Of a stretch of 36,514 nt of DNA, positions 1 through 36,514 are shown in pieces. Position numbers and translations under genes: made by a program. The notes below the pieces were generated by a model. It was given only the letters and a program-made list of their open reading frames with translations. It did no database searches and was not told where the DNA came from. The first letter of the stretch is position 1, and each line of letters opens with the position of its first letter. Source of the DNA: a virus; IMG/VR virus record IMGVR_UViG_3300033064_002024, positions 1 to 36,514 of that record; one strand, given 5' to 3'.

Positions 1-122
1 ACTACACGGGCGAGGTCCAAAGTTGTGCCACCCTCGATCTGGACATGGTCCAGGAACTTAACCTCTACCGGCTTCCCGATCCAGTCCTCGGGGATGGAGA
101 CCTGTGGTTCACACTGTGACAT
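1..122 (-). CDS. Partial small protein, leftward operon, function unknown
   Basis: The reading frame starts at the ATG complementary to 120-122 and runs off the left edge; 40 codons are visible. The protein begins MSQCEPQVSIPEDWIGKP and has mixed charged and hydrophobic residues with no recognisable motif. A strong GAGGAG ribosome binding site lies just upstream of the start. It overlaps the end of the preceding gene by 14 nt, so it is the fourth gene of the leftward operon. I do not recognise the family, and the C-terminus lies outside the window. Confidence 0.6.
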   Translation of the reverse strand, partial: MSQCEPQVSIPEDWIGKPVEVKFLDHVQIEGGTTLDLARV

Positions 123-285
123 GGTCTCTCCTCTTGTCTACATCGTCAACAGCCTGGCGTAGCTCCCTGACGACGTAGGCGGGAACATCGAACCCCCGCT
201 GCTCGCCGGGTGCGAGTTCGCCGTCCGGGAAACATAGCACCATTTTTCGTGCGGCAGCTAACAATCGGTGGATGGACGGTTTCAT
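109..285 (-). CDS. Small hypothetical protein (58 aa)
   Basis: This is the third gene of the leftward operon. The start at 285 is chosen because its ATG overlaps the stop of the preceding gene in an ATGA arrangement and has GGAG about 9 nt upstream. A longer open frame exists upstream but would run through the zinc-ribbon gene. The protein begins MKPSIHRLLAAARKM and ends in a charged helix-like stretch with VVRELRQAVDDVDKRR. No membrane segment or metal-binding motif is visible. I do not recognise the family; the small size and operon position suggest an accessory early protein. Confidence 0.6.
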   Translation of the reverse strand: MKPSIHRLLAAARKMVLCFPDGELAPGEQRGFDVPAYVVRELRQAVDDVDKRRDHVTV

Positions 286-467
286 ACCGGTAACTCCGAG
301 AACACCCACTGACCCTGTGGGTGAAGGGCATTTTCCGGGGGGTTTACACAGACGCACCACCCGTAATAGAGTCGAGTAGTCCGACCATCGGAGAGTGTCG
401 TGGGGAACGAGAAGTACACGGACAGGTGGCGTCCGCACTTGGGGCATGTGGCCTGTGTCCCCACCAT
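282..467 (-). CDS. Small zinc-ribbon-like protein (61 aa)
   Basis: The N-terminus carries a CPKCGRHL knuckle (Cys8 and Cys11), and a second cysteine pair, CVC, follows about 25 residues later. Together they could bind one zinc ion as a short ribbon. The start at 467 overlaps the stop of the upstream gene as TAATG, which points to translational coupling, and the stop overlaps the next start as ATGA. A TATAAT string sits on the start codon but has no -35 partner at a suitable distance, so I do not call it a promoter. The product may bind nucleic acid or protein; no specific function can be given. Confidence 0.65.
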   Translation of the reverse strand: MVGTQATCPKCGRHLSVYFSFPTTLSDGRTTRLYYGWCVCVNPPENALHPQGQWVFSELPV

Positions 468-622
468 TATACCATACCCCACAACCACCCATAGTACAGG
501 GAGACTCCCACATAGAGACCAGTGGGGATTAGACTTGAGAGGACGATACAGAGAAAGGAAGCAGGAGGATCGCGTTGATCCTCGCGGCAGCATGAGCCTT
601 CGTAGATGTCGGCGTCTCGCAT
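467..622 (-). CDS. Small membrane protein, first gene of leftward operon (51 aa)
   Basis: The start at 622 is chosen because AAAGGA lies 5-6 nt upstream and because transcription from the promoter at 654-682 should begin near 647, leaving a leader of about 25 nt. The polar N-terminal half (MRDADIYEGSCCRED) is followed by a hydrophobic half from about residue 22 (FLCIVLSSLIPTGLYVGVSL), which would form one membrane helix, and an aromatic tail YYGWLWGMV. The stop overlaps the next start as TAATG. Function unknown; single-span phage peptides of this kind may modify the host membrane or contribute to exclusion, but nothing here proves it. Confidence 0.6.
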   Translation of the reverse strand: MRDADIYEGSCCREDQRDPPASFLCIVLSSLIPTGLYVGVSLYYGWLWGMV

Positions 623-653
623 GGGCGTCCTTTCTCGATTTCTGCCACTTCCA

Positions 654-682
654 AGTATACCCGATAGTTGCGATCCTGTCAA
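654..682 (-). promoter_or_regulatory. Sigma70-type promoter for the leftward operon
   Basis: Read on the minus strand: TTGACA (677-682), a 17-nt spacer, then TATACT (654-659). The -35 box is perfect and the -10 box matches 5 of 6. The spacer carries TCGCAACTATCGGG, nearly the same as in the promoter at 13167-13195, which suggests an operator or a common origin. Confidence 0.85.
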
Positions 683-836
683 CCCCCGTAATAGAATTCC
701 TTTAGGGCAGAGCCTGCCGGATACTGGCGTATACCGCCTAAACCCGCCATGTATGTCGTAAACCTGGGTAGGCAACTTGGGGAATAGTTGCATTGTTAGG
801 ATACTCTGTTTAGCTGGGCTATATTTTTAACGGGGG

Positions 837-853
837 ATCTAAAGGGTTTAGAT
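837..853. promoter_or_regulatory. Short palindrome in the divergent control region, possible operator
   Basis: ATCTAAA, GGG, TTTAGAT form a perfect 7-bp inverted repeat with a 3-nt centre, in the gene-free stretch between the leftward promoter (654-682) and the rightward promoter (994-1022). The TTTAGA half-site recurs at 2838-2929. The rest of 690-993 is AT-rich with no gene that I can support. Confidence 0.4.
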
Positions 854-993
854 TTTAATAGGGAAATTTTGCATAATGTCCGAGGACGATAATAGAGGGT
901 GTCAAGGTCGCGGGCGAAGGCAAGGGTGATACCCCTATCTCCTTATAACAACAGCACTTACACCCCACGCGAGCACTTTTATTTCTTTTTTAT

Positions 994-1022
994 TTGCTTT
1001 TGCCCCACGGGTAGCGTAGACT
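994..1022 (+). promoter_or_regulatory. Rightward promoter with T-rich upstream tract
   Basis: TTGCTT (994-999), a 17-nt spacer and TAGACT (1017-1022) follow a T-rich run at 978-995 that resembles an UP element. The element at 3698-3726 has the same architecture. Predicted initiation near 1029 is about 41 nt before the first gene. Both boxes are weak (4 of 6 each), so the call rests on the shared layout and position. Confidence 0.5.
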
Positions 1023-1069
1023 ACCAATGCAAGCACACGACGCACACCGCTTGCACGGGAGATAGTACC

Positions 1070-1270
1070 ATGACAGCCTACAGATACAGAGCAGACACCG
1101 GCAGGCTCATCACCCATGGCCGCAAGTCGCCTGGGTTCTGGGCTTCTATGCTCTGGGCGGATCGGCGACGCCTCCCCCGACCGGTCGGCCTGAAGGCCCC
1201 TATGACTACATGGCAGCGTATCCGTCTGGTCCTAGAAGCATTGGCTATCGCCACCCTCATTCTATGGTAA
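1070..1270 (+). CDS. Small protein with C-terminal membrane segment (66 aa)
   Basis: This is the first gene of the rightward operon that ends at 2463. GGGAGA precedes the start at 1070. The N-terminal 40 residues are basic (MTAYRYRADTGRLITHGRK), and the C-terminal 22 residues, TTWQRIRLVLEALAIATLIL and flanks, form one membrane helix. An internal ATG at 1202 with GAAGG upstream would give a free 22-residue peptide closely matching the independent peptide gene at 12653-12721. The locus may therefore be a fusion, or may encode two products from nested starts. Function unknown. Confidence 0.55.
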   Translation: MTAYRYRADTGRLITHGRKSPGFWASMLWADRRRLPRPVGLKAPMTTWQRIRLVLEALAIATLILW

Positions 1271-1281
1271 GGAGTAGACCG

Positions 1282-1467
1282 ATGGAACTACGCTACTCAC
1301 ACACGACGCAAGATGGAACCGATCTATATGCATGGTTCAACATGGACGGATCAAAAGCCCTTGGGGACTACACCCTTGGGGAATGCTTCCGCCTATGGGG
1401 TACGCGACCGAAAAAGAATCCGAAAAACATTTGCATTCGGCCCACCCGTGACGTAAACTACAATTGA
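1282..1467 (+). CDS. Small hypothetical protein (61 aa)
   Basis: The start at 1282 follows AAGGAG by about 7 nt and lies 11 nt after the preceding stop, consistent with one operon. The protein begins MELRYSHTTQDGTDLYAW and is soluble, with aromatic residues in its N-terminal half and a basic tail around RPKKNPKN. No cysteine motif or membrane segment is present. I do not recognise it. The open frame extends further upstream, but that part overlaps the preceding gene and lacks a binding site. Confidence 0.6.
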   Translation: MELRYSHTTQDGTDLYAWFNMDGSKALGDYTLGECFRLWGTRPKKNPKNICIRPTRDVNYN

Positions 1468-1479
1468 AGGAGACACACG

Positions 1480-1647
1480 ATGAAAGACGCATGGCGACAA
1501 AAACCCGAGACTCGCGACAGCAAAACGCTTCCGCCCGCACACTGCCCGATCGGACAATGCAAAGACTGCCCGGCATTGTCGGACGGGTGCCCCGGAAAGC
1601 CCTTCCGCACCGACCCCACAGACCCGGCGTTCTGTTGGACGCCATAA
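1480..1647 (+). CDS. Cysteine-rich small protein (55 aa)
   Basis: This short gene begins at ATG 1480 with GAAGGAG upstream and lies 12 nt after the preceding stop. Four clustered cysteines (HCPIGQCKDCPALSDGC) are followed by a fifth near the C-terminus (FCWTP). The spacing C-x5-C-x2-C-x6-C could hold zinc or an iron-sulfur cluster, but I cannot match it to a named family. The frame competes with a longer frame that starts near 1464; the binding site, position and even gene spacing favour the call made here. Confidence 0.6.
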   Translation: MKDAWRQKPETRDSKTLPPAHCPIGQCKDCPALSDGCPGKPFRTDPTDPAFCWTP

Positions 1648-1670
1648 CTAGTAGCACAGGAGGCAGCACT

Positions 1671-1850
1671 ATGCAGAACGTCGAAATCACAATGAAAGAC
1701 AAGAAAATGATCATCACGGTCGATCTGTCCGTCAAGGGGACGCCTTCCGCGTCCGGGAAATCCCTGGTCATCGGCTCCACGAAGGGCAACGTCGAAGTCG
1801 GCGGGTCCAGCGGCGTCAAGGTCGGCGTCAACGTGTACAAGCCCAAGTAG
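1671..1850 (+). CDS. Small hypothetical protein, compact beta-rich (59 aa)
   Basis: The start at 1671 has GGAGG about 9 nt upstream. The sequence alternates hydrophobic and polar residues (NVEITMKDKKMIITVDLSVK), then SGKSLVIGSTKGNVEV and a final KVGVNVYKP strand, so a small beta-sheet fold is likely. I recall small uncharacterised bacterial and phage proteins with a similar SGKS-ASTxGNV-NVY pattern, but I cannot name the family and SGKS here is not a P-loop. It sits fourth in the rightward operon and lacks signal peptide and cysteines. Confidence 0.65.
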   Translation: MQNVEITMKDKKMIITVDLSVKGTPSASGKSLVIGSTKGNVEVGGSSGVKVGVNVYKPK

Positions 1851-1938
1851 TCCCTGTCCGGTCGGCATGGGGTCACGGACGACCCCACTGACGGTCTCGG
1901 CTACCGTCGCGGGCTTTACTCTAACAGAAGGGAATGAA

Positions 1939-2160
1939 ATGCATAAGATAACGGTAATCAGTACCAAAGGGAAGGCTCATATCATCCGCTGCTCTTCCCT
2001 CGCCCGTCTGCTAGACCTTTATGAGAAGGCCGGTGCCGACCCGTGGCTGGTAACACCCGATACAATTCAGATCGGCAAACGGTCGGGCGATGATCGTCGG
2101 CGTGGTGACGCCGACAGTGTGTTCTGCCGACGACATGACACCGAACGTCGCCAAGCCTAG
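1939..2160 (+). CDS. Small hypothetical protein, paralogue A of a tandem pair (73 aa)
   Basis: AAGGGA precedes the start at 1939. The protein begins MHKITVISTKGKAHIIR and continues with a leucine-rich helix (SLARLLDLYEKAGADPW) and a conserved VTPDTIQIGKR block near residue 45. It aligns throughout its first 50 residues with the next gene (MHK-TV, SL-LLDLY, GxDP, VTPxTIQIGKR), while the basic C-termini differ. The pair is therefore a tandem duplication. No catalytic motif is visible. The 88-nt gap upstream holds no gene that I can support. Confidence 0.65.
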   Translation: MHKITVISTKGKAHIIRCSSLARLLDLYEKAGADPWLVTPDTIQIGKRSGDDRRRGDADSVFCRRHDTERRQA

Positions 2161-2183
2161 ACCCCACACAACAGGAGAATGAC

Positions 2184-2420
2184 ATGCACAAGGCTACGGT
2201 TTATGACATCGACGGCGTATGCCATACGGTACGGGCGGAATCCCTCTTGGGGCTCATGGATCTTTACCAAAGACAGGGGATGGACCCCTACATCGTGACT
2301 CCTGGTACGATACAAATTGGCAAGCGGCACGGCCAGCGGCGTGCAGCCCCCTATCCGCCCACGTACCAAACGGCCGATGAACGACGAACGGCGAACCGTC
2401 GCGGCCCCGCCCGGTGGTAA
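2184..2420 (+). CDS. Small hypothetical protein, paralogue B of a tandem pair (78 aa)
   Basis: CAGGAG precedes the start at 2184. The protein begins MHKATVYDIDGVCHTVR, has SLLGLMDLYQRQGMDPYIV and the shared VTPGTIQIGKR block, then an arginine-rich tail ending ANRRGPARW. It is the last gene of the first rightward operon, and the terminator starts 17 nt after its stop. The duplicated core and divergent basic tails suggest a shared scaffold with different partners, possibly nucleic acid, but no function can be assigned. Confidence 0.65.
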   Translation: MHKATVYDIDGVCHTVRAESLLGLMDLYQRQGMDPYIVTPGTIQIGKRHGQRRAAPYPPTYQTADERRTANRRGPARW

Positions 2421-2436
2421 ACAGCCATTTCCTCTG

Positions 2437-2463
2437 AGCCCCCGCAAGGGGGCTTTCTTTTTT
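2437..2463 (+). terminator. Intrinsic terminator closing the first rightward operon
   Basis: AGCCCCC, loop GCAA, GGGGGCT form a perfect 7-bp GC-rich hairpin (2437-2454), followed by TTCTTTTTT. Stable stem, tetraloop and U-tract are all present, just after the last gene. Confidence 0.93.
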
Positions 2464-2540
2464 GCCTACATTTCCTCCGGGCCGACCGGCCTACGCCCGG
2501 CCCCCACACCCCCGTACAATCGGCGAGAAGCCGCTTGCAC

Positions 2541-2575
2541 GCCCCTATACGCTACGATCTCTCCTGTATAGGGGC
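2541..2575. repeat. Inverted repeat with GCCCCTATAC arms
   Basis: GCCCCTATAC (2541-2550) and GTATAGGGGC (2566-2575) are perfect 10-bp arms around a 15-nt loop. The GCCCCTATA core recurs singly at 3431-3439 and 4132-4140. Confidence 0.7.
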
Positions 2576-2768
2576 ATCGGCCCGGTTGCTCGCCCAGGGC
2601 TTTAGACGGCCGTCCAGCCAACAGGGTTCCGATTGTAACGACTGGCCGAATAGCGGCCCAAAGTGGGGCCTTTAAACAACGTGGATACTCGACTTATATG
2701 CCCTTGTCCCGGTGGTCCCAGTTTCGTCAAACAAACATAAATTCCGTTAACCCTTTAAGAATCTACTC

Positions 2769-2787
2769 TTATAAAAGTTTGTCCAGG
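2769..2787 (+). repeat. Left arm of a 19-bp spaced inverted repeat
   Basis: TTATAAAAGTTTGTCCAGG is the exact reverse complement of 3067-3085. The two arms flank the most AT-rich segment and are 279 nt apart. They end in mismatches on both sides, so the repeat is precisely 19 bp. Confidence 0.8.
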
Positions 2788-2890
2788 GTAAAACAGTTAG
2801 GGGGGAAGTTCTTACGTGTGGGGATTCGAGGGGTCTCATTTAGATTTAAATTTATAACCGTAATCTGAATACTCTGAATAGTCTAAAGAT

Positions 2891-2929
2891 TCTAAACAGT
2901 GTACAGAAAGTGTTTAGAAAGTGTTTAGA
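2891..2929. repeat. Cluster of TGTTTAGA sites
   Basis: TCTAAACA lies at 2891-2898 and TGTTTAGA at 2911-2918 and 2922-2929. The last two are part of an 11-nt tandem unit (AAAGTGTTTAG). A protein-binding cluster such as initiator or repressor sites is plausible. Confidence 0.5.
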
Positions 2930-3008
2930 TATCGTCACACTACACAGTATACATAAGATGCATAGAGTTATCCATCGGACTGGTATAGTTGTAACGGTTT
3001 TAACGTAT

Positions 3009-3040
3009 TATGGTAACAATAGACGATTACTGTTACCATA
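3009..3040. repeat. Perfect inverted repeat TATGGTAACA / TGTTACCATA
   Basis: Two 10-bp arms (3009-3018 and 3031-3040) surround a 12-nt centre, between the two arms of the 19-bp repeat. There is no U-tract, so a binding site or cruciform is more likely than a terminator. Confidence 0.65.
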
Positions 3041-3066
3041 AGGATGACACGCCTATTTGCCCTTAT

Positions 3067-3085
3067 CCTGGACAAACTTTTATAA
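3067..3085 (-). repeat. Right arm of the 19-bp spaced inverted repeat
   Basis: CCTGGACAAACTTTTATAA is the exact reverse complement of 2769-2787. See the left arm for the layout. Confidence 0.8.
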
Positions 3086-3590
3086 ATCCTTTGCCACGCG
3101 GCACTTAGTCGGGGCCATGTGTGTGGACGAAACTGGGACAAGTGGGACACTCTATAAAAACGCTGAGCAAACTCGCTGTTTGCTGTCCCGTTCACTTTTG
3201 ACCGATCCGGGAAAAGTGGGGCCTCTAAACCCCTTTCGGGAGACCCCCCTTACAGATGGACCCCTTTTGTATGATACACCGTAGGTGAATTACATACCTG
3301 TGAGACATACGCCTTTAAGCGTTCGGGTTTCGTTCGGGCGTGCTGGTTTAGATCGTCCACAATTCCGCCGATGTGGGTGCCTTCCGATACCGCTGTGACG
3401 GCCCACGCGGCATCGCGTTTTTAATCGCGTGCCCCTATAGAGACTCGGACCTTGCCCATGGCATATAACGTGGGGCTGACGCCTACCGGCACGATCTTAA
3501 TGGGGGGCCGGGGCCAGCCCGCTGTTTTAATGAGCATGGGTGCAATTAAAATGGGCGATGCGGGGTTTTAATCGTGGTCAGCCGGATCGG

Positions 3591-3676
3591 TTAAATGGGC
3601 CGGTACAAACGGCGTGCCAAAGGCTAGATCGCCCGCTTAAATGGCCCGGTGCATTTAACGTGCCAAACGGCTAGGC
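3591..3676. repeat. Imperfect tandem repeat, period 46 nt
   Basis: Two units start TTAAATGGGCCGGT (3591) and TTAAATGGCCCGGT (3637), and both continue to an ACGTGCCAAA or GCGTGCCAAA block and GGCTAG. Related TTAAT or TTAAAATGGG words lie upstream between 3480 and 3590, so the pair may be the best-preserved part of a longer site array just before the promoter at 3698. Confidence 0.65.
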
Positions 3677-3697
3677 AAAAAGAATTATTATTTTTAT

Positions 3698-3726
3698 TTG
3701 CTTCGCGGGCCGCAGTGTCGTACTGT
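3698..3726 (+). promoter_or_regulatory. Rightward promoter with T-rich upstream tract
   Basis: TTGCTT (3698-3703), a 17-nt spacer and TACTGT (3721-3726) follow a T/A-rich run (3677-3697). The layout, the TTTATTTGCTT sequence and a CCAATG downstream all match the element at 994-1022. Initiation near 3733 is about 42 nt before the first gene. Confidence 0.5.
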
Positions 3727-3774
3727 TCCAATGGAGCAAACGCGGCGACGGCTGCCCTACATGGAGACCCCGTG

Positions 3775-4101
3775 ATGGCTGTGTACGACTGGGCAAAACC
3801 AATGCTGCTCAAGACTGACGTAGTTCTCCAATCGGGAAGTAATCGGGCCGGTCGATACGTCGATATCTGCACCGGTATAGACAAGAAACATTGGAGACTC
3901 TGGGATAGTGACCAGACGACCTGCTTGGGTGACTGTTCATGCAGGATGTCGCATGTCGGTATAATGCGTGCTGCTCACAAGAAAGCCGCTGGGCTCGAAA
4001 AGGCCAAGGCCAAGGCCGACCGTGAGAAAGCCTGGCTTAAGATGGCGAGGGCGATTGCCCGTCACCTTGAGAAAACCCTACGTGGAGGGGACACCCTATG
4101 A
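3775..4101 (+). CDS. Hypothetical protein with basic helical C-terminus (108 aa)
   Basis: GGAGA precedes the chosen start at 3775; the open frame reaches further upstream, but that part lies across the promoter. The N-terminal half (MAVYDWAKPMLLKTDVVLQ) looks beta-rich and includes a CLGDCSC cysteine cluster near residue 52. The C-terminal half is lysine- and alanine-rich (KKAAGLEKAKAKADREKAW) and should form a long basic helix, as in small DNA-binding phage proteins. It is the first gene of the second rightward operon. Family not recognised. Confidence 0.65.
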   Translation: MAVYDWAKPMLLKTDVVLQSGSNRAGRYVDICTGIDKKHWRLWDSDQTTCLGDCSCRMSHVGIMRAAHKKAAGLEKAKAKADREKAWLKMARAIARHLEKTLRGGDTL

Positions 4102-4157
4102 TCGGCAGTGAGGCACAACGCGGCAGCCGTCGCCCCTATAGAGAGGAGAACCCATGA
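4098..4157 (+). CDS. 19-residue open frame linking two genes (possible coupling peptide)
   Basis: ATG 4098 overlaps the previous stop as ATGA, has GGAGGGG about 8 nt upstream, and runs 19 codons to a TGA that overlaps the ATG of the next gene, again as ATGA. The peptide (MIGSEAQRGSRRPYREENP) has no recognisable feature. Its value may lie in carrying ribosomes between genes, or the frame may be fortuitous. Confidence 0.3.
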   Translation: MIGSEAQRGSRRPYREENP

Positions 4158-4348
4158 ACATCAGCAAAGCCGTAAAAGAGGCCATACGTACCTACGCACA
4201 GGCTGAGGGCCTGTTGACTCTCGCCCAGGACGCGGTTGACCGGGCACAGATCACCTGTGCAGAGGCCAGAGGCGTAGTACACACAGCCTATGAGCATCTG
4301 GTCCGTATCCGAGACGCTGAACAGGCCGAGAAGCACGGACCCAACTAA
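4154..4348 (+). CDS. Small helical protein (64 aa)
   Basis: GAGAGGAGA precedes the start at 4154. The protein is almost all helix-forming (AVKEAIRTYAQAEGLLTLAQ, then AVDRAQITCAEARGVVHTAY), with hydrophobic residues spaced as in a coiled coil or helical hairpin. It lacks membrane segments and cysteine pairs. The GCCCCTATA motif of the non-coding region occurs just before its binding site (4132-4140). Function unknown. Confidence 0.6.
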   Translation: MNISKAVKEAIRTYAQAEGLLTLAQDAVDRAQITCAEARGVVHTAYEHLVRIRDAEQAEKHGPN

Positions 4349-4361
4349 CAGGAGGCGTACC

Positions 4362-4622
4362 ATGCACGATCAGTACGGTGATGACGTACCCGATGATCTG
4401 GTTCTCTTACCGGATTTCTACGGTGACTACGCTGACGTGATCTTCGGTGCCACCTGGTATGAGCGTAACTCAATACTCATGGCAAGTGCATCCGAGATCG
4501 GGGAATACAGTGAGGACGATCCCGAGGACGCGGGGATAGTGCTGGACGAGAACAGTGTCGTCTGCCGCATACCCGAGTGTCTCCAGAGGGGAAGCCCCGA
4601 AGACGGATTCTACCACGCTTGA
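4362..4622 (+). CDS. Acidic small protein (86 aa)
   Basis: An AGGAGG site lies about 7 nt before the start at 4362, and the gap to the previous gene is 13 nt. The protein is strongly acidic throughout (HDQYGDDVPDDLVLL at the start, EIGEYSEDDPEDAG in the middle), with a few aromatic residues. Small acidic phage proteins often act as DNA mimics or bind host nucleic-acid enzymes; that is a general possibility only, since no specific homology is recognised. Confidence 0.65.
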   Translation: MHDQYGDDVPDDLVLLPDFYGDYADVIFGATWYERNSILMASASEIGEYSEDDPEDAGIVLDENSVVCRIPECLQRGSPEDGFYHA

Positions 4623-4633
4623 CAGGAGCCCTC

Positions 4634-4837
4634 ATGCCACGACACAATGTGAATGAGCCGCGATGGTGCGGTGTGACTCGGGAAATAACGATACACAAGC
4701 ACGTTTTTGCGTATCGTTCCCGATGGGGAATGCCTTGCACCGGGCCACGAGTGTGCATATACTGTGGGGTCGAAGCCGGTCCCGACGACAAAGACTGGGC
4801 TACTCTTGGCCCCTTTCTTAGCGGAGACGTACTATGA
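4634..4837 (+). CDS. Small protein with a C-x2-C knuckle (67 aa)
   Basis: CAGGAG precedes the start at 4634. The N-terminus is basic and the middle has CTGPRVCIYCG, a potential zinc-binding cluster, followed by an acidic segment AGPDDKDW. Its stop overlaps the next start as ATGA. It belongs to the series of zinc-ribbon-like small genes in this operon. The partner and target are unknown. Confidence 0.6.
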   Translation: MPRHNVNEPRWCGVTREITIHKHVFAYRSRWGMPCTGPRVCIYCGVEAGPDDKDWATLGPFLSGDVL

Positions 4838-5148
4838 AAGAAGCAAAGATCATCCTTCCCGTGTGCGACAACAAGGGGAACGATCTGAACGCGATTCATC
4901 GGAGTTTGCGGGTTTACTTGGCGAAGCATTTCGGTGGTTTCACCGCGACACCAGCCTTGGGGGGATGGGTGAATAATCAGGATATTCTCCAAGAGGAGAA
5001 GGTCGTGGTCTACACCGTCGCGGTTGGCGACCTGTCCGATGCGACTACCGCCTTGTGGACGATCTGCCGAACCCTACGCAAGGCCGCGAGACAGGACAGC
5101 ATTTACTACTGTGATTCCAGCGGTAGTGTACACTTCATCGAGGACTAA
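4834..5148 (+). CDS. Conserved hypothetical phage protein (104 aa)
   Basis: The start at 4834 overlaps the previous stop. The pattern KIILPVCDNKGNDL, a helix, then FGGFTATPALGGWVNN and a terminal YYCDSSGSVHFIED resembles a recurrent small family of bacteria and phages in which an LPxxDNxG segment precedes FGGxT and a GxW element. I know the pattern but not a biochemical function for it. The fold is probably alternating strand and helix. It is translationally coupled to the preceding gene and 1 nt from the next. Confidence 0.65.
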   Translation: MKEAKIILPVCDNKGNDLNAIHRSLRVYLAKHFGGFTATPALGGWVNNQDILQEEKVVVYTVAVGDLSDATTALWTICRTLRKAARQDSIYYCDSSGSVHFIED

Positions 5149-5149
5149 C

Positions 5150-5737
5150 ATGACCACACTAACTGAAGTAATCGGCAAGCTGATGGGCGTCGTTGAGATT
5201 CTGGAGGAAATCGACGACCGGCTAGCGGCTGAGCACGCTACTGAGGTTGGCGACGACCCCCGCACCGCGATGGTGGCCGCTGCCTGGCTTGCGGAAATGC
5301 ATGGCGAGCCGAAAACAGGGGCTTTCAGCCGCCCCCTCCCTCCGGGGAGCTACATTGTCGATAAGGCTCCGCACCTGGACGTGCAAGAGACCCTGACCGG
5401 GCGACAGGCCCCACTACCAGAAACGCAGTTCGGTGTCTGCCGCACATGCCTGCAAAAGGACATCCCGCTGGACGAGAATGGGTGTTTGTCGAAGCATGAA
5501 TGGCCGGGCCGTTGTTCACACTGTCCCGGTTCGCACATGATGCCGCAGGCCCCGTTGCCGATAGAGCCGACCATGCTCTACATCGTGCCCGATCACGGTG
5601 TCTGTCGGGCCTGCAACCAGAAGGTTCTTCTGGATCGCAACGGGTTCCTGCATGAACACGTTTACATCAACCACACATGTCACGGGTCGGGCGGAAGACC
5701 CGACTATCTGTGTCCCGTGGTAACAACTGGAGGCTAA
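5150..5737 (+). CDS. Double zinc-knuckle protein (195 aa)
   Basis: The start at 5150 lies 1 nt after the previous stop, with GAGGAC as a modest binding site. Residues 1-50 are helical (TTLTEVIGKLMGVVEILEEI). Two tandem related modules follow: VCRTCLQKDIPLDENGCL...RCSHC near 112-145 and VCRACNQKVLLDRNGFL...TCHGSG near 158-186. Each has a C-x2-C pair, a DxNG turn and a later histidine or cysteine set, so the C-terminal half is an internal duplication that probably binds two zincs. Nucleic-acid or protein binding is plausible; no enzyme motif is present. Confidence 0.65.
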   Translation: MTTLTEVIGKLMGVVEILEEIDDRLAAEHATEVGDDPRTAMVAAAWLAEMHGEPKTGAFSRPLPPGSYIVDKAPHLDVQETLTGRQAPLPETQFGVCRTCLQKDIPLDENGCLSKHEWPGRCSHCPGSHMMPQAPLPIEPTMLYIVPDHGVCRACNQKVLLDRNGFLHEHVYINHTCHGSGGRPDYLCPVVTTGG

Positions 5738-5738
5738 C

Positions 5739-5903
5739 ATGTCAGACGTACCAGAACCAGAAAAAAGCACTGAAATCAACGAGCAGACCGGCCGATGCCG
5801 GGGCTGTGGGTTCCGAGTCCATGGTAAGAACCACGCCGAGGGATGGCACCATCGAGTAGGTGTTGACGGGCGAACAGGGCCTCCGGCCCAGAGGTACCGA
5901 TGA
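5739..5903 (+). CDS. Small zinc-finger-like protein (54 aa)
   Basis: GGAGG precedes the start at 5739. The protein is short: [10 protein letters not shown], then [20 protein letters not shown] and an arginine-containing tail. C-x2-C followed by histidines (H at +8, +12 and +17) would suit one zinc ion. The stop overlaps the next ATG as ATGA. The metal site resembles the single knuckles in neighbouring genes, suggesting a related role. Function unknown. Confidence 0.6.
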
Positions 5904-6091
5904 GCGGCGTGTTGACCAACTTCGAGGCAGTGATGATCGCCGAAGGGTCGTTTACTGCGGTCTCCGAGGCCGAGCGGATCGCGGCCTGGCAACACCTGAT
6001 CGACACGGGCTTGGCCTGGACATTACAGGGACATTTTGGTCGAACAGCCCATCGGTTGATCGAGAGAGGAGTGTGTCGCCGTGCAAGCTAA
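5900..6091 (+). CDS. Small conserved phage protein, DUF7417-like (63 aa)
   Basis: GAGG lies just before the start at 5900. The sequence has the features of a small protein that recurs in many phages: [14 protein letters not shown] at the N-terminus, then [20 protein letters not shown] and a closing RLIERG. I associate this pattern with DUF7417-type proteins, from memory and without a search. No biochemical function is known to me. The fold is likely three helices. It overlaps both neighbours. Confidence 0.65.
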
Positions 6092-6257
6092 CGTAAAATG
6101 CAGACAATGCGGATGGACTGGCTGGTATCAGGTTCGGACACGACGCTCCGATCAGCGTCCAGGTCAGAAACAGAAGCGTCCGGCGGTCACCGGGGTACCC
6201 TGTCCTGGGTGCGGGGAGCATACCCTGCGGAGGGTCAAGAAGGTGGTAGTGGGATGA
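6081..6257 (+). CDS. Zinc-ribbon protein with GTG start (58 aa)
   Basis: This frame starts at GTG 6081 after GAGAGGAG and overlaps the previous gene by 11 nt. It contains two typical knuckles, [11 protein letters not shown] near residues 6-16 and [13 protein letters not shown] near 40-52, making a complete four-cysteine zinc ribbon. The region also has a longer frame continuous with the HNH gene, but the ribbon motif, the binding site and the ATGA overlap with the next gene support the call made here. Confidence 0.65.
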
Positions 6258-6856
6258 AAACGAAAGTCTGTTGTAAATGTCATACCGCGAAGCCGACTAC
6301 TGAGTTTTATCGCAGTGCTGCGGCGAAGGATTCTTTACAGTCTCAGTGCAAGTCTTGTATGATTGCGTATCAAACTGCATATCGCCGGGACAGTGGCAGC
6401 CGGGTTGCCCGTCGTGATCCCTATGAATGTCACGACCCCGTTATCTTGCGGGATGGAACGGGTAGGATAGTGAAAACCTGTCTGTGTTGTCATGTCACGA
6501 AGCGGAGTATTGAGTTCAATCGCGACGACTCGACGGAAGACTTGCTACAGTCCTGGTGCAAGTCCTGTGCGACTGTATCCCTACGGAGTCATACGCTCTG
6601 GACCAAATATGGACTGTCCCCGGCCGACTACGCCGAAATGGTTCTGGCCCAGGACGGTAAGTGTGCGATATGCGGACTGCCCGAGACTGCGGTACGTCGG
6701 GGTAAGCTCAAGGCTCTGGCTGTTGACCATGACTATGAGACGGGAAAAGTTCGGGGCCTACTCTGTCAGAAATGTAACGTCATGCTTGGTATGGCATGTG
6801 ATGATCCCATCCGCCTCAGAGCCGCCGCGAAGTATTTGCAAAAAAATCTGAAATAA
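6254..6856 (+). CDS. HNH endonuclease, recombination endonuclease VII type (200 aa)
   Basis: The start at 6254 overlaps the previous stop and has AAGGTGG upstream. The C-terminal third is a clear Endo VII-type beta-beta-alpha-metal module: CAIC (137-140), VDHD (157-160), then GLLCQKCN (168-175) with the catalytic asparagine. The N-terminus holds two similar zinc-knuckle modules, CCKCHTAKPTTEFYR (6-20) with CKSC and CLCCHVTKRSIEFNR (76-90) with CKSC, probably a duplication for DNA recognition. It cleaves DNA and may be a free-standing homing enzyme or a resolvase. A second copy lies at 35677-36183, nearly identical over part of the active site. The true start could be earlier. Confidence 0.88.
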   Translation: MKTKVCCKCHTAKPTTEFYRSAAAKDSLQSQCKSCMIAYQTAYRRDSGSRVARRDPYECHDPVILRDGTGRIVKTCLCCHVTKRSIEFNRDDSTEDLLQSWCKSCATVSLRSHTLWTKYGLSPADYAEMVLAQDGKCAICGLPETAVRRGKLKALAVDHDYETGKVRGLLCQKCNVMLGMACDDPIRLRAAAKYLQKNLK

Positions 6857-6858
6857 AT

Positions 6859-6887
6859 TTGCCTCGGGGCCATCCGTGGCGTATACT
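6859..6887 (+). promoter_or_regulatory. Sigma70-type promoter before the structured leader
   Basis: TTGCCT (6859-6864), a 17-nt spacer, and TATACT (6882-6887), starting right after the HNH stop. The initiation site would be near 6894, leaving about 310 nt of untranslated leader before the next gene. Confidence 0.7.
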
Positions 6888-6893
6888 TCCACT

Positions 6894-7202
6894 GTAGGCC
6901 GCAACGCGGAATCGAAAAACGCGGATCGCCGCGAATGGAAAGTGGGTTCGCCTCCCTGTTCCGGTCGGTGTAGTAGGCCGTAGTGTCGAACACAGCCGGA
7001 GCAGTAAGCAAGGTTCTTTGACAAGTGAGTGAGTGAGGGTCCGATACGCTTCGGCCATCCGAGTTCTAGGGACGGTGTAAGTGCAGACCGGTGTGAGTTT
7101 ACCTTTAGTCGGACCCTCACAGGTGACGCACCCCCGGCCGGGGACCGACGACTGCTTATAGGCCGTCGGCCCCGGCACCGGGGCCTACCATGGAGGCAAA
7201 CA
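6894..7202 (+). ncRNA. Highly structured untranslated leader or small RNA
   Basis: About 310 nt carry no convincing reading frame but several strong hairpins: 6920-6933 (CGCGG/CCGCG), 6956-7004 (9 bp, CTGTTCCGG/CCGGAGCAG), 7033-7120 (12 bp, GTGAGGGTCCGA/TCGGACCCTCAC), a 12-nt palindrome at 7132-7143, 7145-7169 (CCGACG/CGTCGG) and 7168-7185 (8 bp, GGCCCCGG/CCGGGGCC). The last three overlap or compete. The upstream promoter and the coding gene at 7203 suggest a 5' regulatory RNA or a processed small RNA. No known riboswitch consensus was recognised. Confidence 0.5.
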
Positions 7203-7865
7203 ATGAATAACGAACCTGATCGTGGATTCAGACGGATTAAGACCCGGCTGGAGCACTGGCTGGGGCTGGCCAATGCCGGTCAGATCGCCAAAGGGAAAAC
7301 GTGGTACACCGATGCCCGTGCCTTCGCTATGGAGTTGGGGTATACGTACTGTATCCCCTTTACCAAGGTGGTCGGGGTCATCGCTGCTTTGAGTCCTGCT
7401 GTCCGGTGGGACGCCAACAAGCAACAGGCCGAGAATCTGTGCCGGGCATTCAGTGATGGTGGTCCCCTCGAAGCGGTAGTGCTCACCACCTATGGGAAAC
7501 AGGCAAAGAAAGCAATGGACATACTGAGTGCCCAGCCCGTTGACATAAGACAGAAACTCGGTGAACGGGCGTTCAAGACCCGGGCTTTCTTCGATAATAT
7601 TTGTCACACGCAGTTCGGCAGTGAAGTAACAGTCGATCAGCATATCATAGCCGCCGCTGGGTTCACCGACTTTTGGGTGCAGGGTGCCCGATGGTGCTAT
7701 AAACTGATCGAGAGCGTGATCCAGAAGATCGCCGAGGAGCACAGGATGGTGCCCTGCCAGGTCCAGGCGATCATCTGGCTGACGTACAAAGACCTGACCG
7801 ATAGTAAGAATCGAGCTGAGCGGGCTGCGGAACGTCGGGCAACCGATGCGGAGCTACCTTTTTGA
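7203..7865 (+). CDS. Conserved phage protein, DUF7178-like, possible helix-hairpin-helix DNA-repair fold (220 aa)
   Basis: The start at 7203 is chosen for GGAGG 6 nt upstream; the open frame continues upstream through the structured leader, which is unlikely to be coding. Characteristic segments are FTKVVGVIAALSPAVRWDAN (53-72), FKTRAFFDNI (124-133) and VTVDQHI (142-148). I recall this combination, GVIAALSP with W and VTVDxH, in a widespread phage family (DUF7178), and it resembles the core of helix-hairpin-helix DNA glycosylases. A role in base excision or DNA end handling is inferred only. The C-terminus is a charged helix. Confidence 0.65.
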   Translation: MNNEPDRGFRRIKTRLEHWLGLANAGQIAKGKTWYTDARAFAMELGYTYCIPFTKVVGVIAALSPAVRWDANKQQAENLCRAFSDGGPLEAVVLTTYGKQAKKAMDILSAQPVDIRQKLGERAFKTRAFFDNICHTQFGSEVTVDQHIIAAAGFTDFWVQGARWCYKLIESVIQKIAEEHRMVPCQVQAIIWLTYKDLTDSKNRAERAAERRATDAELPF

Positions 7866-7877
7866 CGGAGGCGTAAC

Positions 7878-8054
7878 ATGGCAAAACGTACCGTACAGTA
7901 CAGAACTCGGCTCACTGTTACCGGTGAAAGGGTTCAGATTTTGTCCACGAACATTTGGATAGCCGGTAAGGGGTGGGTTGAGGTTCACCCACACGGTCTT
8001 GCTAGGATCCTGACCAAGACAGAGGATGTCTCTGTCATTGGGGCCGATACATGA
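7878..8054 (+). CDS. Small hypothetical protein (58 aa)
   Basis: CGGAGG precedes the start at 7878. The protein begins MAKRTVQYRTRLTVTGERVQ and has alternating strands (ILSTNIWIAGKGWVEVHPHG), suggesting a small beta barrel or sheet. It is basic at the N-terminus and has no cysteines. Its stop overlaps the next ATG as ATGA. Function not recognised. Confidence 0.6.
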   Translation: MAKRTVQYRTRLTVTGERVQILSTNIWIAGKGWVEVHPHGLARILTKTEDVSVIGADT

Positions 8055-8125
8055 AAGAGTTCCTGATAGCAACAGGTGTGTTCGTAGTGATATACCTGTT
8101 CGTCCGACTGGTGGTTGGAGACTAA
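8051..8125 (+). CDS. Single-span membrane microprotein (24 aa)
   Basis: The start overlaps the preceding stop (ATGA). The peptide MKEFLIATGVFVVIYLFVRL plus VVGD is almost entirely one hydrophobic helix with charged ends. It has no good binding site of its own, so translation would depend on coupling. It is one of several tiny membrane peptides in this genome (also 12358 and 12653). It may act in the host membrane, or it may be spurious; the composition favours a real product. Confidence 0.45.
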   Translation: MKEFLIATGVFVVIYLFVRLVVGD

Positions 8126-8137
8126 CGGAGGCGTGAC

Positions 8138-8350
8138 ATGACAGCATCGACATCGAAACTCGCACGATTTCCCGGTGTGTGGGGCCTGTTGATCGCGGTA
8201 ACCGGCGACCGTATCGTGGAGATTTGGGGAAAGCTCACACGCACGGGTAATGGTGTTGACATCCGGCATGTGAACGGACAGGGCAAGGTCAAGACAGAAT
8301 CATGTCGGCAACGGAACATTATCTCCTGGCAGCCGCACCCGAGCAGGTAA
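8138..8350 (+). CDS. Small hypothetical protein (70 aa)
   Basis: CGGAGG precedes the start at 8138. The protein begins MTASTSKLARFPGVWGLLIA and continues VTGDRIVEIWGKLTRTG, with a basic, glutamine-containing C-terminus. A short hydrophobic stretch at residues 10-20 is too short and interrupted for a firm membrane call. The fold is probably strand-rich. It lies 12 nt after the previous gene and 1 nt before the next. Family unknown. Confidence 0.55.
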   Translation: MTASTSKLARFPGVWGLLIAVTGDRIVEIWGKLTRTGNGVDIRHVNGQGKVKTESCRQRNIISWQPHPSR

Positions 8351-8351
8351 C

Positions 8352-8549
8352 ATGGCCTCGGGAAGACCCGGATTAAATCCGACACACGGAGGCTGGCCGA
8401 CCTTTCTCAGGGAAGGCGAGCGAGACGTGTACTTCGGTAAGGCAATCTGCCAAGGATATCGAATCCGCAAGATCGAGATTGGTATTGACCCGGTGGTCTT
8501 CAGTGTCACGGACATTGATGAGAGACGAGGGGCTGTTGCGGTGGACTAA
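8352..8549 (+). CDS. Small hypothetical protein (65 aa)
   Basis: The start at 8352 follows the previous stop by 1 nt with AGGT as a weak binding site. The sequence (MASGRPGLNPTHGGWPTFLR then RDVYFGKAICQGYRIRKIEI) suggests a small beta-rich soluble protein. The stop overlaps the next start as TAATG, supporting translation of both. No motif recognised. Confidence 0.55.
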   Translation: MASGRPGLNPTHGGWPTFLREGERDVYFGKAICQGYRIRKIEIGIDPVVFSVTDIDERRGAVAVD

Positions 8550-8749
8550 TGGAAACGGTACGACAAGGTATAATTCGTGTGGTACTTTGGCAGGCGATTA
8601 ACCTGCTTGTGAACATCGCCATCGTTTACCTGTTTGTCCGACAACCTTCTGTCGTAGGTTCAATAGTATTAACCAACCTCGGAGTCAAAGTTGTCTTGCA
8701 GTACGGATATGGACGACTTTTCCAGAAATTTTCATGGAAAACCCCTTGA
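8549..8749 (+). CDS. Small membrane protein, DUF2061-like (66 aa)
   Basis: Two hydrophobic helices (about residues 8-28, VVLWQAINLLVNIAIVYLFV region, and 34-52) are separated by a short loop, with a C-terminal YGYGRLFQKFSW tail. The layout ETxRQ, a W and helix 1, then VLTNLGVKVVLQYGYGRLF resembles DUF2061, a two-helix inner-membrane family whose members usually have ExxxKxxLYYxHE in the second helix. The match is by eye and imperfect. The start overlaps the previous stop as TAATG. The end of the gene overlaps the -35 box of the next promoter by 4 nt. Confidence 0.6.
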   Translation: METVRQGIIRVVLWQAINLLVNIAIVYLFVRQPSVVGSIVLTNLGVKVVLQYGYGRLFQKFSWKTP

Positions 8750-8774
8750 CAAAATGCCGAGTTGGCGGTATAAT
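8746..8774 (+). promoter_or_regulatory. Consensus sigma70 promoter
   Basis: TTGACA (8746-8751), exactly 17 nt, TATAAT (8769-8774): perfect consensus boxes and spacing. It should be the strongest host-type promoter in the window. Initiation near 8781 would give a leader of about 47 nt for the gene at 8828 and feed the replication genes downstream. Confidence 0.95.
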
Positions 8775-8827
8775 TGTTAGGGTCAGTAAACCGGCACGAA
8801 ACTTTGCACCTGCGTAAGGAGAACAAG

Positions 8828-9352
8828 GTGCCACGAGGATTTAAGCAATGTACCAAATGCAAGGCGTTTGTCGGGCCGAGAAAGAAAGTGTGCGATTGCG
8901 GCCACGCCTTCGCGTTCAAGAGCGATGCGGTCGCCGCCCCTGCTGCCCCCGCCTCGGGGTTTGATCGGGTCGTCAACGGTGTTCAGATCCACCGCCCGCC
9001 CCCGGCACCGAGGACACTGGCCGAGATAGAAGCGAAACATGGGGATAAGAAGGGGCACGGGGAAGATGGTGGTATCGTCCTACCGGATAAGCCACAAAAA
9101 AGAGCACCGAAGAAGAAAGGGGCACCACCCAAGGTCAAAGACGGTCTTGCAAACCTGTCCGAACCGCCGGTCTCCATTGTTGGGGTAACGGATCGAAAAG
9201 CACTGGCCTCATTCATCAAACAACTGAAAGCCTGCTCTGCGCACTCGGACTATCACGGGGGATGCTACTCAGCATTCTTACACCATCGCAACGGTACCCT
9301 CCGGGTCGAGATCATGTTGACCCACGCCCCCAAGACTCCCAAGAAGAAGTAG
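8828..9352 (+). CDS. Zinc-ribbon protein with GTG start (174 aa)
   Basis: GTG at 8828 has AAGGAG 6 nt upstream and lies about 47 nt from the predicted transcription start. Residues 1-28 form a zinc ribbon: FKQCTKCKAFVGPRKKVC then DCGHAF. A proline/alanine/lysine-rich linker (about 35-105, including KRAPKKKGAPP) leads to a C-terminal domain with ASFIKQLKACSAHSDYHGG and strands. The ribbon type (CxKCKAxVGxRxxxCxCGHAF) is one I have seen in environmental phages without an assigned function. It may be a DNA- or RNAP-binding early protein, judged from the promoter and position only. Confidence 0.68.
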   Translation: MPRGFKQCTKCKAFVGPRKKVCDCGHAFAFKSDAVAAPAAPASGFDRVVNGVQIHRPPPAPRTLAEIEAKHGDKKGHGEDGGIVLPDKPQKRAPKKKGAPPKVKDGLANLSEPPVSIVGVTDRKALASFIKQLKACSAHSDYHGGCYSAFLHHRNGTLRVEIMLTHAPKTPKKK

Positions 9353-9362
9353 GAGACCGGCG

Positions 9363-9551
9363 ATGAAGCAGTGCAAGTGTGACCAGTGTGAAGTAACATA
9401 CAGCCCCCAGATTCATGGTTGCGGTACCCTCCAGGTCGAGGTCAATGACTCGAATCACCGGTCGTGGGCCAGTCCGTTTGAAGTGGATTTGTGTCCGAAG
9501 TGCATGAAGAAGATGGACAGACTCGTAACGGAAGCATTGAGAACAAAGTAA
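9363..9551 (+). CDS. Small zinc-ribbon protein (62 aa)
   Basis: TAGGAG precedes the start at 9363. CKCDQCEVTY at the N-terminus and LCPKCMKKMDRL near residue 43 give two cysteine pairs that would hold one zinc, and a C-terminal helix follows. It lies 10 nt after the preceding zinc-ribbon gene. Function unknown; transcription factor or adaptor roles are typical of such ribbons. Confidence 0.65.
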   Translation: MKQCKCDQCEVTYSPQIHGCGTLQVEVNDSNHRSWASPFEVDLCPKCMKKMDRLVTEALRTK

Positions 9552-9583
9552 CACTAACCTCTTACCCTTGCAAGGAGAGAACA

Positions 9584-9772
9584 ATGGGTCGCCCGAAACT
9601 GGAATTGAACAAGAAGACAGTCCGAACCATCGTGAGTGGTTACAATCGGAAGCGTCGTCCCCTCGGTCTGGCTGCACTGGCCGAGAAGGTCGGCGTCTCC
9701 ATCCCCGTCGTCCGCCGTATCCTCGTTGACGAGGGCGTGACGGTGCGTGGTCGCGGTCGCCCGGTGAAGTAA
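9584..9772 (+). CDS. Small helix-turn-helix DNA-binding protein (62 aa)
   Basis: AAGGAG lies 6-7 nt before the start at 9584. The protein is basic and begins MGRPKLELNKKTVRTIVSGY. Residues about 26-50 (LGLAALAEKVGVSIPVVRR) have the spacing of a helix-turn-helix, with AEKVGVS as the turn and PVVRRILVDEG as the recognition helix. The tail GRGRPVK is AT-hook-like, and the N-terminal GRPK is similar. It is probably a transcription regulator of this operon or of the divergent region. It is unusually short for a repressor. Confidence 0.7.
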   Translation: MGRPKLELNKKTVRTIVSGYNRKRRPLGLAALAEKVGVSIPVVRRILVDEGVTVRGRGRPVK

Positions 9773-9780
9773 GATCGGGT

Positions 9781-9838
9781 ACCCCTGTAGCTCAGTTGGT
9801 AGAGCGTCCAGTCGCGGGTTCGAGTCCCGTCGGGGGTA
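9781..9838 (+). other. tRNA-like element lacking the anticodon arm
   Basis: All parts except the anticodon arm match a canonical tRNA: acceptor ACCCCTG (9781-9787) pairing with CGGGGGT (9831-9837); D-arm GCTCAGTTGGTAGAGC (9790-9805); T-arm GCGGG TTCGAGT CCCGT (9814-9830); discriminator A9838. Between D-arm and T-arm there are only 8 nt (9806-9813) where about 22-23 are normal, so the anticodon stem-loop is missing. CCA is not encoded. It cannot decode. It sits between two genes of one operon. It could be a tRNA fossil, an attachment-site remnant or a functional tRNA mimic. Confidence 0.75.
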
Positions 9839-9859
9839 GTAAGGAAAGGTGTTATTATT

Positions 9860-10015
9860 ATGGCTGAACAACGGGCCGAGCGGACGAAGGCTCACACCTG
9901 TAAGGCTTGTGGCCGTGAGTTCACTACCGATGAGGACGAGTTCAATCCGATCTGCGAGATGTTCTGTCCGATCTGTCTCGCTCCGTCCTCTTATCTCCTA
10001 GACCCAGAGGAATAG
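9860..10015 (+). CDS. Small zinc-ribbon protein (51 aa)
   Basis: AAGGAAAGG is about 9 nt upstream of the start at 9860. Two knuckles, TCKACGREFTTDEDEF and FCPICLAPSS, are typical of a four-cysteine ribbon. The gene begins 22 nt after the tRNA-like element and ends 1 nt before the next start. Function unknown. Confidence 0.65.
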   Translation: MAEQRAERTKAHTCKACGREFTTDEDEFNPICEMFCPICLAPSSYLLDPEE

Positions 10016-10016
10016 A

Positions 10017-10442
10017 ATGTCGAAGAAGAAAAGAGCCCCAAGAGTCCCGTCTAAGAGAGAGTTGAACGAGAAACTTCGGAATCGTCTGAAGGATGTTCTC
10101 TGTTCCCTCCGGCACCGCTTCAGGGGTCAGCCTGTGGTGCAGAGTATCGACCGCATCATGCCTCTCCTGGTATTCAACCGAACACTGTCTCGGGACTCGC
10201 TTATCAATCTGTTCATCTCACGCCCGGCCAGAGCCCCAGAGGATTTTCAGGCGGTGCTGATCCGGGAGATCGAGACCGTGACATTGGCCTACTGGTCATT
10301 TATCCAGAGAGAGAAACAGGCTGGGTATAAAGAAACCTTTGCCTGGATCATCTCTCTGGAACACGTCGCCAGGGACGGGTTCGACGCCTACCGTCTGGAC
10401 GAAGATCGCAATACCGGATTCGTATTAGTTCGGAAGGAATAG
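10017..10442 (+). CDS. Hypothetical protein preceding DNA polymerase (141 aa)
   Basis: AGAGGAA precedes the start at 10017. The N-terminus is strongly basic (MSKKKRAPRVPSKRELNEKL), followed by predicted helices (RLKDVLCSLRHRF, SIDRIMPLLVF, EDFQAVLIREIE). No cysteine pairs or catalytic motif are visible. Only 2 nt separate it from the DNA polymerase gene, so co-translation is likely, and a role in replication is a reasonable but unproved inference. Confidence 0.6.
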   Translation: MSKKKRAPRVPSKRELNEKLRNRLKDVLCSLRHRFRGQPVVQSIDRIMPLLVFNRTLSRDSLINLFISRPARAPEDFQAVLIREIETVTLAYWSFIQREKQAGYKETFAWIISLEHVARDGFDAYRLDEDRNTGFVLVRKE

Positions 10443-10444
10443 AC

Positions 10445-12361
10445 ATGTCGTTCGCGGCCATCCAAGAAATCCTCCGAGCTTGTGGCTATCCGTACAAGCA
10501 CGTCGTCACACTCGACGCCGAGTGTTACTTCGATTCAGATTATACTCTGAGCAAGATGTCCACGTATGAGTATCTGGCTGATCCCCGCTTTGAGATCCAT
10601 GGCTGGGCCGTCAAGCATAATGACGATAAGCCCAATTTCGTGCTCGAATTGCCAAAGCCCGTTTGGAAGAATACGACAGTGGTGCTGTTCAATGCCCCGT
10701 TCGATGCCCTTATTCTCGCGAGATACCATAAGATACACCCTCCGTTCGTCGTGGATGTCCTCGACCTCGCCCGGCACATCGAGCCCCGCTGGCCGAACAA
10801 ACTCGCGGCTCTGTGCAAGCGGCACGGCCTTACAGATAAGGGAGACACCAAGCAGTTCAAGGGACTGCATCGTGTGGGCAGCACCGGTCAGCAGTGGGTA
10901 GACCTGGTCAACTACGCCTGCAACGACGTGGAGCAGACCTTCCAGCTTCTCCTGCGATTGTTGCCGAAACTCTCGAACCCGGCGTTTGAGCTAAAGGTGG
11001 CAAAGTACACCCGCAACCTGTTCATATACCCGACTCTCGATTTCAATGAGAAGCGGGCGATACAACTGGAACAGAAAATGCTTGAGGAGGTAGGCCGAAC
11101 AGTCGCGGGCATTGACGCCACCGAGAAGGAGATTCGGGGTAACTTATCGTTCGAGAGATTGTTGCGTGAAGCCCTCGGTGATGAGGAACCCCCCATGAAG
11201 CAAGGAAAGCTAGGCCCGATACTCGCCATTGCGAAGACGGACGAGGGGTACAAGCACCTGCTGAACCACACAAATGTTCGTGCTCGACGGCTGATGGAAG
11301 CCCGTGTTGCTACTAAGTCCTGGCCCATTCACATCAAAAGGGTCCAGAAGATGAGGGCAATGTACAGGGCGGCGGGTAATCTCTTCCCTGTTCCGTTGCT
11401 TTTTTGTGGGGCACACACGGGCCGCTGGTCAGGTGGGGGCGGCGTGAACCTTCAGAACCTTGCGGCCCGAAGTCACCCTTTGGTCAATTCGATACGGAAC
11501 TTAATCAGGGCACCGGCTGGGTACACCCTCATCATCGAGGACTTCGCTCAGATCGAAGCCCGTGTCCTGGCGTGGATCGCTGGACAGGACGACCTTGTTC
11601 AACAGTTCGCATCCGGGACACAGATTTACTGTGATTTCGCCAGTGAGTTCATCGGTCACTTCATTCGGAAGCCGAAGAAAACTGACAGCAAGACGGTCGC
11701 TAAATGGCACGGTACCTACCGCCAAATGGGAAAAATCGGAATTCTCGGTGCGGGATACGGGCTAGGTTGGGAGAAGTGTATGACGTATGCGAAGAATACA
11801 TACGGCGTGGTACTCTCCGAGGCCCAGGCCCGCAGGTTGATAAAGCTCTATCGCAAACGCAACCAGATGATCGTGCTTTTCTGGGGGGATGTCGAGCGGG
11901 CCTTCCGCCTTGCGTTACAGACCGGTCAGACATACGAGCTTCCCCGTGGTCTCCGGTTCTTTCGGGACGGAAACACTGTTGTAATACAGTTACCGAGTAC
12001 CCGTTGTCTTCGGTACGCGGACGTAGGGGTGGACGGGACTACCCGTAGACCTTCTCTTTGGATGCCGGACCCAAGGGCTCCCCAGAAAGTGATACATATG
12101 TGGGGTGGGTACCTCACAGAGAACATCGTACAAGCGTCGAGCCGGGACATCCTGGCTGAAGCCGTGTTGAAAATCGAGGAACAACTAGGGGTACGCATCC
12201 CCCTCATGGTCCACGATGATATGTCAACCCTCGCTCTGGTGGCAGAGGCCGAGGAACTGCGAGACAAGATCGAGGCCATCGCACGGGTGTCGCCGACCTG
12301 GGCACCGGGCCTGCCCGTTGACATCGAGGGCAAGATATCGAAGGAGTACATAAAGATATGA
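10445..12361 (+). CDS. Family A DNA polymerase with 3'-5' exonuclease domain (638 aa)
   Basis: AAGGAAT precedes the start at 10445. The exonuclease part has Exo I (LDAE, 23-26), Exo II (LFNAPFDAL, 81-89) and Exo III (YACND, 157-161). The polymerase part has GAHTGRW (322-328), motif A IIEDFAQIEARVL (363-375, Asp366), motif B RQMGKIGILGAGYG (426-439, Lys430, Tyr438) and motif C MVHDDM (588-593, Asp591). There is no 5' nuclease domain, as usual for phage enzymes. The residue equivalent to E. coli Pol I Phe762 is Leu434, and motif C reads HDD instead of the usual HDE. It synthesises and proofreads phage DNA with the primase-helicase at 16899. The stop overlaps the next gene. Confidence 0.96.
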   Translation: MSFAAIQEILRACGYPYKHVVTLDAECYFDSDYTLSKMSTYEYLADPRFEIHGWAVKHNDDKPNFVLELPKPVWKNTTVVLFNAPFDALILARYHKIHPPFVVDVLDLARHIEPRWPNKLAALCKRHGLTDKGDTKQFKGLHRVGSTGQQWVDLVNYACNDVEQTFQLLLRLLPKLSNPAFELKVAKYTRNLFIYPTLDFNEKRAIQLEQKMLEEVGRTVAGIDATEKEIRGNLSFERLLREALGDEEPPMKQGKLGPILAIAKTDEGYKHLLNHTNVRARRLMEARVATKSWPIHIKRVQKMRAMYRAAGNLFPVPLLFCGAHTGRWSGGGGVNLQNLAARSHPLVNSIRNLIRAPAGYTLIIEDFAQIEARVLAWIAGQDDLVQQFASGTQIYCDFASEFIGHFIRKPKKTDSKTVAKWHGTYRQMGKIGILGAGYGLGWEKCMTYAKNTYGVVLSEAQARRLIKLYRKRNQMIVLFWGDVERAFRLALQTGQTYELPRGLRFFRDGNTVVIQLPSTRCLRYADVGVDGTTRRPSLWMPDPRAPQKVIHMWGGYLTENIVQASSRDILAEAVLKIEEQLGVRIPLMVHDDMSTLALVAEAEELRDKIEAIARVSPTWAPGLPVDIEGKISKEYIKI

Positions 12362-12459
12362 GAAGATACTACAACAACATCCCAAATTGGGTAGTCTACA
12401 TTCCCATTGGACTCGGGATGCTCGCCCTAGCCGCCGGGGTATGCGAGCTTTTCCGGTGA
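12358..12459 (+). CDS. Single-span membrane peptide (33 aa)
   Basis: ATG 12358 overlaps the polymerase stop as ATGA, so it would be translated by coupling. The peptide has a polar start (MRRYYNNIPNW) and one hydrophobic helix (VVYIPIGLGMLALAAGV) ending CELFR. It overlaps the next gene by 19 nt. Function unknown; it is one of the tiny membrane peptides interspersed among the replication genes. Confidence 0.5.
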   Translation: MRRYYNNIPNWVVYIPIGLGMLALAAGVCELFR

Positions 12460-12656
12460 GACATAGGCAACGGGCAGCGATCTCGCAGGCAGAGATCAGG
12501 AAGAAATGTAAGCTGTACGGCGTGTTCCTGGAGGGCTTCCGAGCCTTCGGGCGTGGCTGCTCGGAGACGGAGAACCCGTACACCGATCTAAAGAAACACA
12601 AAGCCTGGAAGGACGGTCGGCACATGGCGTCCCTGAAGGCAGAGGAGGAGCGATGA
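12441..12656 (+). CDS. Rmf/CrpP-fold small protein (71 aa)
   Basis: The region FLEGFRAFGRGCSETENPYT then KKHKAWKDGRHMAS matches the pattern G-x2-A-x3-G-x5-NPY-x7-W-x2-G of ribosome modulation factor and CrpP-like proteins, which bind ribosomes or nucleic acids. The N-terminus is basic. The start could be ATG 12441 or GTG 12456; GGGG just upstream slightly favours 12441. In bacteria Rmf dimerises ribosomes in stationary phase; here it might reprogram host translation, but many phage members of the fold have unknown roles. Assigned by eye. Confidence 0.6.
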   Translation: MRAFPVRHRQRAAISQAEIRKKCKLYGVFLEGFRAFGRGCSETENPYTDLKKHKAWKDGRHMASLKAEEER

Positions 12657-12721
12657 TCCCTTGGCAAAGAATAAAGTTCTTCATCAAGGCACTGGTCGCC
12701 GCTACCCTAATTCTATGGTGA
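12653..12721 (+). CDS. 22-residue membrane peptide, paralogue of the 1202-1270 peptide
   Basis: ATG 12653 overlaps the previous stop and follows GAGGAGGAG. The peptide MIPWQRIKFFIKALVAATLI (plus LW) shares W-Q-R-I at residues 4-7, AL at 13-14 and ATLILW at the end with the C-terminal 22 residues of the gene at 1070-1270. It is a single membrane helix with two or three basic residues near its N-terminus. The conservation of so short a peptide at two loci argues that it is real. Role unknown. Confidence 0.55.
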   Translation: MIPWQRIKFFIKALVAATLILW

Positions 12722-13170
12722 ACCAACCCATGAATCTCTACGACGACATGATGCGAACGCGATGCCCCGGTTCCCCGGAGCCGCCCAAGCGTAAGCGGTC
12801 CCCCCGGAAGAACCTAGAAGCCGGTGTTATACGGGACTGCATCGGGTACCTGCACAAATCGAGACGGGTGATCTATGTAGAGCGTCGGAACACTGGGGCG
12901 ATACAGTTTACCGATGGCAGCCGGGTGGCGTTCGGTTCTAAAGGGGCGGCTGACATCTGGTGTCTGATCGGAACTCATAGGGGTACATGGCCCCGCTCGT
13001 CCTATGTACTTCGACACGTCGAGATCGAATGTAAACGACGAGACGGGAAGGGCGTACAGTCCCAGGCCCAGAAGGATTTCCAAGCGTTTTGTGACGCAAA
13101 TCACATCCCTTACCTGTTAGTTACTTCGGCAGAAGAACTTACAGAAAAATTACGGGATATTCTGGCTTGA
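12715..13170 (+). CDS. VRR-NUC family endonuclease (151 aa)
   Basis: The PD-(D/E)XK core is visible: Glu35, SKGAADIW with Asp80, HVEIECK with Glu103, Glu105 and Lys107, and a following QSQAQKDF helix, all as in VRR-NUC proteins (restriction-like nucleases, often structure-specific). The length fits stand-alone phage members. The start is uncertain: ATG 12715 overlaps the preceding peptide stop, ATG 12730 is an alternative, and a TTG at 12661 opens the same frame. The enzyme probably processes branched or single-strand-flanked DNA during replication or recombination. Its end overlaps the next promoter by 4 nt. Confidence 0.85.
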   Translation: MVNQPMNLYDDMMRTRCPGSPEPPKRKRSPRKNLEAGVIRDCIGYLHKSRRVIYVERRNTGAIQFTDGSRVAFGSKGAADIWCLIGTHRGTWPRSSYVLRHVEIECKRRDGKGVQSQAQKDFQAFCDANHIPYLLVTSAEELTEKLRDILA

Positions 13171-13195
13171 CAGATTCGCAACTGTCGGGTATAGT
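13167..13195 (+). promoter_or_regulatory. Sigma70-type promoter for the recombination genes
   Basis: TTGACA (13167-13172), 17 nt, TATAGT (13190-13195). The spacer shares TCGCAACT[G/A]TCGGG with the leftward promoter at 654-682. Predicted initiation near 13202 is only about 7 nt before ATG 13209, so this transcript would lack the AGGAG at 13196-13200 and be nearly leaderless. Confidence 0.8.
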
Positions 13196-13208
13196 AGGAG
13201 AATCGACG

Positions 13209-14450
13209 ATGATAGAACTCGCCTCCGAAACCGATCCCTTTTCCCAATCCGCCACATCCGTTGTTGCGTTCAAGTCCTGTCCAACGCTCTATTTTCTTTC
13301 TTATATCATGCGGCTACAGCCGGTGGTCGTGGACGAGGCTCTACGCATGGGCACAAGCTGGCACAAATGCCTGGAAATCCTCACGATGTCAGCGGGGGGA
13401 GACTGTCCCAATATGTGCATAAGTGCGAGTGGTCACCAGTGCTCTCTTTGTGGGGGATCGGGTACCCTGCCCGATGACATGCGAGTAGTCTTAGTGGAAC
13501 ATCTGAACCAAGCCTACGCTGTCGTGCCCCCCTCCGTCGAGTCCGAGAAATGGGAGGTCGAGCGTATAACCCTGCTTAACTGTGCTTTGGGTTGGCTGTG
13601 GTATTGGGGAGATGATACCGTAGAGACCCTCGCCCGTGAGGTCGGGTTCCACAGGACGGTGAACAGTCTTACCCGCCGAGTAGGTTACATCGACCGACTC
13701 ATTCGATGGCGGGGGTCGTGTTCGCTCGGAGAGTACAAGAGTACAGGTAAACCGATTGATTCTGGTTCGGCGTACTGGCGTGGTCTCAACGCGAACACGC
13801 AATTGAATATGTATCTGATTGAGGCCCGTATAGCCCAGGCTGACGGGAAGTTGACCCAATTTGGGGTCGCCCCCGACGACCCGGCAATCGCTGGTGTCCT
13901 GTACGACGTGTGGGCGAAGCCGAAGACCAAGCCGAAGAACCTCACAATGGGGGCCACTAAGAAGTTCATCAAGGATGGCGAGTATTGTGGGCAACAGTTC
14001 GAGGTAACAGTGTTCGACCAAGCGGTCTCTGTAAATGGGCAGGATACCCTGGTCACACTCGGGACCAAACCCAAACCCACGAAGAAGAATCCCGACCCCG
14101 AACAACCCTTTGCGATCTGCGAAACACCAGAAATGTACGGTGCTCGGCTCCTGGCTGACATCCAGGAACGACCCGAGAAGTATTTTGCCCGGCGGCTGAT
14201 CGCCCGGACAGACCGGGAGCTTGAGCAGGCCGATGCGGAGTTGGCCAGGATCGCCCGAGTGGTCAATCTTATGACCATCCGGGATCTATGGTACAAGAAC
14301 GAACAGCATTGCAACGCAACGTATCGCTGCAAGTTCTTCCAGCTTTGCCACTACGGTCTCCTGAACGACGTGAGAGAGGGACGTATACCAGAAGGCTTTG
14401 AAAGGAAAAGGAAACATCATGCCACCCAGTCGGAAACAAACCAAAGTTAG
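13209..14450 (+). CDS. Cas4/RecB-like PD-(D/E)XK exonuclease with cysteine cluster (413 aa)
   Basis: The start at 13209 is chosen for AGGAG 8 nt upstream; a TTG at 13167 is in frame but lies on the promoter. Motifs: FKSCPTLYFL with Cys24, GTSWH with His52, GYIDR with Asp162, GEYKST with Glu175 and Lys177, NTQLNMY with Gln198, and C-terminal Cys368, Cys374 and Cys380 (CNATYRCKFFQLC). Together with Cys24 these would bind an iron-sulfur cluster, as in Cas4 and AddB nucleases. An insertion at 66-84 has DCPNMC and CSLCGGSG, like a DnaJ-type zinc knuckle. It likely resects DNA ends for the Sak4-like annealing system encoded next. Confidence 0.88.
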   Translation: MIELASETDPFSQSATSVVAFKSCPTLYFLSYIMRLQPVVVDEALRMGTSWHKCLEILTMSAGGDCPNMCISASGHQCSLCGGSGTLPDDMRVVLVEHLNQAYAVVPPSVESEKWEVERITLLNCALGWLWYWGDDTVETLAREVGFHRTVNSLTRRVGYIDRLIRWRGSCSLGEYKSTGKPIDSGSAYWRGLNANTQLNMYLIEARIAQADGKLTQFGVAPDDPAIAGVLYDVWAKPKTKPKNLTMGATKKFIKDGEYCGQQFEVTVFDQAVSVNGQDTLVTLGTKPKPTKKNPDPEQPFAICETPEMYGARLLADIQERPEKYFARRLIARTDRELEQADAELARIARVVNLMTIRDLWYKNEQHCNATYRCKFFQLCHYGLLNDVREGRIPEGFERKRKHHATQSETNQS

Positions 14451-14802
14451 TAAAGTATTGAGGCTTTTCATTCTTCGTGTCCTCGCGGGAGATTATGGAC
14501 GCGAGGACAACATGAGGATCGAAGACCTGGCAGACAACATTGAAGTACGTCTCTGTGCCATCGACCATCCCGATACTACAACTGAGGAATCAGAGAATGC
14601 CGAAGAAGAAAGCCCCACCGAACGTCTGTCAATCCACGGCCCGCCCACCCCAGGTTGCCGGGGCATCGAAGGCTCCGACAGCGACTACCCCGACCCCACC
14701 GAAGAAGAAGCCCCTGCCGCCGCTGCCCCCGAGGAAGCCGGGGGCCTGTACATCGGCGTCGAGCCCCTTGAAGACGTTCCGGGTGCAGCCCTGGACGGGT
14801 GA
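14419..14802 (+). CDS. Hypothetical protein with acidic tail, overlapping the ATPase gene (127 aa)
   Basis: AAAGGAAAAGG precedes the start at 14419. Residues 1-50 look helical and basic (KVSKVLRLFILRVLAGDYG, then RIEDLADNIEVRL), possibly a small winged-helix or helical domain. The rest is acidic and low in complexity (TTTEESENAEEESPTE, later DPTEEEAPAAAAPEEAG). The last 206 nt (14597-14802) also encode the N-terminus of the next protein in another frame. Both frames are rich in GC at the third codon position, so dual coding is plausible. Alternatively, the real product ends by frameshift into the ATPase frame. Function unknown. Confidence 0.55.
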   Translation: MPPSRKQTKVSKVLRLFILRVLAGDYGREDNMRIEDLADNIEVRLCAIDHPDTTTEESENAEEESPTERLSIHGPPTPGCRGIEGSDSDYPDPTEEEAPAAAAPEEAGGLYIGVEPLEDVPGAALDG

Positions 14803-15592
14803 GAACGAGGGCGAGAAGGTCGTCGGGTACGGTGACACCGGCCTGGGTAAGACGACACTGTTCTCCATGATGCCCAACCCGGTCTTTATCGGTCTCGATG
14901 AGGGCGGGCGACGTATCATCAATCCGAAGACTCAGGAACCGATCAATCGTATCGAAGGTATTGCAACATACGACGACGTTCGCTCGGCTCTGGGCCAGTT
15001 CGATCTGTGGCCGAAGGGTGGATCGTGTGTTGTTGACACCTTTACTTTGCTTGAGCTTCTCGCCGAGAAGCACGTACTGGAAACGATTCCCTTACCGAAG
15101 GGTGGACAAGCAAAGAACCTGAAGAGCTACGGATGGAACGATGGCCCCTCGCATGTACTTGACGCCATGCGATTAATCCTACAAGACCTCGACGGGCTGA
15201 TCCGTCGTGGTGTCAATGTCGGCCTGGTCTGCCAGGAACAGGCGATCACGATTGCGAACCCGGAGGGGACGGACTACCTGCAAGCCTGCCCGAAGGTCCA
15301 CCATGACCGGCAGTACAGCACCATGCTGGAAATGTGTGCCTGGGCGGATCAGGTCTTCCGCCTCGCCTACCACGATACTGCGGTCCACACAATAGGGGAT
15401 CAGAAGGTCGGGAAGATCACCACGGCGAGTTCGCAACGGGCCGTCTACATCCAGGGTGCCCAGTATTTCCGGGCAAAGAGCCGTACCCTGAATCAGTTCA
15501 TAACAGAAGAGGGTACGCCTATCGAGATCGTTCGATTCGAGCACCCTGCTGACGATTCTATCTGGGCCTTTATTTTCCCACCGAAGGAGTAA
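14597..15592 (+). CDS. Sak4-like RecA/AAA-type ATPase (phage nucleotide-binding protein) (331 aa)
   Basis: GAGGAA lies before ATG 14597. Residues 1-60 are a basic proline-rich segment (KKKPLPPLPPRKPG). The ATPase core starts near 70: Walker A GYGDTGLGKTTLFS (77-90), Walker B GSCVVDTF (142-149, Asp147), and a downstream GVNVGLVCQEQA strand. This fits the AAA_24/Sak4 group of single-strand annealing ATPases, which pair homologous strands in phage recombination. The neighbours, a Cas4-like nuclease upstream and an SSB-like protein downstream, are the usual partners. The N-terminal 69 codons overlap the preceding gene; a start further in is possible but lacks a clear site. Confidence 0.85.
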   Translation: MPKKKAPPNVCQSTARPPQVAGASKAPTATTPTPPKKKPLPPLPPRKPGACTSASSPLKTFRVQPWTGENEGEKVVGYGDTGLGKTTLFSMMPNPVFIGLDEGGRRIINPKTQEPINRIEGIATYDDVRSALGQFDLWPKGGSCVVDTFTLLELLAEKHVLETIPLPKGGQAKNLKSYGWNDGPSHVLDAMRLILQDLDGLIRRGVNVGLVCQEQAITIANPEGTDYLQACPKVHHDRQYSTMLEMCAWADQVFRLAYHDTAVHTIGDQKVGKITTASSQRAVYIQGAQYFRAKSRTLNQFITEEGTPIEIVRFEHPADDSIWAFIFPPKE

Positions 15593-15596
15593 GAGC

Positions 15597-15971
15597 ATGA
15601 AGATGCTAGCTGACTTTGTTATGATCCAACCCGAGACCCGGCATGAGCGGAAAGTCGGTCAGATTTTGTTACCTGACAACTCCGCAGAAGCTAAGATGTT
15701 CTGTCGCGGAACTGTCAGGGCAGTCGGAGAGGGATTGTATCTCTCGAACGGGACACAGATACCCCCCAGCATAGGGCCAGGAGACAAAGTCCTGTACTTC
15801 AAGGATCAGGCTCTTGATATCTCTGTCAAGAACGAAAACATGCACGTTCTACGTGAGGGCCGGATCATCGGTGTCTTTGAACCTGGTGATGCCGACGCCC
15901 CCGGTGTCGGCGGTAAGGGCTTCGTGCTTGCCGCTCACCATGAAGCCGAGTTGAACGAAAGAGGAGTCTGA
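15597..15971 (+). CDS. GroES-like co-chaperonin (124 aa)
   Basis: AAGGAG lies 7 nt before ATG 15597. The protein follows the Cpn10 pattern: DFVMIQPE, a flexible segment with ERKVGQILLPD (18-27, position of the mobile loop), GTVRAVGEG (38-46), GDKVLYF (62-68) and a last strand VLREGRIIGVFE (84-95). It is slightly longer than GroES (about 97 aa) because of a glycine-rich C-terminal tail. It should cap host GroEL to fold phage proteins, like T4 gp31. No GroEL gene is visible. Its place among recombination genes is unusual. Confidence 0.85.
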   Translation: MKMLADFVMIQPETRHERKVGQILLPDNSAEAKMFCRGTVRAVGEGLYLSNGTQIPPSIGPGDKVLYFKDQALDISVKNENMHVLREGRIIGVFEPGDADAPGVGGKGFVLAAHHEAELNERGV

Positions 15972-15973
15972 GC

Positions 15974-16834
15974 ATGTCACAGATTGATCGAGCAGGTTTG
16001 TATCAGGGCGTCATCCAGGATCACGGGATGGGCACCACCCGGCAGAAGGAACTCCCCCAGTTTGTTTGCAATTTACTGGCAACCCACAAGTGGAACGACG
16101 CCACCGAGGCGTGGGAAGAGTGGGACTTTGAGCAGACAATCATCGGTTACTTTGTCCTGGTCCATCTCAACGCACAGGGCGAAGTTGAGCGGTGTCTGAA
16201 TTACGAACAGATTCAGAAGGCTCTGGGCTGGGATGGTGCCTCATTCGCAGGTCTTGGAACCGGTCAGTGGAAGGGTACCGAGGTTCAGTTCCGTGTGGAG
16301 ACCGACGTTTACGACGGCAAGGAATCCCTGAAGGTTTGCTGGATCGACGCCAAGGACGCCCAGGTCGGCCTGCGGAAGCTGGACGCGGCGGCTCTGAGCA
16401 GCCTCGATGCCAAGTATGGTATGACGGGTACCAAGGCTGCTCCCGCTGGTGCCCCGGCCGTCGCCCCCAAGCCGAAGCCCCCGGCAGCCCCTAAGCCCAA
16501 GCCGAAGGCCGAGGCGAAGCCGAAGGCGAAGCCCAAGGCAAAGGCCAAGCCGAAGAAAAAAGGACCGCCCTCGGTCGCCAAGGCCCCCGCCGAGGCCCCG
16601 GCTCCCGCTGTGGCTGAGGCCCCGGCAGCATGTACGATGCAGGAAGCGTATGACGCCTGTGTCGCGGCGAATGAAACCCTCGGCGTATCGGCTGTACCCG
16701 ACGAGGTTCTTGACGATTACTGGACCAGCCAGGCCCAGGCAATCGCGGCCGATACCAACAACGTCACCAACGAGGAGTGGGCTCAGATTCGTGCGGCCGT
16801 AGTCGGTGACATCGGCCTCGACATTCCGTTCTAG
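15974..16834 (+). CDS. SSB-like protein with KPKA linker and DIPF tail (286 aa)
   Basis: AGAGGAG precedes the start at 15974. Residues 1-150 form a domain with DFEQTIIGYFVLVHL, KALGWDGASF and VQFRVETDVYDGKESL, a pattern I recall in an unnamed phage family next to Sak4-type ATPases. Residues about 155-225 are an alanine/proline/lysine linker of KPKA-type repeats. The C-terminus ends GDIGLDIPF, very like the DDDIPF tip through which bacterial SSB recruits partner proteins. I infer single-stranded DNA binding and recruitment, supported by the neighbours but not by a recognised OB-fold signature. Confidence 0.65.
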   Translation: MSQIDRAGLYQGVIQDHGMGTTRQKELPQFVCNLLATHKWNDATEAWEEWDFEQTIIGYFVLVHLNAQGEVERCLNYEQIQKALGWDGASFAGLGTGQWKGTEVQFRVETDVYDGKESLKVCWIDAKDAQVGLRKLDAAALSSLDAKYGMTGTKAAPAGAPAVAPKPKPPAAPKPKPKAEAKPKAKPKAKAKPKKKGPPSVAKAPAEAPAPAVAEAPAACTMQEAYDACVAANETLGVSAVPDEVLDDYWTSQAQAIAADTNNVTNEEWAQIRAAVVGDIGLDIPF

Positions 16835-16849
16835 TAGTACCGTGTTGGC

Positions 16850-16878
16850 GGGGTGGCCGAAGGTCAGTAGGCCACCCC
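16850..16878. terminator. GC-rich hairpin between SSB-like and primase genes
   Basis: GGGGTGGCC (16850-16858) and GGCCACCCC (16870-16878) are perfect 9-bp arms with an 11-nt loop. No U-tract follows, so it may be a Rho-type pause, a processing site or a weak attenuator reducing expression of the primase-helicase. Confidence 0.5.
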
Positions 16879-16898
16879 ATCCCTAATAGGTGAATGGA

Positions 16899-19202
16899 AT
16901 GACTTTCGCCGAACAGTTAATGGTGTACCAGGGCAACATAATCCCGTTGCTGTTGGACAAGTTGGCCCAGCAGTTGCGGGTTAGCGTCAAGTCATTAACA
17001 TCTCTGGGGGTAGGTTACGCTCTTCAAATCCCGTTGAAAGATGGGAAAAGATTCTTCAACTGCTGGACATTTCCGGAACGAGACGAGCACGGGGATATCA
17101 TCGGTCTGTCCCTTCGTCAATGGGATGGGCAGAAGTGGATGGTACCCGGTTCCAAGCACGGCCTGATCTACGTGCCGAACATTCATCGCAGCAACACCCA
17201 ACAGGAACAATACCAGGCAGGCCCTCAGAACTGGGTCCGGACTACAACCGAGACCCCCTGCCCAATATGCAATAAACCAGACTGGTGTTTAGTATCCGCC
17301 GAAGACCCCGATGACCCGAGGGCGGTCTTGTGCGGTCGCGTCAAAGAGGGGGCCAGCAAAGACATGGGTACCGCCGGGTACCTTCACATCCGTAAGGATA
17401 CGGGTGACCTGGCCCCGGAGAACATGTCGGTCCTACCCCCCTCGAACCAGCCCATTCTAATCGTGGAAGGAGCCACGGATACCGCTGCTGCTCTAGACCT
17501 CGGCTTTGTCGCTGTTGGTCGGCCGAGTCACAGCGGGTGCTTGGATAAACTCCCGGCCCTGGTCGCTGGACGATCAGTGATTATCGTGGGGGACAATGAC
17601 GCGGGGGTCGGCCGGGAAGGAATGGAGAAGACGTTTGAGATCCTCCAACCCCATGTCAAATCAGCAGTAAAACTATTACCTCCCGAGGGCGTCAAAGACC
17701 TGCGGCAGTGGGTTGGGCAGGGTCTAACTCGGGGACAGTTCCAGCGGATCGTTCGACTCACGGGTAGCACCACTGAAACCAATCTGATCCTACCGAGCAT
17801 CGCCCCGTTGGACCTGGCGAGGCAGTGGTTAAACACTGTGTATTGCAAGGATGGGATGTACGTGCTGCGTATATACCACAATACCTGGTACGCCTACACC
17901 GGACAACGCTACGAGGAAATCTCTCGCTCGGCGTTACGGCAGATGCTCTACCAGTTCCTCGATGGGAAGCAGTTCAAAAAGCTCAGGCCGAACGGGTTCG
18001 ACATCCTCAACTACGATCCGACGAAGCGGAAGATTGATGAGATAATAGACGCCCTTCTGGCGTTCTGTCCCATCGCCAGTGAGAACATACCATGCTGGAT
18101 AGGGAACAAGTATGCGGCAGTTGATCCGAAGAAGGTGCTCGTCTTCCCGAACGGGTGGTTAAATATTGACGAGTACCTGCAACCTGGGGAGTTCCAGTTC
18201 CATGAGTTGACACCCCAGTTCTTCTCACTCGCTAGTTACCCGTACGCTTTTGACCCGGACGCGACGTGCAATCTGTGGAAGAAGTTCCTTAACCAGTTGT
18301 TCCCCACCGACCCAACAAAGATCGCTCTACTGCAAGAATGGTTCGGGTACAACTTGATCCCCGATAACAGCCAAGAGAAGTTTATGATGTTCCTTGGCCC
18401 GACGCGGGGCGGAAAGAGCACCGTCCTGAGCGTACTGGCGTGTATCCTGGGTGAGTCTCAGGTAATCGCCACGTCGCTTCGCAATCTTTCCCAGCGGTTC
18501 GGTTTGTTTTCCTTCTTTGGGAAACTGGCCGCACTCGTGGGAGACGTGTCAGCGGGGACAAACTACGACGCGACCGAGGCCCTGAATCGCCTGAAGCAAA
18601 TCACGGGAAACGATGCGGTGTGCCTTGAGCGGAAAGGCATGGACATCACACAAACGAATGTCAAGTTATACGCTCGGTTCACCCTAGCCGCGAATGCAAT
18701 GCCCCGGTTCCCCGATTACTCGCGGACCATCGAATCACGAATACTTCTTGTACCGTTCGACATCAGCTTCGCGGGTCGAGAGGACATAACTCTGAAGGCC
18801 CGGTTGAAAGCGGAGGCCCCGGGAATCATGCTCTGGGCACTGAATGGATTGAAGAGACTACAGCGTCAACGGACGTTTACGCTCCCAGCTTCTCATACAA
18901 GTGCCTTGCGACGTGTCCGGGGTGAGACCACTCCCATACTGGACTTCGTCGAGGACAACTGTGAGTTCGGAAAGAGTGCGGACCATTACATTACCTGCGA
19001 ACACCTGTACGAATGCTGGAAGGACTGGGCGATTGCAAACGGCGAACGTCACAATAGCAACAGGTGGTTAAGCCGTGTCGTCCAATCCATGTTCTCGCAC
19101 TGCACCCTCGGTCGTATAAGGATCAATAGTACGCGGAAGCGTGTGTTCTACGGCGTTAAACTGCAAGAAGAGGCGGCAAAGAGATACGGGAGTAAACGAT
19201 GA
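16899..19202 (+). CDS. TOPRIM primase - SF3 (D5-type) helicase (767 aa)
   Basis: ATG 16899 follows TAGGTG by about 7 nt; GTG 16890 in the same frame is an alternative. Domains (counting from 16899): zinc-binding PCPICNKPDWC with Cys145 (120-145), TOPRIM with LIVEGATD (187-194) and VGDNDAG (230-236), a D5_N-like middle (about 310-470), then an SF3 helicase with Walker A GPTRGGKST (500-508), Walker B-like AALVGDVS and a sensor-type TLAANAMP, then an arginine-finger-like SRTIESRIL. It synthesises primers and unwinds the template for the polymerase at 10445. The C-terminal 100 residues resemble the DNA-binding end of D5 proteins. Its stop overlaps the next gene. Confidence 0.94.
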   Translation: MTFAEQLMVYQGNIIPLLLDKLAQQLRVSVKSLTSLGVGYALQIPLKDGKRFFNCWTFPERDEHGDIIGLSLRQWDGQKWMVPGSKHGLIYVPNIHRSNTQQEQYQAGPQNWVRTTTETPCPICNKPDWCLVSAEDPDDPRAVLCGRVKEGASKDMGTAGYLHIRKDTGDLAPENMSVLPPSNQPILIVEGATDTAAALDLGFVAVGRPSHSGCLDKLPALVAGRSVIIVGDNDAGVGREGMEKTFEILQPHVKSAVKLLPPEGVKDLRQWVGQGLTRGQFQRIVRLTGSTTETNLILPSIAPLDLARQWLNTVYCKDGMYVLRIYHNTWYAYTGQRYEEISRSALRQMLYQFLDGKQFKKLRPNGFDILNYDPTKRKIDEIIDALLAFCPIASENIPCWIGNKYAAVDPKKVLVFPNGWLNIDEYLQPGEFQFHELTPQFFSLASYPYAFDPDATCNLWKKFLNQLFPTDPTKIALLQEWFGYNLIPDNSQEKFMMFLGPTRGGKSTVLSVLACILGESQVIATSLRNLSQRFGLFSFFGKLAALVGDVSAGTNYDATEALNRLKQITGNDAVCLERKGMDITQTNVKLYARFTLAANAMPRFPDYSRTIESRILLVPFDISFAGREDITLKARLKAEAPGIMLWALNGLKRLQRQRTFTLPASHTSALRRVRGETTPILDFVEDNCEFGKSADHYITCEHLYECWKDWAIANGERHNSNRWLSRVVQSMFSHCTLGRIRINSTRKRVFYGVKLQEEAAKRYGSKR

Positions 19203-19375
19203 GGGGTAAAACATCAAACGGTAAGGGCAGTACGTATCGTCGTGTTGACCTGAAGAAATTTGGACTCAACTACGATAGGATCTTCCCTTGTAAACATCCA
19301 TGGCGATGGCAAGTACAGATTCGAGTCCTTCATCAGCCTAGGTGGAGATGCCTAAAGTGTGGGGCACTGGTATGA
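19199..19375 (+). CDS. Small zinc-ribbon protein (58 aa)
   Basis: The start overlaps the primase-helicase stop as ATGA, and the stop overlaps the next ATG the same way. The protein is basic (MRGKTSNGKGSTYRRVDLKK). CKH in PCKHPWRWQ and the later CLKCG provide Cys/His ligands for one zinc. It resembles small nucleic-acid-binding ribbons in phages. Function unknown; translation depends on coupling. Confidence 0.6.
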   Translation: MRGKTSNGKGSTYRRVDLKKFGLNYDRIFPCKHPWRWQVQIRVLHQPRWRCLKCGALV

Positions 19376-19608
19376 CAGTCTTCTTCGAGTGGGCCATCCT
19401 CGTGATGTCACTTGTCACACTGTACTGTATGATAAAAAAATACTGGTGGGCTCCCATTGTGGGACTTGTCCAGGAGATCCCCTGGATGGGTTTCGCCATC
19501 GTCACCCGGAGCCTGCCCCTTGCTATAACTACGATTGTGTTCGCGATCATGTATGCCCTTGCGGTACCACGGTGGTACAGAAATGGGAGAAAAACCGATG
19601 GCAACTGA
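19372..19608 (+). CDS. Multi-span membrane protein (78 aa)
   Basis: The start overlaps the previous stop. The protein contains two or three hydrophobic segments, WAILVMSLVTLYCMI (6-20), WWAPIVGLVQEIPWMGFAIV (25-44) and PLAITTIVFAIMYALAV (49-65), with a basic C-terminus PRWYRNGRK. Similar small three-segment membrane proteins with WWAPIxG and IPW occur in phages, to my memory, without a proven role. It overlaps the next gene by 11 nt. A function in membrane modification is possible. Confidence 0.65.
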   Translation: MTVFFEWAILVMSLVTLYCMIKKYWWAPIVGLVQEIPWMGFAIVTRSLPLAITTIVFAIMYALAVPRWYRNGRKTDGN

Positions 19609-20593
19609 ACCGGCGATGCAGGACAGTGGTGAACGGCGGACATTCGCCTCCGGGGCAGTTCGTGACCGGGGCACGTTCAAGCCTCGACCTGATTTGATCT
19701 CGCCCCACGCGAATCTGCGGGAGGGTGCCTGGTTAGCCATTGGGGCACAGAAGTACGCCCTCCGCAACTGGGAGAAAGGTATAAATATCAGTGAGTGTCT
19801 GGCGTCATTGATCCGCCATGTCGAAGCGTATAAGCTCGGGCTCCAAGACGAGGATCACATGGCGGCGATCCGCACCAACGCTGGGTTTATCCTTCATTAC
19901 GAGGAAGAGATCAAAGCGGGCCGGATGGACCCGGCCATCGATGACATGCCGCATTACTGGTCGCAGCCCGCCCGTCTGGCTCCGGGGGCAGTGCTCGAAC
20001 CTCTCGTGGTCTCCCCTGAACCCATCATAGATGTCGTGAAGAGAAAGACAACGGCTCTTGTAAGGAAGGTAGACAGTGACGCCTGGCCCGGTCTCGGTGT
20101 TGGTCCCTGCCCCGTGAAGACTCCTGTTATAGGCGAGGATCGGTATAAAGACCTGTATCCGCACCCGACCTTTTATATCACGGGACCGATGCGTGGGATC
20201 AAAGACTACAATTTCCCGGCCTTCGACGGTGCCGCCAAACGGGCACGGGCGAAGGGTTGGGGAGTAATCAGCCCCGCAGAGGAAGATCGGGAACATGGTG
20301 TGGAGGCTCCCGCCGATCAGGGAGTATTGGACAAGCAGAAACGCGAGAATATAATCGACAAGACCACCATCCGGGGCGATTGCGAGATACTCCTAAACCT
20401 GGACAAAGGCCGTGGTGACGGGGTTATTCTTCTACCAGGTTGGCGAAGAAGCACAGGAGCACGGGCCGAGATAGCTCTGGCCCTTTGGCTCGGACTGACG
20501 TTCATAAATTCGACCACCCTCGAACGAGTCCCCCGTAATCTCGTTGAGCAGGAACTATTCTGCCAACATCGCCAGGCGTTCTCCAATGAGTAA
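19598..20593 (+). CDS. Fusion: dATP/dGTP pyrophosphohydrolase (DUF5664) and DUF4406 domain (331 aa)
   Basis: ATG 19598 has GGGAG 8 nt upstream. Residues about 18-121 match the DUF5664 pattern (SGAVRDRGTFKPRPDLISP, then KYALRNWEKG, SLIRHVEAY, DEDHMAAIRTNAGFILHYEE, DDMPHYW), whose members convert dATP/dGTP to monophosphates. Residues about 190-305 match DUF4406 (YITGPMRGIKDYNFPAFD, VISPAEED, CEILLNLD, VILLPGWRRSTGARAE), related to nucleoside 2-deoxyribosyltransferases. A flexible linker separates them. The fusion suggests channelled nucleotide remodelling. Neither activity is proven, and the second domain may not be catalytic. Confidence 0.82.
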   Translation: MATEPAMQDSGERRTFASGAVRDRGTFKPRPDLISPHANLREGAWLAIGAQKYALRNWEKGINISECLASLIRHVEAYKLGLQDEDHMAAIRTNAGFILHYEEEIKAGRMDPAIDDMPHYWSQPARLAPGAVLEPLVVSPEPIIDVVKRKTTALVRKVDSDAWPGLGVGPCPVKTPVIGEDRYKDLYPHPTFYITGPMRGIKDYNFPAFDGAAKRARAKGWGVISPAEEDREHGVEAPADQGVLDKQKRENIIDKTTIRGDCEILLNLDKGRGDGVILLPGWRRSTGARAEIALALWLGLTFINSTTLERVPRNLVEQELFCQHRQAFSNE

Positions 20594-21308
20594 TATCCAC
20601 ACACACAAACGCTTCTGGGTTGGTTTTGATAGACATTGCCCCGAGCACGACCCCGCGATTGATGAGATCGCCCTGGACTTCATTCGGGATTTCAAACCGC
20701 ATATCCGGGTTGCCGGTGGTGATTGGCAATCGGTTGACCAGGTTACCAAGTGGAATAACGAGTCTACTCTCAGCCTGGAAGCTGAGTTTAAGATGAATGC
20801 GGAGGCCCTGGAACGCTTCGGGATCACGCACTATCTTGAGGGGAACCATGAGGAACGACTTCGACGGGTCGGGAACCTGCTCGATCCCCGGCTCCGATCC
20901 CTGGTGGGTTTGGTCAAGAACCTCGATCTGGTTAAACGTGGGATCAAATTCAGACCGTACCACCCGACGCGGGGAGTGCTGCGTTTCGGGAAGTTGAAGA
21001 TTCTCCACGGGTGGTATTGTAACGAGTACATGGCGAAGAAAACAGCCCTTACCTACGGAACGTGTGTCTTCGGCCATGCCCATCGGTTCCAGACGTTCTG
21101 GCCCAAGGCTGCGTTCGACAATCATGTGGGTTTCTCCATCGGGATGATGGGTAAGATCGAACAGCCGTATGAAGCAGACCGACCCCCGGCGGGTCACTCA
21201 CAAGGGTTCGTGTTCGGGTACATGCACACGAACGGGTACTTCGATCTCTACCCGGTACGGATCGTCGGGAAACAGGTCACTATCAACGGTCGGGTATACA
21301 GGAGGTAA
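20586..21308 (+). CDS. Calcineurin-like metallophosphoesterase (240 aa)
   Basis: ATG 20586 overlaps the previous gene by 8 nt. The metal-site order of the family is visible: FDRH (14-17), GGDW (44-47), EGNHEERL (85-92), ILHGW (139-143) and FGHAHRF (162-168). The first motif reads DRH instead of the usual DxH with a preceding S or T, but Asp15 and His17 are kept. Phage members act on DNA ends, nucleotides or RNA; the substrate cannot be predicted. The neighbours favour nucleotide or DNA metabolism. Confidence 0.88.
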   Translation: MSNIHTHKRFWVGFDRHCPEHDPAIDEIALDFIRDFKPHIRVAGGDWQSVDQVTKWNNESTLSLEAEFKMNAEALERFGITHYLEGNHEERLRRVGNLLDPRLRSLVGLVKNLDLVKRGIKFRPYHPTRGVLRFGKLKILHGWYCNEYMAKKTALTYGTCVFGHAHRFQTFWPKAAFDNHVGFSIGMMGKIEQPYEADRPPAGHSQGFVFGYMHTNGYFDLYPVRIVGKQVTINGRVYRR

Positions 21309-21309
21309 C

Positions 21310-21618
21310 ATGTCGGACATTCAGACACCGATGGCCGCAGCGTTCCACGCGATTAGATTCGAGCGGAAGTACCAAAACGAAAGATGGGGTCCACTTTACA
21401 ACGACGCGGACTGGGCCGTCGCCGATTGGGTCATCCTCATCGAACGGTACTTACAACAGGTCAAAGATGGGATTGGACAACCGGAGGAAAGTCCGCATCA
21501 TCCACTCCACGCAATTCGGAAAATCGCTGCTCTTGCTGTTGCCTGCATGGAATACAAGGGCACACGTTCACGGCAGCAGGAAGAAGTGGCCAAACTGGTT
21601 TTGGAGAATGGAGAATGA
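21310..21618 (+). CDS. MazG-like nucleotide pyrophosphohydrolase-type protein (102 aa)
   Basis: AGGAGG precedes the start at 21310. The helical protein contains RFERKYQNERWGPLYND, WVILIERYLQQVKDG and HPLHAIRKIAALAVACMEY, a pattern I associate with small phage all-alpha NTP-PPase-like proteins (ERxYQxxKWG, then ALxEIxKxxAVxVACxE). The typical metal-binding ExxE/D motifs are not clearly complete, so activity is uncertain. It follows the dNTP-related fusion gene and the phosphoesterase. Confidence 0.55.
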   Translation: MSDIQTPMAAAFHAIRFERKYQNERWGPLYNDADWAVADWVILIERYLQQVKDGIGQPEESPHHPLHAIRKIAALAVACMEYKGTRSRQQEEVAKLVLENGE

Positions 21619-22118
21619 GAATGAAACGATTCACACTGGGTCTGCTGTTGCTCTCACTGGTATGCTTCACTACCGGTGGGTGCCTCGGTCAGGCGGGTTC
21701 GACGCATGACCTGTTGACGTATGACAACGTCATCGCTGCGGCGGGTGAGACCGGGAAGGCTATCGTTGCGTATGATACGGCCGTCCAGGTTCTCGACGCC
21801 AAGCGGCAGGAGGCGATGTTAAAGCTCCTGGAGCAGGGCATCGTTGATAGCCTGGTAGGACAGGTCGCCCCCGATGAGGCGGCAGTCATCGCTGCCGGTG
21901 CTGTCGGAAGTCTCAAGACTGCCCTGGCGAATTTCCGGGTTGAAGAACAGCGACGGGCTATACTGTACGAAGTCGCGATGGACAACCTGGGCTACATTGT
22001 AATGATCTGCAAACAGGGAAAGAAGTTCACTGTTTATCGAGCGGATATCTCTGCCCAATGGAAGAGTTATCTGGAGTCCTCGATGCAGAACTACATTACC
22101 CCCATGCCGGAGGACTAA
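21615..22118 (+). CDS. Putative secreted lipoprotein (167 aa)
   Basis: ATG 21615 overlaps the previous stop; ATG 21621 is an alternative. The N-terminus is a classical export signal: MRMKRF, hydrophobic TLGLLLLSLVCF, then TTGGC with Cys23 as a possible lipobox cysteine (the -3 residue is not the usual leucine, so the lipobox is weak). The mature part is mostly helical (VLDAKRQEAMLKLLEQG, VGSLKTALANFRVEEQRR). It may sit in the periplasm or envelope, perhaps for lysis or superinfection exclusion. A spanin role is possible but unproved. Confidence 0.65.
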   Translation: MRMKRFTLGLLLLSLVCFTTGGCLGQAGSTHDLLTYDNVIAAAGETGKAIVAYDTAVQVLDAKRQEAMLKLLEQGIVDSLVGQVAPDEAAVIAAGAVGSLKTALANFRVEEQRRAILYEVAMDNLGYIVMICKQGKKFTVYRADISAQWKSYLESSMQNYITPMPED

Positions 22119-22121
22119 GGA

Positions 22122-22358
22122 ATGTCACAGGTACCCCCTGACGACACAGCCGTTGAGTCGTTCGATCCTTTCAAGGCCCTGCGGGAATTCGACAGTGCCC
22201 CTGCTGTCCCCGTGACAGACGCCCAGAAGGTTCGTCTTACGACCCTGGCCGAGCTTCTGGGTAACGCTCGGGTCCAGGCGTACATCGAGGCCAACTTCGG
22301 ACTCAAGATGCTTGAGCTTCTGAAGATCGTCCTCCCCCTGCTGCTTGGTGCGTTGTAG
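22122..22358 (+). CDS. Small protein with C-terminal hydrophobic segment (78 aa)
   Basis: AAGGA lies 1-2 nt before ATG 22122 and GGAGG about 9 nt before it. The first half is acidic and proline-rich (VPPDDTAVESFDPFKALR), then a helix (LTTLAELLGNARVQAYIEAN) and a terminal hydrophobic run MLELLKIVLPLLLGAL that may anchor in the membrane. It lies between the lipoprotein and the holin-like gene, and the three could form an envelope cassette. Family not recognised. Confidence 0.6.
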   Translation: MSQVPPDDTAVESFDPFKALREFDSAPAVPVTDAQKVRLTTLAELLGNARVQAYIEANFGLKMLELLKIVLPLLLGAL

Positions 22359-22368
22359 GAGATCCATC

Positions 22369-22569
22369 GTGGATTTGAGTAAGATTCTGGAAGACGTGAA
22401 GAACAAGGTCTCCGGGTGGAAGACGATCATTACCGCCGTCGCCGCCCTGCTCACGGCCATTGCCGCCTGGGCTGCTGGGGAACTGAGTAACATGCAGCTT
22501 GCCGTCGCCGCCTTCGCGGCCCTTGAGGTCATCTTCATCCGCCTCGGGATCAACAAGGCCGGGAAATAA
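22369..22569 (+). CDS. Two-span holin-like membrane protein (66 aa)
   Basis: GTG 22369 follows AGGAG by 7-8 nt. A polar N-terminus (DLSKILEDVKNKVSG) precedes two hydrophobic helices, IITAVAALLTAIAAWAAG and AVAAFAALEVIFIRLGI, and a short basic tail. Size, two helices and charged ends fit class II holins, but many small phage membrane proteins look alike, and no endolysin gene is visible nearby. Confidence 0.6.
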   Translation: MDLSKILEDVKNKVSGWKTIITAVAALLTAIAAWAAGELSNMQLAVAAFAALEVIFIRLGINKAGK

Positions 22570-22573
22570 ACCA

Positions 22574-22951
22574 GTGGACCATCTAGACACTCGGACTCAG
22601 TTGATTAACTTCATCTGTTTACATGCCAGGCCCGCAGTTAAACGGGCGTGTCATACGGGTGTGGTCGAAGTGTTGGGCGGCTTCTCACAGGTGTCGCCGC
22701 CCGACACTCGGCCGGGATGGATCGTCTCCGTGACTTCCGTGTACGGCCGTACCTGGTTCGTGGTCGTCTCACCGCACGCATCGGAGCCAACGTACACTGT
22801 GGGTTATACTAGCCGGGTTCCTTTTAAGTTCTGGGTGGGTTGCACGGCCGATGAACGGGCCATGATGGGGGATGCTTACTCCATCTTCGACGGGGACAAC
22901 CCAGAGCGAGCCACCCTACTGCGGGACGCCGCGAGAGGACTACTGACATGA
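22574..22951 (+). CDS. Hypothetical protein with GTG start (125 aa)
   Basis: GTG 22574 is the first start after the previous stop; the binding site is poor, so it may rely on coupling. The sequence has LINFICLHARPAVKRACHTG, then a beta-rich middle WIVSVTSVYGRTWFVVVS and a charged C-terminus ERATLLRDAARGLL. Four or so scattered cysteines make no clear site. Its stop overlaps the next ATG as ATGA. Family unknown. Confidence 0.55.
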   Translation: MDHLDTRTQLINFICLHARPAVKRACHTGVVEVLGGFSQVSPPDTRPGWIVSVTSVYGRTWFVVVSPHASEPTYTVGYTSRVPFKFWVGCTADERAMMGDAYSIFDGDNPERATLLRDAARGLLT

Positions 22952-23262
22952 AGTTCGCTAAATGGGCCGTCTTGTATATCGAGCATGACCACCCAGAGCT
23001 TGACGTTTTAACGCTTGCCGATATGGACGAGTTGCGTACTTGGAAAGCGGTAATCGTCTGGAAGTGTCGGGGGGCATACAAACTCATTCCTGCGACGGTA
23101 TTATACAACAACTACACGGCAACTCAGGCGATGACGTTGGTGGGTACATACTGCCCACGGGCCACAACGACCCGCATCCTAATCTCCTGGGACCAGGGGA
23201 TCAACATTTCCCCCGAAGTTGCCAGAGCGTTGATACCTAGCTCAATAGCTTCGCAAGCGTAG
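22948..23262 (+). CDS. Hypothetical protein, last rightward gene (104 aa)
   Basis: The start at 22948 overlaps the preceding stop. The protein begins MKFAKWAVLYIEHDHPELDV and contains ATQAMTLVGTYCPRATTTR. No motif is recognised. It is the last rightward gene and overlaps the end of the convergent leftward gene by 26 nt. No intrinsic terminator is evident between the two operons. Confidence 0.6.
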   Translation: MKFAKWAVLYIEHDHPELDVLTLADMDELRTWKAVIVWKCRGAYKLIPATVLYNNYTATQAMTLVGTYCPRATTTRILISWDQGINISPEVARALIPSSIASQA

Positions 23263-23497
23263 CACCACCCGCCACACCACCACTGAACACCAGGCCGAGG
23301 GTCCATACCTTGAGCTTGTCAGTCGCGGCCGATACCGCCGATTTAATCTGTGGGGCATGAGCGGACACGTCGCTATTGTGAGCGGTGATCGACATGGCCA
23401 GTTGCTCAGGCCAGACCTCGGTAAGGTAATGATTAAAGAACCGCTGCACCGTCAGTTCAGCAACCGCTTCCATCTCTCTGCGTTCCTCGGGGGTCAT
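23237..23497 (-). CDS. Small protein with C-terminal membrane segment (86 aa)
   Basis: GGAGCAGGT lies upstream of the start at 23497. The N-terminal 60 residues are charged and helical (TPEERREMEAVAELTVQRFF), followed by KLKVWTLGLVFSGGVAGGATLAKLL, one membrane span with glycine. It is the last gene of the leftward virion operon, 1 nt after the giant ejection protein gene. The layout recalls small virion-associated or holin-like proteins of podoviruses; no closer identification is possible. Confidence 0.65.
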   Translation of the reverse strand: MTPEERREMEAVAELTVQRFFNHYLTEVWPEQLAMSITAHNSDVSAHAPQIKSAVSAATDKLKVWTLGLVFSGGVAGGATLAKLLS

Positions 23498-23498
23498 T

Positions 23499-26400
23499 CT
23501 ACCTGCTCCGTTTCCTACGTGCCCGTTTCTTACGTTTACCGGTCTTTGCTCTTGTACCGGAGGTCATCATACCTGCGGCCCTCGTTATGGCATCAAAACC
23601 GTCGATCTCCCCACGCAGCCATTGGATCATGGATTGTGCTTGAACCGGGGTAGTCTGCTCGGCTTGTTTCACAATGTACGAGGGGTACTGTCCGGGGGTG
23701 ATCGGACCACCCCCGAAGGGGATTGACTTAACAGCGTCACCCGACCGCATGAGTTCACCAAGGGACGTGTACTCACGACCCCGCCAATCGGTACCCGTCA
23801 AGGCGTCTAAGACCATTCTCCCGAGTACGCTGCTCTTGTTCTTCGCGGATCGAACTGATTGTGTGACGAACTTGGGTGGGTCTTTGAAGTGACCGAGGAC
23901 GCTGAAGTATTTTCGCTTGCCTTTGTCCCCACCAAGAGCACGGTATATGGGGGTAATATCTGCGTCCAGCCAACGGAGATTACCACTTTTCCAGGCATGG
24001 TCGTATCGGTCGAGGAAGTCTTTGTCCTCATCGAGACCGGACATCATAAGGTTAAATATGAGAGTGGACCCGAGACCTTTCAATAGGATTCGTCCCCACA
24101 TGGCCCGATACATTTGACCCGCATGACCACGCTTAGATGCCTTTACCATTGATCGAACATTGGACTCGGTCCAGTCTGCCGCTAAAGCGACCAACCTGAA
24201 CATATGCTGAAGTGTCGGATTCCGTCCCATACGCATCAGATTAAGGTCGCCGAAGTCGTCGTTTATCAGGTCCGCAGTTTGACGGGCGAGTTCCTCACGA
24301 GTGATCTTACCCGATAAGAGATCAGCCTCATGGTGTTTTAACTGAGCCCGGTACTCCAAGAGGGCGGCTTGTGCTTTCCAGTACGCCCCGAGCTTTCCGA
24401 AAACAAACTTGACATTCGCCCTACCGATACTTTTGAGTGCCCTGCTTATGGAACCGGCCATCGGAACTTTGTCGATAGCGTCCATGATCTTTGAAGTTTC
24501 TCTCTTCTGTGCGTAAGTCATATCCCGTGCTTCAAAGGTAGTCAACCCACCGAAGGTTAGCTCTTGAAATTCGGGTATGAAATTCTCGATAGCTGTACGT
24601 CCTTCTCGATACGCCGTAACTGGGTCCACACCCCGCGAACCCAGTACGAAAGATCGTAGGAATGCCTGGGGATGAAAGAGAGAGGCCGTAAGAATAAGGT
24701 GTTTGGTTCCTTGAGTGAACTGTGTGACTTTCCCTACTCCCGGTATGTTATACAAAGTGGACGAGCCGAGGGCGTTGTTGAGATGCCTGGCGGTCTTCTT
24801 GTCAGCGTATATCGTTGATCGTTTGAATAGAGTCCCTGTTGAGTCAAGGAAGAGATCGCCCGCCCAGACCTTCGCGGGCTTTCCCTCGGCTCCTTCAGCC
24901 GCATCAGCCGCTTCACCTTCCATCCCGCGTCCCTGTCGTTTCAGGAACTTATCAAGTACCGCAGCGACCTCGGGGGAAACCTTCGTCCGATCATCCAGAT
25001 AACTCTCGATGTCTTTGGTGAGCTTTTCCTGTTGGACCTTATTCTGTATCTCCCATGCGGTCATCCCCGCAACTTCGGTGTACTCAGCCACAAACGCTTC
25101 TCGGGTAGCATCCGGCATTGCTTTAACGAGGACGGTCGCGGTCACCTGCCGCATGGTGTACGGGGTTGTCAAGTCCCGTTTCGTCTCGAATACGATCCGC
25201 TTACCCTTCCAGTCTATAGCGGATTTCCACCCAGGCGGCTGTTGCCAGAACGGCTGCACGGCGGCGTCCCACCCTTCCGGTAGGGTAACCTTGCCCGGCT
25301 TACCTACGGCGGGTGGTCCCGCCTCGACCACTGCTTCGCCCTCAACGCCGCCCGCCTCGCCCTCAGCAGCCGCGATCCCCATACCCACTTTCCCCGCCGG
25401 TATCCACTGAGCGAAGTTCGGATGCTTTACTTCATGGGTGTGTGTTTCGTCACGTTTCATGCTGAAGATTTCCGACTTTATACCCGCCTTGGCGAAGTTC
25501 CTGTCAAAAATGGTCTGGGAGAGTTGCTGGCGGGCGACCATTTGGGAGTCGATCAGGGAAGGAACCGCGAGGGTAAGACCCTGCGACCAACCCTCAATCA
25601 GAGAAGGAAGGGAACGATGTCGAGCACGGTCAGTTGAGATCGTGAATTTTGCTTTCTTCGCCCCGCGTCCCACGTTCCAAATGATTGCCGCATAACTGTC
25701 CTTGAGGTTCCCAAGAATCCCGGCTTCCATTCCTTCGAGACCGAGTTCATGGTTTTCAACGATTACTTTCTCGGCAAACGCCTGTTGCTCAGGGGAAAGA
25801 TTCCGTGCCATCTCAACATTAGTAAGCACTTGATCTACCATCCCCTCGGGTATCTGATCGGCAATGTTCTCGGCCGAGTAAGCCTCGGGATTCTCCTTCA
25901 TTTGAACGTATGTAAACATCGCGAGGTCAACCTGTTCGCGTGTCTCCCCATCCCGGACGAGTTTCTTCAGGGCCGTATGTTTATTTATAGCCGATATCGT
26001 TGCTGCTTTTTCGGACACTTCTCGACTACCAATCCAAGTCAGGAACAAAGCGTTCTGAGAGATCGGCCCACCGTTGAGGCCACTTGGGATATCAGCTACG
26101 GCAGGTACGGCGATCTGAAGGTTGTCCGGAAGAGTCTTCTCGGCCCGTGCAGCCTCTTCGACGCCGACTAAACTGGTCAGGGCCTCAGCAGAGGCAAGTC
26201 GGGCCTCGGCCATTGCTTTCAACCTAAATGTTGCCTCTTGGTACACGTCCCCCGGAGGGCCTAACGGCTTAGAGGGTTTCCCGGAGTCTGGTCGGAAACG
26301 TCCACCAGGTTTCCCAGCCTGAATCGCGGCCATACCAGGAGCAGCCAGTAAAGGCATTATAGCACCTTGCAGGGCCGCTTCACCGGTGTTGGCAAAAATC

Positions 26401-27404
26401 TTCTGCTCCGGGGCATAAGCGAGTCGTCGGGTTGTGTTCTGTAGTATTTCAGTGACCCCCTCTTCAGTGGCACCCTCAATTGCCAGACCAACCGATTGCA
26501 GTCCAAAGTGGGCGAGGGTGGCAGCGGCGGTGCGGATGCCGCCACGAGCCCCACCAGCAACAACGGCCCGGCGAATCGTATTAACGTGGTTGCCTAGCAC
26601 AGCCCCGGCTTTTTGGGCCACGAGTTGCCCAAACGATTCCATGGCATATTCGATACCCGCGTTGCAGATCGCCGCCGTCCATTCAGCGGTAGGGGAGATG
26701 TCCTGTCCTCCCTGTCGCCGACGATTAACGTCGATAAACGTGTACCCGGCGGTTGACGTGGCGAACATAGCGGGGGCTTGGCCCCCTGCCAGGAAGAGAT
26801 TCATCACATTCCCAATCGCCCGACCCATAAAGCCCGCTTTACCACCACCCGGCTGAAGGATCGCGTTTACTTCCTCAGCCTGCCGTGAGGCTTCGGCGAG
26901 AGCATCATCGGTGATCCCGAGACTGTCGGTGACCTTCGCCTGGGCGGCTCGTATAGCAGCCAGGTTACCCAGAACGGTAGACGAGACATTCGACTTGAAG
27001 TTCTCCCAGTCAGAATCTTCAACCCGTTTGCGTCGGATCTCCTGGAATATGTTCTGTGGGACTGCTGCTCCGGTTGGGGTCAGGAAGTACCCCTCGGGCT
27101 GTAAACCAGCCATTTGCCGGTAGGCGTCTACGATGGCGACCTGCTCGTTGGCCGTGAGATTGGCGTCCCCCGCTTTGAGTCTGCTTTGCTGGTACTCTTG
27201 GATACGAGCACCCGCCTGTTCCATGTAGTTATCTTTTGTGGCCTTTCCCTCATTCATGTCGAGTTCAGCCCAACCTTGGGCCATGTTACTCGCGGCGGGA
27301 ATACCACCGGTAAGATCGGACAGACTCACCAGGTCTTCGTCATCCGGGGGCTTCGACCGTAGGATGTCGTTCGGGGTGAACAGTTCGTCGTCGGAGACTG
27401 GCAT
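23499..27404 (-). CDS. Giant internal virion / ejection polyvalent protein with LPD38-like C-terminus (1301 aa)
   Basis: The start at 27404 overlaps the previous stop as TAATG. The N-terminal 350 residues contain GFMGRAIGNVMNLFLAGG, IDVNRRRQGG and other alanine/glycine-rich helices, typical of proteins stored in the capsid and ejected with DNA. The region 845-1285 (KVWAGDLFLD, LILTASLFHPQAFLR, REELARQTADLINDDFGD, WTESNVRSMVKA) resembles the LPD38 domain of polyvalent proteins. The tail ends KTGKRKKRARRKRSR, basic enough to hold DNA. It probably helps translocate the genome across the cell envelope. No lytic or protease motif was identified by eye. Confidence 0.8.
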   Translation of the reverse strand: MPVSDDELFTPNDILRSKPPDDEDLVSLSDLTGGIPAASNMAQGWAELDMNEGKATKDNYMEQAGARIQEYQQSRLKAGDANLTANEQVAIVDAYRQMAGLQPEGYFLTPTGAAVPQNIFQEIRRKRVEDSDWENFKSNVSSTVLGNLAAIRAAQAKVTDSLGITDDALAEASRQAEEVNAILQPGGGKAGFMGRAIGNVMNLFLAGGQAPAMFATSTAGYTFIDVNRRRQGGQDISPTAEWTAAICNAGIEYAMESFGQLVAQKAGAVLGNHVNTIRRAVVAGGARGGIRTAAATLAHFGLQSVGLAIEGATEEGVTEILQNTTRRLAYAPEQKIFANTGEAALQGAIMPLLAAPGMAAIQAGKPGGRFRPDSGKPSKPLGPPGDVYQEATFRLKAMAEARLASAEALTSLVGVEEAARAEKTLPDNLQIAVPAVADIPSGLNGGPISQNALFLTWIGSREVSEKAATISAINKHTALKKLVRDGETREQVDLAMFTYVQMKENPEAYSAENIADQIPEGMVDQVLTNVEMARNLSPEQQAFAEKVIVENHELGLEGMEAGILGNLKDSYAAIIWNVGRGAKKAKFTISTDRARHRSLPSLIEGWSQGLTLAVPSLIDSQMVARQQLSQTIFDRNFAKAGIKSEIFSMKRDETHTHEVKHPNFAQWIPAGKVGMGIAAAEGEAGGVEGEAVVEAGPPAVGKPGKVTLPEGWDAAVQPFWQQPPGWKSAIDWKGKRIVFETKRDLTTPYTMRQVTATVLVKAMPDATREAFVAEYTEVAGMTAWEIQNKVQQEKLTKDIESYLDDRTKVSPEVAAVLDKFLKRQGRGMEGEAADAAEGAEGKPAKVWAGDLFLDSTGTLFKRSTIYADKKTARHLNNALGSSTLYNIPGVGKVTQFTQGTKHLILTASLFHPQAFLRSFVLGSRGVDPVTAYREGRTAIENFIPEFQELTFGGLTTFEARDMTYAQKRETSKIMDAIDKVPMAGSISRALKSIGRANVKFVFGKLGAYWKAQAALLEYRAQLKHHEADLLSGKITREELARQTADLINDDFGDLNLMRMGRNPTLQHMFRLVALAADWTESNVRSMVKASKRGHAGQMYRAMWGRILLKGLGSTLIFNLMMSGLDEDKDFLDRYDHAWKSGNLRWLDADITPIYRALGGDKGKRKYFSVLGHFKDPPKFVTQSVRSAKNKSSVLGRMVLDALTGTDWRGREYTSLGELMRSGDAVKSIPFGGGPITPGQYPSYIVKQAEQTTPVQAQSMIQWLRGEIDGFDAITRAAGMMTSGTRAKTGKRKKRARRKRSR

Positions 27405-28630
27405 TACCTAACTCCCTGTTCTTTGAAGCGATCCATAAAACTCGGACCCGTTGCCTCTCCCTGAACCCGTCTATACCCAGGTTGGCCGTTCGTCTTGTAC
27501 CGCACGAACTCCCACTTCTGTCCCGTGCTATCGGTGAAGGTCTTCCCCTGTGGCGGAACTTTGTCCTGTTGGATAAGCCGTCCGACCGCCTTTTTCTCCT
27601 GAGCAAAGGTCCGCATGATAAGATCGTCATTTACCTTTATCTGTGCATGAATGGGGACAATTCTCTCCACGAAATCGTCCTCATCCTCGTCTTCGTATTG
27701 TTCTGCGTCCTTCCTCAGCCGCTTATTCTCGGCAGTGAGTCGGGTACGAAGCCCTTTGGCCGTATCGCGAGTCATGTCAATACCCAACTCCTGCGTCTCG
27801 GTCAACCGTCCCGCCTGTCTCTGGGAACGGTCGAGGGCACGTTCTGCCGTCCGCCCCGCTTTCTCCTGTTGGGTAAGTTCCAGGTCCAGTTGCTCCGAGA
27901 CGGTAATTCCGTATTCCAGCATTGCCAAACGGCTACTCGCCTGCTTAGTAACCTTCGTGATCTGCTGCTGTAACTGCTGCTGTTTATCGAACAGTGGTTT
28001 CGCACCCAGAGGTATAAACTCAGGGTTCTCTCGCATAAAGTCCCGCGTTCGTTTGGGGTACTGGGGCGATCCATCAGACATTTTAACGTCCTGTAACTCC
28101 GCCTCAACTTTCTCTATTTCCTTCTGGAGTAGAGCTACTCCCTGCTTAGTCCTGGTCTTGATGACCCCTATCTGTCGCTTTGTCTCACGCTCGCGTTCGG
28201 TCGTGGGTATCTGTCGCTTTGTCGGTGGCTTCGCGGCGATGATCCTACGGATACCCTCGAAGTCTCCTAATGAATTCAAGAGTTTCATCCGTTTAACTTG
28301 CTGGTCCTCGAAGATACCCGCCTGCTCTGCCTCAGCGATCACCTTCCCAAACTGCTCTCGCTGATCTGCCGCAGGGCGTTTCTGTCCCGTGGGTTGACCG
28401 GGCCGACGAACTCTCGAAGCCTCGGCGATCAGACCCCGCTGGAATTCATACGCTTGCTGCTTGGCAGCACGGGCCGATGCTTGATCGGCTCCCCGTTCCC
28501 CCGCCGCCATCATCATCTGCGTCAGTTGCATGTCGCGGCTCATCTGCCGGTCCCGGCCCTGGACTCGACCGGCCTCTGCCGCCATGGTGCCGACCAGCGT
28601 GGCCGGAGTATGTTGGATGGTGATAGCCAT
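27404..28630 (-). CDS. Coiled-coil internal virion protein (408 aa)
   Basis: ATG 28630 follows AGGGGG; an earlier in-frame start at 28657 would overlap the preceding gene and lacks a site. The protein begins MAITIQHTPATLVGTMAAEA and is rich in Gln, Glu, Arg and Lys, with long heptad-like stretches (LQKEIEKVEAELQDVK, TRLTAENKRLRKDAEQ, DEDEDDFVERIVPI). No enzymatic motif is present. The position between the small protein and the giant ejection protein matches the second internal core protein of T7-like phages. The stop overlaps the next start as TAATG. Confidence 0.7.
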   Translation of the reverse strand: MAITIQHTPATLVGTMAAEAGRVQGRDRQMSRDMQLTQMMMAAGERGADQASARAAKQQAYEFQRGLIAEASRVRRPGQPTGQKRPAADQREQFGKVIAEAEQAGIFEDQQVKRMKLLNSLGDFEGIRRIIAAKPPTKRQIPTTERERETKRQIGVIKTRTKQGVALLQKEIEKVEAELQDVKMSDGSPQYPKRTRDFMRENPEFIPLGAKPLFDKQQQLQQQITKVTKQASSRLAMLEYGITVSEQLDLELTQQEKAGRTAERALDRSQRQAGRLTETQELGIDMTRDTAKGLRTRLTAENKRLRKDAEQYEDEDEDDFVERIVPIHAQIKVNDDLIMRTFAQEKKAVGRLIQQDKVPPQGKTFTDSTGQKWEFVRYKTNGQPGYRRVQGEATGPSFMDRFKEQGVR

Positions 28631-28632
28631 GG

Positions 28633-29268
28633 TTAAACCCCCTGGTCTGAACGCCACCGGTCCATAGCTTGCTGATGCCGGGCTTGCTGCCCACTAGCCG
28701 CACCGGACGAACTCGGCTTGTTAAAGTATTGGAAAGGCTGGCCGAAAGCCGTCAGACCACGCCGGGCCATCGGACCCATGCCGCCCGAGATAGCCGAACC
28801 ACCGCTACCCTGGCCCTGCGACATCGCGGAGATCAGGTTCGCGAACATACCCATATCAGGCCCTTGATCGGTCTTACGCTCCATCGCCCCGGCCTTCTGC
28901 ATGGCGACTCGCTCACCCAATTCCTGAGTAGCGGACTCACCCTCTCGTGCGATGCCCCGGCTCATGGCCGACCCAATCGTGGTACCGCCGAGACCGCGTG
29001 AGGTTAAATCCTGGGCGGTCGAAGCCTGTTGCTGGGCGGTCTGTTCCTGAATACGGGCTCGGCCGGTCTCGCCGAGACCCTCGAACTGGCCCAGCATTTC
29101 CTGATAGCGGGCTTCATTGGCCGCGTTGGCCGCGTCCTGGGCCTCTTGCATTTGGGCGATGATGTCCTGTACATCGCCACCACCGCCGGTTAGCCTGAGA
29201 TGTTCTTGTTTCTGTTTCCATCTGGTCATCAAACTCGAAGCCGCCCCCGCACCTGCGATTGCTGACAT
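28633..29268 (-). CDS. Small internal virion protein (211 aa)
   Basis: The start at 29268 lies 10 nt after the fibre gene, with AGGAG as binding site. The protein is alanine-, glycine- and glutamine-rich (SAIAGAGAASSLMTRWKQKQ, then IIAQMQEAQDAANAANEARY), with a helical middle and a glycine/serine-rich C-terminus (SQGQGSGGSAISGGMGPM). It has no cysteines or membrane spans. Its composition and place beside two other large leftward genes fit a small internal core or scaffolding-like protein injected with the DNA. Family not recognised. Confidence 0.65.
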   Translation of the reverse strand: MSAIAGAGAASSLMTRWKQKQEHLRLTGGGGDVQDIIAQMQEAQDAANAANEARYQEMLGQFEGLGETGRARIQEQTAQQQASTAQDLTSRGLGGTTIGSAMSRGIAREGESATQELGERVAMQKAGAMERKTDQGPDMGMFANLISAMSQGQGSGGSAISGGMGPMARRGLTAFGQPFQYFNKPSSSGAASGQQARHQQAMDRWRSDQGV

Positions 29269-29278
29269 TTCCTGCTCC

Positions 29279-31477
29279 TTATGGTACTGTTGTCACACCG
29301 GTCAGTATGCCACCGGCAAAGGTCATGGTCGCGATTTCGCCCGATCCACCGCCACCGAAAGTATAGGTGGCCGACAGACCAGCAACGCTGTTCATGCTGT
29401 AGCCAACGGTCGTATTGATTCGCACAAGGGCGTTCATCAAGTTGGTATCCAGCCTCATTTTTTCTACGTTGTTCACACGATGCGTTGCGTATGCCCCAGT
29501 GGCACAGTTAAAGTAGGTGTACCCAGTGGCGGACTGTTGGAAACCGTAGTTCGACGAGGTCGTTAAATCGTGGTGGCTGAACCTGGCCACATCGGCCGCA
29601 CCCCCGCCGATAAGGCACCGCCCGAAGTAGCAACTTACATCCGTGTCTTTGGCTACATCGAGAGCACCGGTCGCGGTGACGGTTCCATCGGCGTTCACGG
29701 TTAGTTTAGCCGCGTTGTTAATCGCGAGAATCAACGGCTGGCCCGCCGCTGCGTTTACCACGGTTCTCCCGGCGGCAGATTGGACCAGGGCGAACTGGCC
29801 CGCACCACCCATGTCGTAATGACTAAACCAAGCGTAGTCATTGATGGTGCCGTATCCTACTCTCGCCCGACCAAAAATGGACTGGGTATCCGTGTCGGCC
29901 CCAGCGGATACGCCAACAGCGGCACCGGTCCAGTCGATATGCTTATTAACAACATAGTCGGCCAGAGCATCGTGACTAAGGGTACCCTCGAAGTTCGCGA
30001 AGGTGATCTTATTCTGGTGCGGGGTGTCGGTTAGATCGTGGAAGGGAATCCAGTCCCCGGCAGCGATGGTATCGGTTGTTAGACTAACAATGTCTAGCGT
30101 GAGTATCCGGCTAGCCGCGAGGGTACCCCCGCCCGATATACCCAAGTTGCCACTAATGGTGACCGTTGTATGGTCAATGTGGTCATTACCGTCATAGTTG
30201 TTTAGAGCATCATGGTTGATCTCACTCTCTTTTGCCTGTACCACACCAGCGGCAATAGAGAGTCCGTTACCAATCGAGGTCCAAGTCAGGTTCGCACCAT
30301 CACCCCCAGAGGTCAGGAATGTATTGACCGCACCAAGGGCGATCTCTGTGAACTCATGCTCATTCGTCATAAAGACTTTGTTGGACCCCTGAGTGTGACT
30401 CTCCAAAGCATGAGTTTCGGCATGGTGGTCGTTCGCACTCACATCAGAGATGCTGTCGTGGCTGATGTCGCTGGTTAGATTGTGAGTATTAGCCAGGTTG
30501 TCGTGATCCAGGGTTCCCTCGAAATTCGCAAAGGTAAGTTTGTTCGGAGCATCGGTTAGGTCGTGGAAGGGAACCCAATCATCAGCAGCGATGATATCGG
30601 TTGTTAAACCAAGGATGTCCAGGGCAAACGAACGATTGGCTGCGATGGTACCCCCACCTGAGATGCCCACACCTGCCGTGAGGGTGACGCCCGTATGGTC
30701 GATATGCTCGTTGCCGTCGTAGTTGTTCAGGGCATTGTGATCGACATTTGCCTCGGTCACGTACAGACCATTGGCGTTATGGGCGAGACCCTCACCAGCC
30801 CAGAGCTTCACTTGCAACTGCCCACCGACGATCTCCAGCCCGCCTACCCCCGCACCACACGGGACGTAATCGACGGCAAACGTCCTATTCGCGGTGATGT
30901 CACCACCACCAGTCAGGCCGTCACCTGTTGTGATAGTCACGCCCGAATGGGCGACATGCTGATCGGCAACGTAGTTAGTCAGAGTATCATGGTCGATATC
31001 GGTGGTCAAGTTGTGAGCATTGGCCAGATTGTTGTGATCCAGGGTCGCCTCGAAGTCAGAGAATGCAATCTTATTTGGGGCATCGGTTAGGTCGTGGAAG
31101 GGAACCCAGTCCCCGGCAGCGATGGTGTCCGTCGTTAAACCAAGGATATCCAGGTCAAATGTCCGACTGGCTGCGATGGTACCGCCACCCGAGAGACCGA
31201 TCCCAGCCGTAAGAGTGACGCCGGAATGAGCCACATGCTCATCGGCAACAAAATCGACGAAGCTATTGTGACTCAACAGGTAGATATTCACCGGAGAAGT
31301 AATCAACACATCCCCAAAAGTACCCAGACCCGTCGTGGTTATGTTCTGTGCTCCGAGGTCGATGTCGTAGACCGCCCCAGCGTAGGGAACGTACAGGTTC
31401 CCCAGGTTGCCTATCGCCCGACGTAGCCGAGCCGGTTGTCTTGGTACACGATCTTGTTGTGCTGCGTTGGTGGTCAT
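29279..31477 (-). CDS. Repeat-rich tail fibre protein (732 aa)
   Basis: The start at 31477 overlaps the previous stop as TAATG. The N-terminal 60 residues may attach to the tail. A repeated beta-rich module follows, with elements such as HIDHTGVTLTAGVGISGGGT, LDILGLTTDTIAAGDWVPF and HDLTDAPNKI, present about four times between residues 70 and 520. The histidine-aspartate pairs (DHDxLxNY, HIDH) are typical of trimeric phage fibres that bind metal. The C-terminal 200 residues (SGEIATMTFAGGILTGVTTV) may be the receptor-binding tip. The DNA repeats at roughly 530-nt intervals. Confidence 0.85.
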   Translation of the reverse strand: MTTNAAQQDRVPRQPARLRRAIGNLGNLYVPYAGAVYDIDLGAQNITTTGLGTFGDVLITSPVNIYLLSHNSFVDFVADEHVAHSGVTLTAGIGLSGGGTIAASRTFDLDILGLTTDTIAAGDWVPFHDLTDAPNKIAFSDFEATLDHNNLANAHNLTTDIDHDTLTNYVADQHVAHSGVTITTGDGLTGGGDITANRTFAVDYVPCGAGVGGLEIVGGQLQVKLWAGEGLAHNANGLYVTEANVDHNALNNYDGNEHIDHTGVTLTAGVGISGGGTIAANRSFALDILGLTTDIIAADDWVPFHDLTDAPNKLTFANFEGTLDHDNLANTHNLTSDISHDSISDVSANDHHAETHALESHTQGSNKVFMTNEHEFTEIALGAVNTFLTSGGDGANLTWTSIGNGLSIAAGVVQAKESEINHDALNNYDGNDHIDHTTVTISGNLGISGGGTLAASRILTLDIVSLTTDTIAAGDWIPFHDLTDTPHQNKITFANFEGTLSHDALADYVVNKHIDWTGAAVGVSAGADTDTQSIFGRARVGYGTINDYAWFSHYDMGGAGQFALVQSAAGRTVVNAAAGQPLILAINNAAKLTVNADGTVTATGALDVAKDTDVSCYFGRCLIGGGAADVARFSHHDLTTSSNYGFQQSATGYTYFNCATGAYATHRVNNVEKMRLDTNLMNALVRINTTVGYSMNSVAGLSATYTFGGGGSGEIATMTFAGGILTGVTTVP

Positions 31478-33846
31478 TATAGTTGACGCTTTCGAGTTCG
31501 ACCAACCGCCTCGGCGAATACTATCAGGTTTTCAAGTGCCCACGTTTCATCGTCGGTTGTGTTCGAGAGTTTGATCGCGATCGCATTCCCGGTCACGCGG
31601 CTTAGAACCTGGGTCCGCCCGGCCGACAACTCCCGTGCGAACCGGATCGAGGCCGACTCAATCGCCCCCTGAGCCGTGTCCTCGGCGTAAGCGGTCAGCA
31701 GTACGTCGCTGGATGCAGCATCTAGGATCGCGACGATCCGGTTAATCCGGGTATTTTGCAGGATTCCCCCGGCCATGATCGGGGCGAAGTAAACATATGA
31801 GTTGATGGCGGTGCCGTCATCATCGTCAGCATCGGGGTCGATCTTGCGAATGTAACCGTCCCATCCGCTAAGTAATACGGCGTTGTCATCAGGGCCGTAA
31901 CCACCGAATGATAGTGTTGCGGTCGGCCCGTGTGCGTCGGGGAATGACAGCTTCCAAAAACTGTCCGTTCGTTCGTCCCAGTAGTAGTGTGTCGTACTCC
32001 CGGAAGCCTGGGGCCGTACAAAAATGTACAAGCCGTGCCGCATGTTATCCCATTCTAAACGAATGGTATTGGTAGTAAGGTCAATGGCCTTGAAAGTTTG
32101 ATCCAGACGACTCCGCGAGATAGGCTCGGGGACTCCACCCGGTTGCACACGCCAGAGTGTCCCCGCCCCGAAAAAGTAGAACACACCGTTGGGATCGAAC
32201 GTATAGGCTTCCGGACCTACGATGCCCGTTTGATAACTTACATTGTCTATCACCCCACCAGCGGCCGGGTCACCCCGCATGAGCCACAGCGTATGATCGC
32301 CCCCAATGAACATGAGATCGTCGGAATACGGGGCGAGACAGGTGACGATATCCGCACATTTTCCAGCGTCGGCACTGGTCCCCGCAACCGCCATTGTCGC
32401 GGAAAGTGTAGCCCCGTAGTCCCAATTGAGGGGGTCACCCGCAGCGGACATGAACCAGTTCTGGGGATCGGTGTCCAACCCGGCCAATGCAATCCGCCCA
32501 CGATATAGGGTCATAATGCGACACCCTACGCTCGCCAGTTGAATGTTCCCGTCCGCCGTATCATCAACGAGGGACTGTCGCACTGTGAGAGTTGTCGTTG
32601 GGGCACTGTAATCGAACACGGAAACACTGTATACCCCATCATTCGCGGTTGAACCGGAGATTTTGATATGGTCATTTACTCCGATTATACCCGTGAGATC
32701 GCCGGTGTACGTGAACGTCTTCGCCCCGGAAGTGGCCGAGGCGACCGCGTATGTTGCACCGTCACTAGGGGCATCGCATGGTAAAACATGATCCGTGACG
32801 CTCGCCGTCCAGGCACTTACGGTCTCGGTTGACATAGTGAGAAGTTTGTAGTTGGATGCGTTCCCATCACAAAAATACATATTACCGAATGCTGCCTCAG
32901 CGGCTACAACACCGGTGGTTGTTACCGCGTCCGTACCGCCCGTTGCCAAATGGGGAACCGCACCTATCTCCCCCAGGTAAACGTCCCCGCCGGACACGGC
33001 AACCAAACTGGAAATCCTACGGGACTCTGGGACATCTTTCCCGGTTATCGCGAGATCGGCGAAAGTGAGGTTAGCCCCTCCTTCCCAATTCGCGTTGCGG
33101 CTTACTCCGACTCCGGAGTACTCGTCGTACACATCGCCCATGGTTACCGTGGTTACTTCCTGGTATCCAGTTCCGCCGAAACGAGCATCGGTCATGGATG
33201 CAATTATGGTTCCGTCTTCCGCCACGTCAATGTCAAGTGTTACTCCCTCTAGCAGCAATGTTCTGAATAAAACCTGATTGCCTGTATCATCGTAATCCAC
33301 TTCTGTGGAAGTTCCGTCCGAATCATTACGATACAGATAGGTCGCAAAACTCGCTGATCCTGCGGTTTGCTGTATGAGGAATCTTGCGACAAAGAACTCT
33401 TTGTTGTACGCGGGATTAGCCCGAAGAACAATTCCAAAATTATAGTTCGCCACTACATCCGCGGTCTTCAGTTCCAGACTGATCTTGTAGTCACCGGAGA
33501 AACTGTAGTCTCGCCCGGTGAAGTTGTACATGGGGGCTTCAGCCACGGGTGCATCTGGATACTCGGTCCAGAGAGGACCGGTGACTGCGACAGTCGCAGA
33601 GGAAAACTCATTTATGTCCATCGCGGTAATAGCAGTCATTTGCTGCGGAGCATTCGCCCCATTGTGCAAGGCCGAGTAATACTTGCTCAAACCCCATCGT
33701 TGTCCGCCACGGACACGATTATCAATGGGGTCAAAGGGTAGGACGTTCAGAGCGTCAGGTGAGGTTCCCTCTGGCTGTCTCCCGTGTCCCCAGCCCTCGT
33801 TGAGACCCTTGATGGGAAAAGGAAGTTCTATGGGCTGTGCAGGCAT
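31477..33846 (-). CDS. Tail tubular protein B-like, tail nozzle protein (789 aa)
   Basis: GAGGT precedes the start at 33846. The N-terminus PFPIKGLNEGWGHGRQPEGT then NVLPFDPIDNRVRGGQRWGL is typical of the T7 gp12-like / P22 gp10-like stabilisation family, where it leads into a beta-propeller of short strands. Later segments (FIGGDHTLWLMRGDP, VFYFFGAGTLWRVQPGG, WDERTDSFWKLSFP) fit propeller blades. An insertion near residues 100-290 (GDYKISLELKTADVV, GVTLDIDVAEDGTIIAS) looks like a lectin/concanavalin-type jelly roll. It likely forms the tail tube end below the adaptor. Confidence 0.85.
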   Translation of the reverse strand: MPAQPIELPFPIKGLNEGWGHGRQPEGTSPDALNVLPFDPIDNRVRGGQRWGLSKYYSALHNGANAPQQMTAITAMDINEFSSATVAVTGPLWTEYPDAPVAEAPMYNFTGRDYSFSGDYKISLELKTADVVANYNFGIVLRANPAYNKEFFVARFLIQQTAGSASFATYLYRNDSDGTSTEVDYDDTGNQVLFRTLLLEGVTLDIDVAEDGTIIASMTDARFGGTGYQEVTTVTMGDVYDEYSGVGVSRNANWEGGANLTFADLAITGKDVPESRRISSLVAVSGGDVYLGEIGAVPHLATGGTDAVTTTGVVAAEAAFGNMYFCDGNASNYKLLTMSTETVSAWTASVTDHVLPCDAPSDGATYAVASATSGAKTFTYTGDLTGIIGVNDHIKISGSTANDGVYSVSVFDYSAPTTTLTVRQSLVDDTADGNIQLASVGCRIMTLYRGRIALAGLDTDPQNWFMSAAGDPLNWDYGATLSATMAVAGTSADAGKCADIVTCLAPYSDDLMFIGGDHTLWLMRGDPAAGGVIDNVSYQTGIVGPEAYTFDPNGVFYFFGAGTLWRVQPGGVPEPISRSRLDQTFKAIDLTTNTIRLEWDNMRHGLYIFVRPQASGSTTHYYWDERTDSFWKLSFPDAHGPTATLSFGGYGPDDNAVLLSGWDGYIRKIDPDADDDDGTAINSYVYFAPIMAGGILQNTRINRIVAILDAASSDVLLTAYAEDTAQGAIESASIRFARELSAGRTQVLSRVTGNAIAIKLSNTTDDETWALENLIVFAEAVGRTRKRQL

Positions 33847-33862
33847 AGTATTACCTCGTAAA

Positions 33863-33892
33863 GGGTATATCAGGAATCGAACCCGTATACCC
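33863..33892 (-). other. tRNA T-arm plus acceptor-stem-like minihelix
   Basis: On the minus strand GGGTATA pairs with TATACCC (7 bp), and the 16 nt between them are CGGG TTCGATT CCTG A, a T-arm with a consensus TTCGATT loop. It is the tRNA half that EF-Tu, RNase P and the CCA-adding enzyme recognise, without D and anticodon arms. It lies in the 53-nt gap between two virion genes. It could also serve as a weak terminator, as TTT follows. Confidence 0.5.
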
Positions 33893-33899
33893 GTGAAGA

Positions 33900-34469
33900 T
33901 TACCCGAGATCGCGGTGGCGGTCGTCGTCGTTGTACGCGGCGAAGTCACCTGAGTAAATCAGGTCGATACCGAGCAGGATAAGCTCGGTGCCACCGCTGT
34001 TGTTGGCGTCCAGCGTCAGCTTGACGTGATCGCCCGGCTGATAGCCACTGGCACTAAGATCAAGCACACCCTCGCGGACCAGGGCACCAGTTGACGCAAC
34101 GGCCGTCTCAGCCACAGCCGTTCGCACCGTATTGTCCACGGCAGCACCCGCCCGGTAGAGGGCCTGGGCCGTGGTGACGCCCATATCCGTCGTGTCGGCG
34201 GCGTCGGCGGCGGGCACCAGATGGAGACGCAGGGCACAAAGATCGAGGCCCTGATCGTAGTCCATCGGGAGGGTAAAGTCGAGGAAGGCGGTCTCGCCGT
34301 CGTCAAACTGGATACCCTCCGTGACAATCGTAGGAACATCGCCCGTCTTGAGCGGCATGAAATCGTTTGACGCCCGGATATGGGCTTGCAGAGGCAGCGG
34401 AACCTCCCGGAGGAATTTGTCCCCGGTGATGATGCCGTTACATGCTGAAAGAAAGTTACCAGCATTCAC
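33900..34469 (-). CDS. Hypothetical virion protein, beta-rich (189 aa)
   Basis: An AAGGAG site lies just upstream of the start at 34469. The protein begins MNAGNFLSACNGIITGDKF and then alternates short hydrophobic strands with glycine turns (VTEGIQFDDGETAFLDFTLP, DHVKLTLDANNSGGTELILL), giving a jelly-roll appearance. No membrane segment is present. It lies between the adaptor and tail tube B-like genes, so it is likely a minor head-tail or decoration protein. It belongs to no family I can name. Confidence 0.65.
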   Translation of the reverse strand: MNAGNFLSACNGIITGDKFLREVPLPLQAHIRASNDFMPLKTGDVPTIVTEGIQFDDGETAFLDFTLPMDYDQGLDLCALRLHLVPAADAADTTDMGVTTAQALYRAGAAVDNTVRTAVAETAVASTGALVREGVLDLSASGYQPGDHVKLTLDANNSGGTELILLGIDLIYSGDFAAYNDDDRHRDLG

Positions 34470-34480
34470 GATGAAGCTCC

Positions 34481-35677
34481 TTATGAGATTGTTACGTCTG
34501 GTCGTTGCATCGAATCACGCCAGTCTCTACGACCGGCCGTGTGTTTCAGGCTCCCCAAACGCCGGGGGGCGGCTCGGTTGTTGATACGATACGCGGCGAG
34601 CAACGCGATGCCCCGGTAGTATTCTGTACGTCCTGCCGGTACATCCTCGCCCTGCATTTCGGCGTATGAGGCACACGCGGCTTTAACCGCCTCATCGTAA
34701 AGTGCCCCAGCCGGGTGCATATCGGTAGCCGCTGTCAGTTCCGTGAAATACAACTGATACGGAAATTCAAGCGTGTGGGTACTGCCGGGAATCGGGTAAA
34801 CAATCATCTCCCAACGCCGGGCAACGTCCTCCATTTTACGGATCGCTGCTATCGTCGGGTCACCCGAATGCGTGGCTGTGTTTTCCCGTAGTCTTCGGAC
34901 CTGTCCCTCACTCACCCAACCAACAGAGGCACCCACGTTTGATCCTGCGGCGTGGGTGATCGGTCCAAGATACTCACCACCGAAGGCACTCGGTAAAGTG
35001 TAATTGCCATCAGCGGTCACAGTCACCGTGGCTCCGTCAGCCTCGCCGCTGGCGTCTCCGGTGACAACTGCGATGAGTGTACTGGTGACGCTGGAGATCA
35101 CGTAATTATGCTCAACTGTAACGGTATCTCCATCGGCCTCACCACTGGCATCACCCTCAAGGGTGACTGTCGTAGTGTCAGTATACCCAATGATCGTGTA
35201 ACTTTCCCCGGTAGCGGTGAAGGTCACAGTTTGCTCGACCATCGTAGCCGTGAAGATCGCGTCATCCACGTCCAGGGTGGTCGTATCTGCTGCGGAGTCG
35301 TAGGTCGGCACCCCGTCTGCGGTACTCGTGACCGTAAACGCGAGATCGTGCCCGACCATTGTATCGCGGAACATACGTGTGTGAACTGTCACGGTACTCG
35401 CCGTGACGAAAACAGGTGCTCCGTTGGCCGTAGAAGTAGCCGTGGGCCACAGGACGAGAGAGGCAGTAGGTTGCTGAAAACGCCAACCCTCCGCAGGGGC
35501 ATCAGCTAGAAACATTCTGATACCGCCATTGACGTAATCGTTGACCGTTGCCAACGTAGGAACGTCAATGGGAGCCTGGGCTACCTCATCACCCGCCGCA
35601 CCGTAATAGCCTACTCCAAGTTGCACGGCGAGGGCGATCTGCAACTCTGAAAATGTGAGGGCATGTTCGCTGATGAT
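34481..35677 (-). CDS. Head-tail adaptor / tail tubular protein A-like, probable ATC start (398 aa)
   Basis: The N-terminal pattern ALTFSELQIALAVQLGVGYY, then VNDYVNGGIRMFL, and the C-terminal AAIRKMEDVARRWEMIVYP and YDEAVKAACASYAEMQG are typical of the gp11-like adaptor or tail tubular A family. A beta-rich insert of tandem repeats (GDASGEADGDTVTV and GDASGEADGATVTV) fills residues about 170-230. The frame has no ATG: the only canonical start, TTG 35644, lacks a binding site and would cut the conserved N-terminus. ATC at 35677 has AAGGAGG 5 nt upstream and overlaps the HNH stop as TAATC. The start is therefore an inference. Confidence 0.72.
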   Translation of the reverse strand: MISEHALTFSELQIALAVQLGVGYYGAAGDEVAQAPIDVPTLATVNDYVNGGIRMFLADAPAEGWRFQQPTASLVLWPTATSTANGAPVFVTASTVTVHTRMFRDTMVGHDLAFTVTSTADGVPTYDSAADTTTLDVDDAIFTATMVEQTVTFTATGESYTIIGYTDTTTVTLEGDASGEADGDTVTVEHNYVISSVTSTLIAVVTGDASGEADGATVTVTADGNYTLPSAFGGEYLGPITHAAGSNVGASVGWVSEGQVRRLRENTATHSGDPTIAAIRKMEDVARRWEMIVYPIPGSTHTLEFPYQLYFTELTAATDMHPAGALYDEAVKAACASYAEMQGEDVPAGRTEYYRGIALLAAYRINNRAAPRRLGSLKHTAGRRDWRDSMQRPDVTIS

Positions 35678-36183
35678 TAGACCCTCCTTAGGTAAGAGAT
35701 TGCGGCTTGAAGACGTACCGGATCGTCACATGCCATACCGAGCATACTGTTGCACCGGTAGCACAATAAACCCCGAACTTTTCCCGTCTCATGGTCATGG
35801 TCAACATGGAAGCGTTTCTTGAAATCCATTTGAGGCCGGCCACAGATCGCACAGCAACCGTTTTGATCCCCAAACATTTCCGTCCATTGTTCCGGGGTTA
35901 TACCAAAAATACGTTTCAGGGCGTAACGACGGTGGAGTTCGCGATGTTCGATATCGTATTTCTTCTTCGCTGCTCGGATACGTTCCGGGTTTCTTCGGGC
36001 GTAATCCTGAGCACGTTTTTGATGCCTTTTCCTGTGCTTTCGATAGTGTTTTCGCTGTCGCTCCGAAGCACACTGTCTGCAAAGAGACGCTAACCCATCG
36101 CTTTTTTGTTGATCGTTGTTAAACTCCGAAGGAGGTTTTGTCCGTTTGCAAACCGAACAATGTTTCAAGGCGTGCTCAGACAT
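35677..36183 (-). CDS. HNH endonuclease, endonuclease VII type, second copy (168 aa)
   Basis: The start at 36183 overlaps the previous gene by 8 nt. The N-terminus has a zinc knuckle CSVCKRTKPPSEFNND with CRQC; a very basic linker follows (QRKHYRKHRKRHQKRAQDY), and the HNH core is CAIC (111-114), VDHDHETGKVRG (127-138), CYRCN (141-145) and MLGMACDDP. The C-terminal 40 residues are almost the same as in the gene at 6254, and 34 of 35 nt match at 35771-35805. Its insertion between two virion genes is typical of a homing endonuclease. Its stop overlaps the start of the next gene. Confidence 0.88.
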   Translation of the reverse strand: MSEHALKHCSVCKRTKPPSEFNNDQQKSDGLASLCRQCASERQRKHYRKHRKRHQKRAQDYARRNPERIRAAKKKYDIEHRELHRRYALKRIFGITPEQWTEMFGDQNGCCAICGRPQMDFKKRFHVDHDHETGKVRGLLCYRCNSMLGMACDDPVRLQAAISYLRRV

Positions 36184-36391
36184 CGTACATCCCTCCTTCG
36201 TCCAAGGGGCGGGCTTCCATTCCCGTCCCTATATCGCTAACTTTTTGTGGCTCCTCACTATCCAAATCCATTAAGAGTTGCTGGAGCATTTTCAGAGCAC
36301 CGCCGCACCCGTTTGCATTGGCTACAAGCTGTGCCTGCTGGGCCTCTATTACCCTCATGCGTTCCAGCAATAGTTCTTTAGTGAGGACCAT
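36176..36391 (-). CDS. Small helical virion-region protein (71 aa)
   Basis: AAGGGA lies before the start at 36391. The protein (MVLTKELLLERMRVIEAQQA, then LVANANGCGGALKMLQQLL) is almost entirely helical with coiled-coil spacing. A similar QLxANANAxxGAxxxL pattern is seen, to my memory, in small phage proteins next to capsid genes. It may assist assembly. The last 8 nt overlap the HNH gene, so its C-terminus could have been altered by the insertion. Confidence 0.65.
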   Translation of the reverse strand: MVLTKELLLERMRVIEAQQAQLVANANGCGGALKMLQQLLMDLDSEEPQKVSDIGTGMEARPLDEGGMYDV

Positions 36392-36400
36392 TGTTGTCCC

Positions 36401-36514
36401 TTACGGGCTGATCTGCAACATGAGGAACGGGGCACCCTGAGCCGCACCCGCACCACGGGACAGCACGAATCCGACATGCTGTGACAACGGGGTTTCACCG
36501 TCGTTGTAGATATG
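36401..36514 (-). CDS. C-terminal fragment of a virion protein, possibly the major capsid protein
   Basis: The frame enters at the right edge and ends at TAA 36401-36403 after 37 residues (HIYNDGETPLSQHVGFVLS, then a glycine/alanine-rich stretch ending FLMLQISP). The reading frame is open across the visible part and ends 10 nt before the next gene. Gene order in T7-like phages puts the major capsid protein immediately upstream of the adaptor region, which is the only reason to suspect capsid. Identity is unproved because the N-terminus lies outside the window. Confidence 0.5.
   Translation of the reverse strand, partial: HIYNDGETPLSQHVGFVLSRGAGAAQGAPFLMLQISP

Follow-up and report, generated by a model that had tools for sequence, protein, structure and literature searches.

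What would a tRNA without an anticodon arm be doing between two genes of a phage replication operon? The question arose from the window, meaning the whole 36,514-nucleotide stretch analysed here (positions 1 to 36,514 of the uncultivated virus record IMGVR_UViG_3300033064_002024). An original prediction made from sequence had placed there a tRNA with intact acceptor stem, D-arm, T-arm and discriminator in which 8 nt replaced the anticodon stem-loop and variable loop, and had proposed three roles for it: a processing signal, a tRNA mimic or a fossil attachment site.

The element and its setting

The predicted coordinates were exact. The element at 9781-9838 (+) is a 58-nt predicted tRNA-like RNA with no encoded CCA, every part named in the prediction is present in its sequence (Table 1), and the last linker base (9813) is the expected partner of G15. 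The Rfam tRNA family RF00005 accepted 9781-9838 at 47.6 bits (gathering threshold 29, E=2.7e-7) over the acceptor, D and T arms, and this was the sole RNA family match over the whole window. ARAGORN did not report 9781-9838 as a tRNA, and neither ARAGORN nor Rfam, which gave RF00005 alone, returned a tmRNA. With 8 nt between D-stem and T-stem and no anticodon stem-loop, the element is unable to decode. The minimum-energy fold of 9781-9838 was exactly the three-armed structure, both alone and within 178 nt of mRNA context. The folding energy by itself was unremarkable (z=-1.8), and the element was judged real on tRNA-specific sequence and structure together with comparative evidence, not on folding energy. 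Our own model (R1), with the window element included in its training set, scored it at 69.7 bits.

Table 1. Features of the armless element and neighbouring features in the window.
Feature	Position	Strand	Details
Sigma-70-like promoter TTGACA-17-TATAAT	8746-8774	+	12/12 consensus; likely operon start
Upstream gene, 62 aa, helix-turn-helix-like	9584-9772	+	Pfam HTH_58 at cut-off
Acceptor stem 5' strand ACCCCTG	9781-9787	+	7/7 paired with 9831-9837 CGGGGGT (one U.G)
U8/A9	between acceptor and D-stem	+	sequence
D-arm	9790-9805	+	D-stem GCTC/GAGC 9790-9793/9802-9805; G18 G19; sequence, fold
D-loop AGTTGGTA	within 9790-9805	+	sequence
Linker GTCCAGTC, 8 nt	9806-9813	+	in place of anticodon arm and variable loop; sequence
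T-arm	9814-9830	+	stem GCGGG/CCCGT, loop TTCGAGT; sequence
Acceptor stem 3' strand and discriminator	9831-9838	+	A73 at 9838; sequence
Shine-Dalgarno-like AAGGAAAGG of next gene	9841-9849	+	sequence
Downstream gene, 51 aa, weak zinc-ribbon similarity	9860-10015	+	Pfam Zn_Ribbon_TF E=0.003, below cut-off
Family A DNA polymerase	10445-12361	+	PHROG 17, E=6e-67

The element sits between two genes of a replication operon, in a same-strand gene run toward a family A DNA polymerase. The stop codon of the upstream gene (9770-9772) lies 8 nt before it, the Shine-Dalgarno-like sequence of the next gene begins 2 nt past it, and the ATG of that 51-aa gene follows 21 nt past it at 9860. The element has no terminator-like site on either side, and ~1 kb separates it from the closest upstream promoter of consensus type, so a free RNA from this locus would need processing. 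A near-identity search of phage records returned no relative of the window. The 80 polymerase relatives found for the window, many of which had short flanks, include a single carrier of an armless tRNA (L055), in which it also lies upstream of the polymerase and has a different, G.U-rich acceptor paired at 6/7; with one of about 80 relatives carrying it, the element is not essential to that operon.

Recurrence of armless elements and selection on the fold

The pattern used to scan viral contigs required the consensus of a D-arm and of a T-loop, with too few nucleotides between them to hold an anticodon arm, and placed no condition on the acceptor. Three such scans returned 88, 46 and 92 stretches, which together with the window and fetched phage records gave 175 distinct elements. 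Conservation of the D-arm and T-loop, partly built into the search pattern, was set aside as evidence. Linker length peaked at 8-9 nt (112/175 elements), and the acceptor was paired at 7/7 in 118 of the 175 and at a minimum of 6/7 in 149, against a random expectation of about 0.1% for a perfect acceptor. Acceptors paired at 6/7 or better use many different sequences, and the discriminator and position 74 vary across the class. About 150 similar elements are spread over many unrelated phages. When bacterial genomes were searched with the same pattern, copies with intact acceptors were found in Corynebacterium, Streptococcus, Weissella, lactobacilli and Microbacterium, several of them identical to viral ones; E. 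coli genomes searched with the Lactobacillus brevis-type element yielded none.

Cultured carriers include Polaribacter phage Danklef, L. brevis phages LBR48, Lb and 3-SAC12, Vibrio phage K476 and Alteromonas phage PT15-A5, in which the element is annotated as 'tRNA-OTHER', as a pseudogene, as a tRNA or not at all. The K476 copy lies within a tRNA cluster and has an encoded CCA, as expected for an RNA that matures like a tRNA. Ordinary tRNAs accompany the element in some phages, and 8 of 20 carrier records had no other tRNA-like match, so armless elements are not simply the tails of tRNA clusters. Searches of an open-access literature collection found no description of an anticodon-less or armless phage tRNA. 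Taken as a class, the armless elements suggest a real, recurring device.

Two other sets of tRNA-like elements were encountered. Lactococcus P335-group phages (L004, L172, L173) carry a conserved unannotated element with a perfect 7-bp acceptor, a shifted D-stem and a tiny hairpin replacing the anticodon arm; in bIL309 and D2544 this element follows the lysin gene. In L155, L123, L163, L112, L161 and L170 (mostly Chitinophagaceae, other Bacteroidetes), tandem tRNA-like D- and T-arms are joined by short hairpins, and the 3' acceptor strand of a unit seems paired with the 5' strand of the next unit, not with its own; circular permutation of tRNA genes, or a repeat, might account for them. Bacteroidetes pattern matches in bacterial genome contigs, a different element, were set aside because their acceptor halves are likewise unpaired with each other.

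Covariation was measured in an alignment of 50 divergent members chosen for acceptors with six or more of seven pairs, so that the diversity of the pairs, and not the percentage paired, serves as evidence. All 7 acceptor positions changed on both sides, with a covariation score of 0.777 vs 0.150 for shuffled and <=0.156 for slid controls, and three variable T-stem pairs covary in the class. The tertiary 15-48 pair, formed by base 15 and the last linker base, was G-C in 92, A-U in 38 and other in 4 of 134 elements. Covariation of the acceptor and of 15-48 alone might reflect inheritance from many separate tRNAs, and comparisons within lineages were made for this reason. L221, L288 and L291 share a neighbouring protein about 90-95% identical, with the element at the equivalent position. 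Between L221 and L288 there are four two-sided compensatory changes and one broken pair, the stems being rewritten and mostly still paired. Copies within one 180-kb record (L228) differ by one compensated pair. The element is conserved at 95-98% identity across 34 L. brevis-type loci, against 16-70% for the sequence outside it, the drop falling at both predicted RNA ends.

These comparisons support selection on the fold of the armless class, as the original prediction had proposed for the remaining arms. The build-up of uncompensated stem mismatches in close relatives that would have counted against that proposal is absent from the class, with exceptions in L291 (two broken acceptor pairs) and L017/L078 (acceptor paired at 2/7). 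For the window copy the proposal holds by class membership and one distant syntenic relative only: the suggested search for compensatory changes in related phages succeeded for the class in L221 and L288, and for the window copy it reached L055, the sole carrier among its polymerase relatives. We infer that the window copy is functional from its membership in the class, not from covariation of its own.

Proposed processing and competing explanations

Among the three roles, that of a processing signal agrees best with the evidence. We give an even chance to the reading that the element mimics a tRNA without decoding and lies within polycistronic transcripts, where host RNase P and 3' tRNA-processing enzymes cut it. 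Its acceptor stem, D-arm and T-arm could form the tRNA elbow, with the anticodon arm reduced to a short linker. Presumably transcribed within the replication operon, the window element would be cut just 5' of 9781 by host RNase P and just 3' of 9838 by host 3' tRNA-processing enzymes. Such cuts would split the transcript, giving the upstream part a new 3' end and the downstream polymerase part a new 5' end, with the ribosome-binding site of that part 2 nt further on, and would release a stable RNA of ~58-61 nt as a third product. The main use is probably the cut itself, as mRNA punctuation, with a use for the freed small RNA possible. The acceptor-T stack and the D/T elbow are what bacterial RNase P recognises in its substrates, and the anticodon stem-loop is reported to be dispensable for it (PMC4975455, PMC4919922); the parts read by RNase P are kept and the dispensable arm is gone, which favours processing.

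The surroundings of the elements bear on the same point. Where both flanking genes agree in orientation relative to the element, they are mostly co-directional with it (49 (+,+) vs 12 (-,-)). Some copies lie in long noncoding regions rather than between closely spaced genes, which counts against processing, as do the variable discriminator and position 74 and the single carrier among about 80 polymerase relatives. In L228 and L084, armless forms and possible smaller acceptor-plus-T-arm forms precede noncoding RNA and repeat arrays by TnpB-like genes, where a clean RNA end would be useful. The retention of the parts read by RNase P, the co-directional flanks, the carrier records free of other tRNA-like matches, the encoded CCA of K476 and the copies by TnpB-like genes together favour a processing element, with a mimic acting in trans as the main rival.

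In that rival, host proteins that recognise the elbow or 3' end of tRNA would be bound by the freed RNA and either blocked or put to use, candidate targets being tRNA-targeting defence nucleases or toxins, modification enzymes, EF-Tu and the CCA-adding enzyme. It is consistent with retention of elbow and acceptor, including the 15-48 tertiary pair, with the location of several copies in the variable regions that separate late regulators from terminase genes and tend to collect accessory genes, and with the presence of four or more copies in one record. Against it, the acceptors have no common identity element: G3.U70, considered as an aminoacylation identity common to the class, was rejected, being present in 5/50 only. 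Nor was a common partner gene or host group found among the carriers; a single conserved partner was rejected in view of diverse neighbours, among which terminases are commonest on the downstream side and late regulators or HNH genes on the upstream side. The mimic proposed originally remains a candidate, at a probability well below that of processing.

A normal phage tRNA drifting after a deletion had removed its anticodon arm would look similar, given that partly shortened tRNAs occur in viral contigs, that some members have broken acceptors and that the window copy has just the one distant syntenic relative. Decay would not be expected to cluster linker length at 8-9 nt, to leave compensatory changes between close relatives or to conserve the element far beyond its flanks, and acceptors of 6/7 or more were found in 100/112 armless elements vs 59/89 partly shortened tRNAs among the matches listed. 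On these sequence comparisons decay is disfavoured for the class, for which decay or chance appears very unlikely; as a reading of the element, decay is considered improbable. Less probable again, and by a wide step, is a fossil or active attachment site or recombination junction at which phages integrate or exchange modules. Upstream and downstream modules do switch at the element in L. brevis-type prophages, and the Lactococcus P335-group versions either follow the lysin gene or are close to the end of the genome. The attachment site in the original proposal was nevertheless not supported: the window ORFs scanned gave no integrase match (in a record that may be incomplete), selection acts on the pairing of the 5' acceptor strand, which is not part of a 3'-half attachment core, and many copies lie inside operons with co-directional genes. 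That the element is half of a split tRNA, its anticodon arm supplied from elsewhere, has almost no probability; nothing beyond the missing arm speaks for it, a short linker, constrained in its length and in its final base, connects the sequences flanking the gap, and we know of no bacterial pathway for such joining.

Plain tRNA processing, the preferred reading, does not explain one further observation. In L085, L089, L079, L091, L215, L221, L012 and L288 the leader pairs with the trailer and extends the acceptor helix by 5-11 bp; at least 5 extra bp were found in 8/134 elements where about 1.5 were expected, and such pairing may hinder tRNA-type processing.

Related systems and implications

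M3 RNA and C4 RNA are not known to form complete acceptor/D/T tRNA tops, and the tRNA-like domain of tmRNA is a tRNA-like end without a true anticodon arm. The window element differs from tmRNA in having neither a tag reading frame nor a long body, and from ordinary phage tRNA genes, whose RF00005 model it also passes, in that without an anticodon arm it cannot decode. M3 RNA and antisense C4 RNA are phage non-tRNA substrates of bacterial RNase P (PMC11143913), and the armless element would likewise be a phage RNA processed by host RNase P. Closer in form are mascRNA and menRNA, the tRNA-like 3' ends of MALAT1 and MEN-beta, which are also non-decoding, about 58 nt long and built of a 7-bp acceptor, a T-arm and a D-loop GG elbow; release by RNase P and RNase Z with CCA addition is proven for them and would be predicted for the phage element (PMC11693755). 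In mascRNA a stem occupies the site of the anticodon arm, the D-arm is reduced and linker residues are absent, whereas the phage element has a full D-arm and its anticodon arm is gone; the former are parts of vertebrate long noncoding RNAs and the latter of phage operons, and no common ancestry is claimed. The t-elements, tRNA-like processing sites in plant mitochondrial transcripts, are again tRNA-like structures inside a transcript, a use that the phage element may share; compared by description, they differ in being organellar and cut by protein-only RNase P (PMC4919922). The phage armless element is a fresh variation on this theme of tRNA-like structures.

Several loci combine armless elements with other RNAs. 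L228 (IMGVR_UViG_2529292852_000001, 180 kb, with a RepA_N gene) has CRISPR-like arrays at 1-3700 (-), with 13 copies of a 34-37 nt repeat at a 66-bp period, adjoining a 551-aa TnpB/Cas12f-like protein. Each of its four armless elements lies 5' of a conserved noncoding stretch, 3/4 of these stretches run into arrays or a repeat-related region, and tRNA-like forms with T-arm and acceptor only occur between the armless elements; this arrangement is possibly a natural tRNA-guide RNA processing unit. In L084 (11360-13300) and L088 an armless tRNA is followed by a 418-aa TnpB-like gene (NCBIfam guided_TnpB above cut-off) and then by a second CRISPR-like repeat array, with a further reduced tRNA-like form upstream. 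Several of the L. brevis-type loci (L222-L307, cultured relatives L313-L315), those with the module switching described above, have the armless tRNA followed directly on its 3' side by a second structured RNA with a ~7-bp closing stem (e.g., TTGGGCA/TGCCCAA in L234).

A broader view, put forward tentatively and with low confidence, is that phages of many families keep a dedicated non-decoding, anticodon-armless RNA that is processed and stable and whose targets in trans are host proteins of tRNA handling or tRNA-targeting defence, and that the same fold or a further reduced acceptor-T form, placed in some large elements upstream of noncoding RNA and repeat arrays near TnpB/Cas12-like genes, serves as a natural tRNA-guide processing unit. 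ARAGORN misses the element in the window, several cultured phages have it labelled as a pseudogene, as 'tRNA-OTHER' or not at all, and the cultured carriers make both the processing and the trans ideas testable. If acting in trans, they would be a new kind of phage RNA. If processed, they would be compact, portable RNA cutting sites, made by shedding the one arm that RNase P can do without, and would add a layer of phage mRNA control besides promoters and terminators.
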